DNA of 64,000 nt, taken from the NCBI GenBank assembly GCA_035968315.1, contig JAVYIN010000002.1, positions 124,001-188,000 of the forward strand, read 5' to 3'. The notes below the pieces were generated by a model, which worked only from the letters and a program-made list of their open reading frames with translations, was not told the DNA's origin and did not search any database. Both the position numbers and the translations under genes were made by a program. Of the stretch, positions 1-64,000 are shown in pieces. Source of the stretch: Nitrospira sp. (GTDB lineage: Bacteria; Nitrospirota; Nitrospiria; Nitrospirales; Nitrospiraceae). How positions within the stretch are numbered: position 1 is the stretch's first letter; each line of letters starts with the position of its first letter.

Positions 1-2221
1 CTGCGATGACCTGATCGAGCGCCTCGTCGGCAGCCTGGCCGCGCACATCGACCACCGTCTGCTCATCCAGCCCCAACCCGCCGCCGGCCGGGAACTTGCG
101 CGGGCTCGATGAGGGCGCCGGGGGAGCGGGCGCAGCCGCCCCGCGCGCCACACCGACGAGATTGGCGACGGTGGCCAATACTTCGCCCTCGCCCACTTTG
201 ACGCGAACCCGCTTCTTTCCTTGCGGCGCTTCCAGCAAACTCCCGGTCAGGCCCAACCCTGAAATTTCCACCTGATCGCCGATACTCAGCTGCGCGAGAG
301 GAATCGGTTCGCCCGCCGGCGCCAGTTCTTGCTTGGCCTGCGCCTCCATCTCGCTCAACCGCTGTTTTGTTTCCTTGGCCTTGATCAGCTTTTGCTCGCG
401 CTTGAACTCATCGACGGTCGCCTGCACCTCAGCCCGGGCGCGCTGAAACTGCTCGCCGATTTTTTTCTTGAGCCCCTTGCGGGCCTCCTGCTCGGCTTCT
501 TCCAATCGTGCTTGCAGGGCTTTCGCTTCACTGGCCGCCTGTTCGGCTTCTGCTCTGGCTTGCCGCGCCCTCGCGGCGTCTTCAGCCAGCTGGCGCTGTT
601 TCTGCTGCAAGTCGGCCATCAGATCTTCCAGCCGCCGATCTTCATGGCGCAGCCGCTGGCGCGCATCGGTCAAAATGGCTTCATCCATGCCCAGCCGCCC
701 GGCAATCTCCAGCGCCGATGAGCCGCCGGGAATCCCCAAGAACAAGCGATAGGTCGGCGCCAGACGCGTCACGTCGAATTCCACGCTGGCGTTGGCAAAC
801 CCCGCCGTGGTCTGCGCCAATTCTTTCAAAGGGCCATAGTGCGTCGTGACGACGACCTTCATGTTCAGCGACGCCAAATGGCAGAGCAGCGCTTCCGCCA
901 GCGCCGCGCCTTCTAGCGGATCGGTCGAGGTGACCGGCTCATCGAGCAAGACCAGCGAATGAGCGCGCTGGCCCACAAATCGCCTGGACTCGGAGAGCAG
1001 CTGCACCATCTGCGACATGTGCGCGGAGAAACTGGAGAGGTCCCGGCTCAGATCCTGCGCGTCGCCAATGTCGGCATAGAGATCGGGAAAAATCGCCATC
1101 TCGGATTCCGGCGCACAGGGCAGATGCAGCCCGGCCCGCACCATCAACGAAAACAATCCCACAATCTTCAGCGTCACCGTCTTGCCGCCGGTGTTGGGGC
1201 CGGAAATCACGAGGGCACGGATGGATTCATCGAGCAGGATGTCGTTGGGCACGACCTGCTCTTTGGCCAGCATCAACAGCGGATGCCGGGCCTGCTTCAG
1301 CATCACCCGTCCGCAATCATTGAGCGAGACCGGACTGGCCTTGAGCCGCCGGCTGAGGGCCGCCTTGGCCTGGAGGCAATCGAGTTCGGTCAAGACCTCG
1401 ATGCCGGCCTGTAGAGGCTCCGCATGAGCCGACACGAGCAGGGAGAGTTCGCGCAGGATGCGCCGCACTTCCCGATCAATCTCCAGATCGGCGACCTTGA
1501 TCGAGTTGTTCAATTCCACCAGCTCGCGGGGCTCGAGAAACACCGTCGCGCCGCTGGCCGACACATCGTGCACGATGCCGGGCATGCGCCCGCGCATGTC
1601 GGCCTTCACCGGCACCACATAGCGGCCCTCGCGCTGCGCAAAGTAGGATTCTTGCAGGACCTCTTCATAACGGCTGGAGTGCAGAATGCGATCCAGCTGT
1701 TCCCGCATGCGCTGTTTCAACTCCTGGGCCGCATGGGTGAGCCGCCGCAATTCGGGGCTCGCCGACTCTTTCATCGCGCCGTCCGGCTGAATCGCCGCAT
1801 CCAACGCCCGCTGGAGCCCCTGCAACTCCCTCGTCCACTGCAACGGACCGGCCACCGCGGCGACGGCAGGCGCAGCGTGTTGATGACGGCCGGCAAACCG
1901 CGCCACCTCTTCCATCAGACTGAGCACGAGCCCGCAGTCGCGCAGCTCGATCGTTTCAAGCACCCCGCCTTTATGGGCGCGCTCGACGACCTCACGCACA
2001 TCCGGACACGATAAAACGGGAGCAGGATCGCTGCCCTCCCCGAGCCTGAGCCACTCCGTCGTCTCCTGTTGCCGCTGGATCAGGAGATCCAGCTCGTTTT
2101 CGACGGCCAACGTCCGGCAGCGCGCCGCGCCCAAGGCGGACTGCGCCCCTTGCGCCAAGCAGTCGAGCAACCGGGGCCACTCCAAGGCCTGCGCCGCTTT
2201 TTCCGAGAGTGTGTGATTCAT
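1..2221 (-). CDS. mutS2: Endonuclease MutS2 (3' end outside window)
   Basis: MutS2 is a homodimeric DNA-structure-binding ATPase and nuclease that suppresses homologous recombination; in some bacteria it also rescues collided ribosomes. About 740 codons are visible from the ATG at 2221. The N-terminal helical core region is followed by the MutS-family Walker A motif (ISGPNTGGKT, around residue 339), then a long charged coiled-coil stretch. At the window edge the frame enters a C-terminal Smr nuclease domain (DVRGQAADEALDQVI). The stop and the rest of Smr lie beyond base 1. The order MutS core, ATPase, coiled coil, Smr separates it from MutS, which has no Smr domain. It is divergent from gap. 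Confidence 0.93.
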   Translation of the reverse strand, partial: MNHTLSEKAAQALEWPRLLDCLAQGAQSALGAARCRTLAVENELDLLIQRQQETTEWLRLGEGSDPAPVLSCPDVREVVERAHKGGVLETIELRDCGLVLSLMEEVARFAGRHQHAAPAVAAVAGPLQWTRELQGLQRALDAAIQPDGAMKESASPELRRLTHAAQELKQRMREQLDRILHSSRYEEVLQESYFAQREGRYVVPVKADMRGRMPGIVHDVSASGATVFLEPRELVELNNSIKVADLEIDREVRRILRELSLLVSAHAEPLQAGIEVLTELDCLQAKAALSRRLKASPVSLNDCGRVMLKQARHPLLMLAKEQVVPNDILLDESIRALVISGPNTGGKTVTLKIVGLFSLMVRAGLHLPCAPESEMAIFPDLYADIGDAQDLSRDLSSFSAHMSQMVQLLSESRRFVGQRAHSLVLLDEPVTSTDPLEGAALAEALLCHLASLNMKVVVTTHYGPLKELAQTTAGFANASVEFDVTRLAPTYRLFLGIPGGSSALEIAGRLGMDEAILTDARQRLRHEDRRLEDLMADLQQKQRQLAEDAARARQARAEAEQAASEAKALQARLEEAEQEARKGLKKKIGEQFQRARAEVQATVDEFKREQKLIKAKETKQRLSEMEAQAKQELAPAGEPIPLAQLSIGDQVEISGLGLTGSLLEAPQGKKRVRVKVGEGEVLATVANLVGVARGAAAPAPPAPSSSPRKFPAGGGLGLDEQTVVDVRGQAADEALDQVIA

Positions 2222-2398
2222 CACAGCATCAACAATCGGTGACCAACGTGAGGATGGCAGGACTCTAGCGAAGAGGCCGAGCGAGAAGCAAGGCGACCGG
2301 CAATTCAAGACGGTTTCCGCCGGGAATTCTACTGAGCGCCAGCGCGTGAAAACACGGCAAACACAGGGTTTTCAGCGCATATTCCTCCTTCGTATAGC

Positions 2399-3497
<1,099 letters not shown>

Positions 3498-3528
3498 CCG
3501 CACACAGCGGGCTGAAGAAGGAGCACGG

Positions 3529-4725
3529 ATGAACCTGCGGAAGCAAACCATCGACGATGTGGCTTTGCGCGGAAAGCGCGTGATCATCCGTGCCGACTTC
3601 AATGTTCCCCTCGACGACTCGCTCCAGATTACGGATGACACACGCATCCGTTCGACCCTTCCCACGATCAACCGGGTCGTCGATGAAGGCGCCAAAGTCA
3701 TCCTCTGTTCGCACCTTGGGCGCCCCAAAGGGGCCTTCGACCCCAAATACAGCCTGGCGCCCGTCGCCAAGCGGCTGAGCCGCCTGCTGGGCAAGGAAGT
3801 CCTGTTCGCGCCGGACTGCATCGGCCCCGCCGCCGAGAAGCTGGTCGCCAAGATGAATCCCGGCGACGTGCTGCTCCTGGAAAATCTTCGTTTTCATCCC
3901 GGCGAAGAGAAAAACGACGAGGCCTTCTCCAAAGCACTGGCATCCCTGGGCGATGTGTTTATCAACGATGCGTTCGGCGCGGCGCACCGTGCGCACGCCT
4001 CGACCGTCGGCATCACGAAATTCATCAAAGACTCGGCCGCCGGCGCACTCCTCAAAAAGGAAATCGAATACCTGGAAGGGGCCGTCGAAAATCCGGTCCG
4101 CCCCTTCGTGGCGATCCTCGGAGGCGCCAAAGTCTCCGGCAAAATCGGCGTCATTGAAAACCTCGGGAAACGGGTCGATAAGGTCATCATCGGCGGCGGC
4201 ATGGCCTTTACCTTCCTCAAGGCCAAGGGGCTGGAAATCGGGAACTCCCTGGTCGAGAACGACATGCTCGATTTTGCGCGCGGCATCGAAGACCACGCGC
4301 TCTCACGGGGCGTGAAGTTCTACCTGCCCGTCGATTGCGTGGTGGCGGCCAGCCGGGAGCCCGGCGCGGAAACGAAAATCGTGCCGGTTCAGGAAATTCC
4401 CAAAGGCTGGTACGGCCTCGACATCGGCCCGGCCTCGGTCAAACTGTTCAGTGAAGCCCTGCAAGATGCCAAAACCATTCTGTGGAACGGACCGATGGGC
4501 ATGTTTGAAATCGACGCCTTCGCCCGCGGCACCCTCTCGGTGGCGCATGCCGTCGCCAATGCCTATGCGCTGACGATCGTCGGCGGCGGCGAAACCGCGA
4601 TGGCCATCCACCGCGCAGGCGAGTCCGACAGCATCTCCTTTATTTCCACCGGCGGCGGCGCCGCCCTGGAGCTGCTGGAAGGCAAACAACTTCCAGGGCT
4701 CGCCGCGCTGCCGGACCGGGCCTAA
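3529..4725 (+). CDS. pgk: Phosphoglycerate kinase
   Basis: Pgk transfers phosphate between 1,3-bisphosphoglycerate and ADP, the step after Gap. The 398-residue length is normal. N-terminal substrate-binding motifs RADFNVP (21-27) and SHLGRPKG (61-68) are present. The C-terminal nucleotide domain carries the glycine-rich GGGETA and STGGGA segments. A GAAGGAG ribosome-binding site sits just before the ATG. It is cotranscribed with gap upstream and tpiA downstream. Confidence 0.98.
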
Positions 4726-4769
4726 CCGTCTCCACAGCTCGCGCTGGACGCCCGCGACCAAAGGACACC

Positions 4770-5543
4770 GTGCGCACACCGCTGATCGCCGGCAACTGGA
4801 AAATGAACAAGACCGCGTCGGAAGCGGCTCGCTTCGCGCGCGAGCTGGTTCAGGCCCCGTTGTCCACTGCCGCCATCGACATCGTGATCGCCCCGCCCTT
4901 TACGGCGCTGGCCGCTGTCAGGGATGCGCTTGGCCACGCCGCGTCGATCGCACTGGGCGCACAAAACCTCCATTGGGAAACCCAGGGGGCCTTCACCGGA
5001 GAAATCTCCGCGCCCATGCTCAAAGACCTGGGCTGCCGATACGTCATTCTGGGGCATTCCGAACGGCGCGCCCAATTCGGAGAGCAGGACGATCTGATCC
5101 GTAAAAAGCTCCTCGCCGCGCTCACGCACGGGTTGAACCCGATTCTCTGCGTCGGGGAATCACTTGGCGAACGGGAATCCGGCACAACCGCCACCGTCAT
5201 CGAGCGGCAGCTAAAGGGATGCCTGGCGGGATTCGAGCCGGCCCAGCTGGCGCCGCTGACCATCGCCTATGAACCGGTCTGGGCCATCGGAACGGGAAAA
5301 GCCGCCACGCCTGAGCAAGCCGTCAACGTACATCAGCTGATCCGGCGCGCCCTCGCAACAGGCTGGTCGGCCGCCGTGGCCGCTGGAGCACGCATTCTCT
5401 ACGGCGGCAGCGTGACTCCGCAAAACGTGGAGGGGTTCCTGGCCTTTTCCGACATTGATGGCGCATTGGTCGGTGGAGCTTGCCTCCAGGTCGATTCCTT
5501 TGCTACTATCGTCCGACTCGCTCAAAAACGAATAGGACATTAA
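4770..5543 (+). CDS. tpiA: Triosephosphate isomerase
   Basis: TpiA interconverts dihydroxyacetone phosphate and glyceraldehyde-3-phosphate. The protein has 257 residues, the usual TIM-barrel size. Catalytic residues are visible as K11 (GNWKMN), H96 (ILGHSERR) and E168 (AYEPVWAIGTG), with the phosphate-binding YGGSV loop near the C-terminus. Translation starts at GTG, preceded by AAAGGA. The stop codon is two bases before the secG start, which suggests translational coupling. Confidence 0.97.
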   Translation: MRTPLIAGNWKMNKTASEAARFARELVQAPLSTAAIDIVIAPPFTALAAVRDALGHAASIALGAQNLHWETQGAFTGEISAPMLKDLGCRYVILGHSERRAQFGEQDDLIRKKLLAALTHGLNPILCVGESLGERESGTTATVIERQLKGCLAGFEPAQLAPLTIAYEPVWAIGTGKAATPEQAVNVHQLIRRALATGWSAAVAAGARILYGGSVTPQNVEGFLAFSDIDGALVGGACLQVDSFATIVRLAQKRIGH

Positions 5544-5545
5544 CA

Positions 5546-5887
5546 ATGCTGTATACGCTCGTAGTGATTCTTCATGTATTCGTCTGTTTCCTGATGATCG
5601 GCGCGATCCTGCTGCAATCGGGAAAGGGCGCGGAAATCGGCGCGGCCTTTGGCGGATCCAGCCAGACCGTCTTCGGCAGCCGCGGCCCGGCGAACTTCCT
5701 GAGCAAACTCACCGTCATCGTCGCCGCCGTGTTCATGCTGACCTCGTTCAGCCTGGCCATCCTGGCGAAGCAACGGAACTTCTCCTCGACCGTCATCGAC
5801 CTCAATTCGAAAGACACGCCTGCCGCACCGGCGGCTCCGCCGGCGGAGACGAAGCCGGCCAGCGACGCGCCAGCGGCCGCTCACTAG
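5546..5887 (+). CDS. secG: Protein translocase subunit SecG
   Basis: SecG is the small inner-membrane subunit of the SecYEG channel and assists SecA-driven export. The 113-residue protein has two predicted membrane helices (about 3-22 and 52-72) flanking the conserved loop with LLQSGKGAEIGAAFGG. An Ala/Pro-rich tail follows. The ATG at 5546 lies two bases after the tpiA stop and gives a normal N-terminus; a longer in-frame version would begin inside tpiA and is unlikely. Linkage of secG to tpiA is common in bacteria. Confidence 0.95.
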   Translation: MLYTLVVILHVFVCFLMIGAILLQSGKGAEIGAAFGGSSQTVFGSRGPANFLSKLTVIVAAVFMLTSFSLAILAKQRNFSSTVIDLNSKDTPAAPAAPPAETKPASDAPAAAH

Positions 5888-5938
5888 ACACACCTGTTTC
5901 TTCCTGATCGAACCGCTCTATGATTGAAATGATGGCGC

Positions 5939-5968
5939 CCCGCGTGAGCCGAAACGGCTACACGCGGG
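5939..5968. terminator. Hairpin between convergent secG and ilvE
   Basis: CCCGCGTG-AGCCG pairs across an AAA loop with CGGCT-A-CACGCGGG, a 13-bp stem with one bulge. It overlaps the ilvE stop codon. There is no clear T tract on either strand, so terminator function is inferred from its position between convergent genes. Confidence 0.35.
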
Positions 5969-6872
5969 TCAGCCAGGCTTGATGGGCCGGATCTTCGCCG
6001 CGCACGATGGCGAAAAAGGCCTTTTGGAGGGCCAGCGTGACCGGGCCGGGCTTGCCGGTTCCGATGCGCCGGTTATCGATTTCCCGCACCGGTGTCAGCT
6101 CCGCCGCGGTGCCGGTTACAAACACTTCGTCCGCCACATACATCTCGTCGCGGGTAAACCGCTCTTCCACCACCGGGATATTGCGTTCACGCGCCAGCTC
6201 CATCACGGAGCTTCTGGTAATCCCCTCTAGAATCGACGTCAGCGGCGTCGTCTTGAGCTTGCCTCGGCGAACGATAAAAATATTTTCTCCGGTCCCTTCC
6301 GAGACATACCCCTCCGGGTCGAGCATAATCGCTTCATCATACCCGTCCACTTTGGCTTCCCGCTTGGCCAGGATCGAGTTCACGTAGTACCCGGAAATCT
6401 TTCCCCGCGTCATGGACACATTCACATGATGCCGGGTAAAGGACGAGACCCGCGCACGCATCCCGTTGGCCAGCGCATCGTCACCCAAATAGGCGCCCCA
6501 CCGCCAGGCCGCGATGGCAATCCGGATCGGATTGTTCCCCGGATGCACACCCATGGCGCCATAGCCGATATAGACCAGCGGCCGGATGTAGCAGGCATCG
6601 AGGCGATTGGCCCGCACCGTCTCGACGATGGCGTCCGCGATCTGCTTGCGATCGTACGGCATCTCCATCATCCCGATATGCGCGGAGTCGAACAGCCGGT
6701 CGACATGCTCCTGAAGACGGAAAATCGCGGAACCGGACTGTCCCTTGTAACAGCGGATCCCTTCAAACGCGGCGAGTCCGTAATGCAGCGAATGGGTCAA
6801 AATATGGACGTTGGCATCCGCCCAGGGCACCAACTTGCCATCCATCCAAATCTTCTCGACTGGCTCCAGCAT
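5958..6872 (-). CDS. ilvE: Branched-chain amino acid aminotransferase
   Basis: This PLP enzyme makes the last transamination step to leucine, isoleucine and valine with glutamate as donor. The 304 residues match fold-type IV aminotransferases. The Schiff-base lysine is K158 in MTRGKISGYY. The family motifs EGIRCY (38-43) and GYVSEGTGENIF, with the cofactor-phosphate-binding ITR region, are present. A ribosome-binding AGGAG lies nine bases before the ATG. It converges with secG and is followed on the same strand by a PilZ gene upstream of it. D-amino acid aminotransferase is less likely because the length and motifs fit IlvE. Confidence 0.95.
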   Translation of the reverse strand: MLEPVEKIWMDGKLVPWADANVHILTHSLHYGLAAFEGIRCYKGQSGSAIFRLQEHVDRLFDSAHIGMMEMPYDRKQIADAIVETVRANRLDACYIRPLVYIGYGAMGVHPGNNPIRIAIAAWRWGAYLGDDALANGMRARVSSFTRHHVNVSMTRGKISGYYVNSILAKREAKVDGYDEAIMLDPEGYVSEGTGENIFIVRRGKLKTTPLTSILEGITRSSVMELARERNIPVVEERFTRDEMYVADEVFVTGTAAELTPVREIDNRRIGTGKPGPVTLALQKAFFAIVRGEDPAHQAWLTRV

Positions 6873-7001
6873 CGAATAGCACTCCTCTACGACATGGCCG
6901 ACGACGGGGAAAAAAGAATTCGCAGACTATAACGTGGGGGTCGAGAAGGGGTCAAGCGAGCCGCGCTCCGCCAACACCGTAGACGCGCGGTCTGAATTGA
7001 A

Positions 7002-7346
7002 TTACGAAGAAGCGCAATAGGACCGCAGGCGGGAGCTCAGAAACGTCCCGACACGCTCCTCGCCGTCCGGACTCACGGTCACGATCTTCGCCCCGAAGAG
7101 CAGCCCGCGAACCCACCGGACCACCACACGCTGAATTTCGACCGGCTCATCCTTGTCCGGCAGTGACAGCCGCAGCACCAGCTCCATCCCCGGCACCACT
7201 TGATGATCGCCGAGCACGCGCATCCCCTTTCTGGACATATTCACCACCGTCCCTTTGCCCAGAAATTCGCCCCCCATGTAATACAGAAGACAACGGACAG
7301 GAATACGGTGGTAGGCTCGAATGATGAATCGCGTGGTCTGAGGCAT
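7002..7346 (-). CDS. PilZ domain protein
   Basis: A 114-residue single-domain PilZ protein, a probable cyclic-di-GMP receptor. The signature is intact: an arginine pair in YHRIPVRC near the N-terminus and NMSRKGMRV about 25 residues later, matching RxxxR and (D/N)xSxxG. The rest is a beta-barrel-like stretch ending in a short helix. The ATG at 7346 is chosen because AGGAG lies eight bases upstream; an in-frame GTG three codons earlier lacks this spacing. The target is not evident from the neighbours. HD-GYP proteins elsewhere in the window show that the cell uses cyclic-di-GMP. Confidence 0.85.
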   Translation of the reverse strand: MPQTTRFIIRAYHRIPVRCLLYYMGGEFLGKGTVVNMSRKGMRVLGDHQVVPGMELVLRLSLPDKDEPVEIQRVVVRWVRGLLFGAKIVTVSPDGEERVGTFLSSRLRSYCASS

Positions 7347-7515
7347 CCCTCTCACTCCTGCTCAATAATCTGTAATACCGGCACATCCATCTGCCCTGAC
7401 ACGTCAGAGAATACGTCCAAAAACATCCGCTCTCATAGCCCACAAAAGAGGGGGAGGCACGATGATCGAGGCGACACATACCCTCCCTGCACAGATCAGC
7501 CATTGAAGCCGTCGC

Positions 7516-7544
7516 TTGACACTCTACAGAACCCTATGTTACAC
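7516..7544 (+). promoter_or_regulatory. Possible promoter of the rplU operon
   Basis: A perfect TTGACA at 7516-7521 lies about 50 bases before rplU. No good -10 sits at 17 bases (TTACAC), and the TATGTT at 7535 is too close, so the exact start is uncertain. Confidence 0.35.
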
Positions 7545-7573
7545 AAGGCGTTCCTGTTGGGAGGAATATAGCA

Positions 7574-7888
7574 ATGTACGCGATCATTGAGACAGGCGGT
7601 AAGCAGTATCGAGTTGAAACAGGCTCTCTGTTGCAAGTTGCCTCATTGGAGGGTGACGTGGGAGCTTCGGTGGAGCTGGATCAAGTCCGGCTCGTCCACG
7701 GTGAAGGTGGCGTCGTCATCGGGCAGCCGTTGGTCCCAGGGGCCAAGGTGACCGCTGAAATCGTCCGTCACGGGCGTACCCGATCCATCACCGTATTCAA
7801 GAAGAAGCGGCGGAAGGGCTACCGGCGCACCCGCGGGCATCGTCAGGGCTTCACCAGCTTGCGCGTAACCGGCATTGCAACGGCATAA
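7574..7888 (+). CDS. rplU: 50S ribosomal protein L21
   Basis: L21 is a component of the large ribosomal subunit that contacts 23S rRNA. The 104-residue protein starts MYAIIETGGKQYRVE and ends with the basic KKRRKGYRRTRGHRQ segment typical of the family. A strong GGGAGGA ribosome-binding site precedes the ATG. The order rplU-rpmA-obgE is very widely conserved and is intact here. Confidence 0.98.
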   Translation: MYAIIETGGKQYRVETGSLLQVASLEGDVGASVELDQVRLVHGEGGVVIGQPLVPGAKVTAEIVRHGRTRSITVFKKKRRKGYRRTRGHRQGFTSLRVTGIATA

Positions 7889-7910
7889 GCACGTATAAGA
7901 AGGACTTGCC

Positions 7911-8174
7911 ATGGCAACAAATAAAGGCGGCGGATCATCACGGAACGGGCGGGATAGTAATCCACAATATCTGGGCGTGAAGGCCTATGGCGGACAAACC
8001 GTCACAGCCGGCAGCATCATCGTCCGTCAGCGCGGCACGAAGTTTTTCCCGGGATTCAATGTCGATCTCGGCAGAGATCACACGTTGTTCGCCAAGGTGA
8101 CCGGCGTAGTGAAGTTCGAAGGTGGGCGCGACAGACGAAAAGTCAGCGTGTACCCCGCCCCTGCCCAATCCTAG
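7911..8174 (+). CDS. rpmA: 50S ribosomal protein L27
   Basis: L27 reaches the peptidyl-transferase centre with its N-terminus. The 87-residue protein begins [16 protein letters not shown] and contains the conserved [14 protein letters not shown]. There is no N-terminal cleavable extension like that of Firmicutes L27. It lies 22 bases after rplU with AGAAGGA before the start. Confidence 0.98.
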
Positions 8175-8218
8175 GCCTCGCTCATTCGCTCTCTTTGAAA
8201 TTCGCTTGAGATCGTATT

Positions 8219-8246
8219 CTGACCCTCCCCTATCAGGGGCAGGGTC
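8219..8246 (+). other. Hairpin between rpmA and obgE
   Basis: GACCCTCCCC and GGGGCAGGGTC pair around a TATCA loop with one bulged base. No T tract follows. It may attenuate or process the transcript between the ribosomal-protein genes and obgE; no function can be assigned from sequence. Confidence 0.4.
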
Positions 8247-8299
8247 AGGTATACTCATCCCTCCATATCCGATCGCGAATGAGCGCTGAAGGACACCGC

Positions 8300-9325
8300 A
8301 TGTTTGTCGATGAAGTTCGAGTCGTAGTAAAAGCCGGGCGAGGCGGAGACGGATCCTGCAGTTTCCGCCGGGAAATGTTCGTGCCCCGAGGCGGACCGGA
8401 TGGAGGAGACGGCGGAAACGGCGGCGACGTCGTATTTGCCGCCTCCCATCGGCTGACCACGCTGCTCGATCTGCGCTACCAAAAACATTACGAAGCAGAA
8501 GACGGACGGCACGGCGGCGCCTCCAACTGCACTGGACGCTGCGGAAAGTCCGTCGTCGTGACGCTGCCGGTGGGCACCGTCATTTACGACGAGGACACCG
8601 GCGACGTCCTGGCCGATCTGGTCGCCGATGGCGATCAAGCCGTCATCGCCCAGGGAGGACGAGGCGGCCGCGGCAACGGGAACTTCGCCACGCCGACCAA
8701 CCGGGTTCCGACGCATTTCGAGCACGGCAAGGAGGGCGAAGAAAAACACCTGCGCCTCGAGCTCAAGCTCCTGGCCGACGTGGGGCTCGTCGGCTTTCCG
8801 AACGCAGGCAAATCCACGCTCATCGCCGCGATCTCGTCGGCGCGGCCCAAAATCGCCGACTATCCATTCACCACCTTGGTGCCGAATCTTGGCGTCGTCC
8901 GCTGGGGATCGGACCGCAGCTTCGTGGTTGCCGATATTCCCGGGTTGATCGAAGGCGCATCGGAAGGCAAGGGATTGGGGATTCAATTCCTCCGCCATAT
9001 CGAACGCACCTCCGTCTTGCTCCATCTGATCGACGTCTCGGAATGGGCGACAGAAGAGCCGGTAACCAGTTTTGAAATTATGCGGCAGGAACTGGATGCC
9101 TACGATAAGACCTTGAACAAGCGCCCCTTCGCGATCGTCGCCACCAAAGTCGATATCAGCGGCGCATCCGATCGCCTGATCCAGCTCCAGGCCTATTGCA
9201 AGCGCCGCAAATACAAATGCTTCCCGGTATCGTCCGCCACCAGAGAAGGACTCGACGAGCTGATCGCGTTCGTCGGAAAGAAAGTGGACAGCCTCAGGAA
9301 CACGCCGTGCGAGACGAACTCCTAA
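8300..9325 (+). CDS. obgE: GTPase ObgE/CgtA
   Basis: Obg is an essential GTPase in late 50S ribosome assembly and stress response. The protein has 341 residues. The glycine-rich Obg fold covers roughly 1-158. The G domain follows with P-loop GFPNAGKST (165-173), the DIPGLIEGA switch and an ATKVD base-recognition motif. There is no long acidic C-terminal extension. The ATG at 8300 is preferred: AAGGA stands six bases upstream, and the product then begins MFVDEV as in orthologues. The end overlaps the proB start. Confidence 0.95.
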   Translation: MFVDEVRVVVKAGRGGDGSCSFRREMFVPRGGPDGGDGGNGGDVVFAASHRLTTLLDLRYQKHYEAEDGRHGGASNCTGRCGKSVVVTLPVGTVIYDEDTGDVLADLVADGDQAVIAQGGRGGRGNGNFATPTNRVPTHFEHGKEGEEKHLRLELKLLADVGLVGFPNAGKSTLIAAISSARPKIADYPFTTLVPNLGVVRWGSDRSFVVADIPGLIEGASEGKGLGIQFLRHIERTSVLLHLIDVSEWATEEPVTSFEIMRQELDAYDKTLNKRPFAIVATKVDISGASDRLIQLQAYCKRRKYKCFPVSSATREGLDELIAFVGKKVDSLRNTPCETNS

Positions 9326-10428
9326 AAAGCGCCAAACGCATCGTCGTCAAAATCGGGAGCAGCCTGATCGCCTCCCGCGCCAGCGGACTCCGCCCCGAAC
9401 AGATCGAACGTCTGGCCGACGAAATCGCCGCGCTCCGGGCGGATGGGCGGGAAGTGCTCGTCGTCTCATCCGGCGCCATCGTGTCCGGCATCAAAAAACT
9501 CCAGCTGAAGGAGTACCCGAAGAACCTGCCGGTGAAACAAGCCGCCGCCGCGGTGGGACAAAGCCGGCTCATGTGGGCCTATGAAAAAGCCTTCGACCGG
9601 CTCAATATCCAAGTCGCCCAAATCTTACTGACCCACCAAGACCTGGCTGACCGCCGCCGGTTTCTGAACGCCCGCTATACCCTCACAGCCCTCATTGGAT
9701 TCGGCGTGCTCCCGATCATCAATGAAAACGATACGGTCGCGGTCGATGAAATTCGCGTCGGCGACAATGACACCCTTGCCGCACAGGTCGCGCATCTCGT
9801 GGATGCCGATCTGCTCGTCATCTTATCCGACGTGGACGGCATGTTTACCGAGGACCCCCGCAAGAATCCGGCCGCCACGCTGATTCCGCTCATCCCCGAA
9901 ATCACCGAAGAAATCGAACGCAAAGCCGGCATGTCCAGCACGTTCGAAGGGACGGGCGGCATGGCGACCAAGGTCCGCGCCGCCAAAAAGGTCGGCGAAT
10001 ACGGCGTGGCAACACTCATCGTGAACGGGCAACAACCGGGCCTGCTCCCTCACGTACTGGCTGGCGGATCTGGCGGCAGCTTGTTTGTGGCGAAAGAGCG
10101 GCGGCTCACGAGCCGCAAGCACTGGATTGCCTTCACCTTGCGGGCGCGGGGACAGATCCGGGTCGATCAGGGAGCCGTCGAGGCGCTCACACAACGGGGC
10201 AAGAGCCTGCTGGCCTCGGGCATCGTCGAGATCACTGGCCCCTTCGAAACCGGCGATCCGGTCAGCTGCCTCGATCAGGACGGAAAGGAATTTGCCAAGG
10301 GTCTCGTGAATTTCTCTTCAGAGTTGCTCGACCGCATGAAGGGACTCAAAACACCCGATATCCAGCAACAGATCGGCCCACAGGAATATGAAGAAGTCAT
10401 TCACCGGGATAATCTGGTCATCCTCTAG
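9307..10428 (+). CDS. proB: Glutamate 5-kinase
   Basis: ProB phosphorylates glutamate in the first step of proline synthesis. From the GTG at 9307 it has 373 residues. The amino acid kinase domain shows VVKIGSSLIA at the start, SSGAIVSG, and INENDTVAVDEIRVGDNDTL pieces for substrate binding. A C-terminal PUA domain covers about 280-365. A CAGGAA site precedes the GTG, and the start overlaps the obgE stop by 19 bases, suggesting coupling. proA is not in the window. The protein would be feedback-inhibited by proline by family analogy. Confidence 0.95.
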   Translation: MRDELLKSAKRIVVKIGSSLIASRASGLRPEQIERLADEIAALRADGREVLVVSSGAIVSGIKKLQLKEYPKNLPVKQAAAAVGQSRLMWAYEKAFDRLNIQVAQILLTHQDLADRRRFLNARYTLTALIGFGVLPIINENDTVAVDEIRVGDNDTLAAQVAHLVDADLLVILSDVDGMFTEDPRKNPAATLIPLIPEITEEIERKAGMSSTFEGTGGMATKVRAAKKVGEYGVATLIVNGQQPGLLPHVLAGGSGGSLFVAKERRLTSRKHWIAFTLRARGQIRVDQGAVEALTQRGKSLLASGIVEITGPFETGDPVSCLDQDGKEFAKGLVNFSSELLDRMKGLKTPDIQQQIGPQEYEEVIHRDNLVIL

Positions 10429-10461
10429 AACCATGCGGCGCGGGATCGTGACTACGGCGTT

Positions 10462-11181
10462 ATGACGGCCCCCGATTCCCCCTCTTCATGTCCACCCCGA
10501 CTCGGCCTCTTCGGCGGCAGTTTCAATCCAATTCACAACGGCCACCTCGCAATCGCGCGACAAACCCATACGCTCCTGGCGCTAGACCGCATCCTATTCA
10601 TTCCAACCGGCGATCCGCCCCATAAACAATCCGGCGCGCTGGCACCGGCCCGGCATCGCTATGAAATGGTGCGCCTGGCAATCACCGGCAATCCCGCATT
10701 TGCGCTCTCCGATATTGAGATTGCACGGCAAGGAAAATCTTACTCCATCGATACCATTCGTGCACTCCAGCCGCAACAACGGCCTGAGACCGCGCTGTTC
10801 TTTATCATCGGCCTTGATGCCTTTATCGATCTACCGACCTGGCGGGAGCCCGAAGCCCTCCTCGACGCCTGCTCCTTCATCGTCATCTCACGGCCTGGGC
10901 AAACCTACCGCGCACTGGCTTCGTTGCCGCTGCTCCCCAAGATCGACGCAGATCAACTGGCCGCACTGGATTCCGGCTTGATCCATCGACTCGATCTCCC
11001 CCTGCCGTCGGGACGCACCCTCATTTGCCTGCCGCTCGCACCCTGTACGATCTCAGCCTCCGATATCCGGCAGCGCGTACAACGCGGCGCGACGCTAGCA
11101 AATTTGTTGCCGCCCCCTGTTGAATCTTATATACTCCAGCATCAGCTGTACCAGGAGGACTACAATCGCACGCACATCTAA
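10462..11181 (+). CDS. nadD: Nicotinate-nucleotide adenylyltransferase
   Basis: NadD joins nicotinate mononucleotide and ATP to form deamido-NAD. The 239-residue protein carries the nucleotidyltransferase signature GGSFNPIHNGHL (H25 and H28) and the C-terminal ISASDIRQRVQ motif that binds ATP phosphates. Its 3' end overlaps the start region of rsfS, as in many bacteria where obgE, proB, nadD and rsfS are adjacent. The NAD gene nadA is elsewhere in the window at 33484. Confidence 0.95.
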   Translation: MTAPDSPSSCPPRLGLFGGSFNPIHNGHLAIARQTHTLLALDRILFIPTGDPPHKQSGALAPARHRYEMVRLAITGNPAFALSDIEIARQGKSYSIDTIRALQPQQRPETALFFIIGLDAFIDLPTWREPEALLDACSFIVISRPGQTYRALASLPLLPKIDADQLAALDSGLIHRLDLPLPSGRTLICLPLAPCTISASDIRQRVQRGATLANLLPPPVESYILQHQLYQEDYNRTHI

Positions 11182-11593
11182 GGCCACCGCCCTTGTCATC
11201 GGAAGGGCGATGCTCGATAAAAAGGCCCTCGATGTCCAGATCCTCCATGTCGCCCCCCTCACGTCGGTGGCCGATTATCTCGTGATCGGGTCGGCGGAAT
11301 CCGACCGGCAAACGCGCGCCATTGCGGACCATATCGACGGGATCATGTCCAGCAAAGGCGACCGGCCGCTGAGCATCGAAGGCCTGTCGTCCGGACAATG
11401 GGTGCTGATGGATTTTGGAGACGTCGTCGCGCATATTTTCCGGCAAGACACGCGCGAACAATATGCGCTGGAACGGCTCTGGAGCGACGCCAAACTGGTG
11501 CCCATCGAAGACGAAGCCCCGGTGCCGGCTCCAATCGCGGCGCCCAAGAAACGCGCCGCCGTGCGGAAACCGCGCGCGAAAAAGTCGGCCTAA
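11165..11593 (+). CDS. rsfS: Ribosomal silencing factor RsfS, unusual start
   Basis: RsfS binds L14 and blocks subunit joining in slow growth. The conserved core (ALDVQILHVAPLTSVADYLVIGSA through FGDVVAHIFRQDTREQYALERLW) is clear, followed by a basic Ala/Lys-rich tail. The start is puzzling. A textbook AGGAGG at 11153-11158 lies six bases before an in-frame ATC at 11165, and no ATG or GTG is suitably placed. An upstream TTG at 11120 has no ribosome-binding site. The ATG at 11210 would remove the first conserved helix. I list ATC as the best-supported start (142 codons), with TTG as the alternative. Confidence 0.8.
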   Translation: MARTSKATALVIGRAMLDKKALDVQILHVAPLTSVADYLVIGSAESDRQTRAIADHIDGIMSSKGDRPLSIEGLSSGQWVLMDFGDVVAHIFRQDTREQYALERLWSDAKLVPIEDEAPVPAPIAAPKKRAAVRKPRAKKSA

Positions 11594-11660
11594 CACTATG
11601 CCGGTCAGTCTTGTCAGACTGGGCCGCATCGATCATTGTTGCGTGACAGGCTGCTAAGCT

Positions 11661-13061
11661 ATGCTCAGACTGCTGCTCACCATCTTCCTCGTCAGCGCCG
11701 GCGTCTTTATCTACAGCTATTTCCGCGAACTCAACCCCGGCACGGTGCTGGTCCGCACGAGTTCGTCCGTCGAGTTTGAACTCAGCCCCGTCACCCTCGC
11801 CCTGATTTCCATGGCCATCGGCGCCGTGATCGTGGCCTTTATCGTCGGCCTGCAGCAAACCGCGCACGCCATCCTCACCTGGCAAAGCACCCGCCTGGTG
11901 CGCCGGAAAGAGAAAGTGGACGCGCTGCACCGGGAAGGCACCCATGCCTTCATGTCCAAGCGGACCGTCGAAGCCATCAGCCTGTTTGAAAAAGCCCTGG
12001 CGATGGACCCCAATCGCGTGGACTCGCTGCTCTGGCTCGGCAATATCTATCGTTCCGAACACAACTTCGCCGAAGCCATTCGGCTGCACCAGCATGCCCA
12101 TCGCATTGACGACCGCAACATCGAAGTCCTGCTGGAACTCGGCAAAGATCTCGAAAAAGCCAAACGCTACGAGGACGCGCTCCTGACCCTTCAGAAGATT
12201 TTGAAGATCGAGCCGGATAACCTGACCGCGCTCATTCGGAAACGCGACTTGCACATCAAGCTGGAAAAGTGGAGCGATGCGCTGGAGATCCAGCACCGCC
12301 TTTTGAAGGCCAACCTCCCGGAGCCGGACAAACAAGCCGAAGCCGAACTGCTCGTCGGGTGCATGTATGAAGTCGGCCGCCAGCTGCTCGAACGGGGCCA
12401 TCCCGACAAAGCCCGCCGGTACTTCCGCGGCGCCATCAAGAAAGACCGCAGCTTCCTGCCCGCCTATATCGGCATGGGGGAAATCCTCATCCATGAAGGG
12501 AAAACCAAGGACGCCGTCGAAATCCTCAAGAAAGTCTACGCGCGCACCAAAAGCGTGATTATTCTCCATCGCCTGGAAGAATTCTTTCTCGAACAAGGCG
12601 AGCCGAGCGAGATCATTCGCGTCTATCAAGAAGCGCTGCAGCAGGACCCGCAAAACCCTGTCCTGCAATTTTATCTGGGCAAGCTCTACTACCGGCTCGA
12701 AATGGTGGACGAGGCCTTCGACGTCCTCTCGACCATCGAAGGGCCGCAGGATCATCTGCTCGACTATCACAAAATCATGGCCAATCTGTACCTGCGCAAA
12801 CAGCACTTCGAGCAGGCCATTGTGGAACTCAAAAAAGCCCTCAACTTCAAGAAGCGCGTGATCGTTCCCTATATCTGCACCCAGTGCCAGCAGGAATCGC
12901 TGGAATGGTCCGGCCGCTGCCGCCGGTGCGCCCGCTGGAACACCCTCACCGCACTCCCCTGGCTCGAAGCCAGCCAACCGTCCGCAGTGCCGGCTGAAGG
13001 CGCGCCTACGGCCCCCACCGTCCCCTATCAGGGCATTGCTTCTCCGTTTGAAACCGTGTAG
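11661..13061 (+). CDS. LapA-LapB-type fusion: membrane anchor, TPR repeats, zinc ribbon
   Basis: LapB (YciM) controls LpxC turnover and lipopolysaccharide synthesis in enterobacteria; LapA (YciS) is its small membrane partner. Here both appear in one 466-residue chain. Two membrane helices at about 2-20 and 45-67 resemble LapA, with the NPGTVLVR-type strand between them. TPR repeats cover about 85-390. A rubredoxin-like zinc ribbon follows with C406, C409, C420 and C423, and then a Pro/Ala-rich tail. A cytoplasmic TPR region anchored in the inner membrane is predicted. It follows rsfS by 67 bases. The LapB role is inferred from architecture. Confidence 0.8.
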   Translation: MLRLLLTIFLVSAGVFIYSYFRELNPGTVLVRTSSSVEFELSPVTLALISMAIGAVIVAFIVGLQQTAHAILTWQSTRLVRRKEKVDALHREGTHAFMSKRTVEAISLFEKALAMDPNRVDSLLWLGNIYRSEHNFAEAIRLHQHAHRIDDRNIEVLLELGKDLEKAKRYEDALLTLQKILKIEPDNLTALIRKRDLHIKLEKWSDALEIQHRLLKANLPEPDKQAEAELLVGCMYEVGRQLLERGHPDKARRYFRGAIKKDRSFLPAYIGMGEILIHEGKTKDAVEILKKVYARTKSVIILHRLEEFFLEQGEPSEIIRVYQEALQQDPQNPVLQFYLGKLYYRLEMVDEAFDVLSTIEGPQDHLLDYHKIMANLYLRKQHFEQAIVELKKALNFKKRVIVPYICTQCQQESLEWSGRCRRCARWNTLTALPWLEASQPSAVPAEGAPTAPTVPYQGIASPFETV

Positions 13062-13138
13062 GTTTTCCCTCGTCTGAGTGCTCAAAACCCTTGTTCCATA
13101 ACCCTCGTGCTCGTGTTCACCACTGAAAGGTGTCCGTC

Positions 13139-14134
13139 ATGACCGACTACATGCAGCTGGCGCACAAAGCCCTCAACGACGAACCGCTCACCAGAGCGGA
13201 ATCGCTGTCCGTGCTGACCGCACCGGACGACGATCTGCTCGCGCTGCTGCATGCCGCCTTTCAAGTCCGCTCGAAATACTTCGGCCGCACCGTCCGCTTG
13301 CAGATGTTGCAGAACGCCAAGAGCGGCGCCTGCCAGGAAGACTGCCACTACTGCTCGCAATCCGCCATTTCGACGGCGCCGATCGAGCGCTATAACTTGC
13401 TCCCGCAGAAACAGATGATGGAGGGCGCCCGCCAGGCCGCCGCCTCAAAGGCCCAGCGCTATTGCATCGTCATCAGCGGACGCAGCCCCTTGGATCGGGA
13501 AATCGATGAAATCGCCGGGGCCGTGCGCTCGATCAAGCAGGAAATCCCGATTCAGATCTGCTGCTCGCTCGGCCTCATGAACGAGGAACAGGCGAAGCGG
13601 CTGAAGGCGGCCGGCGTCGACCGCGTGAACCACAACCTGAACACCAGCGAGGCCTACCACGAGTCGATTTGCACCACCCATACCTTCCAGGACCGGCTCT
13701 CGACCATCAAGAATGCGCGCGCCGCGGGCTTGGAAATCTGCTCAGGCGGAATCGTCGGCATGGGGGAAAGCAACGAAGACCTCATCGACCTGGCCACCGC
13801 CCTGCGCGACGTGAAACCGGACTCGATTCCGTTGAATATGCTCAATCCGGTGGAAGGCACGCCGCTGGAGAACATCGCCGCCCTCACACCGCAACGCTGC
13901 CTCAAAGTCCTCTGCCTCTTCCGCTTCCTGCATCCGCGCACGGAACTCCGCATCGCCGGCGGCCGCGAACACAACCTCCGCAGCCTCCAGCCCCTCTCCC
14001 TCTACCCGGCCGACTCGGTCTTCGTGAATAACTACCTGACGACACCGGGCTCCCCCGCCCCCGAAGTCTGGGGCATGATCGAAGATCTGGGATTCAAGAT
14101 TGAGGTCGATTACCAGCAGCCGGTGGCGAGCTGA
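13139..14134 (+). CDS. bioB: Biotin synthase
   Basis: BioB is a radical-SAM enzyme that inserts sulfur into dethiobiotin. The 331-residue protein binds a 4Fe-4S cluster through C65, C69 and C72 (GACQEDCHYC). Further conserved blocks are ICCSLGLMNEEQ, NLNTSE and the AGGREHNL segment that supplies the [2Fe-2S] arginine. GAAAGG lies before the ATG at 13139; the GTG three codons earlier overlaps that site and is not preferred. No other bio genes are nearby. Confidence 0.96.
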   Translation: MTDYMQLAHKALNDEPLTRAESLSVLTAPDDDLLALLHAAFQVRSKYFGRTVRLQMLQNAKSGACQEDCHYCSQSAISTAPIERYNLLPQKQMMEGARQAAASKAQRYCIVISGRSPLDREIDEIAGAVRSIKQEIPIQICCSLGLMNEEQAKRLKAAGVDRVNHNLNTSEAYHESICTTHTFQDRLSTIKNARAAGLEICSGGIVGMGESNEDLIDLATALRDVKPDSIPLNMLNPVEGTPLENIAALTPQRCLKVLCLFRFLHPRTELRIAGGREHNLRSLQPLSLYPADSVFVNNYLTTPGSPAPEVWGMIEDLGFKIEVDYQQPVAS

Positions 14135-14140
14135 TCGATC

Positions 14141-14169
14141 TTGTAGTCTTTCATCGCTTCGGCTAGCAT
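14141..14169 (+). promoter_or_regulatory. Promoter of the toxin-antitoxin pair, possibly leaderless
   Basis: TTGTAG (14141-14146), 17 bases, TAGCAT (14164-14169). The antitoxin ATG begins only six bases after the -10, at the expected transcription start. No ribosome-binding site precedes the ATG, so a leaderless message is likely. Confidence 0.5.
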
Positions 14170-14175
14170 AGCGCC

Positions 14176-14460
14176 ATGCGATCATCCAACGCAGTGCAAA
14201 AAACTATTCCGGCCACTGAAATCAGGCGTCGAGGACTCTCCGTCATCGACAATGCACTGAAGCGTGGGCCGGTCCACGTCCTCAAAGACAACGAGCCCAC
14301 CTATGTCATCATGGCCGAAGCACAGTACCAGGAATTGGCGGAGCGGTATCGCAAATCATATGTGACCCGAATCAGACGATCGTTACAGGACCTCAAGGAA
14401 GGGCGCATCCGTCGCATCTCGGCCAAAACACTCATCGACGAGCTTCATCTCGAATCCTGA
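14176..14460 (+). CDS. Phd/YefM-like antitoxin
   Basis: A 94-residue protein with the N-terminal arrangement of Phd/YefM antitoxins: TIPATEIRRRGLSVIDNAL, then GPVHVLKDNEPTYVIMAEAQYQEL, which forms the dimeric DNA-binding part. The basic, helical C-terminal half should wrap the toxin. It would neutralise the product of the next gene and repress its own promoter. Its TGA overlaps the toxin ATG by one base. The family call is from sequence pattern; the exact subfamily is uncertain. Confidence 0.75.
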   Translation: MRSSNAVQKTIPATEIRRRGLSVIDNALKRGPVHVLKDNEPTYVIMAEAQYQELAERYRKSYVTRIRRSLQDLKEGRIRRISAKTLIDELHLES

Positions 14461-14735
14461 TGTACACGCTGGCCACCACCAGCTATTTTGATCGACGTGT
14501 GGCCAAGTTCACACAAGCCCACCCAGAACTGAAGAAGCCTCTGGCTAAAGCCCTTAGAGGGCTAGAAGCCGATCCATTTCAGCCACAGTTACGTCTACAT
14601 GCGCTCAAAGGCGAGCTGGAAGGGCTGCATGCCGTCAGCCTGACTCATTCGCATCGCATCACGCTTACCTTGAGAGTGACCAAGAAAGAGATCGTCCTTC
14701 TCGACATCGGAACACATGACGAGATCTACCGATAG
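14460..14735 (+). CDS. RelE/YafQ-like mRNA interferase toxin
   Basis: A 91-residue RelE/ParE-superfamily toxin, close to the YafQ/mRNA-degrading group. Visible features are FDRRVAKFTQAHPELKKPLAKAL, the LHALKGELEGLHAVSLTHSHRITLTL core, and the terminal LLDIGTHDEIY, where catalytic His and Tyr residues usually lie. Such toxins cleave mRNA in the ribosome. It is translationally coupled to the antitoxin by a TGATG overlap. Confidence 0.8.
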   Translation: MYTLATTSYFDRRVAKFTQAHPELKKPLAKALRGLEADPFQPQLRLHALKGELEGLHAVSLTHSHRITLTLRVTKKEIVLLDIGTHDEIYR

Positions 14736-14770
14736 CGAACCGTCCCCATACCGAGGAGCGAGCATTAGCA

Positions 14771-14934
14771 ATGCGATCGCCCAAGAAACAATCTTCGAGC
14801 GCCTTTTCACAAGCCGCCGGACGCGTACTCCGCAGAGCCGCCAAGGTGGCTCGCAAAACCGCCCGCATGCATGGCACGCGATCTATATATGGGAGAACGG
14901 CAAGGTGGTGGCGAAGGAACCGCGAGGTTTGTGA
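14771..14934 (+). pseudogene. Small basic gene broken by a 1-base frameshift
   Basis: The ATG frame from 14771 reads MRSPKKQSSSAFSQAAGRVL and continues RRAAKVARKTARMHGT. After the ACGCGATC at about 14876-14883, the neighbouring frame continues naturally as IYIWENGKVVAKEPRGL to a stop at 14934. A single missing base would explain the break. I recall small proteins joining an AARKTARMHGT-like segment directly to PIYIWENGKVVAKKP, but cannot verify this here. It is either a pseudogene, a sequencing error or a programmed frameshift. Function unknown. Confidence 0.5.
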
Positions 14935-14970
14935 ACGCTCTTGATGTCACAATAAAGACAGACTAACCGA

Positions 14971-17622
14971 TTACTCCTCTCTCAACCCCTCCACCACCGG
15001 TTGCCGCGCCGCCCAGCGGGCGGGGAAATACCCTGCAATCAGGGTGGCGGCAGCTGCCAAGCCGACGGCTTGGGCCAGGGCGCCAAGAGGCAGAACCATC
15101 TGGATCGTCCAACCAAATGACTGTTTGTTGATCACTTTGATGAGCAGCAGGGACAGCAGTCCGCCGCCGACAAGTCCCAGCGCGATACCGACCACACCCA
15201 GATAGACCGCTTCCCACAAGACCAATTGCCTGATTTGCTCCTCACTGCCGCCGATCGCGCGGAGCGTGGCAAACTCGCGCCGACGTTCCAACACAGACGT
15301 CACCAACGTATTCACGATGCCCAGCATGGCGATGATGACGGCGATGGCTTCCAACACATAGGTCAGCAGGAAGGTTCGGTCGAAGATGTCGAGAATCTCC
15401 TTGCGCAACTCGCTATTACTAATGATAAGCGGCGGCAGCGTCCGGTCCTGCGTGTGCTGCAATGCGCCGGCAATCGCCTGCCGGACCTGCTCTCTATCAG
15501 CCCCAGTTTGCAGATAAATCGGAAATACCGTCACATGTTCGTCCTGCCAGAGGGATTGATAGAGGCTGCGATCCATGACCAGTTTCCCGCCGTCAGTCGC
15601 ATAGTCGTAGAACACGGCCACGACGGGGAACGACTTTGCCCCCTGCGGCGTCATGAGTTCCAGCAACTGGCCCTCCTGGATACTCAGCCGGTTGGCCAGT
15701 ACTTCGGACACCACGATGCCCCCGCGCTCGACCGCCTGATTCAACAATTCGGTTGAGTGTCCCTGGCGCACGAGATATTGGCTGCGTCTGGCATGGAGCC
15801 GGAGATCGCGCGAGACAATGGCCACACGTTGCCCTTGCACCTCCACCCGCACATCCCGATAAGTATCGACCTCGGCAATGCCGGGAATCTCAGCCAGCCG
15901 GTCACGCCAGGTTGGCGGCAGGCTCTTCGTCCCGCTCCCGCCATTGGCTTCTCGCAACCAGGTCGATGGCGCGACGACGATATCGGCAATGATCGTCTCG
16001 TTGATCCACAACTCAACGGTATGCCGGAAGCTGCGCACCATGATCAGCACACCGATCATAATGGCCAGCCCCACCATCAACGCGGAGACCGTCACGCCGT
16101 TTCGACCGGGATTTCTGGCCGCATGCTCGACCGCAATGTCGCGCATGGCGCCTTGAACACCGGGAATGCGATTCCGTTGGGGGCTCGGCCTTCGCCAACC
16201 AGTGACACAGCCCGGCGCCAGACACGAGAGTCCGCCAAGCAGACAGAACGTCGCGAGATAGCCCAAGACCGGCACCCCGCCGAGCGGACTGGCCAGGGCT
16301 AAGCACCCTGCCGCCACGAGCAATCCGATCCCGCCCATCGCCAGAATTCCCACGCGCAGTTGCCGGCTGGCTTCATAGTCGCCGGGGGCCAGCGCACGGA
16401 TCGTCGCCGTCCGGCTGGCATCGAGGCTCGGGGCAATGGCCCCGATCATCGACACAAGACAGCCGATCGCCACCCCTTCGAATGAGGCCTGCCACAGCTC
16501 CGCTGAGACTGACCACGCCGCCTCCCCTTGGCTCAACGGCACATAGAGGTCCGATACCGTCCGGCTGACCAGCCCAACCAGCTTCTGCGCCAGCACCACA
16601 CCGCCCAGGCTCCCAACTATCCCGCCGAGCAGCCCGAACAAAGCCGCTTCGACCAGAAAGAGGCCGGCGACGCGGGACTGCGTCATGCCAATTGCGCGAT
16701 AGATCCCGATCTCCCGCCGTCGCTGCGCCACGGCAAAGGCCATCGTGTTGTAGATCAGAAACATGCCCACCAACAGCCCGACCCAGCTCAAGACCGTGAG
16801 ATTGAGCCGGAATGCCCGCACCATCTGCTCGACCTGTTTCGTTCGGCTGGCCGGCCGTTCGACGGTCAGATGCGGCGGCACGGCCGCGCGCACCGCCCGT
16901 GCCACGGCCTCAACGGACGCGTCCGCCTCTGTGATGATGTCGATCCGGTCGAGCCGCCCCACCATGTTGAACAGGACTTGGGCAGCGGCAATGTCCATGA
17001 TCGCGAGATGATCCCACGATGACGCACGATCGGATTGGTCTTGCAGCACCCCGGCGATCTGCACCTGAACTGGGCGCGGACCGATTTGAAGTGCGATCGT
17101 ACTTCCCGCGCCAACCTGCCAATCGGCCGCCAACTTTCGCCCGAGATACACACGGTCGGCGCTCAGCAGATCCTCGATGGGATTCTGGCCTTGTTCCTTG
17201 GAGAGCCGGAATCCCCGGCGCTCGATCTCGGCCAGCAGATCGAGACCCAACACATGAAGCGCGCCGCCGGGCTGCCCCACGGCATCCAACCGCACCGCCG
17301 TCTGCGCCAGCACCGGTGAGGCTGACGCCACGCATGGCACCGCCCGTACCGTTGCGATGAGCTGCTCGTCGATCCCCAAATCTCCCCCTGAGACCTCCAA
17401 CGTCGTCGGTCCGGCGACCGTGACCACCGCCTGCTCAAACGAGTGCAACACTTCGATATTGGCCGTCCGCACCGCCACCGATGCCGCCACGCCCAACGCC
17501 ACGCCCACTACGGTGAGCATGGTCCGAAAGGGCCGTTGCGTCAGATGGACACGCAGCAGCAACGCACAGAGCGTCAGCCAGGCCATCATGCGGCACCACA
17601 TCGTAAGAACATGAGCATTCAC
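14971..17622 (-). CDS. ABC transporter permease, two-domain FtsX/LolC-like
   Basis: An 883-residue inner-membrane permease with duplicated FtsX modules. A membrane helix near 32-50 is followed by a large extracytoplasmic MacB-PCD-like region. A first FtsX bundle starts around 275 (LTVLSWVGLLVGMFLIYNTM). A central helix pair and a second extracytoplasmic region follow, and a final FtsX bundle ends in RQPVVEGLREE. This architecture is typical of predicted lipoprotein or lipid exporters. The likely ATPase partner is at 18954-19652 on the same strand, separated by pyrD and a LuxR-type gene. The start is uncertain: GTG at 17622, with ATGs a few codons inside. Confidence 0.85.
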   Translation of the reverse strand: MNAHVLTMWCRMMAWLTLCALLLRVHLTQRPFRTMLTVVGVALGVAASVAVRTANIEVLHSFEQAVVTVAGPTTLEVSGGDLGIDEQLIATVRAVPCVASASPVLAQTAVRLDAVGQPGGALHVLGLDLLAEIERRGFRLSKEQGQNPIEDLLSADRVYLGRKLAADWQVGAGSTIALQIGPRPVQVQIAGVLQDQSDRASSWDHLAIMDIAAAQVLFNMVGRLDRIDIITEADASVEAVARAVRAAVPPHLTVERPASRTKQVEQMVRAFRLNLTVLSWVGLLVGMFLIYNTMAFAVAQRRREIGIYRAIGMTQSRVAGLFLVEAALFGLLGGIVGSLGGVVLAQKLVGLVSRTVSDLYVPLSQGEAAWSVSAELWQASFEGVAIGCLVSMIGAIAPSLDASRTATIRALAPGDYEASRQLRVGILAMGGIGLLVAAGCLALASPLGGVPVLGYLATFCLLGGLSCLAPGCVTGWRRPSPQRNRIPGVQGAMRDIAVEHAARNPGRNGVTVSALMVGLAIMIGVLIMVRSFRHTVELWINETIIADIVVAPSTWLREANGGSGTKSLPPTWRDRLAEIPGIAEVDTYRDVRVEVQGQRVAIVSRDLRLHARRSQYLVRQGHSTELLNQAVERGGIVVSEVLANRLSIQEGQLLELMTPQGAKSFPVVAVFYDYATDGGKLVMDRSLYQSLWQDEHVTVFPIYLQTGADREQVRQAIAGALQHTQDRTLPPLIISNSELRKEILDIFDRTFLLTYVLEAIAVIIAMLGIVNTLVTSVLERRREFATLRAIGGSEEQIRQLVLWEAVYLGVVGIALGLVGGGLLSLLLIKVINKQSFGWTIQMVLPLGALAQAVGLAAAATLIAGYFPARWAARQPVVEGLREE

Positions 17623-17697
17623 CTACGTATAAACACTATCAGTGAAAACGACTGAGTACGTGCCGATCGAATCCACGTGCAGAAATCGGCAGTTTCG

Positions 17698-17726
17698 TTT
17701 ACAGACATTCATCCCTTTGCTAGATT
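17698..17726 (+). promoter_or_regulatory. Promoter of the LuxR-type regulator
   Basis: TTTACA (17698-17703), 17 bases, TAGATT (17721-17726). The expected transcript starts near 17733 and supports the ATG at 17756. An upstream in-frame start at 17642 would lie outside this transcript. Confidence 0.6.
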
Positions 17727-17755
17727 CTCAGGGAACCCTAGATCGGGAGTACGTT

Positions 17756-18025
17756 ATGGCAAGAAGTCGAGGCAATACCGCACTGCAAATAGACCGGCAC
17801 CCGAAAGTCGAGCTGTCGATTACCCCGCGGCAACGGGAAATTCTCAAAATGGTCGCGCTGGGTCATACCAATCGGGAGATCGCCGAGACGCTCGACATCA
17901 GCATCCGCACCGTCGAGGTGCACCGCTTCAACCTGATGCGGCGATTGAACGTACGGAACGTGGCGCAACTGCTCCGGCAGGCCCTTCAGCAGGGATTGCT
18001 GCCCCGCAACTTCGGCCTCAAGTAA
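17756..18025 (+). CDS. Orphan LuxR-type helix-turn-helix protein
   Basis: An 89-residue protein consisting almost entirely of a LuxR/NarL DNA-binding domain: LSITPRQREILKMVALGHTNREIAETLDISIRTVEVH, followed by a recognition-helix region and a short tail. No receiver or ligand domain is attached. GGGAG precedes the ATG at proper distance, and the promoter fits. It sits convergent with pyrD (two bases apart) and divergent from the permease, so it may control the split ABC transporter; that is inference. Confidence 0.85.
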   Translation: MARSRGNTALQIDRHPKVELSITPRQREILKMVALGHTNREIAETLDISIRTVEVHRFNLMRRLNVRNVAQLLRQALQQGLLPRNFGLK

Positions 18026-18027
18026 CC

Positions 18028-18957
18028 CTACAGCTCCTTCACTTTTCCCCGGCAGTCCGCAATCGAGCCATAGCCCTTCTTCGCCAGTTGAGCGGACAGC
18101 TCCGCTTCCAATCGGCCAAAGGCCCCAAGGCCTTCTTCCACCAGGACTGTGCCGACCTGCACCGCCGACGCCCCGCACAAGAAATGCTCGAACGCATCGA
18201 TGCCATTCATCACGCCTCCGGTGCCGATGATCGGAATCTTCCCTTGAAAAATCTTGTAGAAGGCCCGCACGTTCGCCAGCGCCACCGGCTTGATAATCGT
18301 CCCCCCGAGGCCGCCAAAGCCGCCTTTTGGCTTGATGACGACTTCTTCACGGTCCGGATCGACCACGAGGCCGTTGCCGACCGAGTTAATCATGTTCAGA
18401 AAATCGACCTCGCACCGGCCAATCACCTTCCCCATCACCTCATGATGCGCGGGATCGAAGTAAGGCGGAAGCTTCACGCCCATCGGCACGGTAATGACCT
18501 TGCGCACCCGCTTCAACAGGCGCTCGGAGGCCTCCGGGTCATAGCCGATCTGGGGCTTGCCGGGAATATTCGGACAGGACAGGTTGACTTCGATCAAGTC
18601 GGGCTGCGCCGCGTTGATCACGGCGGCAATGGTCGGAAAGTCGTCCTCGCAGAGCCCCGCCACACTCGCAATCACCGGCTTGCCGAACCGCTTCAACTCG
18701 GGGATCATGTCCGCATAGGCCCGATAGCCGAGATTGGGGAGCCCCATGGAATTGATCGAGCCGCCGGGAAATCCGTAATACCGCGGCTCCGGATTGCCTT
18801 GCCGGGCCTCGACCGTCATCGACTTGGTGACGATGGCCCCGGCGCGCGACCGGCCCAGCGCCTCCAGCTCCTCTCGGGTCACACAGAGCGCCCCGGCCGC
18901 ATTCATGAAACAGCTTGGAAACGTGACCCCCGCAATCGTTGTAGAAAGATCCGTCAT
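18028..18957 (-). CDS. pyrD: Class 1A dihydroorotate dehydrogenase (fumarate-type)
   Basis: An FMN enzyme oxidising dihydroorotate to orotate in pyrimidine synthesis. The 309 residues carry the class 1A features TKSMT (K45), GNPEPRYYGFPGGSINSMGLPN and EVNLSCPNIPGKPQIGYD with catalytic C128. Class 2 enzymes have serine and a membrane helix, which are absent, and no PyrK partner is nearby. Fumarate is therefore the predicted acceptor, by family knowledge. Its ATG overlaps the stop of the ABC ATPase by four bases (ATGA), so the two are translationally coupled. Confidence 0.92.
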   Translation of the reverse strand: MTDLSTTIAGVTFPSCFMNAAGALCVTREELEALGRSRAGAIVTKSMTVEARQGNPEPRYYGFPGGSINSMGLPNLGYRAYADMIPELKRFGKPVIASVAGLCEDDFPTIAAVINAAQPDLIEVNLSCPNIPGKPQIGYDPEASERLLKRVRKVITVPMGVKLPPYFDPAHHEVMGKVIGRCEVDFLNMINSVGNGLVVDPDREEVVIKPKGGFGGLGGTIIKPVALANVRAFYKIFQGKIPIIGTGGVMNGIDAFEHFLCGASAVQVGTVLVEEGLGAFGRLEAELSAQLAKKGYGSIADCRGKVKEL

Positions 18958-19652
18958 GCGGCACCTGTGAGCGCGGACGGGGTCGTGCGCGACACCAGCC
19001 GGCCATCCTGCATGGTCCAGACATAGTCAGCGCATTGTGCCGCGCTCTGGCTATGCGTGACCAGCAACACCGTCACCCCTTCGGCTTTCGTCATCGATCG
19101 AAGCAATGCCATGATGTCCGTTCCTTGGTGAGAATCCAGATTACCGGTTGGTTCGTCGGCGAGTAAGACCTTCGGCCGATGGGCCAGCGCCCGGGCAATC
19201 GCCACCCGCTGCTGTTCGCCACCGGACAACTCCCCTGGACGATGGTGCGTCCGATGAGTCATCGCCACCATCTCCAGCACTTCCGCCGCCCGACGACCGA
19301 CCGCACTGCCGCTCTCGCCGCGCAGGAGCAGCGGCAACGACACATTTTCCAACGCCGTCAGCCCTGGGAGCAAATGAAAGGCCTGAAAGACAATCCCGAT
19401 GACATCCCGCCGCGCCGTGGTCCAATCATTGCTCGTAAAACTCGCCGCCCTGCGACCGTCGAGGAGAATCTCCCCGGACGTCGGGCGGTCGAGACCCGCG
19501 ACCAACCCCAATAAGGTGCTTTTCCCGCACCCGCTCGGCCCGACAAAGGCACAGAACTCGCCGCGCCCGACCTCGAGACTGACATCGCAGAGCGCCGCCA
19601 CCATCGTCTCGCCGCGCACATAGCGTTTGGAGAGCTGCACCAGCCTCACCAT
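18954..19652 (-). CDS. LolD/MacB-type ABC transporter ATPase
   Basis: A 232-residue ATPase of the lipoprotein/macrolide exporter family. Walker A is GPSGCGKST (38-46), the signature is [15 protein letters not shown] and Walker B runs into [12 protein letters not shown]. The match to two-domain FtsX permeases points to the 883-residue permease at 14971-17622 as partner. Start choice: GGAGG is nine bases from the ATG at 19652; two more in-frame ATGs lie 6 and 33 bases upstream. The stop overlaps pyrD. Confidence 0.9.
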
Positions 19653-19731
19653 GCCCATCACCCTCCGGTTGCCGCTCCATCCCATGCCACGGCCTTCCTC
19701 CTATAACATACCCCTTGAGAAGGCCACAACC

Positions 19732-19761
19732 TTGACAGCCGGCGGGGATTCCTCCTAGAAA
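19732..19761 (+). promoter_or_regulatory. Possible promoter of comF
   Basis: TTGACA (19732-19737) with TAGAAA (19756-19761) 18 bases downstream. The start of transcription would fall near 19768, 30 bases before comF. Confidence 0.5.
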
Positions 19762-19797
19762 TTGTGCGCGGCCCCTTGTGAATCCTGAGAACAATCG

Positions 19798-20616
19798 ATG
19801 GCTGGGATTGGGTTGCACAGGCTTTCGGATTTGGTACGGCAGACCCTCCGGGTCTTGTTGCCCGCCGACTGTGCGGCCTGCGGATCGCCGCTCCGAGATG
19901 ATCCCGTGCCGCTATTCTGCGCTTCCTGCTGGCGCTCCATCGCGCCGCTCGCCTTGTCCCGCTGTGCGCAATGCGACCGCCCTCTGCCATCTCCTGCGGC
20001 CCTCACCCATAGCCCGTCCCACCGCTGCCACCATTGCACTGTGCGGCCGCCCGCCTATACGAAGGCCTGGACGCTGTTTCCTTATCTCCCCCCGCTGCAA
20101 GATGCCATCTGCCTCTTCAAATATCGGGGGAAAGTCTCGCTGGCCCGCCCCCTGGCCCAGCTGATGATCGATGCGCTCCCGCCCGCCTTGCAGGCGGATC
20201 TCATCATGCCAGTCCCGCTGCATCCGTCTCGTTTGCGGGAGCGGGAATTCAATCAGTCCCTGCTGCTGGCCGACCGGGTTGCCCGTCATCTACAGCGCCC
20301 CCTCTCCTTCACCAATCTCATCCGCACCATGCCGTCGGATCCGCAAAGCACACTTTCGCGGAAGGAACGGCTCAACAATCTCCGCCGGGCGTTTGCCGTC
20401 CGCCACCCTGAACCCATTGCGCAACAACGCGTGCTGCTCATCGACGATGTCTTCACCACCGGCACCACGGTCAACGAGTGCGCCAAGGTGCTCAGACAAG
20501 CGGGGGCAGGAGAGATCCTTGTGCTGACCCTGGCCAGAACCGTCGAGTCGAGTGTCGTCCCGGACCGGATACTGGCCCGGCGCGCCAACGATTCCCTGGG
20601 ATTGCTCGGCGGATAG
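19798..20616 (+). CDS. ComF/GntX family phosphoribosyltransferase-like protein
   Basis: A 272-residue ComF-family protein. The N-terminal zinc-binding part has four CxxC pairs (C25/C28, C41/C44, C56/C59, C76/C79). The phosphoribosyltransferase domain ends in the PRPP-binding motif VLLIDDVFTTGTTV. ComF acts in DNA uptake in competent bacteria, and the E. coli relative GntX is linked to use of DNA as a nutrient. A REFNQSLLLA segment is also typical. Other competence genes are not adjacent, so the role is by family only. Confidence 0.88.
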   Translation: MAGIGLHRLSDLVRQTLRVLLPADCAACGSPLRDDPVPLFCASCWRSIAPLALSRCAQCDRPLPSPAALTHSPSHRCHHCTVRPPAYTKAWTLFPYLPPLQDAICLFKYRGKVSLARPLAQLMIDALPPALQADLIMPVPLHPSRLREREFNQSLLLADRVARHLQRPLSFTNLIRTMPSDPQSTLSRKERLNNLRRAFAVRHPEPIAQQRVLLIDDVFTTGTTVNECAKVLRQAGAGEILVLTLARTVESSVVPDRILARRANDSLGLLGG

Positions 20617-20702
20617 GCAACACGATGGCCATTTTGGATAATTCCGAAGACACGAATAGACACTGGTGACGGTCTATGACAGGCAATGTCATATAAATTC
20701 AC

Positions 20703-20730
20703 TTGACATTCACGCATCAATCCCTAGAAT
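20703..20730 (+). promoter_or_regulatory. Promoter upstream of the HTH gene and mraZ
   Basis: TTGACA (20703-20708), 16 bases, TAGAAT (20725-20730), with an A+T-rich stretch just upstream. It can serve the HTH gene at 20787 and mraZ at 20998. Confidence 0.6.
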
Positions 20731-20786
20731 GACCCTTATATTCAGGAGTCTTATGAGGAAGAGGCCCTCTCAACACAGGTGGGACG

Positions 20787-20984
20787 ATGGGGACAGCCCC
20801 GAAGAGCGAATTGATGACGGTGGCGGAGACATGCCGCTACTTGAAGATTACGACCCGCACGCTCTATCGCTATATACAGAACAGACAGATTCCAGCCTTC
20901 AAGCTTGGGAAAGAATGGCGATTCGTACGTTCGGATCTGGAGCAGTGGATCCGCGATCGAACCAGAACCGCCCTCCCCTCGTAA
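20787..20984 (+). CDS. Excisionase-family (MerR-like) helix-turn-helix protein
   Basis: A 65-residue DNA-binding protein of the excisionase/HTH_17 type: LMTVAETCRYLKITTRTLYRYIQN forms the winged helix, and IPAFKLGKEWRFVRSDLEQWI is the hallmark second half. Such proteins are often annotated as excisionases but also occur as chromosomal regulators; no integrase is nearby. An AGGTGG lies just before the ATG. The mraZ start follows 13 bases after its stop, so the pair is probably one operon. Confidence 0.85.
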   Translation: MGTAPKSELMTVAETCRYLKITTRTLYRYIQNRQIPAFKLGKEWRFVRSDLEQWIRDRTRTALPS

Positions 20985-20997
20985 ATTAGGACGCACG

Positions 20998-21438
20998 ATG
21001 TTTGCTGGCGAATATCACTGCAAAGTCGATGAGAAGGGCCGATTCATCGTGCCCTCCCCGATCCGTGAACAGATCGAGGCCGAAGGCCAGGCGGTGATGT
21101 TTCTCAAGGGGCCGGAGCAATCGCTCCTCCTCTATTCGATGAAGGAATGGGAGAAGGTCCTGGAGCGAACGCGCACCACGCTGGACGAAGACCAGAGCCG
21201 GCTGTTCATGCACTTCGTCGTTTCGGAAGCCGGCACATCGGAAATCGACAAGACCGGGCGCATTCTCATTCCCGGCCGTTTGCGAAAGCTGGTCCCGGTG
21301 GACGAAGACCTTGAAATCACCCTCGTCGGACTCTATCACCGCATGGAAATCTGGAACCCCAGTGAATGGCGCCGCTACATCGCCCGCACCGAAGACCGCT
21401 ATGAGCACAACATGGCGAAAATCCAGAATCTCCTATAA
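20998..21438 (+). CDS. mraZ: Transcriptional regulator MraZ
   Basis: MraZ is a ring-forming DNA-binding protein with two SpoVT/AbrB-like halves; it regulates the division and cell-wall (dcw) cluster in bacteria where it has been studied. The 146-residue protein begins MFAGEYHCKVDEKGRFIVPSPIRE, and the second half contains the repeated EIDKTGRILIPGRLRKL. TAGGA precedes the ATG. Normally rsmH and ftsL follow; here a RusA-like nuclease follows and no dcw genes are present, so this copy is detached from its usual target operon. Confidence 0.93.
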   Translation: MFAGEYHCKVDEKGRFIVPSPIREQIEAEGQAVMFLKGPEQSLLLYSMKEWEKVLERTRTTLDEDQSRLFMHFVVSEAGTSEIDKTGRILIPGRLRKLVPVDEDLEITLVGLYHRMEIWNPSEWRRYIARTEDRYEHNMAKIQNLL

Positions 21439-21446
21439 CTAGCCCC

Positions 21447-22031
21447 ATGCCCGCTGGCCGACGCCGCACAGGCCCCCGCTCCTCAAAGCTGCCGATCCGA
21501 ACCACCTCCTATCGACGCCCCAGCGCATCGGACTCGGCCACGAACACCCCGCTGTCCGGCGCACGCGTTCTGGCCCGCCCCAAACCACCGCGCCCCCCGC
21601 TCCACATCCCCGCAACTGCCGCGACGATTACCGCCGATCGGCTCTGCATCACGCTGCCCGTCCCTCCGAGCATCAATCATCAATACGCCACGGTGAACGG
21701 CCGGCGCGTCCTTTCATCGGCAGGGCGCAGCTACAAACTCCATGTGGGGCAACAACTCCTGCTCGCCCTCTCCCGATCTCCGCAGAAACAGGCGTTGATG
21801 CAACGATTGCGCACGGAACCGCTGGCCCTCTCCATCCGGTTCTTCTTCACCTCGCCCTTGCGCCGGGACGTCGATGGCGGGCTCAAGATCGCCCAGGACG
21901 CCCTCTGTGAAGGGATCGGGCTGAATGACAACCGTATTGTCGAAACCCACCTGTACAAAGATCTGGACAGCACCAACCCCCGCATCGAGGTCTGGCTCTC
22001 GCTCGCCGATCAGCGCGTGCCTAAAGAATAA
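21447..22031 (+). CDS. RusA-like Holliday junction resolvase family protein
   Basis: A 194-residue protein whose C-terminal 130 residues fit RusA endonucleases. It has LPVPPSINHQYATVNGRR, then RRDVDGGLKIAQDAL with acidic residues D141, D143 and D151 plus K147, and GLNDNRI with D161. RusA cuts four-way DNA junctions and is usually phage-derived. The classic DxDN motif reads DVDG here, so the asparagine is replaced. The first 65 residues are Arg/Pro-rich and may be a tail or a mis-set start. It follows mraZ by eight bases. Confidence 0.75.
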   Translation: MPAGRRRTGPRSSKLPIRTTSYRRPSASDSATNTPLSGARVLARPKPPRPPLHIPATAATITADRLCITLPVPPSINHQYATVNGRRVLSSAGRSYKLHVGQQLLLALSRSPQKQALMQRLRTEPLALSIRFFFTSPLRRDVDGGLKIAQDALCEGIGLNDNRIVETHLYKDLDSTNPRIEVWLSLADQRVPKE

Positions 22032-22125
22032 TCTCAAGCCACCCCCGCCATTTGGCTTTAGACTTTCACTCGTTCGACCGATAAAGAGGTGAGTTCTTTT
22101 CAGGAGCGTCAACATATCCACCATC

Positions 22126-23373
22126 ATGGCAACCAAATTCATTCCGATCGAACAACTGCGCGTGGGCATGTACGTAGCCAAACTGGACGTGTCCTGGTTC
22201 CGCTCTCCCTTTCTGAGACACCGGTTTCTGGTCCAAACCGAGGCTCAAATCGAAAAATTGCGCCGGATCGGCATCACGCGGGTGACGATCGATCTGTCCC
22301 GGGGGGATGACGTCGAACATCCCCAGGAGCCCCGCACCTCAGTCGCTCTGCGCACATCCCTCCAGACGTCCCTCGCCCAGATGCCTTCGCAGGGGCCGAA
22401 ACCGCTCGCTCAGCTCAATGAGGAATATGCCCAGGCCAGCGTAGCCAAGAAACAAATCGAACAGACCGTCCGCTCCGTCTTTTCCTCCATCTCCGAACAC
22501 CGCACGGTCAATCGCCGCCAAGTCACAGAAGCCATCCAGGAAGTAACCATCGTCGCAAGAACGCTTCCCAATTCAGCTCTTTTCATGGCATTGAGCGCCC
22601 AGCGGGCCGGCGATGCCTCCCTCAGCCAGCATGCCCTCTCCACCTGTACGCTGGCGCTGGTGATGGGACAATCGCTTGGACATAACCCGCTGGAGCTTCA
22701 AGAGTTAGCCACGGCGGCATTGCTGCACGATATCGGGCTCCTCCAAATTCCTGCGAATATCGTTCGGCGCAGCGCCAATACGTCGAACCCGTTGCCCCAG
22801 CGAGAACGGCATCTGCTCGAATCGCACCCGCAATTAAGCATTCTGACTCTCGAACGCCAAGGCGGGTTTGAGACCAAAGTGCTCCAGTTGATCGGCGAGC
22901 ACCATGTCCGGCTGGACGGATCAGGCTATCCTCACGGCACGCGAGGCGAGTTTACCTCGGAGCGGTCACGCATTCTCGCCATTGCCGACCACTACGACGA
23001 ACTCATCACTGGGTTCGGGGGCGCTTCCCCTCTGGCCCCCTACCAGGCCCTGCAACGCCTCTATCGGGAATCCCAGGACGGCATCTTGGATCAAACCATC
23101 TTGTCGCAATTCATTAAGCTCGTCGGCATCTACCCCGTTCACAGCCGCGTCCGCCTGAACACACAAGAACAGGCGGTCGTGACAGACCTCAATCCCTCGG
23201 CGCTCCATCAGCCGGTGGTAACCATCACCCATACTCCCGCCGGAATCGAAACGCCGGATCCGCTGCTCGTTGACCTCGCCCATCAGGGGGACGGATCGCC
23301 TGAGCGGGCCATTGAAACCGTGCTGGCGACACCGGAGCCAGCACCCACTCATGCTCCCTCCCGAGCCGCCTAG
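22126..23373 (+). CDS. HD-GYP domain phosphodiesterase with N-terminal DUF3391
   Basis: A 415-residue cytoplasmic protein. The N-terminal DUF3391 (MATKFIPIEQLRVGMYVAKLD) and a helical linker precede an HD-GYP domain. H201-D202 form the HD pair (ALLHDIGLLQIP), and the distal motif HHVRLDGSGYP (259-269) retains GYP; the usual HHE reads HHV. HD-GYP proteins hydrolyse cyclic-di-GMP. The tail of about 80 residues is not conserved in any family I recognise. The substitution near the third metal ligand leaves activity uncertain. Confidence 0.88.
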   Translation: MATKFIPIEQLRVGMYVAKLDVSWFRSPFLRHRFLVQTEAQIEKLRRIGITRVTIDLSRGDDVEHPQEPRTSVALRTSLQTSLAQMPSQGPKPLAQLNEEYAQASVAKKQIEQTVRSVFSSISEHRTVNRRQVTEAIQEVTIVARTLPNSALFMALSAQRAGDASLSQHALSTCTLALVMGQSLGHNPLELQELATAALLHDIGLLQIPANIVRRSANTSNPLPQRERHLLESHPQLSILTLERQGGFETKVLQLIGEHHVRLDGSGYPHGTRGEFTSERSRILAIADHYDELITGFGGASPLAPYQALQRLYRESQDGILDQTILSQFIKLVGIYPVHSRVRLNTQEQAVVTDLNPSALHQPVVTITHTPAGIETPDPLLVDLAHQGDGSPERAIETVLATPEPAPTHAPSRAA

Positions 23374-23450
23374 CCGGCACAAATCTCGGCCAAGGCATCA
23401 TGCCTGAAACGCACTCCAACCGGTTTGCCTGCCTGGGCAGCGGAGGGAGG

Positions 23451-24686
23451 CTACTCGTAGCGAAGCGCCTCGATGGGATTCAGACGGGCCGCCTTGTTGG
23501 CCGGATACAGGCCAAAGAACAAACCGACCACGAGGGAAAACAGAAACGCCGCAATCACCGTACTGCCGGAAATAATCGTCGGCCAGCCGGCGATCACCGT
23601 CGTCAGACGAGCCCCCACCACACCGACGATGATGCCAATCGTCCCGCCCAGCAAACTCAAGGTCACCGCTTCAATCAAGAACTGGATGAGGATATGCCGC
23701 CGCTTGGCGCCGACGGCCATGCGCACGCCGATCTCCCTGGTCCGTTCCGTGACCGACACCAATAAAATGTTCATGATCCCGATCCCCCCGACCAAGAGCG
23801 ACACGGCCGCAATCGAGAGCAGCATGACGGTCAGCGTTTCGCTGGTTCCCTCCTGCAACTTTCCGATATCAACCTGCGTCTTGATCGTGAAATCGTCCTC
23901 TTGATCGGGCTGCAGCCGATGCCGGGCCCGGAGCGCCTCGCGAATCTGCTCCGTGGCGGGCCCCAGATCCTCCGCCCGCTCGGTCGACGCAAAAAGCGCC
24001 CCGACGGAACCGAAAAACTGCGTGCCAAACACTTTCCGCTCCGCCGTGCTGAACGGAATGAAGATCACATCGTCTTGATCCACCCCCTCCGCCGACTGGC
24101 CCTTCGGCGTCAGCACCCCCACAATGCGGAACGGAACATTCTTAATGCGAATGGCGGCCCCAACCGGCTCCTCGCCCGCCTCAAACAAGTTGTCCACGAC
24201 CGTTTGTCCAACGATCGCGACTCGGGAGGCCGTGTCCACATCCGACTGTGTGAATTCTCCGCCTTTCTCATATGACCAATCACGAATCGTCAAATAGCTG
24301 GGGGAGATTCCGTACACCCGCACATTCCAGTTGCGATTGCCGTTGACCACCTGCATCGCGTCCCGCTTCGCCCACCCGGTATCGCGAAGGAGCGGAATCC
24401 GCTTTTTCAAGTACACCCCATCCGAGGTGGTGAGCGTAAATTTGCCTCCCTGCCCTCCCCGCACGCCCGTGGCGGTCGTGGCGCCCGGCAGAATAATGAT
24501 GACATTGGTTCCCATCGTGGCCACCTGGGCCTGAACGGCAGCTTTCGCCCCTTCGCCAATGCTGACCATCGCGATGACAGCCCCCACCCCGATCACGATG
24601 CCTAGCATGGTCAAGCCCGCCCTAAGCCGGTTACGGCTGAGAATGCGAACCGCGGTGACAATGGTGAGCAAGAGAAAAGCCGGCAT
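23451..24686 (-). CDS. MacB-like ABC transporter permease
   Basis: A 411-residue FtsX-type permease: an N-terminal helix (RLRAGLTMLGIVIGVGAVIAMVSIG), a periplasmic MacB-PCD domain of about 230 residues, and three C-terminal helices ending in the typical LNPIEALRYE. In E. coli MacB the ATPase is fused in front; here it is the separate upstream gene, which overlaps by one base. With the adaptor at 25504-26787 it forms a tripartite efflux pump. An outer-membrane TolC partner is not in the window. Confidence 0.9.
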   Translation of the reverse strand: MPAFLLLTIVTAVRILSRNRLRAGLTMLGIVIGVGAVIAMVSIGEGAKAAVQAQVATMGTNVIIILPGATTATGVRGGQGGKFTLTTSDGVYLKKRIPLLRDTGWAKRDAMQVVNGNRNWNVRVYGISPSYLTIRDWSYEKGGEFTQSDVDTASRVAIVGQTVVDNLFEAGEEPVGAAIRIKNVPFRIVGVLTPKGQSAEGVDQDDVIFIPFSTAERKVFGTQFFGSVGALFASTERAEDLGPATEQIREALRARHRLQPDQEDDFTIKTQVDIGKLQEGTSETLTVMLLSIAAVSLLVGGIGIMNILLVSVTERTREIGVRMAVGAKRRHILIQFLIEAVTLSLLGGTIGIIVGVVGARLTTVIAGWPTIISGSTVIAAFLFSLVVGLFFGLYPANKAARLNPIEALRYE

Positions 24687-25429
24687 CAGGCCCCCGCCAG
24701 AGAAGACGGTTCTTTCGGCTTGGTCTGACGATCGGTCAGCACCTGCCCATCTTTAATCACCACTTCCCGCGAGGCATAGGCGGCAATGTCGGGCTCGTGC
24801 GTGACCAGAATGACGGTGATGCCTTCGTCCTTGTTCAATCGGTCGAGAATAGTCATGATCTCCCGGCTCGATTCGGTGTCGAGATTTCCGGTCGGCTCAT
24901 CGGCAAGCAGCAGCGAAGGGGTCGTCACCAGCGCCCGGGCGATGGCCACTCGTTGCTGCTGCCCTCCGGACAATTGCGTGGGGTAATGCTGCTCCCGGCC
25001 CTTGAGCCCCACACGCTCCAGCGCGGCCGCCGCCAGCGCGCGCTGCTCGCGAAGGGGAAGGCCCCGGTAAAAGAGCGGCAGTTGGGCATTTTCCAAGGCG
25101 CTGGTGCGGGGAATGAGATTGAAGCTTTGAAACACGAAGCCGATCTGCCGGTTCCGGATCTCCGCCAACTCGTCGGCCAGAAGCCCCGCGACATCGACGC
25201 CGTTCAGCCAATAATGCCCCTCGGTCGGCTGGTCGAGGCAGCCCAGCATGTTCATCAAGGTCGATTTGCCGGACCCCGAAGAGCCCATGATCGCCACGAA
25301 TTCACCCTGCTCGATCGTCAGGTTCAATCCGCGAAGCGCATGCACCTCCACATCGCCCAAACGGTACACCTTCCACAAATCTTCACAGCGGATCAGGGAG
25401 TCCGTCTGCCGGCCGTCGATCTCACCCAC
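24686..25429 (-). CDS. MacB-like ABC transporter ATPase
   Basis: A 247-residue ATPase with Walker A (GSSGSGKST), signature [15 protein letters not shown] and [11 protein letters not shown], the pattern of MacB/LolD ATPases. It energises the permease encoded immediately downstream. The GTG start at 25429 is preceded by GAGGGGG. It lies 74 bases after the membrane-fusion gene on the same strand; the three form one operon. Confidence 0.92.
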   Translation of the reverse strand: MGEIDGRQTDSLIRCEDLWKVYRLGDVEVHALRGLNLTIEQGEFVAIMGSSGSGKSTLMNMLGCLDQPTEGHYWLNGVDVAGLLADELAEIRNRQIGFVFQSFNLIPRTSALENAQLPLFYRGLPLREQRALAAAALERVGLKGREQHYPTQLSGGQQQRVAIARALVTTPSLLLADEPTGNLDTESSREIMTILDRLNKDEGITVILVTHEPDIAAYASREVVIKDGQVLTDRQTKPKEPSSLAGA

Positions 25430-25503
25430 AAGACATCCCCCTCACAGACGTTCGGGCCGAAGAGACATCCCCGAATCGGCCTCTACGCCAGACCCGTCTC
25501 AAC

Positions 25504-26787
25504 TTAGATTCCCCGGCTCCGCGATTTCTGCTGTCCGCCGCTCCCGAACCCCGGAGGCAGCTCACCGCCGGCACGAGTGCCGCGCGGGACATCCTGGCCC
25601 ACAATGACCACATCGTTTTCCGCCAGCGGGCCTCCGACGATCTCTGTGGCCACACCATCGGAAATCCCGGTTTGAACGGATACAGGCACGAGCTCGCCGG
25701 ACTCATCTTGTTTCCAAACCTTACGGGCCGTCCCTGCCATGTCTGGCGGAACGGATGAGGGCCGTCCGCCGGACGGCCTTCCGTCCGCCTTCGCGGACCG
25801 GCCTTCGGACGAAGCGCCCTCCCCCCCTCCGCCCTTGGGGGGCGTGAATCGCAAGGCGGCATTCGGGACCTTCAAGACCTGGTCTTTTTGCGCCACCACG
25901 ATGGCAACGTTCGCCGTCATACCGGGCTTGAGCCGCAAATCCTGATTATCCACCGCCACCACCACATTGTAGGTAATGACATTTTGCACATTGATCGGCG
26001 CGAGACGAACCTGGCGAATCGTGCCGGAAAACTTCACGCCGGGATAGGCATCCACCGTAAACGTCGCGTCTTTTCCCTCCGTCATCCCGCCAATATCCGA
26101 CTCGCTGACATTCGTATCGACTTGCATCTTGGTGAGATCCAAGGCGATCAGAAACAGATTCGGCGTCGCAAAACTCGACGCCACCGTTTGCCCAACCTCG
26201 ACATTTCTGGCCACGACGATTCCGTCGACCGGAGACCGGATCACCGTATATTTCAGATCCAGATCGGCCGAATTCAACGCCGCTTCGGCCTGCCGCACCT
26301 GCGCTTCCGCCACGTGCACTTGCGCCTCCGCACTCTGCGCGTTGGTCAGCGCCACATCCACATCATTCTGCGAGACGAAATTCTGGGCGATGAGGGACTT
26401 CACTCGATCCAATTCACGCTTCCGCTGCCCCCAGTCCGTCTTTGCCCGCGCGACATTGGCTCGCGCCATCTCCAGATTGCTGGCCGCCTGATCCCGTCGG
26501 GCCTTGAACGGCTCAGGATCAATGACCGCTACCGTGTCGCCCGCTTTGACGCGGGAATTGAAATCGGCATGGAGGCTCTTGATCATCCCCGACACCTGCG
26601 TGCCCACCTGAACGGACACGACGGGATTGATCGTCCCGGTGGCGCTGACAATGGAAACGATCGAGCCTCGCTCGATCGCCGCGGTTCGATACCGGACCGG
26701 CGCCTTGCGCTCCCCGGTAAAAAATACATAGCCGCCAATGGCGAGCCCGAGCCCCACGACCGCCAGAATGATTCCGATACGCCGCAT
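25504..26787 (-). CDS. MacA-like periplasmic adaptor protein
   Basis: A 427-residue membrane-fusion protein with an N-terminal anchor (IGIILAVVGLGLAIGGYVFF), a lipoyl half (VQVGTQVSGMIKSLHADFNSRVKAGD), a coiled-coil hairpin at about 95-180, the second lipoyl half (VIRSPVDGIVVARNVEVGQTV) and beta-barrel domains. It would bridge the MacB-like permease to an outer-membrane channel. A low-complexity Ser/Gly/Pro insert (coding region about 25740-25850) interrupts the membrane-proximal domain; its DNA contains GGCCGTCC-GCC-GGACGGCC. The export substrate is not evident. Confidence 0.9.
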   Translation of the reverse strand: MRRIGIILAVVGLGLAIGGYVFFTGERKAPVRYRTAAIERGSIVSIVSATGTINPVVSVQVGTQVSGMIKSLHADFNSRVKAGDTVAVIDPEPFKARRDQAASNLEMARANVARAKTDWGQRKRELDRVKSLIAQNFVSQNDVDVALTNAQSAEAQVHVAEAQVRQAEAALNSADLDLKYTVIRSPVDGIVVARNVEVGQTVASSFATPNLFLIALDLTKMQVDTNVSESDIGGMTEGKDATFTVDAYPGVKFSGTIRQVRLAPINVQNVITYNVVVAVDNQDLRLKPGMTANVAIVVAQKDQVLKVPNAALRFTPPKGGGGEGASSEGRSAKADGRPSGGRPSSVPPDMAGTARKVWKQDESGELVPVSVQTGISDGVATEIVGGPLAENDVVIVGQDVPRGTRAGGELPPGFGSGGQQKSRSRGI

Positions 26788-26878
26788 GCCAATAATCCTC
26801 TCCTACTGCGGGAAGAGTGCCATCTTACCAGGAAAAACGCCGGGGAATCATCACTGGAAGGGAAAGACCAGAAGCAGC

Positions 26879-26914
26879 AAAGGCCGTTCTCCCGCTGCCA
26901 GGAGAACGGCCTTT
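26879..26914. terminator. Bidirectional terminator-like hairpin
   Basis: A perfect 14-bp stem (AAAGGCCGTTCTCC and its complement) closes an 8-base loop. It lies between the MacA-like gene start and the stop of the coiled-coil lipoprotein gene, both on the minus strand, and would end the lipoprotein transcript. The stem ends in A3/T3, and the downstream T tract is weak. Confidence 0.65.
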
Positions 26915-26941
26915 GCTGTGACAGCTGTCATGCCCAATCAG

Positions 26942-27643
26942 CTACGGGCTGACGGAAATACGATCCTTGATCATATCGAAGGTTTCTTTGGGCACCACGT
27001 TCTTCGCAACCAATTCCCCTTTGATGCGATAGGGCCGATTCGCAACGATCCGATCCGCCTCATCCTTCTTCAACCCAAGAAAGAGCACCAGGTCGCTGGC
27101 CGAGGCCTTGTTCACATTCATCGCCGCTGCCCCCGCAGCCGGAGCGGCTGGAGCCGCCGGCGCTGGCACTGCACTGGGGAACGGCGTCAGCGATGACGAC
27201 GGAGTAAGCGTCCCCGACACTGACCGGGACCGATCCTTGAGCTCCTTCTGATAACGGGCAACCAGCGACTTCAACGTTTCATTGTGCCGTTTCACATCCT
27301 CATACTCAGCCCGCACGTTTTTATTCTGCGAGGACAACGCCTTGACCTTGTCTTCCAGCTCCTTCGTCCGGCCCTCGATCGTGCCGCGCTCCTTGTCCCG
27401 GCCGTGCTCAATCCGCTGCAATTCGTCGCGGGCCGCCTGCGCTTCGCTGCCGATCTTGGCATTCAATTCCTTCAGTGTCTTGACCTGCTGCTCCATCACG
27501 TTCTTTTGCTGGCGCACCTTTTCCAATTCCATCTTGGCCGCATCCGCCTCAGCCAATGCCCCCTCATACTTCTTGCTGGTCACACAGCCACTGGCCAGCA
27601 TCGCACCGACCAAGATGACCGACATCATCCACTCCCGTCTCAT
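26942..27643 (-). CDS. Coiled-coil lipoprotein with ComEA-like helix-hairpin-helix
   Basis: A 233-residue predicted lipoprotein. The signal peptide ends in the lipobox LASGC with C20. A long Lys/Glu-rich coiled coil covers about 25-150, a Ser/Pro/Ala linker follows, and residues about 175-230 (NVNKASASDLVLFLGLKKDEADRIV, then RPYRIKGELVAKNVVP) look like a ComEA-type helix-hairpin-helix. In ComEA that fold binds DNA in the periplasm; here the role is unknown. The ATG at 27643 has GGGGGAGG five bases upstream. Confidence 0.75.
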   Translation of the reverse strand: MRREWMMSVILVGAMLASGCVTSKKYEGALAEADAAKMELEKVRQQKNVMEQQVKTLKELNAKIGSEAQAARDELQRIEHGRDKERGTIEGRTKELEDKVKALSSQNKNVRAEYEDVKRHNETLKSLVARYQKELKDRSRSVSGTLTPSSSLTPFPSAVPAPAAPAAPAAGAAAMNVNKASASDLVLFLGLKKDEADRIVANRPYRIKGELVAKNVVPKETFDMIKDRISVSP

Positions 27644-27747
27644 ACGAACCTCCCCCTTCGGAATGACCACACATTAGTGAGTCGAACAGGCCGGCGCATC
27701 ACCGCACGGTTTCTGGCAGACGGCACTCGATCACCGTGCCTGAATTG

Positions 27748-27776
27748 TGTGTATGCCAACCCCTGTTCTTTGTCAA
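27748..27776 (-). promoter_or_regulatory. Promoter of the coiled-coil lipoprotein gene
   Basis: On the minus strand TTGACA (27776-27771), 17 bases, TACACA (27753-27748). This gives an untranslated leader of about 100 bases. Confidence 0.5.
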
Positions 27777-27922
27777 CCAATTTGCACTTGCCAGCGCACG
27801 CAGCTCCACCTACGGAGAAAAATGCGCGCACAAACGCGTCACGTGCTTGACGGGCCAAAGCCGCTCTGTGATGATCGCGCAATCGACTCGATCGATGAAC
27901 CTTTCTCGCATAAAGGATGATC

Positions 27923-28798
27923 ATGACCGAATGGGGCCCCGCTCTCGCCGTTATTCTCGGAATCGTGGAGGGCCTGACCGAATTCCTGCCGGTCTCCTCG
28001 ACGGGCCATCTGATTCTCGTCGGGCATGCACTCGGGTTCACCGGAGATGCCGCCGCCAATGCCGAGATCTCCATTCAGCTCGGCGCCATTCTGGCGGTGA
28101 TCGTCTTCGAGCGTGAAAAGATCAGCCGGCTGATCTCCGGCGCGTGGCAGGAACAAGCGGTCTTGCGGCAACTCCGCAACAACGGCCAGCATGCCACCTG
28201 GCAAAGCGTGCTCTTATCGTCCATGCGGGCCCATCCGAGCCTCTGGTTTGTCATCGGCCTCGGCCTGGCGTTTCTCCCTGCCGCCACCGTTGGGTTCCTC
28301 GCTCATGGCTGGATCAAGTCCGTCCTCTTTACCCCGCAGACCGTCGCGGCCACGTCGATCATCGGGGGCATCATCATTCTGCTTGTCGAAGCCCGGGCAC
28401 CTCGTGTCACAACCACGCAACTCGACCAGGTTTCAGTGAAATCCGCCTTCTGGGTGGGAGTGGCACAATGCGCCTCGCTGATTCCCGGCATGTCCCGTTC
28501 CGGCTCGACGATCATCGGCGGATTGCTGGCCGGCCTCGACCGGAAAGTGGCGACGGAATACTCCTTCTTCCTCGCGCTCCCCACCATCATCGCCGCCACG
28601 GCCTACCAAATGCTGAAAGCCACGGCGACGTTTACCCAACAAGATTACATCGCCCTCGGCATCGGGCTGATCGTCTCATTCCTCGTCGCCTGGGCGGTCA
28701 TCGCCGCCTTCCTCACCTACGTGCAGCGGCACACCTTGCGGGTGTTCGCCTACTACCGGATCATCCTCGGGATTCTTGTCTTTGTTGTCGTGCGGTAA
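27923..28798 (+). CDS. uppP: Undecaprenyl-diphosphatase UppP (BacA)
   Basis: UppP recycles the lipid carrier for peptidoglycan and other surface polymers by dephosphorylating undecaprenyl diphosphate at the inner membrane. The 291-residue protein has about eight helices and both signature motifs: EGLTEFLPVSSTGH (E16, E20, H29) and PGMSRSGSTI. AAAGG lies six bases before the ATG at 27923; the ATG two codons earlier abuts that site and is unlikely. Confidence 0.95.
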   Translation: MTEWGPALAVILGIVEGLTEFLPVSSTGHLILVGHALGFTGDAAANAEISIQLGAILAVIVFEREKISRLISGAWQEQAVLRQLRNNGQHATWQSVLLSSMRAHPSLWFVIGLGLAFLPAATVGFLAHGWIKSVLFTPQTVAATSIIGGIIILLVEARAPRVTTTQLDQVSVKSAFWVGVAQCASLIPGMSRSGSTIIGGLLAGLDRKVATEYSFFLALPTIIAATAYQMLKATATFTQQDYIALGIGLIVSFLVAWAVIAAFLTYVQRHTLRVFAYYRIILGILVFVVVR

Positions 28799-28880
28799 CG
28801 ACAGGATGCGCCGGCAGCGGGGTTATCGAACGAAGCGCCTGAGGGGATTCAGAGAGACAGACGGATGGCCATTCTCTTAC

Positions 28881-29417
28881 TTAAGGGGCAGGGGTGTGAA
28901 CCGATGGATTTTCAGGTGCAACCGGCGGAACATCTTTCTTTTCGAACATGAAATGGATGACGAGAAAGATCACACCAACCGTGATCGCCGAGTCGGCAAC
29001 ATTGAAGGCCGGCCAATGATAGTCGTTCACATACACATCGAGAAAATCGATCACCTCGCCATAGCGCATCCGGTCGATCAGGTTGCCGACCGCGCCGCCT
29101 AAAATCGACGACACGCTCAACCGCCCCATCCACTCGCTCTCAGGCATCCGATACAAGATCGATCCCAGCAGAACCAACGCAAAGAGCGAGGTGAGACCGA
29201 AAAACACCATCCGGAAGGCGTTGCTGCTCCCGGCCAGCAACCCGAACGCGGCACCAGGATTGCGGATATAGGTGAGGCTGAACAGATTCGGAACGACGGG
29301 AATGGATTCATGCAGCCGCATGGTCTGCATGATATGCAGCTTCGTGAGCTGGTCGGACAAAATCACGCTGCCGGTCAGCGAGGCCAGCACAAGATTACGC
29401 CAGACTGAGCCGCTCAA
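28881..29417 (-). CDS. lspA: Lipoprotein signal peptidase (SPase II)
   Basis: LspA cleaves the signal peptides of diacylglyceryl prolipoproteins in the inner membrane. The protein has four helices. The catalytic aspartates are D124 ([15 protein letters not shown]) and D142 (FNVADSAI). I start at TTG 29417: GGAGG is seven bases upstream, and TTGA overlaps the ileS stop. An ATG six codons earlier lies inside ileS without a ribosome-binding site. ileS-lspA is a common gene pair. Confidence 0.93.
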
Positions 29418-32236
29418 CGGATCGCCTCCACACATCGGTCGCAGAGCGTCGGATGATCGGCGACGCTGCCCACGGCAGGCCGGTAGTTCCAGCAGCGCTC
29501 ACATTTCGCCCCAACAGCTCGGTCAACTTTCCTGACACGAAAATCAGGGTGATGCGGCAAGTCGGTAACCGGCTCGACTATTACCTGAGAAACGATGAAA
29601 AGACCGGGCAAGTCTTGTTCATATTGCTTGAGTAACTTGTACTTATCAGGATTGGCTTCGAGTTCTACCCGTGCCTCAAGCGGCGCACCAATAATTTTGT
29701 CACGCCGTTGCTTTTCCAACTCACCCTGAACGGCGACTCTCACTTCCAACAGTTGCCCCCATCGTTGCGCCAGCCCGGCATCAGCCCAGTGCGATTCGAT
29801 TTCGGGGAATGCCGCTAGATGCACACTCGATGCAGCGAGAGTCTTCTTACATGCGTCAGGCATCGTCCGCCAGATCTCCTCCGCGGTAAAACTCAATACC
29901 GGCGCCATGAGCTTCGTCATCGCCAGGAGAATATCGTACAGTACCGTCTGCGAGCTGCGGCGTTCATGCGAATCCGTCCGGAAGGTATAGAGCCGGTCTT
30001 TCAGAATATCCAAATACACGGCGCTGAGATCCACGGAACAGAAATTATTCAACGCGTGGAAAATCGCGTGAAACTCAAAGTCATCGTACGACTGCCGGAC
30101 CTTGGGAATCAGTTCGCCCAGCCGCATCAGGGCCCAACGATCCAATTCTGGCAACTGCGCATAGGGCACGCGGTGCTGGGCCGGATCGAAGTCATAGAGA
30201 TTGCTCAAGAGGAAGCGGCAGGTGTTCCGGATCTTGCGATAGGCTTCGATCAGATGGTTCAAAATCTCCTGCGAAATGCGGAGATCCTCGCGATAGTCCT
30301 GGGCCGACACCCACAGGCGGAGAATTTCCGCGCCGGACTGTTTGATGACATCCTGCGGCGCCACGACGTTCCCCGCCGACTTGGACATCTTCTTCCCCTG
30401 CCCATCGACGACAAAGCCATGCGTGAGAACAGCCTTATAAGGGGCTTGATGATCCGTCACCACGCCAGCCAACAAGGCGCTGTGAAACCACCCGCGATGC
30501 TGGTCCGACCCTTCGAGGTACAAATCAGCCGGGTACCACTTGCGCGGCTTCAGCACCGCCGCATAGCTCACCCCGGACTCGAACCAGACATCGAGAATGT
30601 CTTTCTCTTTCTCAAACGACGCGCCGCCGCACTTTGGACAGGTCGTCCCAGGCGGGAGCAACTCGGCCGCCATCCGCTGAAACCAGACGTCGGCCCCCTG
30701 CTGTTCCATCAGCGAGGCGATATGGTCGATGTGCCGCGGCTCCGCGAGAACGGTACGACAGCTACCACAGGTGAAGCCAGGAATCGGCACGCCCCAGACC
30801 CGCTGCCGGGACAGGCACCAGTCCGGCCGGTTCTCGATCATGCCGTTGATGCGGTCGCGGCCGTAGGCGGGAATCCAGCGGACCCGCCCGATCTCGGCCA
30901 AGGCTTCCTTGCGCAGTTCGTTCGTCTCCATCGAGACAAACCACTGTTCGGTGGCCCTAAAAATCACGGGGCTCTTGCAGCGCCAGCAATGCGGGTAGGA
31001 ATGGTTCAACGCCGCATGGCCCAGGAGGCGGCCGTTGGCCTGCAGATATTCGACGATCTTCGGATTAGCCTTGAACACATGCTGGCCGGCGAATTCCTTC
31101 ACCACCTCCGTAAACCGCCCGCCGTTATCGACCGGCGCAAGAATCTCCAGCTTTTCCCCCACCGACGCCGCGGCATTGTGGTTGAGGACGAGGATATAGT
31201 CCTCCATGCCGTGCCCCGGCGCGATATGCACGCAGCCAGTGCCCTGTTCGAGCGTCACGAAATCGCCCAGCAGAATCGGCGACAAGCCGGTGGAAAGAGG
31301 CCGCTGCGTTTCCAGCCCCTCGAACCCTTCACCGCCCTTCTTCACCCCCAACACCCGATAGTCTTCGAGGTTGCAGGCCTTCGCCGCCGTCTCCAGCAAC
31401 TTCTCGGCGACGATCAAGATTTCTTCGCCCACCTGCACAAATGCGTAATCAAAATCACGATGGAGACAGACCGCCTGATTGGCCGGCAGGGTCCAGGGGG
31501 TCGTCGTCCAGATGACGACGGAGACCAGCTTGATGCCGTCAGGGAAGGCAATGCCCGGGAATGTCTTGCTCAACACCGCCGGCGACGTGACCACCGGGAA
31601 CTTCACATAGACGGAAGGCGACGTATGGTTGTCATACTCCACTTCCGCTTCGGCCAGGGCGGTCTGGTCCTGCGTGCACCAGAGCACCGGCTTGAGGCCC
31701 TTATAGACCCCGCCCCGCTCCACAAACTTGCCGAACTCACGAATGATCGCAGCCTCATAAGATGGCGTCATCGTGAGATAGGGCTGCTGCCACTCACCCA
31801 ACACACCGAGCCGTTGAAACTCCTCGCGTTGGATCGCGACATATTTCTCCGCATACTCGCGGCAGAGCTTCCGAATCGCGGACGCGTCCAAGTCCTTCTT
31901 CTTGTCGCCCAGCTCCTTCATCACCTGGTGCTCGATCGGGAGCCCGTGGCAATCCCAGCCCGGCACATAGGGCGCCTGATAACCCGCCATGGTCTTGGAC
32001 TTGATGATGATGTCTTTCAGAATCTTGTTCAGCGCATGGCCGATATGAATGCGCCCGTTCGCGTACGGAGGGCCGTCGTGCAACACGTAGCGCGGGCGGC
32101 CCTTGCCTGCCTCTTGGATCTGCTCATAGAGCTTTTCCTGCTCCCACCAGGCCAGCATCTCCGGCTCGCGCTGGGGCAAGTTGGCTTTCATGGGGAAATC
32201 GGTCTTGGGAAGATTGAGTGTGGCTTTGTAGTCCAT
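29414..32236 (-). CDS. ileS: Isoleucyl-tRNA synthetase
   Basis: IleS charges tRNA-Ile. The 940-residue protein has HIGH at 64-67 ([10 protein letters not shown]) and KMSKS ([10 protein letters not shown]), an inserted editing domain between them, an anticodon-binding region, and a C-terminal zinc finger (KCERCWNYR and LCDRC). This is the bacterial eubacterial-type enzyme. The ATG at 32236 gives the usual [20 protein letters not shown] start; a longer frame reaching 32275 is not conserved. It is coupled to lspA. Confidence 0.97.
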
Positions 32237-32380
32237 TGCTCTTATCCAATAACTCAGGCCAGGGGTTCGCGGCACGGGGCGAGAGGGAATTTACAGGAGG
32301 GAAGAACCGGTAGCAATCTCATTTTTTGACGCGATGCACCATCTCCTCGTGCCTCTAGCCTCGCGCCACTCGCCAGGTAT

Positions 32381-33484
32381 TCAACTCACGGACATCATTC
32401 TATCGAGCGCAATCTTCGCCCAGTGCTTCTCTTCATCGGGCACCACAATGTGGTTGACGACGTGGCCCTCGGCGAGGTTCTCCATGGCCCAGCAGAGATG
32501 CGGCGCATCGATGCGGAACATGGTGGCGCACTGGCAGACCGTGGAGGACAAGAAGAAGACCTTCTTGTCGGTTAGCTCATGCTTGAGGCGATTGACCAGA
32601 TTCAGTTCCGTCCCCACGGCCCAGGTCGTCCCGGCCGGCGCGGCGGTTACCGTCTTGATGATGAATTCGGTGGAGCCGATGAGATCCGCCTTGTTGACGA
32701 CATCCTCATGGCATTCGGGATGGACGATCACCTTGCCGTCCGGATATTGCTTGCGGAAATTGTCCACATGCACCGGCTGAAACATCTGGTGCACGCTGCA
32801 ATGGCCCTTCCACAGAATCAGCTTGGCGCGCGTGATCGCCTCGCGGGTATTGCCCCCGTTCGGCTGATAGGGGTCCCACACGATCATCTGCTCGCGAGGA
32901 ATGCCCATCTTATTGGCCGTGTTCCGGCCCAAGTGCTCATCGGGGAAGAAGAGGATCTTCTCACGCCGCGCCCAGCACCATTCAATGACCGCTTTCGCGT
33001 TGGACGATGTGCAGGTAATGCCTCCGTGCTCGCCGCAAAAGGCCTTGAGCACCGCTGCGCTATTCACATACACCGCCGGCATCACCGTCTCTTCGACCGG
33101 AATGATCCGCCCCAGCGCTTCCCAGCATTGATCCACCTGCTCGATCGCAGCCATATCGGCCATGGAGCAGCCGGCCGCCATGTCGGGCAGAATCACCGTC
33201 TGATTGGACCGGCTGAGAATATCCGCCGTCTCGGCCATGAAATGGACGCCGCAGAAGACGATATAGGGCCGTTCCGACCGCTCCGCCGCCAGTTTGGACA
33301 GCAGGAGGGAATCGCCACGGAAATCGGCATGTTGAATGACTTCATCCCGCTGATAGTTATGGCCGAGGATCATCACGCGCTCACCGAGCGCACGTTTCGC
33401 CTCGACCGTCCGGCGGAATAGTTCCTCGGACGACAGGGATTGATAGTCGGTAATCGGTCGTGGAAGCGTGGCTGTCGTTTTCAC
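32381..33484 (-). CDS. nadA: Quinolinate synthase
   Basis: NadA condenses iminoaspartate with dihydroxyacetone phosphate to quinolinate in de novo NAD synthesis, using an oxygen-sensitive 4Fe-4S cluster. The 367-residue protein shows ILGHNYQRDEV near the N-terminus and three cysteine motifs for the cluster: FCGVHFMAE (C78), GGITCTSSN and STVCQCATM. The GTG at 33484 has GAGGGG upstream; a longer frame runs into the intergenic region. nadB and nadC are not here; nadD is at 10462. It is divergent from the thiC operon. Confidence 0.95.
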   Translation of the reverse strand: MKTTATLPRPITDYQSLSSEELFRRTVEAKRALGERVMILGHNYQRDEVIQHADFRGDSLLLSKLAAERSERPYIVFCGVHFMAETADILSRSNQTVILPDMAAGCSMADMAAIEQVDQCWEALGRIIPVEETVMPAVYVNSAAVLKAFCGEHGGITCTSSNAKAVIEWCWARREKILFFPDEHLGRNTANKMGIPREQMIVWDPYQPNGGNTREAITRAKLILWKGHCSVHQMFQPVHVDNFRKQYPDGKVIVHPECHEDVVNKADLIGSTEFIIKTVTAAPAGTTWAVGTELNLVNRLKHELTDKKVFFLSSTVCQCATMFRIDAPHLCWAMENLAEGHVVNHIVVPDEEKHWAKIALDRMMSVS

Positions 33485-33563
33485 AAGCCCCTCAGCAAAG
33501 TTCCTGGTCGGATGATTGTACGGGAGCCCTCCCTCGACAATCAACGAACCGCACTCGTGAAGA

Positions 33564-33586
33564 AGGCCTACCGGGCCGGTAGGCCT
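33564..33586. promoter_or_regulatory. Perfect 9-bp inverted repeat, possible operator
   Basis: AGGCCTACC and GGTAGGCCT surround GGGCC. The site lies between divergent nadA and thiC, ten bases upstream of the thiC -35. It could be an operator for a dimeric regulator or a hairpin in the nadA leader; no known site is recognised. Confidence 0.45.
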
Positions 33587-33595
33587 AATAGCCCG

Positions 33596-33624
33596 TTGAC
33601 AACGGGGGGGGCCGAGCATACGAT
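33596..33624 (+). promoter_or_regulatory. Promoter of the thiC-thi4 operon
   Basis: TTGACA (33596-33601), 17 bases, TACGAT (33619-33624). Transcription would begin near 33631, right at the start of the TPP riboswitch. Confidence 0.75.
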
Positions 33625-33633
33625 CTCCACTGT

Positions 33634-35726
<2,093 letters not shown>

Positions 35727-35735
35727 GAACATCCG

Positions 35736-36536
35736 ATGGCAAAGCCTAAACCAGCCCCCTTGCGCGAACGCGATATTACCCGGCAGATTGCCCGGGAATA
35801 CTATAAAGAATTCGATGCCCTCATCGAGAGCGACGTGATCATCGTGGGCGCCGGGCCGTCGGGCCTGATCTGCGCGCATGACCTCGCCAAGATGGGCTTC
35901 CGCACCTTGATCATCGAACAAAGCCTCGCACTCGGCGGCGGGTTCTGGCATGGCGGCTACTTGATGAACAAAGCCACCATCTGCGAACCGGCCAATGAAA
36001 TTCTCGAAGAGATCGGCGTGCCCTGCAAGAAGATCACGGAGTGCGAAGGGATGTATATGGTCGATCCCCCGCACGCCACCGGCGCCCTGATCGCGGCGGC
36101 CTATGGGGCCGGAGCAAAGGTCCTGAACCTGACCCGCGTGGTGGATTTGATCCTGCGCCGGGACGGCATCCTCGAAGGGGTCGTGGTCAACAATACGACC
36201 GCCGAAATGGCGGGACACGACATCATCCACGTCGATCCCATCGCGCTCGAAAGCAAAATCGTGGTGGATGCGACGGGGCATGACGCCATCGTCGTGGAAC
36301 TGCTCCACAAACGCAACCTCTACAAAGCCGTTCCAGGCAACGGCGCCATGTGGGTGTCGCGCTCCGAAGAAGAAGTCATGGACCGGACCGGCGAAGTCTA
36401 TCCCAATTGTTTCGTGATTGGCCTGGCCGTCGCCGCCGTGTACGGCACGCCGCGCATGGGCCCGGCCTTCGGCTCCATGCTGCTCTCCGGCCGCTACGGC
36501 GCGGAGTTGATCAAGAAGAAGCTCAAGAACGAATAA
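35736..36536 (+). CDS. thi4: Thiazole synthase, Thi4 family (sulfide-dependent type predicted)
   Basis: Thi4 makes the ADP-thiazole moiety of thiamine from NAD and glycine. The 266-residue protein has the FAD/NAD-binding IIVGAGPSGLICAHDLA and GGGFWHGGYLMNKA. In yeast and plant enzymes a cysteine donates its sulfur and the enzyme is consumed once. At the equivalent position (HVDP, where yeast has C-MDP) this protein has H165, as in the archaeal catalytic enzymes that use free sulfide and iron. It replaces the ThiG/ThiO route; thiE and thiD are not in the window. It lies in the TPP-controlled operon. Confidence 0.92.
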   Translation: MAKPKPAPLRERDITRQIAREYYKEFDALIESDVIIVGAGPSGLICAHDLAKMGFRTLIIEQSLALGGGFWHGGYLMNKATICEPANEILEEIGVPCKKITECEGMYMVDPPHATGALIAAAYGAGAKVLNLTRVVDLILRRDGILEGVVVNNTTAEMAGHDIIHVDPIALESKIVVDATGHDAIVVELLHKRNLYKAVPGNGAMWVSRSEEEVMDRTGEVYPNCFVIGLAVAAVYGTPRMGPAFGSMLLSGRYGAELIKKKLKNE

Positions 36537-36553
36537 CGACGCCATTCTCCTGC

Positions 36554-36672
36554 GGCTTCTCAAAAAGGTCTCCAGCAAGGCCGCAGGGAGTGCAATCGAC
36601 GAGGCGTACATTTCTGGTACGTTGAGTCGATTGAACGACCGAGAACGCCGCTGGAGGCGTTTTTCAGAAGCC
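36554..36672. repeat. 119-bp nested imperfect palindrome (REP-like)
   Basis: The outer arms are at 36554-36576 (GGCTTCTCAAAAAGGTCTCC) and 36650-36672 (complementary, GGCTTCTG-AAAAACGCCTCC when reversed). Inner arms AATCGAC...CGTAC and GTACG...GTCGATT flank ATTTCTG. It fills the gap between thi4 and the TPR gene and ends four bases before that ATG. The form suggests a dispersed intergenic repeat, though no second copy was found here. Confidence 0.7.
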
Positions 36673-36676
36673 GACC

Positions 36677-37192
36677 ATGGATGTACAAGATTTTCTCGAA
36701 CAAGGCCAAGGGCGTGAAGAGGACAAGCGCGAAGCCTGGCAGCTGTTCCAGCAGGCCTACGAACGCCAGATGAAGGGCGAATTGGAAGCTGCCGTGACGC
36801 TCTATAAGCAGTCGCTGGATACCCATCCGACCGCGGAGGCCCATACGTTCCTAGGCTGGACCTATAGCTTCATGGGAAAGCTCGACGAGGCCATCGAAGA
36901 ATGCCACAAGGCCATCGCGCAAGATCCGGATTTCGGAAATCCCTACAACGACATCGGCGCGTACCTCATCGAAAAAGGCGAATTCGACGACGCCATCGTC
37001 TGGTTCAAGAAAGCCATGCAGGCGCGGCGCTATGAAAGCCCCGCCTTCCCGCACTTGAACCTGGGCCGCGTCTACGAAAAGAAGGGCCGCTGGGCGGAGG
37101 CGATTGAGGCCTACAAGCAGGCCCTGGCCCTCAACCCCAACTATGCCCTGGCCAAGAAATCGCTGGGCCGCCTGATCAGTTCCCTGAACTAG
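36677..37192 (+). CDS. Tetratricopeptide repeat protein
   Basis: A 171-residue soluble protein with about four TPR units: one starting at AWQLFQQAYERQMKGELEAA, then AEAHTFLGWTYSFMGKLDEA, NPYNDIGAYLIEKGEFDDA and HLNLGRVYEKKGRWAEA. It has no signal peptide. TPR proteins act as protein-binding scaffolds; no partner is evident. It begins four bases after a palindromic repeat and lacks a clear ribosome-binding site. Its stop is six bases before the receiver-like gene, which is in turn coupled to ygfZ, so the three may be cotranscribed. Confidence 0.85.
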   Translation: MDVQDFLEQGQGREEDKREAWQLFQQAYERQMKGELEAAVTLYKQSLDTHPTAEAHTFLGWTYSFMGKLDEAIEECHKAIAQDPDFGNPYNDIGAYLIEKGEFDDAIVWFKKAMQARRYESPAFPHLNLGRVYEKKGRWAEAIEAYKQALALNPNYALAKKSLGRLISSLN

Positions 37193-37198
37193 GAGCCT

Positions 37199-37579
37199 AT
37201 GGAAACGACCAACCCGACGATCCTTGCCGCCGTGACCGATATTTTTTTCTACACGAAGGTCCGCGATGCCCTGAAGGCCGGCTATCGGCTGGAAAAGGCC
37301 AGGACTCAGCAGGACGTCGCAGAGAAGACCTCCGCCGCGACACCGGCCGCCGTCATTCTCGATATGAACGACCTGACGATCGATGCGTTCCTGGCCATTG
37401 AAACCCTGAAAGCCAATCCGCAGTCGAAGGCCATCCCCATTCTCGCCTACGCCAACCACGAAGAGGTCGAGACGTGGAACCGGGCAAAAGCCCTCGGCGT
37501 GACGAAAATCGTATCCCGCAATGAATTCTCCGCACGCACCAAAGACCTCGTTGAGGAAGTCACGAAGGGGGCTCCATGA
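37199..37579 (+). CDS. Receiver-like domain protein, no output domain
   Basis: A 126-residue protein with a CheY-like alternation of strands and helices: a first strand ILAAVTDIFFYTKVRDAL, then AAVILDMNDLTIDAFLAIETL and IPILAYANHEEVE. The acidic pair after the first strand that binds magnesium is absent, and the likely phospho-acceptor is only the aspartate in VILDMND. It may be a degenerate receiver used as a protein-binding module. AGGAG precedes the ATG, and its TGA overlaps the ygfZ ATG (ATGA). Confidence 0.6.
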   Translation: METTNPTILAAVTDIFFYTKVRDALKAGYRLEKARTQQDVAEKTSAATPAAVILDMNDLTIDAFLAIETLKANPQSKAIPILAYANHEEVETWNRAKALGVTKIVSRNEFSARTKDLVEEVTKGAP

Positions 37580-38667
37580 AACAATCCCGCCTCCATGCGC
37601 AACACCAGCAACTCGGCGCAACATTCGAAGAAGTCACCGGCTGGGAGATGCCCGCCCACTACGGAGACTGGCGCGCCGAATATCACGCCGTCCGGCAAGC
37701 CGTCGGGCTGGCCGATCTTTCCCATCGCGGGAAGGTCAGAGTGACCGGCGACGACCGCGTGAAGTGGCTGCAAAGCGTGATCAGCAACGATATCCTGCCG
37801 CTTCAGCCTGGCCAAGGCCGCTATTCCAGCTTCCTGACGCACAAGGGCAAGATGCTGACCTACTTCCGTGTCTATGTGCAGCAGGACGCGGTCATGCTGG
37901 AAGACGCGGGGGAAATCGGCGACCAGACCTTCACGGCGCTGCGCAAGTTTCTCCTGTACGGCACCAAAGCCAAAATGGAGAACTGCGCCGAAAGCTGGGG
38001 ATTGCTCTTGGTCAGCGGCCCCCAGGCCGCCCAGACGGTCAAAACCGCCTTCGGGGTGGACTGCGGTGATCTGAAACCGGTGAACTTTGTTGGGGCGCAG
38101 ATCGGCGGCCATCAGGCGCTCGTCATGCGTACGGAAGAAACCGGAGAAGTCGATCTGGAGATTCTCCTGCCTGCCGATGCCGTCGTCTCCGCTTGGGCCA
38201 GCCTCATGGAAGCCGGCGCCTCACTCGGGATCAAACCGGTCGGCAGCCAGGCCCGCGAAGCCTTGCGGATGGAAGCGGGGATTCCCAAAGCAGGACCGGA
38301 ACTGAATGAAGAAATCGTGCCGCCCGAAGCCAACCTGGAAGGCAAAGCCTTCAGCTTGAACAAAGGCTGTTACCCAGGGCAAGAAGTGGTGGCGCGGATG
38401 GATACCTACGGCAACGTCCGGCGGCACCTGGTGGGTCTACTCGTCACAGGATCTGAGGTTCCCCCCAAAGGAGCCAAGCTGTTTAGCGGAGACCGTGAAG
38501 TGGGGTGGATCAGCAGCGCGGCGACTTCGCCGCAGAAAAACGGCATCATTGCGTTCGGATTTCCGCTGAGAGACTTCAGTAAGGCGGGAACGACGTTATC
38601 GATCGAGATCGAAGGACAGAAGCGCGACGCGACGATAGCGGAACTCCCCTTCTACCGCCGCGCCTAA
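37576..38667 (+). CDS. ygfZ: YgfZ/GcvT-fold folate-binding protein
   Basis: YgfZ is a tetrahydrofolate-dependent protein that helps repair or assemble Fe-S clusters of enzymes such as MiaB. The 363-residue protein has the aminomethyltransferase fold and the diagnostic motif KGCYPGQE with C265. The N-terminal half has DLSHRGKVRVTGDDRVKWLQ, as in the family. It overlaps the receiver-like gene by four bases. The Fe-S enzymes BioB, NadA and ThiC elsewhere in this window are possible clients, by family inference only. Confidence 0.9.
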   Translation: MKQSRLHAQHQQLGATFEEVTGWEMPAHYGDWRAEYHAVRQAVGLADLSHRGKVRVTGDDRVKWLQSVISNDILPLQPGQGRYSSFLTHKGKMLTYFRVYVQQDAVMLEDAGEIGDQTFTALRKFLLYGTKAKMENCAESWGLLLVSGPQAAQTVKTAFGVDCGDLKPVNFVGAQIGGHQALVMRTEETGEVDLEILLPADAVVSAWASLMEAGASLGIKPVGSQAREALRMEAGIPKAGPELNEEIVPPEANLEGKAFSLNKGCYPGQEVVARMDTYGNVRRHLVGLLVTGSEVPPKGAKLFSGDREVGWISSAATSPQKNGIIAFGFPLRDFSKAGTTLSIEIEGQKRDATIAELPFYRRA

Positions 38668-38679
38668 CTTCAGGCTGAA

Positions 38680-39162
38680 CTACTTTTCGGGATTGCGCGC
38701 CGCAGAGACTGCCTTGGCAAAGGCCAGCAGACTCGCACGCTCTTCGTCGTCTAACGCCAGCAAGAGATGGGCTTCTTCGCCGTGCATCAAGCGCAGGCTC
38801 AGGAACGGCTCCTCGCGGCGCTTTTCCTTGTTGTCCCACATCGCATCGATCACCTGCACCTTGTCCAACTGGCCGACTGACACGACATCATAGCGAAAAT
38901 AGGAATCGCCGATGACGATGTCGAACACCACATTGCCCGCCGTCAACAGCACGAGGTTGAACCGCCCCTGATCCTCATACCCTTCCGGCAAAAACTTATT
39001 GATATGGCACAAGGCGACTTTGCGATCGCCGAGGGCCGCGCGGAACTTGTCCTTCAATGCTTGATAATCGATCTGCAGCGCCTTTTCATCCGGCCCCGTG
39101 GCCGCCGCCGCCGCATCTTCCGCCTTCTTGAACACATCATCCGCCGACAATAACCCTGCCAT
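38680..39162 (-). CDS. Conserved hypothetical protein
   Basis: A 160-residue soluble, acidic protein that I cannot assign. It has an Ala-rich N-terminal helix (VFKKAEDAAAAATGPDEKA), a central alpha/beta part (VALCHINKFLPEGYEDQGRF) and a C-terminal helix. No catalytic motif or membrane segment is seen. GGGGAG lies before the ATG. It is convergent with ygfZ, 12 bases apart, and lies downstream of a small membrane-protein gene on the same strand. Confidence 0.7.
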   Translation of the reverse strand: MAGLLSADDVFKKAEDAAAAATGPDEKALQIDYQALKDKFRAALGDRKVALCHINKFLPEGYEDQGRFNLVLLTAGNVVFDIVIGDSYFRYDVVSVGQLDKVQVIDAMWDNKEKRREEPFLSLRLMHGEEAHLLLALDDEERASLLAFAKAVSAARNPEK

Positions 39163-39200
39163 AACGTGATCTCCCCTCTCGGTCGTGATACCGACGTGAT

Positions 39201-39458
39201 TTATGAGACTGCTGCCGCTGATTTCCGTGCTTTCAAAGCCCGCACCACCCCGATTAATCCAAGCCCAGCCCAGGCAAACTCCAACAGAATGAACCCCACC
39301 CGCTGATCGGCAATCGCCACGACCCCGAGCAGGAGCGAGCCAATGATATTCAACGCGAGATACCCAGCATCCAATTCACGCCAGATCCCGCCTTGAATCA
39401 TCGCATAGGCCGACAAGACCATCAGGGCGCCGATCACCGACAGGATCTGAAGGAACAT
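39201..39458 (-). CDS. Small CBU_0592-like membrane protein
   Basis: An 85-residue protein with three predicted helices: ILSVIGALMVLSAYAMIQGG, YLALNIIGSLLLGVVAIAD and VGFILLEFAWAGLGLIGVVRAL, and a basic tail. The order and length resemble the CBU_0592 family of unknown function. GAAGGGAG lies before the ATG. Nothing in the neighbourhood points to a role. Confidence 0.75.
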   Translation of the reverse strand: MFLQILSVIGALMVLSAYAMIQGGIWRELDAGYLALNIIGSLLLGVVAIADQRVGFILLEFAWAGLGLIGVVRALKARKSAAAVS

Positions 39459-39554
39459 GGCAATCTGGCTCCCTTCTCCCAGCCTGGAAACAACGGAGTA
39501 CGGTAACTGGCCGTTGGGCCTGAAAGCAAGAGGGGCAGACTGATTCCTGGCAGG

Positions 39555-41033
39555 CTACTTCGCCGAAAGCCGGTGAGAAAAGCGCACCGTTCCGGCGTCG
39601 TCGAGGACCGTGACGTCGAAGAAGGACGGGGTCACCCGCACCAGGCCGAAATTGTAATAGCCCTCTTCATTGATCAGTCTGGTGGGATGCAGCGACTCAC
39701 TCGCCGCCGTGAGCCTGCCTGGCCTGGCGGACAAGGGGCCTGCGACGAACTCATGAAAGTCGATCACACCGTTTTGATCCGGATCGTACGCATTGGCCTG
39801 TACCCAGTGAACATCCCCGCCGAGGAAAACAACGTTCTTAAGCTGCTGCTGCAAAATAGTATCGACCATGACCTGCCGCTCGCGCTCAAACCCTGTGCCA
39901 TCGGCTCCGCCTGCCCACCCGTCATACCCTGGCACTGTCGCACCGCCGCCCTTGGGGATCGAGAGCGGCACCGAGGTCGCAATCACCTTCCAGGTGGCCG
40001 TCGAGCGGCGCAACCCGTCCAGCAGCCACTGCAACTGCGCATTCCCCAGCATCGTCTTCTTCGGTCCATCCAGGTCGGCATTCAGGCTGCGATATTGCCG
40101 GTCGTCTAGAATGAACAGTTCCAGGTCGGCGCCATACCGCACCGAACGATACAACCGTTGCGGATCGTCCGGAGGCGACGCAATCGGCCAATATTCGCGC
40201 AGCGCCTGGCGGCCGGCCGGCATCTGCGCCTCGAACGGGCCGGCAAAATTGTTCTTCACCTCATGATCGTCCCATGTCACATAGACAGGGATCGTTTCGA
40301 GAAATCGCCGCAAGGCCATCGCTCCGCGCTGATACCGGTGCCGCAATCGATAGTCCGCCAGCGTTGTGGCTTTGAAGTCGGCGCCCGGTTCGTTCGGCGG
40401 TGAGGGGCACACGTCGTCGCTGTAAATCGTATCGCCCAGGAACAAAAAGAAATCGAGCCCCTGGCGGCGCATCTGGTCGAAAATCGGATAGCCGTCCACT
40501 CCGATCCGGCAGCGCTGCTGGCCGCCGAGATCGCCGCTCCAGGCAAACGTCACCGGCATCGACGTCTGTTCATCCGGCAAGGTCGTCAATTCTCCGCGCG
40601 CCGCCAGCATGGCGTCCATCTGTTCCTGCGCCGCGGACACTCGGCTAACCAATATGTGATACCGATAGCGCGTACCCGGCACCAAGCCCTGCAACGGAAT
40701 CACCGCCGTAAAATCATTGTCTGCGCGGGTCTCCAACCGGGGAGTCTTGGCCACCGGCGACATCACCACCGCCATCTTGGAAGCCGTCTCCCACACAGCA
40801 GGCGGCGCCCACTCGACCTGCACCATCGCCGGGCCATCAGTCCGCACCCAGATCAGCGCCCCATGGGCCGTCACATCACCGACCGCAAATCCCTGCGGCA
40901 AGAGTTCCGCTTTCACCGGCACCCGCTCCGCAAAGGGACTCTGGAGAGGCAACCCCTCGCGATAAGAGGGGGCACAGCTCATCGACACCGACACAAAGAT
41001 ACAACTGAAGACAGAATAAAGAAGCTTTCGCAT
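39555..41033 (-). CDS. PhoD-like alkaline phosphatase, lipoprotein
   Basis: A 492-residue secreted phosphatase of the PhoD metallophosphoesterase family. The signal peptide ends in SMSCAP, a lipobox-like sequence. An N-terminal PhoD_N beta-sandwich (FAVGDVTAHGALIWVRTDG) precedes the metal site: SGDLGG, FLFLGDTIYSDD, VTWDDHEVKNN, and FLGGDVHW near the C-terminus. PhoD enzymes hydrolyse phosphate monoesters and diesters with Ca/Fe. Phosphate or phospholipid-like substrates are possible. AAGGA precedes the ATG. Confidence 0.88.
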   Translation of the reverse strand: MRKLLYSVFSCIFVSVSMSCAPSYREGLPLQSPFAERVPVKAELLPQGFAVGDVTAHGALIWVRTDGPAMVQVEWAPPAVWETASKMAVVMSPVAKTPRLETRADNDFTAVIPLQGLVPGTRYRYHILVSRVSAAQEQMDAMLAARGELTTLPDEQTSMPVTFAWSGDLGGQQRCRIGVDGYPIFDQMRRQGLDFFLFLGDTIYSDDVCPSPPNEPGADFKATTLADYRLRHRYQRGAMALRRFLETIPVYVTWDDHEVKNNFAGPFEAQMPAGRQALREYWPIASPPDDPQRLYRSVRYGADLELFILDDRQYRSLNADLDGPKKTMLGNAQLQWLLDGLRRSTATWKVIATSVPLSIPKGGGATVPGYDGWAGGADGTGFERERQVMVDTILQQQLKNVVFLGGDVHWVQANAYDPDQNGVIDFHEFVAGPLSARPGRLTAASESLHPTRLINEEGYYNFGLVRVTPSFFDVTVLDDAGTVRFSHRLSAK

Positions 41034-41147
41034 AGATCAGTCCTTACCCGAGCACTATCAAGAGGCTAGGGGCAACCAGCCACGACTCGCAAGTTGAAAA
41101 CACACCATCCCGTCCGGCATACTGTGATCCATCATACGAGGACTGCC

Positions 41148-41384
41148 ATGCACGACATCAACTGTTTCGTTCCCAATTGCCAATCCAGACCCTATGCCCC
41201 GGCCGGCACGCAGTCCGTCTGCAAAGATCACTTTATCAACTTTCTCACCTGGCGCCGCCGCCGGGGCCCGCAGATGTTCATAAAGTATGCTGCGATGACC
41301 ATGCAGGATCGCGACGCCATCGCCGCCGAGTGGCAGAAAACCATCCGCGTCGACGAAGCCCCTTCCAACTCGCCGAAGGTCTGA
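41148..41384 (+). CDS. Small putative zinc-binding protein
   Basis: A 78-residue protein with a short Cys/His motif near the N-terminus: C6, C11, C25 and H28 (NCFVPNCQSRP and SVCKDH), a possible zinc knuckle. An Arg-rich patch (TWRRRRGPQ) follows. The ATG at 41148 has CGAGGA upstream; an earlier in-frame start is less likely. The last 23 codons are part of a 78-bp direct repeat whose second copy is at 41856-41933. Function unknown. Confidence 0.6.
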   Translation: MHDINCFVPNCQSRPYAPAGTQSVCKDHFINFLTWRRRRGPQMFIKYAAMTMQDRDAIAAEWQKTIRVDEAPSNSPKV

Positions 41385-41392
41385 GCGAAGAC
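41315..41392 (+). repeat. 78-bp imperfect direct repeat, copy 1
   Basis: It covers the 3' end and stop of the small zinc-binding gene. The second copy at 41856-41933 matches at 70 of 78 positions with no gap. The copies bracket a gene on the opposite strand. Confidence 0.85.
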
Positions 41393-41413
41393 GATTTCCC
41401 ACACCTGTTTGTC

Positions 41414-41800
41414 TTAACGCTGAAGCTTCTTCCTTCGACTATTTCCAAGACGATATTGGTATGGAGACAGTCGCTTCAATACGCCGTTTCTTATCGTGAA
41501 CTTCACAACCGCATATCCTGGCCCAAGAATCTCTGCCACGCACGCAGCGACCTCTTGCCTCTTAAACAAAGTCCCCTGTTCCGGATTGTTCACCGCAAAT
41601 GTATCGGTCGAAACGTTGTAGTAAAAAACAAACCGCCGACTCAATGCCGAGGTGATGATATAGCGTATCGGGCTCTCCATCTCTCGAACCCGCCGTTTGA
41701 TCTCCTTGGCCCACTCAGGAGAAAGTGGAGCCTCTTCCCCCTCAACCTCCTTCATGATCTTTGAAACAGAAGACCTCGGCTTATCTTTTTTAGCCCCCAT
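41414..41800 (-). CDS. Hypothetical protein, inserted between direct repeats
   Basis: A 128-residue basic protein of unknown function. It has a Lys/Ser-rich N-terminus (GAKKDKPRSSVSKIMKEVEG), then a predicted alpha/beta part with SPIRYIITSALSRRFVFYYN and LFKRQEVAACVAEILGPGYA, and a basic end. GGAAGG is six bases before the ATG. Base composition is less G+C-rich than the flanking genes. It lies between two 78-bp direct repeats, so it is probably a later arrival. Confidence 0.6.
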   Translation of the reverse strand: MGAKKDKPRSSVSKIMKEVEGEEAPLSPEWAKEIKRRVREMESPIRYIITSALSRRFVFYYNVSTDTFAVNNPEQGTLFKRQEVAACVAEILGPGYAVVKFTIRNGVLKRLSPYQYRLGNSRRKKLQR

Positions 41801-41855
41801 GACCAGCCTTCCAACGCAGACCATTCAAGATCGATTTAGCTACCAACAAGCACCC

Positions 41856-41933
41856 CGCCATCGCCGCCGAGTGGCAGAAAACCATCCGCGTCGATGAAGC
41901 CTCCTCAAACCTGCCGAAGGTTTGAGCAAAGAC
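41856..41933 (+). repeat. 78-bp imperfect direct repeat, copy 2
   Basis: This copy resembles the final 23 codons and stop of the gene at 41148 but has no start or upstream part. Differences include codon changes (A-P-S-N-S against A-S-S-N-L), so it may be the remnant of a related gene rather than a fresh duplication. Confidence 0.85.
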
Positions 41934-41986
41934 TGCTCTTTATGTTCATTCCTATTCCACGAATAATCCTAGCCACCATTTCAAAC

Positions 41987-43009
41987 TCAACGCAGTGTGA
42001 CTATCTCATTAATCTCAACGGCCCGGGCATTCTTTAGTATCAATTTCTGAAGCAAACTCAGTAAGACCGCGATAGCTAGGTCGGTCTGGGCAAAATATTT
42101 AGCAATCTCACCACTCGCCTCATCCTCACTCAGCCATTTGCCTGGGCGCAAAATAGGTGCCGCGCCATGCGCAAATTTGCTTCGAGTATCATGAAGGTCT
42201 CTGTACCAAATCTGATGGTTCTGCGGCGCACCGAGCACAGACTCCAACCGCCTTTTCACAATGCTGGCCGGTGCCCCTTGCCCTAACAATGCCTCGAACG
42301 CTTGAACACAAAGCTGGATTACATCTAAATCGTGTTCCGCTCGATGCCCTATGCGGATGATTGTAAACAAGGCCCGTTGCCACGGTTCACGGGCGACATC
42401 AAGGGCTAGGGCACCATTCCGCTCCAGCCACTCCCAAACTCTGGCCAACTCAACTCGTTCGAATGGTGGCCACCCATGCTTAAGCGAAGATTGATAGGCA
42501 AATTGGAGCTCCTCCGCAGACAAATCAAGCCACACTTCACTCTCAGCTCGTGACCAGATAGACCTTTCTGCACCGCGTCTAGCCTGGAACGAAGACCGAT
42601 ACAGGTTGCAACTACCAGGCACCGACAAATTCATAGCGAGATATAGATTCTGAAGGAAACGCTCAATGGCCTCATTACTCAACTGGGCAGGGTCAGTACA
42701 ACAGAATGTCAACACTATGCGGCTTCCTGCGGGATAATGCTTTTGGGAAACACGAGACTTCAGTCGAGCCTCAAAAGGCTTTTCACATCCCTTCTCCAGA
42801 TCGGCTACACAATCGAGTAATTGCAAGGTGTCAGTTGCATCAACACTGACCCAGTGACCTAGGTGCTCGCGATTCCTAAAAACATCTTGCGCTGCCTTCC
42901 ATGCACTAATGAGCCTCTGCACATCTGTCCTGCCATCAACAGTAGCAGCGTTTGCAAAATTCACTTTTACCTTTGAGGATTTTAAATGCCCTTTTGCCCT
43001 AGCCTGCAT
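41987..43009 (-). CDS. Putative Apea-like HEPN domain protein
   Basis: A 340-residue protein that I place tentatively with Apea-like HEPN proteins. The C-terminal third is helical and contains WYRDLHDTRSKFAHG, with the RxxxxH motif R276-H281, the ribonuclease signature of many HEPN proteins. The N-terminal two thirds are not recognised. HEPN proteins act as RNases in toxin-antitoxin and anti-phage systems; no obvious antitoxin is paired. The gene lies in an A+T-richer patch with different codon use from its neighbours, consistent with transfer. Confidence 0.6.
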   Translation of the reverse strand: MQARAKGHLKSSKVKVNFANAATVDGRTDVQRLISAWKAAQDVFRNREHLGHWVSVDATDTLQLLDCVADLEKGCEKPFEARLKSRVSQKHYPAGSRIVLTFCCTDPAQLSNEAIERFLQNLYLAMNLSVPGSCNLYRSSFQARRGAERSIWSRAESEVWLDLSAEELQFAYQSSLKHGWPPFERVELARVWEWLERNGALALDVAREPWQRALFTIIRIGHRAEHDLDVIQLCVQAFEALLGQGAPASIVKRRLESVLGAPQNHQIWYRDLHDTRSKFAHGAAPILRPGKWLSEDEASGEIAKYFAQTDLAIAVLLSLLQKLILKNARAVEINEIVTLR

Positions 43010-43204
43010 AAAAACCCCCGATAAGGCATTACTTCCCTACCCTATCCCTCTTCTGCTATCAACTGATCTGTACCAACCCTACCCTTCTCCCTCATTTTGC
43101 CGACAGTCAGGAGATCTCCTTATCGCGCACGTCCAACACAGACATCCCGAGGCTGTACGTTGAGCAAGCAATTACCATTCTCCTCCCCCTTACCATCTCC
43201 CCAG

Positions 43205-43320
43205 CGGATCGTTGTGTAGTTTTCTCCTGCGCGCATTGAGGGAGCACCGCCCTCAATGCGCGCCTTTGATAAATTCTTGCGTGCGCACTCAGCGAGCAAA
43301 GAAAACTACACAACGATCCG
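43205..43320. mobile_element. 116-bp inverted-repeat element (MITE-like)
   Basis: The terminal inverted repeats are 21 bp, perfect, at 43205-43225 and 43300-43320 (CGGATCGTTGTGTAGTTTTC and T). Inside is a perfect 14-bp stem, 43229-43242 with 43250-43263, around a 7-base loop, then a G+C-rich stretch. No coding capacity or clear target-site duplication is visible. The whole can fold as a cruciform. The rest of the gap, 43010-43204, shows nothing recognisable beyond A/T- and C-rich sequence. Confidence 0.7.
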
Positions 43321-43329
43321 CACCCTCAC

Positions 43330-43722
43330 CTACCCCATCACCGCCGACCCATGATGATGAATCATCAGCCACTCGTCCCCAATCCGCTCGAAGAGATTCG
43401 TGGCAAGGACCTTCGCCTGCTGCGGCTCATCGGACTGCTGACTGACGATATTTTCGATGCAGATGACCCAGGCCATGTCCCCGGCCACCTGAATCATGAC
43501 CTCGGACAATTCAAACTTCATCGAGAACGTATTATTGAAAATCAGTACCCAGGAATCGCGCACCTCGGGCCAGTCCGAGCGCAAGGCCCAGCCGGGATGA
43601 ATGCAGGTCACATATTCCTGATGCGCCCAGATGCGATCCATCTTGGCAATATCGAGATCGCCAAACGCCTCGTAAAAGGCTTGATTGGCTTTCGTTACTT
43701 CTTCGATCCGTTGTTCCAGCAT
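43330..43722 (-). CDS. NTF2-like (SnoaL-type) protein
   Basis: A 130-residue single-domain protein of the NTF2-like/SnoaL fold: an N-terminal helix (VTKANQAFYEAFGDLDIAKM), then WAHQEYVTCIHPGW, and strands ending in GDEWLMIHHHGS. This fold covers small-molecule enzymes and binding proteins; the reaction cannot be told. GAAGGAGG precedes the ATG. The 116-bp inverted-repeat element begins ten bases after its stop. Confidence 0.85.
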   Translation of the reverse strand: MLEQRIEEVTKANQAFYEAFGDLDIAKMDRIWAHQEYVTCIHPGWALRSDWPEVRDSWVLIFNNTFSMKFELSEVMIQVAGDMAWVICIENIVSQQSDEPQQAKVLATNLFERIGDEWLMIHHHGSAVMG

Positions 43723-43809
43723 GCCGCCTCCTTCTTGACGGAGGCCATCATACTGTAATCAGAGAGGAGAGGGCGAGAGGGAAACGGGCAGAGAGGGGAG
43801 AGCCACCTG

Positions 43810-44712
43810 CTACTTCATGAGCTTCGCCGTTTGCCGATCCACCACCCAGACGCCGGCAAGGATCAGGACAATACCCACAATCTCAACCAGACCAACCGAT
43901 TCATGGAGGATCAGCGCGGACAAGGCCACCGCGGCGACCGGCGTGAGATTGCCAAGCACCGAAGCGCGAGAGGGGCCAATCCCCTGCACCCCGTATAACC
44001 AGGCCTGCTGCGCAACAGCCGTAGCAAACAGAACAAGATAACCCAACGCAAGCCAATCCGGCATCGTGACCGACGCCACACCCACGTCGAGCATTTTCCG
44101 ATCGGTCCAGAGCAATGGAATTTGGATCACCGTCGCCACCAGCAACGTGGTCCAATTCACGGTCAAGGCCGAAACCCGGTCCATCATAGCGCGGCTGCCG
44201 ATGCTATAGAGCGCCCAGCTCACGACACCCAGAAACACGAGCGCGCTCCCCAGCAAGGGCTGCTCCCCGGCGGCCTGAAACCCCGCGATCGAGACCAGTG
44301 CGACACCCGCGCAGGAGAGCAGCCCCCCCGCCCACACAGACCGAAGCGGCACGTCCTGAATCAATGCGGCCGACAACAGCGCCGTGACCACAGGAGCCGA
44401 GCCGATAATAACCCCGGCCACCGCTCCGCTCACATACTTGAGGCCCATCAAGATCAGCAGGTGGTTACCCAAAACGCCAAGCCCGAGCAAACCCAACGTC
44501 AGCAGATCCCTCGCATTGAGTTTCGCCAGCGTCCCTTCCTGCCACCACCAGGTCGCCAGAAGGATCCCCAGCCCGCCGATATCGCGCAACACTGAGGCTT
44601 CCACCGCTGAAAACGAGCCGAGCGCCAGCTTCTGCGCGACAATCGACCCGCCCCACAACACTGCCGCAAGCGCCAACGCTCCGTACGCCGCACTGGTTGA
44701 TGGTGATGCCAT
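43810..44712 (-). CDS. EamA/DMT-family transporter
   Basis: A 300-residue inner-membrane protein with ten predicted helices in two EamA repeats (beginning YGALALAAVLWGGSIVAQKL and GSALVFLGVVSWALYSIGSR). DMT transporters export metabolites or amino acids; the substrate cannot be predicted. The ATG at 44712 places the start just before the first helix. A GTG 21 codons upstream is possible; neither has a clear ribosome-binding site. Confidence 0.88.
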   Translation of the reverse strand: MASPSTSAAYGALALAAVLWGGSIVAQKLALGSFSAVEASVLRDIGGLGILLATWWWQEGTLAKLNARDLLTLGLLGLGVLGNHLLILMGLKYVSGAVAGVIIGSAPVVTALLSAALIQDVPLRSVWAGGLLSCAGVALVSIAGFQAAGEQPLLGSALVFLGVVSWALYSIGSRAMMDRVSALTVNWTTLLVATVIQIPLLWTDRKMLDVGVASVTMPDWLALGYLVLFATAVAQQAWLYGVQGIGPSRASVLGNLTPVAAVALSALILHESVGLVEIVGIVLILAGVWVVDRQTAKLMK

Positions 44713-44915
44713 AGAGAGGGGATACAACCGATCTGTCCAGCCGTCAAGGAGTATTACAGATCTCCAGATGGCCACAGGGGAGAGGGGAGCCTGGCTCGCG
44801 GGTAAACGGGTCCGACAAAATCCAGTCGCCCTTTCCGGTTTCCAGTCTTCACGCGGAACGAACCAGGGTTGATCCCCTGCCTGCGCTTATCCCCACCGCA
44901 TTGCCGGCTGACGCA

Positions 44916-45755
44916 CTACCCACGCACCACCATCACTCCGGGCGGCGGATCATTATGCTCCATCCCCCCTGCGTGGCCTCGTGCCGTCACCGACTCATGC
45001 ACACAATCGGTTGGCCTAATCGTTCGCTTCGGATCCTTGATCAGGTCAATATTCTTGGAAATGGGAGCAGTCGGATCACACAGGGCCTCATGTTCCTTCA
45101 ACTTGGCTTCGACTATGGGCAGGCCCGCCTCCTTGGCCCGCCGGAGCATCCAACAGAGGGTAATGTTGGACAGGCCGGGACATTGCCCGCCACCCACATC
45201 GGAATGGACCCCACGAAACCACACTTCCTGGAGCCGATCGCCAATCACGCCCCCTTTTCGCGGGACAATCCGGGTTGGAGTAAAATTCCCTCGCCGTTCG
45301 TCGAGCGCCATCGCGTGACAGCATTGTCTGACATGGTCAGGCAAGGTGAGAGCCCATCCGATATTCAGATCATTGCCGGGAAGCCCGAAGGAGGCCACCG
45401 TGTCCCACAGGCCAAGAAACCGCACGTCCGCTCCCGGCATGTCTTCCCGCACTTGATTGGCAAAATGCAGGGCAAGCGCCGCCCCGCGGCTAAATCCAAT
45501 AATGTCGATCGTCCGATCCCCTTCGGCGAAATACTGCTCCAGTCGATCCTTCGCGTCGCTGATTCGGAACCGGCCTCCCGCCCCTGCCACACCGCCCAGC
45601 AGTTTCCCAATAAATCCAAACCGCGTACCGACGCCCTCCTGGTAAAAGACGTTCATATCCGGCGGCAGGCATTTGCAAAACTTCAGAACATTGGTCTCTT
45701 TTGCGGCATCAGCTTCATCTTCGTTCCACGTTCCGTCAAAGGCATACAGTGCCAT
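44916..45755 (-). CDS. DUF2235 alpha/beta-hydrolase-like protein
   Basis: A 279-residue protein of the DUF2235 group, which includes Tle1-type phospholipase effectors of type VI secretion. Motifs are YAFDGTWN at the N-terminus, nucleophile elbow GFSRGA (S89), FLGLWDTV and WFRGVHSDVGGG. It has no signal peptide. No VgrG, PAAR or immunity gene is next to it, so effector status is unproven and a housekeeping hydrolase is possible. AAGGAGG lies eight bases before the ATG at 45755. Confidence 0.85.
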   Translation of the reverse strand: MALYAFDGTWNEDEADAAKETNVLKFCKCLPPDMNVFYQEGVGTRFGFIGKLLGGVAGAGGRFRISDAKDRLEQYFAEGDRTIDIIGFSRGAALALHFANQVREDMPGADVRFLGLWDTVASFGLPGNDLNIGWALTLPDHVRQCCHAMALDERRGNFTPTRIVPRKGGVIGDRLQEVWFRGVHSDVGGGQCPGLSNITLCWMLRRAKEAGLPIVEAKLKEHEALCDPTAPISKNIDLIKDPKRTIRPTDCVHESVTARGHAGGMEHNDPPPGVMVVRG

Positions 45756-45824
45756 GGTCATTCCCTCCTTGCGTCGATCCGGCTCAATGCCGGCAGGCGA
45801 GTGTATCCCTCCGCCATAAACCGG

Positions 45825-46472
45825 TCAATTCGCCTTCCTTCTCACCACCAACACCCCGTCGCGGATCGTGACCAGCACGGCGGTCACGCGCGGATCGTTG
45901 GCCACCGTGCGGTTCAGCTCTTGGATGGCGGCCGTTTTCTCATCGGGCGGCGGCTGCTTCAGCACATCGCCATCCCACAGCACGTTGTCGATCAGGATGA
46001 CGCCATGCGGCGCCAGCAGATCCATCGCCCGGCGGTAATAGTTCAGATAGTTCAGCTTGTCGGCGTCGATAAAGATCAGATCGAAAGGGCCGGTCAGCTC
46101 CCGCATCGTCTCCAGCGCCGGACCGAGGCGGACATCGATCTTCGTGCCATGCGGGCTCTGGGCGAAATATTTTCTCCCCAGCTCAGCCGTGTCCGACTCA
46201 ATCTCGCAGGTGATGACTTGGCCATCGTCCGGCAAGACCTCGGCGAAGCAGAGGGCGCTGTAGCCGGTGAACATGCCGATCTCCAGTACCCGCTTGGCTC
46301 CCACGAGCTGCGTCATCATCTTGAGAAACGCCCCTTCCAGCGGCCCCACGATCATCTGGGCATAGTCCATCGTCCGCTGAGTCTCTTCGCGAAGAGCGCG
46401 GGCCACCTCGGATTCGGGCATGGAATGCGCCTGCGCGTAGGCTTCAATCTCGTGCGATACCAGAGTCTTCAT
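45825..46472 (-). CDS. SAM-dependent O-methyltransferase (CCoAOMT-like)
   Basis: A 215-residue class I methyltransferase like caffeoyl-CoA and catechol O-methyltransferases: VLEIGMFTGYSALCFAEVLP binds SAM, and FDLIFIDADKLNYLNYY plus ILIDNVLWDG supply the metal ligands. The substrate is not known. The ATG at 46472 follows GAGAGG; a longer frame lies in noncoding sequence. It diverges from the M32 peptidase gene. Confidence 0.9.
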   Translation of the reverse strand: MKTLVSHEIEAYAQAHSMPESEVARALREETQRTMDYAQMIVGPLEGAFLKMMTQLVGAKRVLEIGMFTGYSALCFAEVLPDDGQVITCEIESDTAELGRKYFAQSPHGTKIDVRLGPALETMRELTGPFDLIFIDADKLNYLNYYRRAMDLLAPHGVILIDNVLWDGDVLKQPPPDEKTAAIQELNRTVANDPRVTAVLVTIRDGVLVVRRKAN

Positions 46473-46594
46473 GCGGCAGCCTCTCTCGTTTGAAAACGCG
46501 GACGGGGTTGCGTACACTGGCCCGCCATCATACATCACCTTTGCGTGAAGCGTGAGCCATCATCCCTCACCGCGCAATGACCAGGAGGCCGGGC

Positions 46595-48127
46595 GTGAAG
46601 ACTGTCGCAGCTCTCGAACCCTTGACGACCAAGCTGCTGGAGATCCAGCGGATCACCAGCGCCGCCGCCGTCTTATCATGGGATCAGGAAACGCACATGC
46701 CCTCCGGCGGCGGCGAGGCGCGGGCGGAACAAATCGCCGTGCTCGAAGGCCTGGCCCACGAGAAGCTTGTCGCCCCGGAAATCGAACGGTTCCTTGAAAC
46801 GGTCGTGGATCCAGCAACCGGGCAAGCCATCGATCAGCCCGGCAACCTGTGGGATGAACCGTCGCGCTCGCTGCTGCGCGAGATCTGGCGTGATTTCAGC
46901 CGGGCCAAGAAACTCCCCTCCGACTTTGTCGTGAATATCAGCCGGGAATGTTCGCTGGCGCAGCAGGTCTGGGCCGAGGCCAAAGAGCAGAGCAAGTTCA
47001 GCCAGTTTCTTCCCAATCTCAAAACGATCCTCTCCCTCAAGCGGGAAGAGGCACAATACCTGGGCTACACGGACTCGCCCTATGATGCGCTGCTGGACGA
47101 ATACGAGCCCGGTTCCACCTGCGCCGCCTTGCGCCCGCTCTTTGCCACGATGAAAGCGCGCCTCGTGCCGCTGCTGAAACGGATCACCGACAGTCCCGCG
47201 CAGATTGACGACAGCATCCTCCGCCATGCCTATGACCCAACCAGGCAGTTGGAATTCGGACGGCTGGTGCTTATCGCGATGGGCTACGATTTCAACCGGG
47301 GACGGCTGGATCTCTCGGCCCATCCCTTCACCACGTCGTTTCACCCCACCGATGTGCGGGTGACGACCCGGGTGTACGAGCGGGAACTGCAATCCTGCCT
47401 CTTCAGCTGCATTCACGAAGGCGGGCATGGTCTCTACGACCAGGGGCTCGATCAGCGCTATTTCGGCACGCCGCTCGGCGAATCGGTGTCGCTAGGGATC
47501 CATGAAAGCCAGTCGCGCCTCTGGGAAAATTGCGTCGGCCGGTCGCGGGCCTTCTGGCGCTTCTTCTATCCGATTCTGCAACAGACGTTTCCACAGCAAT
47601 TGCGCAGCATCGATCAGGACGCCTTCTACGCCGCCATCAATTGCGTGCGGCCCTCCTTCATTCGCGTGGAGGCCGACGAGCTGACCTACAACCTGCACAT
47701 CATGCTGCGTTTTGAAATCGAGCAGGACTTGATCGAAGGCCGGACCAGGCCGGACGATCTGCCGGAGCTCTGGAATCAGAAAATGCGGGACTATCTGGGG
47801 ATTACGCCCCTGACCGATGCGGTCGGCGTGCTGCAGGATGTGCACTGGTCATTCGGCGCCTTCGGCTACTTCCCGACCTACACCCTCGGCAATCTCTACT
47901 CGATGCAATTTTTCGAACAGGCGAAACTGGAACTGCCGCAGCTCGAAGAGCACATCGCCGCGGGTCAGATGCTGGAACTGCGCCGCTGGCTGGAACAAAA
48001 GATCCATCGCTGGGGCCGCACCTTTACCCCCGACCATCTGGCCCGGCGGGTAACCGGCAAGAGCATCGACCCTGAACCGTTTCTGGCCTACCTGGAGAAG
48101 AAGTACGGCGAGCTCTACCAACTGTAG
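46595..48127 (+). CDS. M32 metallocarboxypeptidase (Taq family)
   Basis: A cytoplasmic zinc carboxypeptidase that removes C-terminal residues from peptides. The 510-residue protein has the HEXXH-type motif HEGGH with H274, E275 and H278, the usual M32 motif SWDQETHMP, and the distal GESVSLGIHESQSR with the third ligand glutamate. The GTG at 46595 has AGGAGG six bases upstream. An ATG six codons earlier overlaps that site and is not preferred. Confidence 0.92.
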   Translation: MKTVAALEPLTTKLLEIQRITSAAAVLSWDQETHMPSGGGEARAEQIAVLEGLAHEKLVAPEIERFLETVVDPATGQAIDQPGNLWDEPSRSLLREIWRDFSRAKKLPSDFVVNISRECSLAQQVWAEAKEQSKFSQFLPNLKTILSLKREEAQYLGYTDSPYDALLDEYEPGSTCAALRPLFATMKARLVPLLKRITDSPAQIDDSILRHAYDPTRQLEFGRLVLIAMGYDFNRGRLDLSAHPFTTSFHPTDVRVTTRVYERELQSCLFSCIHEGGHGLYDQGLDQRYFGTPLGESVSLGIHESQSRLWENCVGRSRAFWRFFYPILQQTFPQQLRSIDQDAFYAAINCVRPSFIRVEADELTYNLHIMLRFEIEQDLIEGRTRPDDLPELWNQKMRDYLGITPLTDAVGVLQDVHWSFGAFGYFPTYTLGNLYSMQFFEQAKLELPQLEEHIAAGQMLELRRWLEQKIHRWGRTFTPDHLARRVTGKSIDPEPFLAYLEKKYGELYQL

Positions 48128-48273
48128 CGCTCACTATTACAACCATACTCCCGCCATCTCCGCCAACCGGCCCGAGCCACCTGTCTCTATTGCGCCCATA
48201 GAAAGAATGGTATCCTATCGACATTGATACTATCAGTACCGACCACTGTGAACGTCGTTGGGGAGGTACGATC

Positions 48274-48396
48274 GTGCAGGCCCCCTCAGATATTCGCCAT
48301 TACCCGGTGTATCGACAATATTTTTACGCCATCGTCTTCAGACCAACAGGAGAAGCACCGACCTATGCCTGCCATCCTCATTATTTGCAACGATGA
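48274..48396 (+). CDS. Possible 40-residue upstream open frame
   Basis: A GTG at 48274 has an excellent GGGGAGG seven bases upstream. The frame encodes 40 residues (VQAPSDIRHYPVYRQYFYAI then VFRPTGEAPTYACHPHYLQR) and its stop overlaps the start of the next gene by 32 bases in another frame. The next gene has a poorly spaced ribosome-binding site, so this could be a leader that couples translation. No homology is recognised. Confidence 0.35.
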   Translation: MQAPSDIRHYPVYRQYFYAIVFRPTGEAPTYACHPHYLQR

Positions 48397-48778
48397 GCCC
48401 TTCCGCGGGAAGCTCAGGCATGCTGTGGCACCGGCCAACACGACCGTCGCCAGCGTGCCCAACACTCGCGAGATTCTCATGCAGCGCAGCGCCCGCCAGG
48501 TCTCGGGCTACGATCTCATCGTGGCGGAAGTGGAATCCCGCGATCATGACGGCCTCTCCCGGCTGATCCTCTTTCGGAATCTCTATCCCAACACCCCCTT
48601 CGTCGCGATCACCCGCGAAGAGCCGGCCATTGGGCAGGCCTTCAGCGGCGCGGCGGCGCGGGCCCTCAAGGCCTGGCTGGTACCGGCCCATACCGACAAG
48701 CTTGATGAACTGGCGAAGGTGGCTGAACGCGCCTTACAAGGCGAGGAGCCCTCACTGGCTTCCGCCTCGAACCGTTGA
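48365..48778 (+). CDS. Degenerate receiver-like protein
   Basis: A 137-residue protein with a receiver-like fold pattern: AILIICNDEPFRGKLRHAV, then YDLIVAEVESRDHDGLSRLILF and FVAITREE. At the phospho-acceptor position the strand ends in AEVES, without an aspartate, so phosphorylation is unlikely. It may be a pseudo-receiver. The ATG at 48365 follows AGGAG by 12-13 bases, which is long; the upstream short frame at 48274 may help. It has no output domain. Confidence 0.6.
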   Translation: MPAILIICNDEPFRGKLRHAVAPANTTVASVPNTREILMQRSARQVSGYDLIVAEVESRDHDGLSRLILFRNLYPNTPFVAITREEPAIGQAFSGAAARALKAWLVPAHTDKLDELAKVAERALQGEEPSLASASNR

Positions 48779-48882
48779 GATCCTGCCTCACCGGATGCCA
48801 CAGCATCCTCCCGATTACCCACATATCAGAGGCCGGGAAACGACGGAGCTGAACCGGCGCAAGCGGCCGGCGCCAAGTACCC

Positions 48883-49446
48883 TCAATACCCCATGGCCGC
48901 ATTCAGCTTGGCAAGGATGGCCGGTGAGAGCGTGAATTCCGCTTGCACGTCGATGCGATGGGGAACCAGCAGGGTGGTGTGAAACACGATATCGCGAATG
49001 GGAATCTTGAACTCCGGCTGTTGCGGCGTGCTCAACTCGACAGATTCGACTGACGTGGTAATCGCCCCCGTATCCTGAGGCCCATACGTCGTCACCACGG
49101 CATCGATGATTTCTTTGATCTTCTCGTTGGTTTCCACCCCCTCGATGCCCTTCTGAAGCAGCGGCAGCACCTCTTCCTTGGCCTGATCAGACAGCGTGAA
49201 GTTCTCTACCCGCTCTTTGCGGCGGAGCGAGGTCAGGTCGTTGTCCAAATCTTTGCTGAAGGCGCCGTAGGCAAAGCGGAAAAACTCGAAGTGAAATCCT
49301 TTGAACCCCTTCCCGAAGGTCTGGAGCTCACAGAGGAAACAGAGTTGTTGCAGCTTCACATCGCTCAGCAGCCCATGCGGCTCAGCCAGCGCGAGCACAT
49401 AGAGCAACAGGGCACGATCGACGGCGATCTGATTCGGCTTGCGCAT
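48883..49446 (-). CDS. Panacea/SocA-like protein (tentative)
   Basis: A 187-residue protein. The segment LSDVKLQQLCFLCELQTFG, then FHFEFFRFAYGAFSKDLDNDL and FTLSDQAKEEVLPLL, resembles the SocA/Panacea (DUF4065) region that serves as antitoxin or proteolysis adaptor. The C-terminal 80 residues are unrecognised. No toxin lies next to it. A TTGACG/TATAGT promoter lies upstream. The assignment rests on pattern only. Confidence 0.5.
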   Translation of the reverse strand: MRKPNQIAVDRALLLYVLALAEPHGLLSDVKLQQLCFLCELQTFGKGFKGFHFEFFRFAYGAFSKDLDNDLTSLRRKERVENFTLSDQAKEEVLPLLQKGIEGVETNEKIKEIIDAVVTTYGPQDTGAITTSVESVELSTPQQPEFKIPIRDIVFHTTLLVPHRIDVQAEFTLSPAILAKLNAAMGY

Positions 49447-49478
49447 GATGCGTGTGTCTCGCCTCAGGTGGAGGGCGC

Positions 49479-49508
49479 ACTATAAACGGCCCCCTCCAGC
49501 ATCGTCAA
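49479..49508 (-). promoter_or_regulatory. Promoter of the Panacea-like gene
   Basis: On the minus strand TTGACG (49508-49503), 18 bases, TATAGT (49484-49479), about 35 bases before the start codon. Confidence 0.5.
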
Positions 49509-49552
49509 ACCCCTGAGATCCCGACAGTCCTGGCGCCCTAGCCTTTGTCCCC

Positions 49553-49581
49553 TTGACCCTCGCGCAGGTTTGGTCTTAAAT
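49553..49581 (+). promoter_or_regulatory. Promoter of fur
   Basis: TTGACC (49553-49558), 17 bases, TTAAAT (49576-49581), about 30 bases before the fur ATG. Confidence 0.5.
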
Positions 49582-49610
49582 GGGGTCCGAATTGGAGCCC
49601 GCGCCGGTCC

Positions 49611-50042
49611 ATGGCCAAAAGTGAAAAAGAAATGAGCATGCTTCGCGACCACCTCGCCAAGCATCAGCTCAAGCTGACGCGCCAGCGCGAGCTCATTCTC
49701 GACGCCTTCCTCAAGCAAGAACATATTACGGCGGAAGAGATGTACCACCAGCTGGCCAAGAAAGACCCGCATCTGGGCCTGGCCACGATCTACCGCACGC
49801 TCAACCTGTTCTGCGAGGCCGGCCTAGCCCAGGCCCGGCATTTCGGCACCCAGACGCAATACGACAACATCTCCCACAAAGGCCACCACGACCATCTGAT
49901 CTGCACAGGGTGCGGCAAGATCGTGGAGTTTGAAAACTGCGAAATCGAAAAGCTCCAGGAAGAAGTGGCCACCCGCAACGGCTTTACCATTTCGACTCAC
50001 CGCCTTGAACTGTACGGCCTCTGTTCCCGCTGCCGTCATTGA
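49611..50042 (+). CDS. fur: Fur-family ferric uptake regulator
   Basis: Fur represses iron-acquisition genes when bound to Fe(II). The 143-residue protein has the winged helix (LKLTRQRELILDAFLKQEHI, ATIYRTLNLFCEAGL) and the metal-binding HHDHLICTGCGKIVEF with a second CSRC pair at the C-terminus. The context, directly before the ferric importer genes and near a Fur-box promoter at 57104, argues for iron rather than zinc or peroxide sensing. It could still be Zur or PerR by sequence alone. Confidence 0.88.
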   Translation: MAKSEKEMSMLRDHLAKHQLKLTRQRELILDAFLKQEHITAEEMYHQLAKKDPHLGLATIYRTLNLFCEAGLAQARHFGTQTQYDNISHKGHHDHLICTGCGKIVEFENCEIEKLQEEVATRNGFTISTHRLELYGLCSRCRH

Positions 50043-50111
50043 CCCCTGCCGTTTTTTTTGATACCTTCTTGAGAGGATTTATCAATTTCAATTTTACGAG
50101 CGAGGACGCCC

Positions 50112-51182
50112 ATGACCTCCTTCAATATTCGTCACCGGACAGGCGCGGCATCCGCCGGGCGCCGGCTTGCGCTGGCGATGCTCACCGCCTGTTCACTCGC
50201 CCTGAGCCTCTCCCTGTGCATACCAACGGCCTCACCGGCCGCCGATAAGCTGACCGTCTATTCAGGCCGGTCTGAACGGCTCATCAAGCCCGTCTTCGAC
50301 GCCTTCACCGCGAAGACCGGCATTCAAATCGAGCTGCTGTCCTCCGGAACGACAGAATTGGTCAACCGGTTGAAGGCCGAAGGAGATCGGACCCCTGCCG
50401 ACCTGCTGCTCACGAACGATGCCGGCAGCCTTGAACTGGCGCGCGGCGCAGGGCTCTTGCGCCCGCTGAACATGCGCGAAGTGGAGCGTGCCATTCCCTC
50501 GCAGTTCCGCGCCGCCGACAACAGCTGGGTGGGCCTCTCGGGACGGTTCTGGATCATCGTGTATAACACCACGATGGTCAAACCAGGCCAAGTCACCTCG
50601 CTGTTCGACCTGGCAGATCCCCAATGGAAAGACAAAATCGCCATTCCAAACTCAGGCAGCGAATATCTCCAGGCTGGCGTCTCGGTCATTCGCGCCACCC
50701 ACGGCGATGACAAGACGAAACAATTTCTGACCGGGCTGCGTGACAATGCCGGGTCCCAGGTCTATCAAAAGAGTTCCCAGATCGTGGACGCCGTGGCCAA
50801 AGGCCAGGTGGCCATGGGGATCGTGAACCACTATTACGTCTATCGCCACCTCGCGACCCAACCGGCGGCGCCGGTGGCCGTCCTCATGCCGGATCAAAAA
50901 GAAGGCGGCATGGGCGCGATCATGAACGTGACCGGGATCGGGATCACCAAGTCCAGCACCCATGCCGACAACGCCAAATTGCTCATCGAGTTCCTCGTGG
51001 CGCAAGCCGGCCAGAAAATGTTCGCCGACCTGGATAAAGAATACCCGCTGCATCCGGAGGTCAAGGCGGATCCCGCGCTCGTGGATCGCAAGAGCTTTCG
51101 CGCCGCGCTGGTCCCGCTGACGAAGCTGGCCGAGCTCCGGGAACCGACGCTGACGCTCATCGAACAAGTGGGCCTCCGCTGA
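50112..51182 (+). CDS. fbpA: Ferric iron ABC transporter, substrate-binding protein
   Basis: A 356-residue periplasmic binding protein of the FbpA/FutA family. The N-terminal signal peptide (LALAMLTACSLALSLSLC, ending near ASPAA) is followed by KLTVYSGRSERLIKPVFDAF. Iron ligands are visible as the tandem tyrosines Y241-Y242 in NHYYVYR. It captures ferric iron for the permease-ATPase encoded next. It starts 70 bases after fur, is followed by fbpB after 16 bases, and is probably part of one operon. Confidence 0.93.
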   Translation: MTSFNIRHRTGAASAGRRLALAMLTACSLALSLSLCIPTASPAADKLTVYSGRSERLIKPVFDAFTAKTGIQIELLSSGTTELVNRLKAEGDRTPADLLLTNDAGSLELARGAGLLRPLNMREVERAIPSQFRAADNSWVGLSGRFWIIVYNTTMVKPGQVTSLFDLADPQWKDKIAIPNSGSEYLQAGVSVIRATHGDDKTKQFLTGLRDNAGSQVYQKSSQIVDAVAKGQVAMGIVNHYYVYRHLATQPAAPVAVLMPDQKEGGMGAIMNVTGIGITKSSTHADNAKLLIEFLVAQAGQKMFADLDKEYPLHPEVKADPALVDRKSFRAALVPLTKLAELREPTLTLIEQVGLR

Positions 51183-51198
51183 TCACACGAGGCTCCTG

Positions 51199-52782
51199 GT
51201 GACGACGCTCCGGCGACAACTGTCTTCTCCGCTGCAGCTCATGGCAATCGCCACGGCGGGACTGATCCTGCTCCCGCTGGGCTATGTCACGCTGCTGGCG
51301 GTCACGGCCGACCCGGCCGTTTGGTCGCGCCTCTGGGCCACGCGCATCCCCGAACTGCTCTGGAACACTATCTCGCTCGCGGGTTCCGTCGCCGTGCTCA
51401 CCCTGATCCTGGGTGTTACGACGGCCTGGCTCGTCGTGCGCTTCGATTTCCCCGGGCGGCGCCTGTGGGAAGCGGCGCTGATTCTCCCCCTGGCCATGCC
51501 CACCTACGTGCTGGCCTATGTCTACACCTATCTCCTGGGGTTCGGCGGCCCGGTGGAGCTAGCCTGGCAGATCTGGGCGGGGCCGCAAAGCCGCATTGTC
51601 TCCCCGCAAAGCTTTTGGGGCACCACGCTCGTCATGGCGCTGGACACCTTTCCCTTCGTCTATCTGCTGACGCGGACCGCGCTCTTGAGCCTGAACGTCT
51701 CATTTGAAGAAGTGGCGCGGGTCAGCGGCGTGTCCCGCATGATGACGCTCTGGCGTGTGACGCTCCCCCTGATGCGCCCCTCGATTGCGGCCGGCGTGGC
51801 ACTGGTCATTCTCTATGTCGTGTCGGATTTCGGCGCCGTCTCGCTGCTGCGCTACCAGACCCTGACTTATGCCGTCTTTCAACAGATGACCGGCCGGTCC
51901 GATAACACCGCCGCCAGTATCCTGAGCGTCCTGCTTGTCGTCCTCGCATTGTTGTTCCTTGTCACCGAGCGCTGGTTCCGGCAACGCAGCCGCTTCTATC
52001 AAACCACCGGGCGGTATCGAGCGCCGCAACGGATCCCATGCCGCTGGATCGGCGCGCTGTCGATCACGGCGTTGCTGGGCGGAATTGTGGCCATGTCCTT
52101 CGGCGTGCCCGCATATCTGCTGGTGAAATGGAGCTTGTCGCCGGAGGCCCTGGCCATCATCGACAGCCGCTTCTACGGGTTCATCTGGAACAGCGCCCTG
52201 CTGGCCGCCGCCGCCGCCACCGCCGGGGTGCTGATCGGCTTGCCGCTCGCCTACTTAGCCAGCCGGCGGCCGACGCTGCTAAATCTTGGCTGCCTCCAGG
52301 CCGCCTACGCCGGGTATGTGTTGCCCGGGCCGGTCGCAGCCCTGGCGGTGCTGGTCCTCTGCCTGAAACTGACGCCCATCTTCTACGGCACCGTGCTCTT
52401 GCTGATCGTGGCCTACGTGATCCACTTCCTTCCGGCCGGACTCCAGTCGCTCGAACCGGCGCTGCAACAGATCACCCCCAACTTGGAAGAAGTGGCCAGA
52501 ACCTTGGGGCTGGGGGTGCGCGACACCTGGCGGCGCGTCACCCTGCCGCTCGTGCGCAACGGCTTCATCGTCGCCTGGGTCTTGATGTTTCTCCAAACGA
52601 TGAAGGAATTGCCGGCCACCCTGCTGTTGCGTCCGGTGGGATTCGACACGCTGGCCATTCGCGTGTGGCTGGAAGCGAGCGAAGAGTACTTTCAATTGGC
52701 GGCACCCTCGGCCCTGCTGATCGTCTTGCTGAGCTTGCCGGCGCTGTGGCTGCTGGTCTCCAAAGACTGGCGGTCGGCCTGA
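51199..52782 (+). CDS. fbpB: Ferric iron ABC transporter, permease
   Basis: A 527-residue inner-membrane permease, a fused pair of six-helix BPD_transp_1 units. Each half has the EAA loop for the ATPase (EEVARVSGVSRMMTLWRVTLP and EEVARTLGLGVRDTWRRVTLP). This duplicated form is typical of Fe(III) transporters such as FbpB, SfuB and HitB. The GTG at 51199 follows AGGCTCCTG. It works with FbpA and FbpC. Confidence 0.93.
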   Translation: MTTLRRQLSSPLQLMAIATAGLILLPLGYVTLLAVTADPAVWSRLWATRIPELLWNTISLAGSVAVLTLILGVTTAWLVVRFDFPGRRLWEAALILPLAMPTYVLAYVYTYLLGFGGPVELAWQIWAGPQSRIVSPQSFWGTTLVMALDTFPFVYLLTRTALLSLNVSFEEVARVSGVSRMMTLWRVTLPLMRPSIAAGVALVILYVVSDFGAVSLLRYQTLTYAVFQQMTGRSDNTAASILSVLLVVLALLFLVTERWFRQRSRFYQTTGRYRAPQRIPCRWIGALSITALLGGIVAMSFGVPAYLLVKWSLSPEALAIIDSRFYGFIWNSALLAAAAATAGVLIGLPLAYLASRRPTLLNLGCLQAAYAGYVLPGPVAALAVLVLCLKLTPIFYGTVLLLIVAYVIHFLPAGLQSLEPALQQITPNLEEVARTLGLGVRDTWRRVTLPLVRNGFIVAWVLMFLQTMKELPATLLLRPVGFDTLAIRVWLEASEEYFQLAAPSALLIVLLSLPALWLLVSKDWRSA

Positions 52783-52812
52783 CAGGCGCGCGAACAGGAG
52801 TACCTGAACACC

Positions 52813-53937
52813 ATGATACGGACCGACACTGACATGGCCACTGTGCAACCGGACCTCTATCGGCCGGCTTCCAATGTGCTGGAACTGCGCTCCGTCTCCT
52901 GCGCGTACGAAACCGGCCGGCCGGCGATCCGGAACATCTCATTCGCCGCGCGCGAAGGGGAAATCCTCTGTCTCCTCGGCCCGTCCGGCTGCGGAAAGAC
53001 CACGATTCTGCGGGCCATCGCCGGATTCGAACCGGTCCGTGCAGGGGAACTGTTCCTGTCGGGACAACTCGTGTCCAGCCAGAATCTGACCATCCCGACC
53101 GAGCAACGCCGCGTCGGGATGGTGTTTCAGGAATATGCCCTCTTCCCGCACCTGCGCGTGGCCGACAACATCGCCTTCGGCCTGCATCACCTTTCCAGAA
53201 GCGAGCGCACATGCCGGGTCCAAGAGATGCTCACGCTCACCGGCCTCGAAGGCTTCGACCGGCGCTACCCGCATGAACTCTCCGGCGGCCAGCAGCAGCG
53301 TGTGGCCCTGGCGCGCGCGCTGGTGCAGAATCCGGTCGTCCTGCTGCTCGACGAACCCTTCAGCAATCTGGATCCAGATATGGCCAGCCGGATGCGCCAG
53401 GAGCTGCATGCCTTATTGCGCCGCACCAAGACGACGACCATCCTCGTGACCCACGACCATGAAGAAGCCTTTGCCATGGCCGACCGGATCGCGGTGCTCA
53501 ACCAAGGCCGCCTGGAGCAAATGGACACGCCGGAATTGATCTATCACATGCCCGCCAGTCCCTTTGTGGCGGATTTCGTCGGACAAGCCGACTTCATCCA
53601 GGGCACGATCCACAACGGCATGGTGCACACGGAGCTGGGCGAGTTTCCCAATACCCTCACCAGCGAAGAGGGCGCCGGCGTGGTGGTCATGATTCGTCCC
53701 GACGATATCCAGCTGGCTCCGGCCAAAGGCGCCGGCGCCCGCATCATCGCCCGGCAGTTTCGGGGATCGGAAAACCTCTATACGGTCAGCCTGCCATCGG
53801 GACAGATCGTCCACAGCAGCGCCGGCTCCACGAGCGTGTATCAGGAGGGCGCCGCCGTCGAGTTGCGCGTGCTGGCCACACACACCGTCCTGTTCCCCGG
53901 CCCCGCGGCAGCGAGCGATGCGCCGGCCCAACCATAG
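52813..53937 (+). CDS. fbpC: Ferric iron ABC transporter, ATPase
   Basis: A 374-residue ATPase: Walker A GPSGCGKTT, signature LSGGQQQRVALARAL, DEPFSNLD, and a C-terminal regulatory TOBE-like domain of about 120 residues, as in FbpC. It energises iron import by FbpB. An ATG seven codons downstream (52834) is an alternative start. The stop is followed by the exbB region without a visible terminator. Confidence 0.93.
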   Translation: MIRTDTDMATVQPDLYRPASNVLELRSVSCAYETGRPAIRNISFAAREGEILCLLGPSGCGKTTILRAIAGFEPVRAGELFLSGQLVSSQNLTIPTEQRRVGMVFQEYALFPHLRVADNIAFGLHHLSRSERTCRVQEMLTLTGLEGFDRRYPHELSGGQQQRVALARALVQNPVVLLLDEPFSNLDPDMASRMRQELHALLRRTKTTTILVTHDHEEAFAMADRIAVLNQGRLEQMDTPELIYHMPASPFVADFVGQADFIQGTIHNGMVHTELGEFPNTLTSEEGAGVVVMIRPDDIQLAPAKGAGARIIARQFRGSENLYTVSLPSGQIVHSSAGSTSVYQEGAAVELRVLATHTVLFPGPAAASDAPAQP

Positions 53938-54039
53938 TTGACAGGCCTTTTCCCCATCTGGCATTCATACGGGTCTATTCCTGTCTTTTACTCACCCAGC
54001 CACCAGGATTCATCCCCTGGGCACGCAAGGAGTTCGCTT

Positions 54040-54474
54040 ATGGACGCGTTGAAGAACGCGGTGGACTACGGGATCATCGGCCTGCTGCTCGGGTTGAGCC
54101 TCTGGTCTGTCGCCGTGGCGGTGGAGCGGTGGCTGTTCTATCGGACCGTGAACTTCTCCCACTACCCCAATGCCCAGATCTTCGAGATGGCCCTGACCAA
54201 GCGGCTGGTGATTATCGGCACGGTGGCCGCTAACGCGCCGTACATCGGCCTGCTCGGCACCGTGCTCGGCATCATGCTGACATTTCATACGATGGGCACG
54301 TCCGGCACGATGGCCGTCAATACCATCATGATCGGCCTCAGCCTGGCCTTGAAGGCCACGGCGGTCGGCCTGCTGGTGGCCATTCCCTGCGTCGTCATGA
54401 ACAACATCCTCCGCCGCCGTGTCAGCGAACTGCTCACCGAGTATAAGGTGCATCATGGATCGTCAGCAGGTTGA
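54040..54474 (+). CDS. exbB: ExbB-type proton channel subunit
   Basis: A 144-residue MotA/TolQ/ExbB-family protein with three helices: GIIGLLLGLSLWSVAVAVER, then NAPYIGLLGTVLGIMLTFHTMG and a third (LALKATAVGLLVAIPCVVMNN). The short form, like that in Helicobacter, contrasts with the 240-residue E. coli ExbB. It uses the proton gradient to drive TonB. AAGGAG precedes the ATG. The genes exbB-exbD-tonB overlap and are cotranslated. Confidence 0.92.
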   Translation: MDALKNAVDYGIIGLLLGLSLWSVAVAVERWLFYRTVNFSHYPNAQIFEMALTKRLVIIGTVAANAPYIGLLGTVLGIMLTFHTMGTSGTMAVNTIMIGLSLALKATAVGLLVAIPCVVMNNILRRRVSELLTEYKVHHGSSAG

Positions 54475-54832
54475 TCAAATCAACGTTATCCCGCTCGTGG
54501 ATGTGATGCTGGTCCTGCTCGTGATCGTCCTGACCACGGCCACCTTCATCACCACTGGCCAAATCCCTGTGAGTCTGGCCAAGGCCAAATCGGTCAGCGA
54601 CCGGAAGGATGTGCCTCTGGTCATTACCCTGACCGCGGAAGGAGGCCTCTACCTCAACGACAAATCGGTCCCGGAAGGAGGGCTGCCCTCGGCCCTGGAA
54701 ACCCAGTCGCGAGATTCCGCGGTGGTGGTGCGGGCCGATAAGGCAACCGTGCTGGAACGATTCGTCTCCGTGGTCGATGAGGTGCGCGGGCTTGGATTTC
54801 AGCAGGTCAGCCTGGAGGTGATCCGGCTGTGA
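54455..54832 (+). CDS. exbD: ExbD-type TonB energiser
   Basis: A 125-residue protein with one N-terminal membrane helix (NVIPLVDVMLVLLVIVLTTA) that carries the essential aspartate D16, and a periplasmic domain ending in GFQQVSLEVIRL. It partners ExbB and TonB. The ATG at 54455 overlaps the exbB end by 20 bases with AAGGTG upstream. The stop overlaps the tonB GTG (GTGA). Confidence 0.93.
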   Translation: MDRQQVDQINVIPLVDVMLVLLVIVLTTATFITTGQIPVSLAKAKSVSDRKDVPLVITLTAEGGLYLNDKSVPEGGLPSALETQSRDSAVVVRADKATVLERFVSVVDEVRGLGFQQVSLEVIRL

Positions 54833-55926
54833 CCCTGGCCCATTCCCATGGCCGAGCCTCAGCCATCAATGCGAACATCGCCGGGTGGGTGGCCTCAGTC
54901 TGTGTGCACGGCGCCCTTGCGCTCGGAGCGGTCTTCCTGCTACAGCGCCTGCAACTGGCGCCGGACGTGGAGCCGTTCCAATGGGACGTCGCCATGGTGG
55001 AACCGGTTGCCAGACCGGCCTCTCAGGCCGCGACGAACCACGCACCCCCAACGCCCCCTGAGCCGTCCCGTCCGGCAACGGCGCCTCTTCAGCGAACGCC
55101 TTCGCCCACGCAACCGGCTCCAAGGGAAATGACTGCCGAACCATCACGCATCGAAGCGACTCCGCGCCCTTTGCCGGCTCCCGTCGCTCCCGTTCAACCG
55201 CCTCCAGCTCCCGTCCAAGCCGCTCCACCACCCAAGTCTGAGCCAGCGCCCCAGCCGCCACCACAGACCTCCGCTCCGGCGAAAATGGATCCAGCCCCCG
55301 AACCGGTTCGTGCGCCGCTTCCGACGGCGCCCAAGCTTCCGATGAAATCGGAAGATCTCCCGAAGCCCGCGCCCGCAGTTGAAGCACCGGCGCCAGCCGT
55401 ATCGTCATCATCCCATGCCCCGGACCAGCCCACTCCTCCCATGGAGTCTCGCCCCACCTCCATTACTGCGCTTTCCGCCCCCAGCGTGACCGCGCCACCA
55501 CCAACGGGAGAATCGCTTTCTCAACATACCGCGCCTCCCCAGGAAATGCCGGCGGCGCAGCCCACACCAGCCCCAACACAAGATGTCGCAACCCTCGCCC
55601 CTCTGGCCCAATCGAAAATCACCAAACCCGACGACGGCTGGCTGGCAGACTTAATGGGGAAATGGATTCAGGACTTGGAGAAACATTACCCGGCCAGCTT
55701 GCGGACGGAAGGCGTTCAAGGCAAAGTCGTGCTGGTCGCGATACTGCATGACGACGGCACGTTGAGTGACGTCAAGGTGTCGAAGAGCTCCGGCAATACG
55801 CTGCTCGATCAGGCCGCCGTCAGCGACGTCGAAAAGGGCCCGCCGATTCATCTCTCCCGTCCGCTGGGCCGGCCGCAGCGGCCGATCAAATTCTCGATTA
55901 GTTACGATCTGAAAACGGGCCGGTAA
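54829..55926 (+). CDS. tonB: TonB-family energy transducer
   Basis: A 365-residue protein with a membrane anchor at about 19-40, a long Pro/Ala-rich periplasmic spacer (about 65-270), and a C-terminal TonB domain of about 80 residues (GVQGKVVLVAILHDDGTLSD and later SISYDLKTGR). It couples ExbBD to outer-membrane receptors. No TonB-dependent receptor is in the window; the porin at 57464 is not one. It is convergent with apbE. Confidence 0.92.
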   Translation: MTLAHSHGRASAINANIAGWVASVCVHGALALGAVFLLQRLQLAPDVEPFQWDVAMVEPVARPASQAATNHAPPTPPEPSRPATAPLQRTPSPTQPAPREMTAEPSRIEATPRPLPAPVAPVQPPPAPVQAAPPPKSEPAPQPPPQTSAPAKMDPAPEPVRAPLPTAPKLPMKSEDLPKPAPAVEAPAPAVSSSSHAPDQPTPPMESRPTSITALSAPSVTAPPPTGESLSQHTAPPQEMPAAQPTPAPTQDVATLAPLAQSKITKPDDGWLADLMGKWIQDLEKHYPASLRTEGVQGKVVLVAILHDDGTLSDVKVSKSSGNTLLDQAAVSDVEKGPPIHLSRPLGRPQRPIKFSISYDLKTGR

Positions 55927-55947
55927 GCCTCTCCCCGGATCACCCGC

Positions 55948-56958
55948 TCAGGGATACCGCAGTCTCGTACGAAGCCCCGATGACACCGTGATCTTTCCTT
56001 CGGCATCGATGATGACGGCCTCCACATCCGGCAACCGCTCGACCAACGCCATGCCCCGTTCAGGGCCTAACACGAAAATCCCCGTATCCAGCCCATCGGC
56101 CATCGTGCCCTCTTTCGCAATGATCGTGACGCTTTGACACAGACGCGCCGGTTCTAACGAGACCGGATCAAGGATATGGTGATACCGCACCCCCTCCAGC
56201 TCAAAATAGCGCTCGTAGTCCCCGGCTGTTGAAATCGCTTCGTCTTTCAGATCGATCGTGGCAACCAGTGCGCCGTCCTGTCGTGGATGGCGAATCCCCA
56301 CCGGGAATCCCTTCATTCCAGGCAAATCACCGAATGTTTTGATGTCGCCTGACAACGCCACTACACCTCCGGTTGCGCCAGCCTTTCGAAGCACGTCTAC
56401 GGCCCGATCAGCCGCATATCCTTTTCCAATTCCGCCGACATCGATGCGCATTCCCTGATGGGGCAGAAAAATCGTGTGGGCTTCCGGATCAATGCGGATG
56501 CTCTTCCAATCCACCAATGGTTTCAACTGTTGCAGCTCCGCCTGGGAGGGAATCTGTTGCCGCTCCGTCACGCTCCAGGCCTCGACCGCCGGGCCGACGG
56601 CAATATTGAATCCCCCATCGGTCAACCGCGCCATATCGAGCGAACGTTGCACCAATTCCAGCGTGTCCCGGCCTACGGCTACCGCATTACGACCAGCCGC
56701 CTGATTCACCGCCGACAATTCGCTGGTAGGAATCCAGGTGCTCAGCAGCTGCTCCAAACGCTTGATCTCGGCAAACCCCGCGGCAATCGCCTCGTGCGCG
56801 CGCACATCGGTCGGAGCCACGGCCGTAATCGACACCAGCGTGCCCATATGCATCTGGGTCCGTTTGACCACGACCGGCGTGGCAGCCGGATGAACCAGCC
56901 CGCACCCTGCGAGAATACCGACCGACAACAGCAGCAGCCACCTCAACGATGACACCAT
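55948..56958 (-). CDS. apbE: FAD:protein FMN transferase (ApbE), lipoprotein
   Basis: ApbE transfers FMN from FAD to a threonine or serine of periplasmic proteins. The 336-residue protein has a lipobox (ILAGCG, C19), so it is a lipoprotein facing the periplasm. Characteristic motifs are VKRTQMHMGTLVSITA, VALSGDIKTFG, STAGDYERYF, HHILDPVSLEPA and TMADGLDTG, with Mg-binding aspartate. A likely substrate is the FMN-binding protein encoded divergently at 59464. The ATG at 56958 has AAGG eight bases upstream. The neighbouring Fur-controlled promoter lies 150 bases away. Confidence 0.93.
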   Translation of the reverse strand: MVSSLRWLLLLSVGILAGCGLVHPAATPVVVKRTQMHMGTLVSITAVAPTDVRAHEAIAAGFAEIKRLEQLLSTWIPTSELSAVNQAAGRNAVAVGRDTLELVQRSLDMARLTDGGFNIAVGPAVEAWSVTERQQIPSQAELQQLKPLVDWKSIRIDPEAHTIFLPHQGMRIDVGGIGKGYAADRAVDVLRKAGATGGVVALSGDIKTFGDLPGMKGFPVGIRHPRQDGALVATIDLKDEAISTAGDYERYFELEGVRYHHILDPVSLEPARLCQSVTIIAKEGTMADGLDTGIFVLGPERGMALVERLPDVEAVIIDAEGKITVSSGLRTRLRYP

Positions 56959-57076
56959 ATGACGCACCTTCTTTTCATGACTGGCATTCCTTCTAGCCCC
57001 AATCCTGCTGGAAGTATAGGAGATTTAGCCGCTGAAATATATGCGCCTTGCCGCGGCAGCACACCGAAATCAACAC

Positions 57077-57106
57077 TTGACAGCAGCGGCGCTGTCAGGA
57101 TATTAA
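57077..57106 (+). promoter_or_regulatory. Promoter of the Fur-controlled operon
   Basis: TTGACA (57077-57082), 18 bases, TATTAA (57101-57106). The Fur-box match at 57104-57118 covers the -10 end and the transcription start, a classic repressor position. Confidence 0.7.
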
Positions 57107-57118
57107 TAATCGTTCTCA
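57104..57118. promoter_or_regulatory. Fur box
   Basis: TAATAATCGTTCTCA, on the other strand TGAGAACGATTATTA, matches the 7-1-7 core TGATAATGATTATCA at 12 of 15 positions. The site overlaps the -10 of the promoter at 57077. The fur gene lies in the same window. Confidence 0.7.
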
Positions 57119-57131
57119 ATTTCATTTAGAG

Positions 57132-57326
57132 ATGAGGCGCGAGGATATGGTCACCGTAAAATCCAGTCAACCGGCCGCTCCCCTCTCCAGCGAAACCCGC
57201 TGTGAGTGCGGGCAGCTCATTGCCAAGGTCATCGGGGGAGGATTGGAGCTGAAGTGCAAGCGATGCAAACGCATCGTCACCATTCCCTTCTCCGCCATTG
57301 AAGGATGGAGCCACATCGCATCATGA
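57132..57326 (+). CDS. Com-like zinc-ribbon protein
   Basis: A 64-residue protein with the cysteine pattern of Com-like zinc ribbons: C24 and C26 (RCECGQLIAKVI), then C42 and C45 (LKCKRCKRIVTI). Com of phage Mu is a translation activator, but similar small proteins are found on many chromosomes. As the first gene of a Fur-box operon it may be a regulator or an iron/zinc-related accessory; this is inference. ATG at 57132; an internal ATG at 57147 is possible. The next gene starts 137 bases later. Confidence 0.7.
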   Translation: MRREDMVTVKSSQPAAPLSSETRCECGQLIAKVIGGGLELKCKRCKRIVTIPFSAIEGWSHIAS

Positions 57327-57463
57327 ACCAGCTCAAGAAAGGAGGCGCAGACACAGTTGCTCTACAGTCAGACTCCCGAACCGACACATCTTCGATTGAC
57401 CGACCAGAGACCACCGAGTCCCGAGTCAGACCATCATCACATTCACATTCATGGAGGTTCACA

Positions 57464-58942
57464 ATGAGGATCCGGTCAATCCTCGGGGCTCTCGTGATTG
57501 CCAGCTTGCCGGTTGCGCCGGTCTGGGCCGAGAACATGACCCCGGAGGACATTAAGAAGCTCGTCGATCAAGCAGTCGAAAAGCGCCTGCAAGAACATGA
57601 ACGGCGCGAGGGCGCAACGGAACGCAAAGAAGGTGCTTCCGGACAAACGGCCGAGCCGGGTATCGGGTCTCTTCCCGAAGTCGGCAAGGAACGACGGACG
57701 GAATCGCAGCCGGCACTAGGATTCGGCTCCACGGGTTCAGGCCGCTTGGTCTACGCCAAACCGTTCGTTACTGCACCGAAAGCGATCGTCGGTGGCTATA
57801 TGGATATGCAATACCGCTCTCAGCGCAAACCCAGTATCGAGAACGGGTATGGCGGTAACACCAACGGGTTCGATCAGCAGCGATTCGTCCCGTTTATTTA
57901 TGCGGATATTACCGAGCATGTAAAGTTTGCCTCGGAACTCGAAATTGAGCACGGAATCAGAGAGGATGCTACTCAGGGGGCTGAAATCGGACTGGAGTTT
58001 GCCCACATTGACTACCTTGTTAATGAACCGTTTAATCTCCGTACCGGTATCCTTCTCATACCGATTGGAAAGTTTAACCTCTTGCACGATTCTCCGCTGA
58101 ACGACTTAACCGATCGCCCCTTGGTAAGCCGTTTCATTATCCCCTCGACCATGGCGGAAACTGGGGCCGGTTTCTACGGCACCCTTTATCCTGGCAGAAC
58201 CGGAAAGGTCGACTACGAATTCTACGTGACCACCGGCCCCTGCGGGTACAAATCCGACGGCACCCCTCGTATCACCGAATCCAACGGAACGCGAGGCTCG
58301 AGGCAGCGGAAATGTGCGTCGGATGATGGTCTCGACATCAACAATGGAAAAGCTTTCAGCGGCCGCGTCGCGGTGAGCCCCATGCTGGGCGTTGAAGTGG
58401 CAGGATCCGCATACCACGGCAACTCGGCACCAGGCCCCAATCATAATCCGTTGACGATTGCGGCGCTTGACTGGACCTTGCAGCGAGGCCCGTTCGAGAT
58501 CATCGGTGAAGCCGCCTGGGTCTACGCACGGAATAACGCCCATGCCATTAACGGCAGCACAGCCTACACACCCGGTTCATTGCTCTCAGGGCTATCCTCC
58601 AGCACCATCGGCACGGCCCCTCAGCGGATGAACGGATTCTATATGCAGGGCAACTACCATTTTATGCCGGACTTCCTGCGAGCCTGGTCGCCAAAGCGCT
58701 TTGGGGAAGGCTCTACCTTCACCGCGGTGATCCGCTACGACCGGATCAATACCAACCTGGATAACAAAACCGGTGGATTTGGCGAGCTTGAACAGATTTC
58801 ATTTGGGCTGAACTATCGTCCGATTGAAGATACCGTGTTCAAGATCAGTTATCAGTATCAGCCGAAAGCCTATAATCCCAACAATGATGGCAGCCGCATC
58901 CATGACAGCGCCCTGGTCATCTCGGCAGCCACGTATTTCTAA
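57464..58942 (+). CDS. Outer-membrane porin (OprP/OprO-like)
   Basis: A 492-residue protein with a signal peptide (about 23 residues, ending PVWAEN), an N-terminal Glu/Arg-rich coiled coil (ERREGATERKEGA), and a beta-barrel region ending in phenylalanine (SAATYF), the outer-membrane signature. The barrel pattern (KFASELEIEHG, GFYGTLYPGRTGKVDYEFYV) resembles phosphate-selective porins such as OprP. Solute is not known; iron control suggests a nutrient taken up in iron limitation. GGAGG lies seven bases before the ATG. An open frame continuing upstream to 57305 is not coding. Confidence 0.8.
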   Translation: MRIRSILGALVIASLPVAPVWAENMTPEDIKKLVDQAVEKRLQEHERREGATERKEGASGQTAEPGIGSLPEVGKERRTESQPALGFGSTGSGRLVYAKPFVTAPKAIVGGYMDMQYRSQRKPSIENGYGGNTNGFDQQRFVPFIYADITEHVKFASELEIEHGIREDATQGAEIGLEFAHIDYLVNEPFNLRTGILLIPIGKFNLLHDSPLNDLTDRPLVSRFIIPSTMAETGAGFYGTLYPGRTGKVDYEFYVTTGPCGYKSDGTPRITESNGTRGSRQRKCASDDGLDINNGKAFSGRVAVSPMLGVEVAGSAYHGNSAPGPNHNPLTIAALDWTLQRGPFEIIGEAAWVYARNNAHAINGSTAYTPGSLLSGLSSSTIGTAPQRMNGFYMQGNYHFMPDFLRAWSPKRFGEGSTFTAVIRYDRINTNLDNKTGGFGELEQISFGLNYRPIEDTVFKISYQYQPKAYNPNNDGSRIHDSALVISAATYF

Positions 58943-59008
58943 ATGCCCTATGGCGGCGGCCCTTTTTCTTGAGAAGAGGGGCCGCCGCCGGAAAGAAGTG
59001 GATCGAAC

Positions 59009-59467
59009 GTGAACCGCTTGGCAATATTCTCAGGACTCTTACTCTTGGCGAGCGGCTGCGCCACCATGAGCGGAAGCCATGATCAATACTACGTCTGCTC
59101 CTACGACCAGGTCTGGGACGCCACGCTGGACACATTGAAAGGGCACTCCATCACGGCACAGAACAAAGAGAAGGGCGTCATCGAAACGGCCTGGATCGAA
59201 ATGGAAGGGACGGAACGAGGGTTCGGAACCTTTGGCCGGGAAGGCTTCGGCAATCGAGAGCGTGCGCGCCTCACGGCCTCCCTCACTTCGCAGAATGATG
59301 TCACGTCGGTCAGCATCCTGGAAACCCGCCAGCGATGGCATGCCCGCGGGGGCGTCACGCAACAGTCCCTGAAATGGTGGCCCGTGGATCCTTCCGAAGA
59401 GGTTCTGCAAGACGTGTCCCGTCGATTGAATAGCAAGCTCCGTGAGAAAGGATGTCCGGCATCATGA
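59009..59467 (+). CDS. Hypothetical lipoprotein
   Basis: A 152-residue predicted lipoprotein: signal peptide and lipobox LASGC with C17. The mature part (YYVCSYDQVWDATLDTLKGH, VSILETRQRWHARGG) has a mixed fold reminiscent of small outer-membrane lipoproteins but is not assigned. It starts at GTG. Its stop overlaps the ATG of the FMN-binding protein (ATGA), so the two are coupled and may work together. Confidence 0.75.
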   Translation: MNRLAIFSGLLLLASGCATMSGSHDQYYVCSYDQVWDATLDTLKGHSITAQNKEKGVIETAWIEMEGTERGFGTFGREGFGNRERARLTASLTSQNDVTSVSILETRQRWHARGGVTQQSLKWWPVDPSEEVLQDVSRRLNSKLREKGCPAS

Positions 59468-60141
59468 AACCTTCCGTCCTGTTTCTGGGAGGCCTCCTGA
59501 CCTTGACCGCGTTCGCCACTCCGGCGTGGAGCGAACGCATTTGGGACAGCGAATTGAAACGTTACCTGACCGAGCAGGAAATGATGATGGCCGAGGTCTT
59601 CATGAGCGAAGAAGAAGGCGTCAAAATCATGCTCCCCAAATCGGAACGGGTTCGGAAGGACATCATCAAGCTCAGCCCTGACAAGAAGGCGCAGATCGAG
59701 GATCGCATCGGCTGGAAATTCCCTGAAGAATCCTTTGAGGTCTATATCGGCGAAACGGGCACCCACATCGACGGCTACGCCCTCGTCCAAAACACCATCG
59801 GAAAACACAAGCCCATGACCTACATGGTCGGGGTGGACAACAAAGGCCGCGTCTCGGATATCGAACTGCTGGTGTTCCGTGAGTCACGCGGAAGCGAAAT
59901 CCGGCAGAAACGGTTCAATACCCAATACGAAGGCAAAACCGTCCTCGACCCTGTCCGCATCAATAAGGACATCATCAACATCAGCGGCGCGACCATGTCC
60001 GTCCGCTCCATGAGCGCGGGCATCAAGCGCGTCCTGGTCTTGGTGGATGAATTCTACCTGAAGCCCGCCGGGATCGGCAGCGACACCGTGGCATCCCGCA
60101 AGACCGACAAGGGTGTTTTATCGTCCATTTTTGGCAATTAA
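59464..60141 (+). CDS. Periplasmic FMN-binding domain protein (ApbE substrate)
   Basis: A 225-residue exported protein with signal peptide (about 23 residues, ending PAWS) and a C-terminal FMN-binding domain. The flavinylation motif is NISGATMS (174-179), and T177 is the predicted covalent FMN site, as in NqrC-type and other SGAT proteins. The N-terminal region (about 25-110) is unassigned. It would carry electrons in the periplasm after flavinylation by ApbE (55948-56958). Coupled to the lipoprotein upstream and 24 bases before the membrane-protein gene. Confidence 0.85.
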   Translation: MKPSVLFLGGLLTLTAFATPAWSERIWDSELKRYLTEQEMMMAEVFMSEEEGVKIMLPKSERVRKDIIKLSPDKKAQIEDRIGWKFPEESFEVYIGETGTHIDGYALVQNTIGKHKPMTYMVGVDNKGRVSDIELLVFRESRGSEIRQKRFNTQYEGKTVLDPVRINKDIINISGATMSVRSMSAGIKRVLVLVDEFYLKPAGIGSDTVASRKTDKGVLSSIFGN

Positions 60142-60165
60142 CCGGAGCGGACCGAGCGTCCCACT

Positions 60166-60684
60166 ATGCGCAATTTTAACCAGCGATTTAAACTTCGTGA
60201 CTCAGACCGGCACATCCGATTGCTATATACCCTCTTCCTGCTCTTGATGCTGGTGGGGTTTAGCTTTTCCTTCTTTTGGGCTCACAGCATGACCAATTTG
60301 TCGCCCCAAGGCATTGCCGATCACTACCGCGGGTCGGACTCCACGTTCGGTGAACCCATGTCGTTCCGTGAGCTGGCGGAAGTCACGCACTTTCACATCT
60401 TCACGATGCCGGTCGTGTTCATGATCCTGGTGCACGTGCTCTACTTGACGGCCGCCAGTCATGCCATCAAATCGGCGGCCACCTGGATGGCCTTCGGCGG
60501 CGTCATGCTCGACCTCGCGTCACCCTGGCTCATCACCTACGTCTCTCCGGTCTTTGTGCTGACCATGCTCACCGGCGATACGCTGATGACCGTCAGCTTC
60601 CTCATCATGATGGGCATCCCGCTGTATGAAATGTGGATATTGGGGCAACCCTTAATGGCAGGGAAACACTCGAATCACGGCTAA
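60166..60684 (+). CDS. Small His-rich membrane protein, possible haem carrier
   Basis: A 172-residue protein with four predicted helices (about 18-38, 77-98, 105-128, 130-160). Histidines cluster at membrane ends: H40, H75 and H77 (VTHFHIFTMPVVF), H90 and H99. Paired membrane histidines often bind b-type haem, though no family motif is certain. It directly follows the flavinylated protein, so it may relay electrons from the quinone pool to the FMN. Hypothetical otherwise. Confidence 0.65.
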   Translation: MRNFNQRFKLRDSDRHIRLLYTLFLLLMLVGFSFSFFWAHSMTNLSPQGIADHYRGSDSTFGEPMSFRELAEVTHFHIFTMPVVFMILVHVLYLTAASHAIKSAATWMAFGGVMLDLASPWLITYVSPVFVLTMLTGDTLMTVSFLIMMGIPLYEMWILGQPLMAGKHSNHG

Positions 60685-60729
60685 GCAGGCACGATAACTC
60701 AATCCGTCAAGAGGCCAGAGGTTTCGCCC

Positions 60730-60771
60730 AGAGCCCGGGATCACGACAGTGGTCTCGGGCTCTTTGTTTTT
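60730..60771 (+). terminator. Intrinsic terminator ending the Fur-controlled operon
   Basis: AGAGCCCG-GA-CAC pairs (two mismatches) with GTG-TC-CGGGCTCT around GACA, followed by TTGTTTTT. It closes the operon 57132-60684. Confidence 0.75.
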
Positions 60772-60783
60772 GAAAGGGATGGT

Positions 60784-61464
60784 ATGCCGCGCACAATCGT
60801 TCCCACGGTGAGTCCATCGGTTCTCACGATACAGGGATTGCTCCGAAAGACCGATCGCCTGAAACTTCCCGCCGCGTCGCGCCGCGAGATCGAACGCCTC
60901 CTGGTCAGCCAGGCAAGCAGAGAAATCGACCGGATGCTCCCCTGGCAATCCGGCCACGGACGGCGCGCCGCCGCCATCGCGATGAAGCTAGGGGAAGCCG
61001 CCGGCCTCACAACCGACGAGCTGCATCACCTGAAGCTGGCCGCGCTGCTCCATGACATCGGCCTGTTGATGCTGCCTCAGGAACTGATTGCGGAGCCGTC
61101 TCCCTTCGAGTCCGAGTCCTATATCGCCGTGCAGCACCATTCCCGGCTTGGCGCGCAGCTGCTGGAACCCTACGCCTTCTTGCGCGAAGCGGCCGTGCTG
61201 GTCGCCCACCATCACGAGCGGTGGGACGGCACCGGCTATCCCTATGGCATTCGAGGGGCCTTCATTCCCGTTGGCGCCAGGATCTTGGCGATCGCCGACG
61301 CCTTCGACGCCATCCGCGTTCCCCTGATAGACCTCCGGGATGCGCGCAACCGTGTCGCGCTCCGGATTCTCCTCGTGGCGTCAGGCACCCAGTTCGACCC
61401 AGGACTGGTCAGTCTCCTTTGCCGCCAATATGGTTCGTTTCCGTCACCCCCTGTTTCACCCTAA
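60784..61464 (+). CDS. HD-GYP-type phosphodiesterase
   Basis: A 226-residue protein with a nearly complete HD-GYP domain: the HD pair in KLAALLHDIGLLMLP, then HHSRLGAQLLEPY, AHHHERWDGTGYPYG and ILAIADAFDAI. The HHE and GTGYP motifs are intact, unlike in the HD-GYP protein at 22126. It probably hydrolyses cyclic-di-GMP. No N-terminal sensor is visible. The start of the cytochrome gene is 17 bases after its stop. Confidence 0.85.
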   Translation: MPRTIVPTVSPSVLTIQGLLRKTDRLKLPAASRREIERLLVSQASREIDRMLPWQSGHGRRAAAIAMKLGEAAGLTTDELHHLKLAALLHDIGLLMLPQELIAEPSPFESESYIAVQHHSRLGAQLLEPYAFLREAAVLVAHHHERWDGTGYPYGIRGAFIPVGARILAIADAFDAIRVPLIDLRDARNRVALRILLVASGTQFDPGLVSLLCRQYGSFPSPPVSP

Positions 61465-61480
61465 CTGTAAGAGGTTCACC

Positions 61481-63238
61481 ATGAAAGACATCCCCCGCTG
61501 CTCCGCATTTCTTCCTCTTTCCGTGCTGCTGTGCTCCGCGCTGGCCTTCTCCGGCTGCTCCGGCGGCGGATCCGATTCGGTCTCCGCCACGGCACAGCCG
61601 GCTTCGCAGAGCCCCCTCACATTCGATCCGCCGGAAGTCACCAACGGCGAGCGCCTGTTTCTCGAAACGCGCTTCGCGCAATTTTTCAAGGCCTATCTGG
61701 ATGCGGGAGGACGGGTCAACACCCCGATGCCGGCGGGCGATCCGGTCATGACGCTCACGGACACCACGGTGCCCGGACAGGGCCTGCCGGGCCCCTTCGC
61801 GGGCCTCTCCATGAATTGCCGCGCCTGCCACCTGGTCGATGAACATGTCGGGACGCCGGGAGGGGGCATGCGCACCTACGGCGACTTCGCCCGCCGCAGC
61901 CCGATCCCGGCCCGCGCCGACGGCCGTCTTACCGCCCCCAGAAATTCGCCGCCGCTGGTGAACGCCTCGCTGGCTCGGACCGGGGGCACGCTCTTCCACT
62001 TCGACGGCGAGTTTGCCACCATGACCGGGCTGACCGCGGCGACCTTCACCGGCCGTAATTTCGGCTGGGTGCCGGGGGAAAAGGCCCAGGCCATCGCCCA
62101 CGTCGCCCGCATTGTGCGGGAAGACGACGGCACCGGCGCTCTCGCGCAGGAGTTCGGCCGCCTGCCGCTGGCCGTCATGCTCACCGGCAGCGGCCAGCCG
62201 ATTCCCAATGAGTTCCGGCTCCCTCCCGCCTTCCGGGTCAACGTCGCCAGGGCCACCGACCAGGAAATCTTCGACGGCGTCGTGCGCCTGGTCGCCGCCT
62301 ACGTCGAGCAACTGGCTTTTGCCCAAGACAAGGCCGGGAGCTTCATCCTGTCGCCCTACGATGTCTTCTTGGCCCGCAATGGCCTGCCCAGAAAGCCGGA
62401 GGCGAATGAATCGCCGCTCGACTACAGCCGGCGCCTGCGAACCTTGATCGCCGCCCGCCAGCAAACGGGCACGCTCGTCTTCGTCAGCGGCAATCCGAAC
62501 ACGGCGGACGGCCGGTTCCAATTCCACGATCAATCGTTCCGCTTCGGCGCTGACGAACTGGCCGGCCTGAATATCTTCCTGGCTGAGCCGGCTGCCCTGC
62601 CGCTGGCCCCGCGCGAGATTGCCGCCGGCGGCATCGGCAACTGCGTCGCCTGCCATGCCGCGCCGAACTTTACCGATTTCAACCTGCACAACACCGGCAC
62701 GGCCCAGAAAGAATACGACGGCCTGCACGGCGCCGGACGATTCGCCCAACTCGCCATCCCGAACCTGGCGGAGCGCAGCGCCTCTCCCGAGCGCTACCTC
62801 CCCGCAACCCACAACCATCCGTCCTATCAGGAGCCATTCCGGGCTGTTCCGATGGCCGCCAACCCCGGCCTGACGGATCTCGGCGTCTGGAATATCTTCG
62901 CGAATCCCGACATGCCGGAGCCGCAGGACACGATCCGCGCCATGCTCTGCGACGGCCAGCAGCCCTGTCCGCTGGCTGACAGCATCCTGCTCGACCGCGC
63001 CATCGCCCGCTTCAAGACTCCGGGGCTTCGAGACCTGGGACACGGCGGGCCCTACATGCACAACGGGCAATTCGATACGCTGGACGACACGGTGCAATTC
63101 TACCGGGACGCCGCCGCACAGGCCCGGGACGGCGCCTTGCGGAACGGCGCCGTGCAGCTACAGGGCATCGCCCTGACACAGGCCGACGTGGCGTCACTGG
63201 CTGCATTCTTGAAATCGCTGAACGAGGATTACGAATAG
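61481..63238 (+). CDS. Di-haem c-type cytochrome lipoprotein (MauG/CCP-like)
   Basis: A 585-residue exported protein with a lipobox (AFSGC, C26) and two haem c sites, CRACH (C113-H117) and CVACH (C388-H392). The architecture of about 270 residues between haems and a C-terminal GLRDLGHGGPYMHNGQFDTLDDTVQFY segment matches the di-haem cytochrome c peroxidase/MauG superfamily. Catalytic role (peroxidase or other oxidation) is not determined; the spacing exceeds classical CCP. AAGAGG precedes the ATG; a longer frame upstream overlaps the HD-GYP gene. Confidence 0.85.
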   Translation: MKDIPRCSAFLPLSVLLCSALAFSGCSGGGSDSVSATAQPASQSPLTFDPPEVTNGERLFLETRFAQFFKAYLDAGGRVNTPMPAGDPVMTLTDTTVPGQGLPGPFAGLSMNCRACHLVDEHVGTPGGGMRTYGDFARRSPIPARADGRLTAPRNSPPLVNASLARTGGTLFHFDGEFATMTGLTAATFTGRNFGWVPGEKAQAIAHVARIVREDDGTGALAQEFGRLPLAVMLTGSGQPIPNEFRLPPAFRVNVARATDQEIFDGVVRLVAAYVEQLAFAQDKAGSFILSPYDVFLARNGLPRKPEANESPLDYSRRLRTLIAARQQTGTLVFVSGNPNTADGRFQFHDQSFRFGADELAGLNIFLAEPAALPLAPREIAAGGIGNCVACHAAPNFTDFNLHNTGTAQKEYDGLHGAGRFAQLAIPNLAERSASPERYLPATHNHPSYQEPFRAVPMAANPGLTDLGVWNIFANPDMPEPQDTIRAMLCDGQQPCPLADSILLDRAIARFKTPGLRDLGHGGPYMHNGQFDTLDDTVQFYRDAAAQARDGALRNGAVQLQGIALTQADVASLAAFLKSLNEDYE

Positions 63239-63266
63239 GAGGGGCACGCATCCAGCATCGTCAACA

Positions 63267-63289
63267 GCCGGCGCTCTCCACGCGCCGGC
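63267..63289. other. Perfect 8-bp hairpin, first of three
   Basis: GCCGGCGC and GCGCCGGC pair around TCTCCAC. It is the first of three consecutive hairpins in the 156-base gap between the cytochrome and bacterioferritin genes; the gap holds nothing else recognisable. Confidence 0.5.
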
Positions 63290-63294
63290 ACCGG

Positions 63295-63317
63295 AGTGGG
63301 AGCCATGACCTCCCACT
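63295..63317. other. Perfect 8-bp hairpin, second of three
   Basis: AGTGGGAG and CTCCCACT pair around CCATGAC. Confidence 0.5.
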
Positions 63318-63321
63318 TCGC

Positions 63322-63358
63322 GGGCGGGGGCCCTCAGTCCTCCTGGGGCCCCCCGCCC
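63322..63358. terminator. Strong G+C-rich hairpin between convergent genes
   Basis: GGGCGGGGGCCC and GGGCCCCCCGCCC pair with a single bulge, followed on the plus strand by ACACTTTTG. It probably ends the cytochrome transcript, and possibly the bacterioferritin one. Confidence 0.55.
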
Positions 63359-63394
63359 ACACTTTTGCAGCGCAGAACGCCACCGATACCGTGT

Positions 63395-63865
63395 TTATGA
63401 CTTCATCTGCTCGGCGAGATAGGCGGGAAGGCCGGTCTGGCCAATGGTGGCGAGCTGGCGCTCGAAATAGTCGACATGTTCCTCCGAATCCACGACCATC
63501 TCTTCCAGCTTGTGGCGCGTGGTGAAGTCCCCGACCTTGGCCGCATGGGCGATCGCCTTCCGCAGCATCTCCACATCCTCTTTTTCAAAGGCAAGATTCG
63601 TCTCGAACAAGTCTTTAACCGACGCCCCGTCTTTCACCTTGTCCAGCTTGCTCACATCGGCCCGTCCGCCCAGGTAGAGAATATGCCGGACCAACTGGCC
63701 TGAATGGGTCACCTCTTCCGTATATAAATGCTGAAATTGATCGGCCAGCCGCTCATAGCCCCAATGGCGGCACAACTCCGCGTGCAGCAGATATTGGTGC
63801 ACGGCCGTCAATTCGGCTGTCAGGATCTCAGCGAGCCGATCAAGGATTCCTTCTTTGGCTTTCAT
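63395..63865 (-). CDS. bfr: Bacterioferritin lacking the usual haem-ligand methionine
   Basis: A 156-residue four-helix iron-storage subunit. Ferroxidase residues are intact by position and motif: E18, E51, H54, E94 in NLAFEKEDV, E127 and H130 (VDSEEHVDYFERQ). At position 52, where E. coli Bfr has the haem-binding methionine, this protein has valine (EEVTH), so it probably cannot bind haem in the normal way. A second bfr gene lies just upstream on the same strand, and the two may form mixed 24-mers. Confidence 0.9.
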   Translation of the reverse strand: MKAKEGILDRLAEILTAELTAVHQYLLHAELCRHWGYERLADQFQHLYTEEVTHSGQLVRHILYLGGRADVSKLDKVKDGASVKDLFETNLAFEKEDVEMLRKAIAHAAKVGDFTTRHKLEEMVVDSEEHVDYFERQLATIGQTGLPAYLAEQMKS

Positions 63866-63907
63866 CAGAGCACATCCTTTCCTTCATCTTGGGGAAACCG
63901 TTCTCCG

Positions 63908-64000
63908 CTAGCTGTCTTTTTTGATCTGCTCGGCGAGATAGTTCTCGAGGCCGACCTGCTTGATCGTTTCCATCTGCGTTTCGATCCAGTCGATATGCGC
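63908..64000 (-). CDS. Second bacterioferritin (C-terminus only in window)
   Basis: The final 30 codons of a bacterioferritin-like gene: HIDWIETQMETIKQVGLENY, then LAEQIKKDS and a TAG stop at 63908. HIDWIET closely matches E. coli Bfr. The rest, including the haem-ligand position, lies beyond the window. It precedes the other bfr by 42 bases on the same strand. Confidence 0.85.
   Translation of the reverse strand, partial: AHIDWIETQMETIKQVGLENYLAEQIKKDS

What the first reader, a model, noticed from the sequence alone, without database searches (positions are those of the whole stretch)
43205..43320. 116-bp cruciform-capable element with 21-bp perfect terminal repeats
Perfect 21-bp terminal inverted repeats enclose a perfect 14-bp internal hairpin, with no coding sequence. 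It marks the edge of an A+T-richer patch. It looks like a MITE or a protein-recognised hairpin element.
Basis: partly seen in the sequence, partly recalled or inferred. Interest (0 to 1): 0.6.

Follow-up and report, generated by a model that had tools for sequence, protein, structure and literature searches.

The report
Dispersed post-stop hairpin repeat of Nitrospira
The inverted repeat is one copy of a family of large hairpin elements scattered through genomes of the nitrite-oxidising bacterium Nitrospira, usually placed right behind a gene's stop codon, with a fixed core that keeps its unpaired bases and a 22-24 bp stem whose sequence changes from copy to copy but stays paired.

Summary
The hairpin is real: 22-bp perfect arms (43204-43225 / 43300-43321) around a 14-bp inverted pair. 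It is not a MITE with shared ends: this arm sequence occurs once in the genome. The repeated part is the inner core. A covariance model finds 26 copies in this genome and copies in 36 of 37 sampled genomes of the family, against 6 of 50 others of the order. In 129 copies the unpaired core bases T·C, C·T and A are almost invariant, while the outer stem has no fixed sequence but stays paired for 22-24 bp and then stops. Between codirectional genes 72 copies have one orientation and 4 the other; 71 of 129 start from 6 nt before to 9 nt after a same-strand stop codon. Copies are mostly inherited and lost by deletion. A·C outnumber G·T mismatches on the sense strand (61:19), which points to the opposite strand as the folded one, probably as single-stranded DNA. 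No RAYT link, U-tract or Rfam match was found. Best reading: a Nitrospiraceae-specific, REP-like hairpin read by an unidentified protein. Function remains inferred.

The parts
43204..43321 (-). whole element, 118 bp, long class; canonical (sense) strand is -, the strand inferred to fold is +
   Evidence: (model R1, 110.6 bits, positions 1-116)
43300..43321 (-). 5' arm on the canonical strand (22 nt), locus-specific sequence
43204..43225 (-). 3' arm on the canonical strand (22 nt), perfect complement of the 5' arm
43281..43298 (-). 5' half of the conserved core (TGCTCGCTGAGTGCGCAC)
43228..43247 (-). 3' half of the conserved core (GTGCTCCCTCAATGCGCGCA)
43231..43295 (+). mismatch G43231.A43295 on the + strand (T.C on the canonical strand), 129 of 129 copies on both sides
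   Evidence: columns 33 and 170; window positions derived
43243..43285 (+). mismatch A43243.G43285 on the + strand (C.T on the canonical strand), 129 and 128 of 129 copies
   Evidence: columns 47 and 156; window positions derived
43235..43236 (+). two-base bulge of the core (canonical A invariant in 129 of 129, then T 106 or C 22)
   Evidence: columns 163 and 164; window positions derived
43229..43263 (+).
43322..43329 (-). 8-nt spacer between the stop codon and the element
43330..43722 (-). upstream gene on the same strand, SnoaL_3 / DUF4440 domain, 130 aa
41987..43009 (-). next gene on the same strand, 340 aa, no Pfam family at E 0.001

Best explanation
SHOWN: the feature is one copy of a family of 92-119 bp hairpin elements restricted in practice to the family Nitrospiraceae. 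Each has (a) a conserved imperfect-palindromic core whose two mismatches and bulged A are almost invariant, (b) an outer stem of 22-24 bp with free sequence, kept paired by compensating changes, ending sharply, and (c) a preferred place and direction: just behind a stop codon, same strand as that gene. INFERRED: the folded molecule under selection is the strand opposite to the upstream gene's coding strand, most likely as transiently single-stranded DNA. A protein not identified here reads the unpaired core bases and needs about two helical turns of stem; the stem sequence does not matter to it, so it drifts with compensation, possibly helped by template-switch correction between the arms. Copies rarely spread (paralogues with near-identical cores share arms) and are otherwise inherited and lost by deletion. 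What the bound hairpin does is not known; a role as a REP- or attC-like DNA hairpin site is my first choice.
For: Family and copy number. Pairing: 30 of 38 pairs with changes on both sides, 83.7% of cells paired against 33.8-51.3% in slid controls (the structure was derived from the same 16 copies). Almost invariant unpaired core bases. Sharp stem end: paired 0.91 at 22 bp, 0.63 at 23, 0.40 at 24, 0.22 at 25, random 0.20. In situ compensation at orthologous sites with core identity of at least 0.85: 31 double changes, 29 still Watson-Crick, 6.9 expected if independent, 81 single. In 8 of 30 filled copies of the window's site the left arm includes 6-12 nt of the gene's own end and the right arm matches that species' variant. 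Strand: single-step states A.C 61 against G.T 19 on the sense strand, 44 against 17 outside arm positions 14-16. No enrichment of antisense promoters (16 found, 26.0 expected after shuffling) and few U-tracts. Orientation 72 to 4.
Against: The strict post-stop, sense placement would be more natural for something acting in mRNA. Over all mismatches the A.C excess is carried partly by arm positions 14-16 (76 to 3) and outside these and position 22 it loses significance when related copies are collapsed at 70% (26 to 15 clusters, p 0.12). Mutation bias between strands is not excluded. No binding protein or recombinase was found. 55 of 129 copies are not directly behind a same-strand stop codon. 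The fetched copies were the best-scoring ones, so conservation is overestimated.
Confidence: 0.42

Rival explanations
1. Sense RNA hairpin, like those E. coli REPs that sit within 15 nt of a stop codon: it acts in the mRNA by stalling the ribosome at termination, marking a cleavage point or protecting the upstream message. The sharp stem end would reflect an RNase or protein that measures two turns of dsRNA.
For: 71 of 129 copies start within -6..+9 nt of a same-strand stop codon; orientation 72 to 4 between codirectional genes; diverse upstream genes; post-stop REPs in E. coli stall ribosomes and lower translation (PMC12306157, passages). At a few sites relatives carry unrelated hairpins in the same post-stop place.
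Against: A.C exceed G.U on the sense strand, the reverse of what RNA stems usually show (the usual pattern is recalled); the bottom strand is the more stable fold in 83 of 128 copies with RNA and 121 of 128 with DNA parameters. No RNA data.
Confidence: 0.3
2. A MITE or other transposon derivative moved in trans by a transposase, with arms as terminal inverted repeats.
For: Dispersed copies; 16 non-orthologous pairs with cores at least 95% alike share arms at 72/76% against 59% for random pairs while their flanks are at background, so a unit with its arms has been copied.
Against: Arms are not shared by the family; most copies of a close species pair sit at the same places; the best empty-like allele looks like a deletion; no match in plasmids or phages with this copy or in viral contigs with an exact core pattern.
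Confidence: 0.1
3. REP element mobilised by a RAYT (Y1 HUH transposase).
For: Hairpins with mismatches, intergenic, tandem clusters, near stop codons.
Against: G052 (38 copies) and G046 (20 copies), 99-100% complete, have no PF01797 match; none of 30 Y1 loci examined (of 55 matches) has a copy within the fetched flanks; no 5' GTRG tag seen; copies are 92-119 bp instead of 20-40.
Confidence: 0.06
4. No function: old palindromes kept perfect only by template-switch correction during replication.
For: Template switching can make and maintain hairpins (PMC8794818, title and start of abstract in the search listing); right arms track local gene variants.
Against: Almost invariant unpaired core bases, two fixed size classes, a sharp stem end in both classes and fixed orientation are not explained.
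Confidence: 0.12

Closest known systems
REP / BIME elements (E. coli and others)
   Same: Dispersed intergenic hairpins with unpaired bases in the stem, often close behind stop codons, sometimes in tandem (PMC12306157, PMC3733652, passages read)
   Different: 92-119 bp instead of 20-40; the conserved part is the core, the arms are free; no GTAG-type tag seen; no RAYT association; tandem neighbours mostly in the same orientation (9 of 10 neighbouring pairs)
Integron attC sites
   Same: Folded hairpin after a stop codon, bottom strand inferred as the folded one, recognition by unpaired bases, free sequence in part of the structure (attC features recalled; starts of abstracts)
   Different: No conserved sequence at the outer ends; next to housekeeping-type genes in conserved context, not in cassette arrays; integrase not searched for
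MITEs
   Same: Small, non-coding, inverted repeat ends, many copies
   Different: Ends not shared between copies; no target duplication or autonomous partner found
Intrinsic terminators
   Same: Hairpin just behind the stop codon
   Different: TTTT within 12 nt in 2 of 129 copies; often followed within tens of nt by a codirectional gene

Membership tests
REP with RAYT | RAYT gene in the genome | tested here: not met
   no PF01797 match in G052 and G046, which carry 38 and 20 copies
REP with RAYT | RAYT gene flanked by two inverted copies of the repeat | tested here: not met
   0 of 30 Y1 loci hold a copy; 30 of the 55 matches were available as loci
REP with RAYT | 20-40 bp palindrome with a GTRG-type head | tested here: not met
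   92-119 bp; 5' of the core only T or G is common; a GT follows the core on its 3' side
MITE | terminal inverted repeats shared by the copies | tested here: not met
MITE | empty site with target-site duplication | tested here: inconclusive
   near-empty allele in G019, G010, G152 but remnants in G020, G013, G158; no duplication recognised
MITE | autonomous transposon with the same ends | tested here: inconclusive
   only Y1_Tnp was searched; other transposase families were not
Integron attC | conserved outer boxes (RYYYAAC / GTTRRRY, recalled) | tested here: not met
   no conserved columns at the outer ends of 16 copies
Integron attC | integron integrase in the genome | not tested
Intrinsic terminator | U-tract after the hairpin | tested here: not met
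   2 of 129 copies
Described structured RNA (Rfam 15) | match to a family model | tested here: not met
   Searches (window, gathering; 4 loci, E up to 1): none at the element

The most novel reading that the evidence does not exclude
The family is a new class of single-strand DNA hairpin sites of Nitrospiraceae: the strand opposite to the gene folds, an unknown protein reads the unpaired core bases and measures a two-turn stem of any sequence, and the sites are placed behind stop codons by a mechanism tied to gene ends. It would be a third type beside REP/RAYT and attC/IntI, with its enzyme still to be found.
Probability: 0.2. Interest if true: 0.85.

Novelty: new variant of a known kind. Interest (0 to 1): 0.55.

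Why it matters
Dispersed intergenic hairpins have no settled function. This family separates what is fixed (unpaired core bases, stem length, direction, place) from what is free (stem sequence), which is a recognition code that can be tested directly, and it is widespread in Nitrospira, a main nitrite oxidiser of soils and water treatment. The strand asymmetry of mismatches offers a simple sequence test of RNA against DNA function for such repeats.

Tried and rejected
Rejected: shared-TIR MITE. RAYT partner. Replication-strand bias: in G022, with dnaA near 2.154 Mb, the copies do not change strand at that point; counted by eye, dnaA taken as the origin, terminus assumed opposite. Intrinsic terminator and antisense promoter. 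Rfam. Phage, plasmid or viral carriers.

An early idea, insertion with an inverted copy of the target, came from arms that seemed unique to each copy and from gene ends included in the arms. It was weakened by non-orthologous copies that share arms and by remnants at the near-empty site; it is not excluded for single sites. Gene lengths of 396-399 aa are an artefact of 1.2-kb flanks. The count of 676 double changes is inflated by register shifts; the gapped recount is. A tRNA control for G.U against A.C failed because the loci held only 3 tRNAs. Paper searches for Nitrospira with repeat or hairpin terms gave no description of this family; RepRanger lists N. moscoviensis only by counts.

Full report
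OBSERVATION. The element is as described, with small corrections: arms of 22 bp at 43204-43225 and 43300-43321, total 118 bp, and an exact 14-bp pair inside. No other exact inverted 20-mer pair with a spacer up to 200 nt exists in the window. It folds far better than shuffled sequence. It lies 8 nt behind the stop codon of a SnoaL-like gene on the minus strand. The source genome is a Nitrospira: the neighbouring protein is 96% identical to one of Nitrospira sp. UBA6493.

FAMILY. The terminal repeat is not repeated elsewhere, but blastn with the whole element found similar inner parts at many places of the genome. Aligned on the minus (canonical) strand, 16 copies share a core of two halves, about TGCTCGCTGAGCGCGCAC and GTGCTCGCTCAATGCGCGCA, separated by a long or a short loop, and each has its own outer stem. 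A covariance model of these 16 finds 26 matches in the genome at E up to 1. In 87 genomes of the order it matches 42: 36 of 37 in the window's family and 6 of 50 in other families, these with few and mostly weak matches. In 198 genomes of the phylum at E up to 1e-4 it matches 44, all in the window's family (134 genomes without match were not listed).

ANATOMY. For 129 copies (rows above 51 bits, overlapping loci counted once, one partial row dropped, plus one own copy; these were taken from the best-scoring matches, so they are a favourable sample) the core mismatch T.C is present in 129 of 129, the C and T of the second mismatch in 129 and 128, and the bulged A in 129. The outer stem shows changes on both sides at all 22 pairs of the 16-copy alignment. 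Counted outward from the core, pairing is 0.91 at 22 bp, 0.63 at 23, 0.40 at 24, 0.22 at 25 and then at or near or below the random level of 0.20, in both size classes. I fixed 22 bp when building the model, but the drop beyond it is independent of that choice.

PLACE AND DIRECTION. With a simple hexamer gene caller, 72 copies lie between two genes of the same direction as the canonical strand and 4 between two of the opposite direction; 23 lie in convergent and 23 in divergent gaps; 7 copies lacked a called gene on one side. 74 of 129 have a same-strand stop codon nearby, 71 of them with the element starting from 6 nt before to 9 nt after the end of the stop codon. The upstream genes are diverse; by eye some translations look like UvrA, GuaA, FabG and CstA (names from recall, not searched). 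Of the 74, 55 are of the long class; of the other 55 copies, 18 are. Tandem copies 32-221 nt apart are in the same direction in 9 of 10 neighbouring pairs.

EVOLUTION. At the window's site, 80 named loci were kept out of 89 found; 30 of 80 carry a copy starting -12 to +11 nt from the stop codon, of both classes, and some others carry half copies or unrelated hairpins there. In 8 of the 30 the left arm includes the last 6-12 nt of the gene and the right arm is complementary to that species' own version of them (6 to 12 coding nucleotides paired, at most one mispaired). Gradual compensation is visible between orthologous copies. In the close species G019 and G041 (one locus 95.6% identical) most copies examined occupy the same places. 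Three sites differ: one carries an internal deletion in G019, one has different arms in the two species, one has an unrelated hairpin in G041. At a further site G042 has a copy while G019 keeps only 19 bp between the conserved flanks. Of 29 genomes read at that site (30 loci, one without anchor; 56 of 59 genomes matched the query), I classify by eye 5 as filled, 3 as carrying a remnant of the left half, 3 as near-empty and 18 as having other sequence. Since remnants occur in more distant genomes, loss is the simpler reading (inference).

STRAND. Among 128 distinct copies A.C mismatches outnumber G.T on the canonical strand 204 to 84, against a ratio of 1.22 expected from composition. Part of this sits at arm positions 14-16 (76 to 3). 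Collapsed by relatedness at 70% the excess over the whole arm stays (33 to 13 clusters), but outside positions 14-16 and 22 it does not reach significance (26 to 15). Single-step states between orthologous copies give 61 to 19, and 44 to 17 outside positions 14-16; these instances are not fully independent. On the opposite strand these mismatches are G.T wobbles and the core mismatches become G.A. The natural reading is that the strand opposite to the gene's coding strand is the one that must fold. Antisense promoters are not enriched (16 found, 26.0 expected after shuffling), so single-stranded DNA is preferred over antisense RNA. This step is inference.

MECHANISM. Shown: family, anatomy, placement, compensation, inheritance and loss. 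Inferred: recognition of unpaired core bases by a protein, stem length as a ruler, folding of the bottom DNA strand. Not known: the protein and the consequence of binding. The RNA rival keeps 0.3 because placement behind stop codons is known to matter for E. coli REPs (PMC12306157, passages read).

COMPARISON. It works like REP or attC sites in that a hairpin with unpaired bases seems to be the recognised form, but it fails tested defining features of both, of MITEs and of intrinsic terminators (membership table). PMC3733652 (passages) reports REPs inserted in longer palindromes and REPs supplying stop codons, the nearest printed parallels I saw. I found no description of this family in the papers searched.

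VERDICT. A real, conserved, so far unnamed family of Nitrospiraceae hairpin repeats; interest 0.55.

Noticed in passing
window 33628-33730: TPP riboswitch on the + strand (Rfam RF00059, 69.4 bits).
   Followed up: no
L091 1465-2406 (own genome C5): A 313-aa Y1 transposase-like protein with its own inverted ends (TGGGGTCATTGCTTGACTTTGCACT type at both sides), unrelated to the element.
   Followed up: partly
L235, L239, L231, L253 just behind the SnoaL-like gene: Other, unrelated hairpin-like sequences occupy the same post-stop place in relatives, as if this place attracts hairpins.
   Followed up: no
L410, L411, L417, L418 and L391-L393, post-stop gap: Two more unrelated inverted-repeat types (CGTGAAACGTTATTCGTGAATCG type and GCTGTCAGCTGTCAGC type) in the gap where other species carry the element.
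   Followed up: no
L409 and L413, post-stop gap: In G135 and G043 the loop of the element carries an extra stretch of about 40-50 nt shared by both.
   Followed up: no
window 41414-43009: Two genes in the A+T-richer patch (136 aa and 340 aa) have no Pfam family; possibly acquired.
   Followed up: no
own genome C7 457545-459529: Three short-class copies about 0.85-1.0 kb apart, two with identical cores, separated by small open reading frames.
   Followed up: partly

Follow-up and report, generated by a model that had tools for sequence, protein, structure and literature searches.

A four-helix HxH membrane protein as candidate electron donor in a Fur-box-bearing flavin operon of Nitrospira

Background

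In gene clusters linked to flavinylation, exchange between flavins and cytochromes as well as links to iron have been described (Meheust 2021, PMC8238504). The donor classes distinguished in that study (NapH-like, MsrQ-like, PepSY-like, DsbD and NQR/RNF-like) resemble the locus analyzed here in that a membrane protein gene lies beside genes for FMN_bind and ApbE proteins and, in some classes, is linked to iron genes. The membrane protein of the present locus, encoded at positions 60166-60684 of the window (the whole 64 kb stretch of Nitrospira DNA that was analyzed), differs from these classes in that it has four helices, lacks PepSY, Ferric_reduct and NqrB/RnfD matches and carries its family-wide conserved histidines on a single helix. 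The DUF4405 cytochromes, including the ferrosome protein FezC, likewise combine conserved histidines of a membrane protein with links to flavinylation and iron; for FezC, haem sites that form in a homodimer have been proposed, and the recombinant protein is a cytochrome (PMC10979944). However, DUF4405 proteins possess six helices and four central histidines, and the four-helix protein does not match their profile.

RnfG and NqrC share the FMN_bind fold and the covalent-FMN motif with the protein encoded next to the four-helix protein (59452-60141), but the genome lacks NqrB/RnfD, and the flavoprotein is paired with the four-helix protein instead. The closest precedent for the porin of the locus is psp, a PF07396-like porin gene of Geobacter metallireducens and Desulfuromonas, for which Fur control was predicted and a role in iron transport suggested (Rodionov et al. 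2004, PMC545781). Both cases include a phosphate-selective-porin-like barrel with Fur boxes upstream; in its passages on psp, that account mentions neither an FMN_bind nor a four-helix partner. To the extent that these passages cover it, the Nitrospira operon resembles the psp case, extended by a flavoprotein and a membrane partner.

Results

The operon and its surroundings comprise the following features.

49611..50042, forward strand: Fur-family regulator (PF01475, E 3e-36)
50112..53937, forward strand: binding-protein-dependent ABC transporter (SBP_bac_6, BPD_transp_1, ABC_tran)
53938..55926, forward strand: ExbB, ExbD and TonB
55948..56967, reverse strand: ApbE flavin transferase with a lipobox, divergent from the operon (PF02424, E 2e-82)
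57077..57104, forward strand: sigma-70-like promoter (TTGACA, 16 nt, GATATT; 10/12), its -10 element overlapped by the operator
57099..57117, forward strand: Fur-box-like operator GATATTAATAATCGTTCTC, 15/19 against the classical Fur consensus
57132..57326, forward strand: zinc-ribbon-like small protein (CxCG...CxxC), first gene of the operon, beside the porin across Nitrospirota
57464..58942, forward strand: outer-membrane porin, 492 aa, ATG at 57464 (Porin_O_P, E 0.0014, below the cut-off)
59009..59467, forward strand: lipoprotein with an LASGC lipobox (weak Pfam matches only; order conserved)
59452..60141, forward strand: secreted FMN_bind (RnfG-like) flavoprotein with the motif SGAT (Pfam FMN_bind, E 1.7e-8)
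60166..60684, forward strand: four-helix membrane protein, 172 aa, with HxH at the start of TM2, H90 deeper in TM2 and D116 in TM3
60730..60773, forward strand: intrinsic terminator at the end of the operon (stem of 15 pairs with a T tract; -31.2 kcal/mol, z -5.1)
63395..63865, reverse strand: ferritin-like protein (PF00210, E 3e-29), near the operon in many relatives too

The order zinc-ribbon protein, porin, lipoprotein, FMN_bind protein, four-helix protein and terminator is conserved in Nitrospira, and a search of the literature found no description of this gene set or module. The zinc-ribbon-like protein has no match in Pfam, and there is no evident reason why a small Cys4 protein should head an iron operon. 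The porin scores 18.4 bits against a Porin_O_P gathering cut-off of 20.9 bits; its structural model, of low confidence (pLDDT 57), shows a 16-strand porin fold, and a Foldseek search started with this model identifies OmpU (E 2e-12) and OprP (E 4e-10), the best matches among solved structures being general porins, OprP included. Beyond the terminator, positions 61340-63238 encode a large protein with two CxxCH motifs (CRACH and CVACH), perhaps a di-haem peroxidase-like enzyme, with only a weak match to Cytochrom_C.

The flavoprotein exceeds the curated FMN_bind cut-off (35.5 against 22 bits), is the sole FMN_bind protein of the genome and contains a flavinylation motif of the form [ST]GA[TS], here KDIINISGATMS; given that ApbE is also encoded, it is predicted to carry a covalently bound flavin. 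The motif, as [ST]GAT or SGAS, is present in all aligned FMN proteins except that of locus L119. At eight Nitrospirota loci (L123-L126 and L137-L140), ApbE and FMN_bind matches occur within one reading frame, as Pfam confirms for L126. The FMN_bind gene adjoins the four-helix gene in every one of 81 Nitrospira loci and likewise in all 28 distant loci that have a complete frame and no haem-c motif, the latter having been picked by the membrane protein alone; the porin and zinc-ribbon genes are usually found with them.

The four-helix protein is encoded by a genuine open reading frame next to the FMN_bind gene, as the original prediction had it, and matches once in the 3.1 Mb, 99.97% complete Nitrospira genome. 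Its closest named relatives are from Nitrospira, and its identity across the 80 Nitrospira loci kept is 77-85%, in a contig scan that used patterns derived from this very protein and retained only its close relatives. The AlphaFold2 model (pLDDT 76, pTM 0.70) consists of long helices at residues 2-43, 67-93, 99-121 and 128-158 and a short helix at 47-55. If the positively charged N-terminus is taken as cytoplasmic, the loop 43-74 and the HxH motif at the start of TM2 would lie on the periplasmic side. Comparison with the Pfam, NCBIfam and PHROG family models yields nothing usable for this protein or for nine distant relatives; specifically, there is no match to DUF4405 (PF14358) at E 1, to the PepSY-like and MsrQ-like models PF03929 and PF01794 or to the NQR/RNF-like model PF03116. 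A PDB sequence search with the family profile returns no matches, the plasmids searched contain no relative, and Foldseek and VIA-align searches started with the model identify generic helical bundles only (best Foldseek E 0.95; VIA-align Z 10.8 to a soluble bundle), which is within what such bundles are expected to give. The earlier statement that no characterized family combines this size and these motifs is thus borne out for Pfam, NCBIfam, PHROG and the PDB.

Within the phylum Nitrospirota, to which the whole-genome sampling was confined, the family is found in 150 of 395 genomes, down to about 25% identity. In the phylogenetic tree, the FMN-linked members, which keep H90, form one clade and all the CxxCH proteins, together with L119, L121 and L128, form another (support for the split 100/98). 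The CxxCH proteins have about 80 additional residues between TM1 and TM2, and the CxxCH motif is located 39-41 residues before HxH; judging from this motif, a c-type haem is predicted in the periplasmic loop of the sister clade. A covalent haem in a loop that faces the same HxH supports the view that TM2 passes on electrons at its periplasmic end. Neither clade is described by any Pfam, NCBIfam or PHROGs family model.

Several neighborhoods of the sister clade deserve mention in their own right. At L119:3928-5846, the genes of a member without haem, an FMN_bind-like protein without SGAT and a haem-c member follow one another, an arrangement that looks like a replacement of flavin by haem. At L115:4631-5839 and L120:3586-4845, haem-c members have as neighbors proteins whose N-terminal part contains CxxCH; in L120 a region similar to porins comes next (Porin_4, E 3e-5, under the cut-off). 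These proteins resemble Cyc2-type fused cytochrome-porins. Genes for ABC1/UbiB-like kinases, a family of quinone biosynthesis, adjoin haem-c members at L113:7369-9048 and L118:4372-6027, which hints at a quinone link.

The original prediction held that H75 and H77 at a helix start, together with H90 and H99, could bind b-type haem. The four positions are as stated there, and H40, H53, H75, H77 and H90 are invariant among 81 Nitrospira sequences. In a wider alignment of 29 relatives without and 12 with CxxCH, H75 and H77 are invariant (29/29 and 12/12), and D116 is found in 22/29 and 12/12, respectively. H90 is retained in 26 of the 29 compared with 0/12, the exceptions among the 29 being L119, L121 and L128; the frame of L128 is truncated, and the tree places it with the CxxCH clade. 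H53 is present in 22 of the 29, with mostly tyrosine in its place otherwise, and H40 in 10. H99 was rejected as a haem ligand because it is not conserved, either within Nitrospira (41/81) or in the wider family.

Since H75, H77 and H90 all reside on TM2, no pair of axial ligands from two different helices of a chain is conserved family-wide; a bis-histidine haem within a single chain is therefore unsupported, and a homodimer would be required. What stands of the haem b claim is the universality of H75 and H77 and, in the relatives without CxxCH, the near-constancy of H90; the part assigned to H99 does not. A homodimer that holds two haems between the TM2 helices (H77 and H90) is a possible arrangement, and a haem-free quinol site formed by HxH and D116 appears about as likely. 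H77 and H90 are 13 residues apart on TM2, and this spacing is close to that between the paired ligands of cytochrome b.

No other site in the 64 kb window matches the classical Fur consensus as well as the operator at 57099, which lies between ApbE and the operon and is present in all 62 Nitrospira loci that have the region; in a footprint of 66 sequences, the TTGACA block and the operator block are both conspicuous. Throughout the genome, with up to two mismatches allowed, it occurs as one exact copy and one copy with two mismatches (L161:1501-1519), which lies about 35 bases upstream of a gene for a BFD-like ferredoxin (bfd-like). BFD-domain ferredoxins are a well-known kind of Fur target. 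Boxes that match at least 13 of 19 positions precede 15 of the 28 distant FMN-type loci, the best of them matching 18/19 (L142), against 0 of the 12 haem-c loci. The conserved box at the promoter suggests that the operon belongs to a Fur regulon. The ABC transporter encoded next to the Fur-family regulator is probably of the Fe(III) type (FbpABC-like), and Fur, FeoB or ferritin genes are neighbors of the module in L116, L117 and L127.

A search of the 99.97% complete genome for four donor models, NqrB/RnfD, PepSY_TM, Ferric_reduct and DUF4405, which stand for most of the known alternatives, finds none of them. Given this absence and the fact that the genome encodes a single FMN_bind protein, the electron donor of that protein is most naturally sought in the four-helix protein encoded next to it. 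FeoB_C, Nramp and Zip, the importer models searched for, have no matches in the genome either; FeoB_N matches were read as other GTPases and not as FeoB, since their scores are low (56 bits at most) and a FeoB_C match is lacking.

Discussion

These observations are best compatible with the view, which we consider moderately probable, that the four-helix protein donates electrons in the inner membrane as part of a module that is controlled by Fur and reduces iron in the envelope by means of flavin. The direction of electron flow, quinol as the source and iron as the acceptor are what we infer. Under iron shortage, Fur would leave the operator at 57099 and the operon would be expressed; the porin would admit iron complexes to the periplasm, and the secreted FMN_bind protein would receive its covalent FMN from ApbE at the threonine of SGAT. 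Electrons that the four-helix protein draws from the quinone pool would be handed to this FMN at its periplasmic face, around H75/H77, the flavin would reduce Fe(III) complexes, and the iron would then pass to an importer and to ferritin. The part of this scheme that the original prediction anticipated, a minimal membrane donor for the FMN protein, gains support from the adjacency in 28 of 28 distant loci and from the lack of the other donors searched. Two kinds of observation weigh on the other side. The donor role has to accommodate the lack of a conserved histidine pair on two helices and of an informative fold match, and iron reduction would be harder to explain if, as it appears, the nearby ABC transporter is of the Fe(III) type and no FeoB_C, Nramp or Zip protein takes up Fe(II).

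A cofactor-specific version of the donor role is a b-type cytochrome in which H77 and H90 of both TM2 helices of a homodimer ligate two haems and carry electrons from the cytoplasmic side to the periplasmic FMN, as proposed for FezC. The joint retention of H77 and H90 in the FMN clade fits this arrangement, as does the FezC model, in which DUF4405-like haem sites form by homodimerization in a protein that is a cytochrome when produced recombinantly (PMC10979944). The missing DUF4405 match, the lack of a conserved histidine on a second helix and the loss of H90 in the haem-c clade (none of 12), as well as in L119 and L121, make it a tentative proposal that falls short of an even chance.

The absence of FeoB_C, Nramp and Zip leaves room for a different role, that of a new Fe(II) permease in which HxH and D116 bind ferrous iron made by the FMN protein; the Fur-like control and the porin linkage would agree with it. 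Yet such a permease would leave the FMN protein without an adjacent donor and would be redundant in L117, where FeoB adjoins the module, and the sister clade, in which a covalent haem occupies the same loop and the Fur box is lacking, fits electron transfer better, so that we regard transport as unlikely. The small size and the lack of a cofactor motif of any known family could also point to a protein that does no more than anchor the FMN protein or ApbE in the membrane or help in their assembly, without a redox or transport role; this is quite improbable, given that the haem-c sister clade and the conservation of HxH (invariant) and of D116 and W121 (nearly so) favor a chemical function.

With the donor role as the preferred reading, the original prediction holds up in the donor and in the novelty of the family, and haem b remains a possibility; what it did not foresee was the control by iron, the operon with its porin gene and the existence of a haem-c sister clade. 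Because of the iron control and the sister clade, the gene merits more interest than was then accorded to it, the real finding being its surroundings. On a broader view, to which we give about even chances, these proteins form an uncatalogued four-helix HxH superfamily that delivers electrons to a covalent flavin protein in one clade, the one with Fur control and the link to iron, and to a c-type haem in its own loop in the sister clade; it would be a further flavinylation-linked donor class, serving periplasmic iron reduction in Nitrospira, here in a genome without FeoB.

Nitrospira are major nitrite oxidizers whose nitrite oxidoreductase and cytochromes create a high demand for iron. In a genome without FeoB, Nramp or Zip matches, a conserved Fur-controlled module of porin, flavin and membrane protein would hint at how these bacteria acquire it. 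The four-helix protein would add an unlisted membrane electron donor to flavinylation systems, and the exchange of flavin for haem within its family would be a natural and directly testable case.
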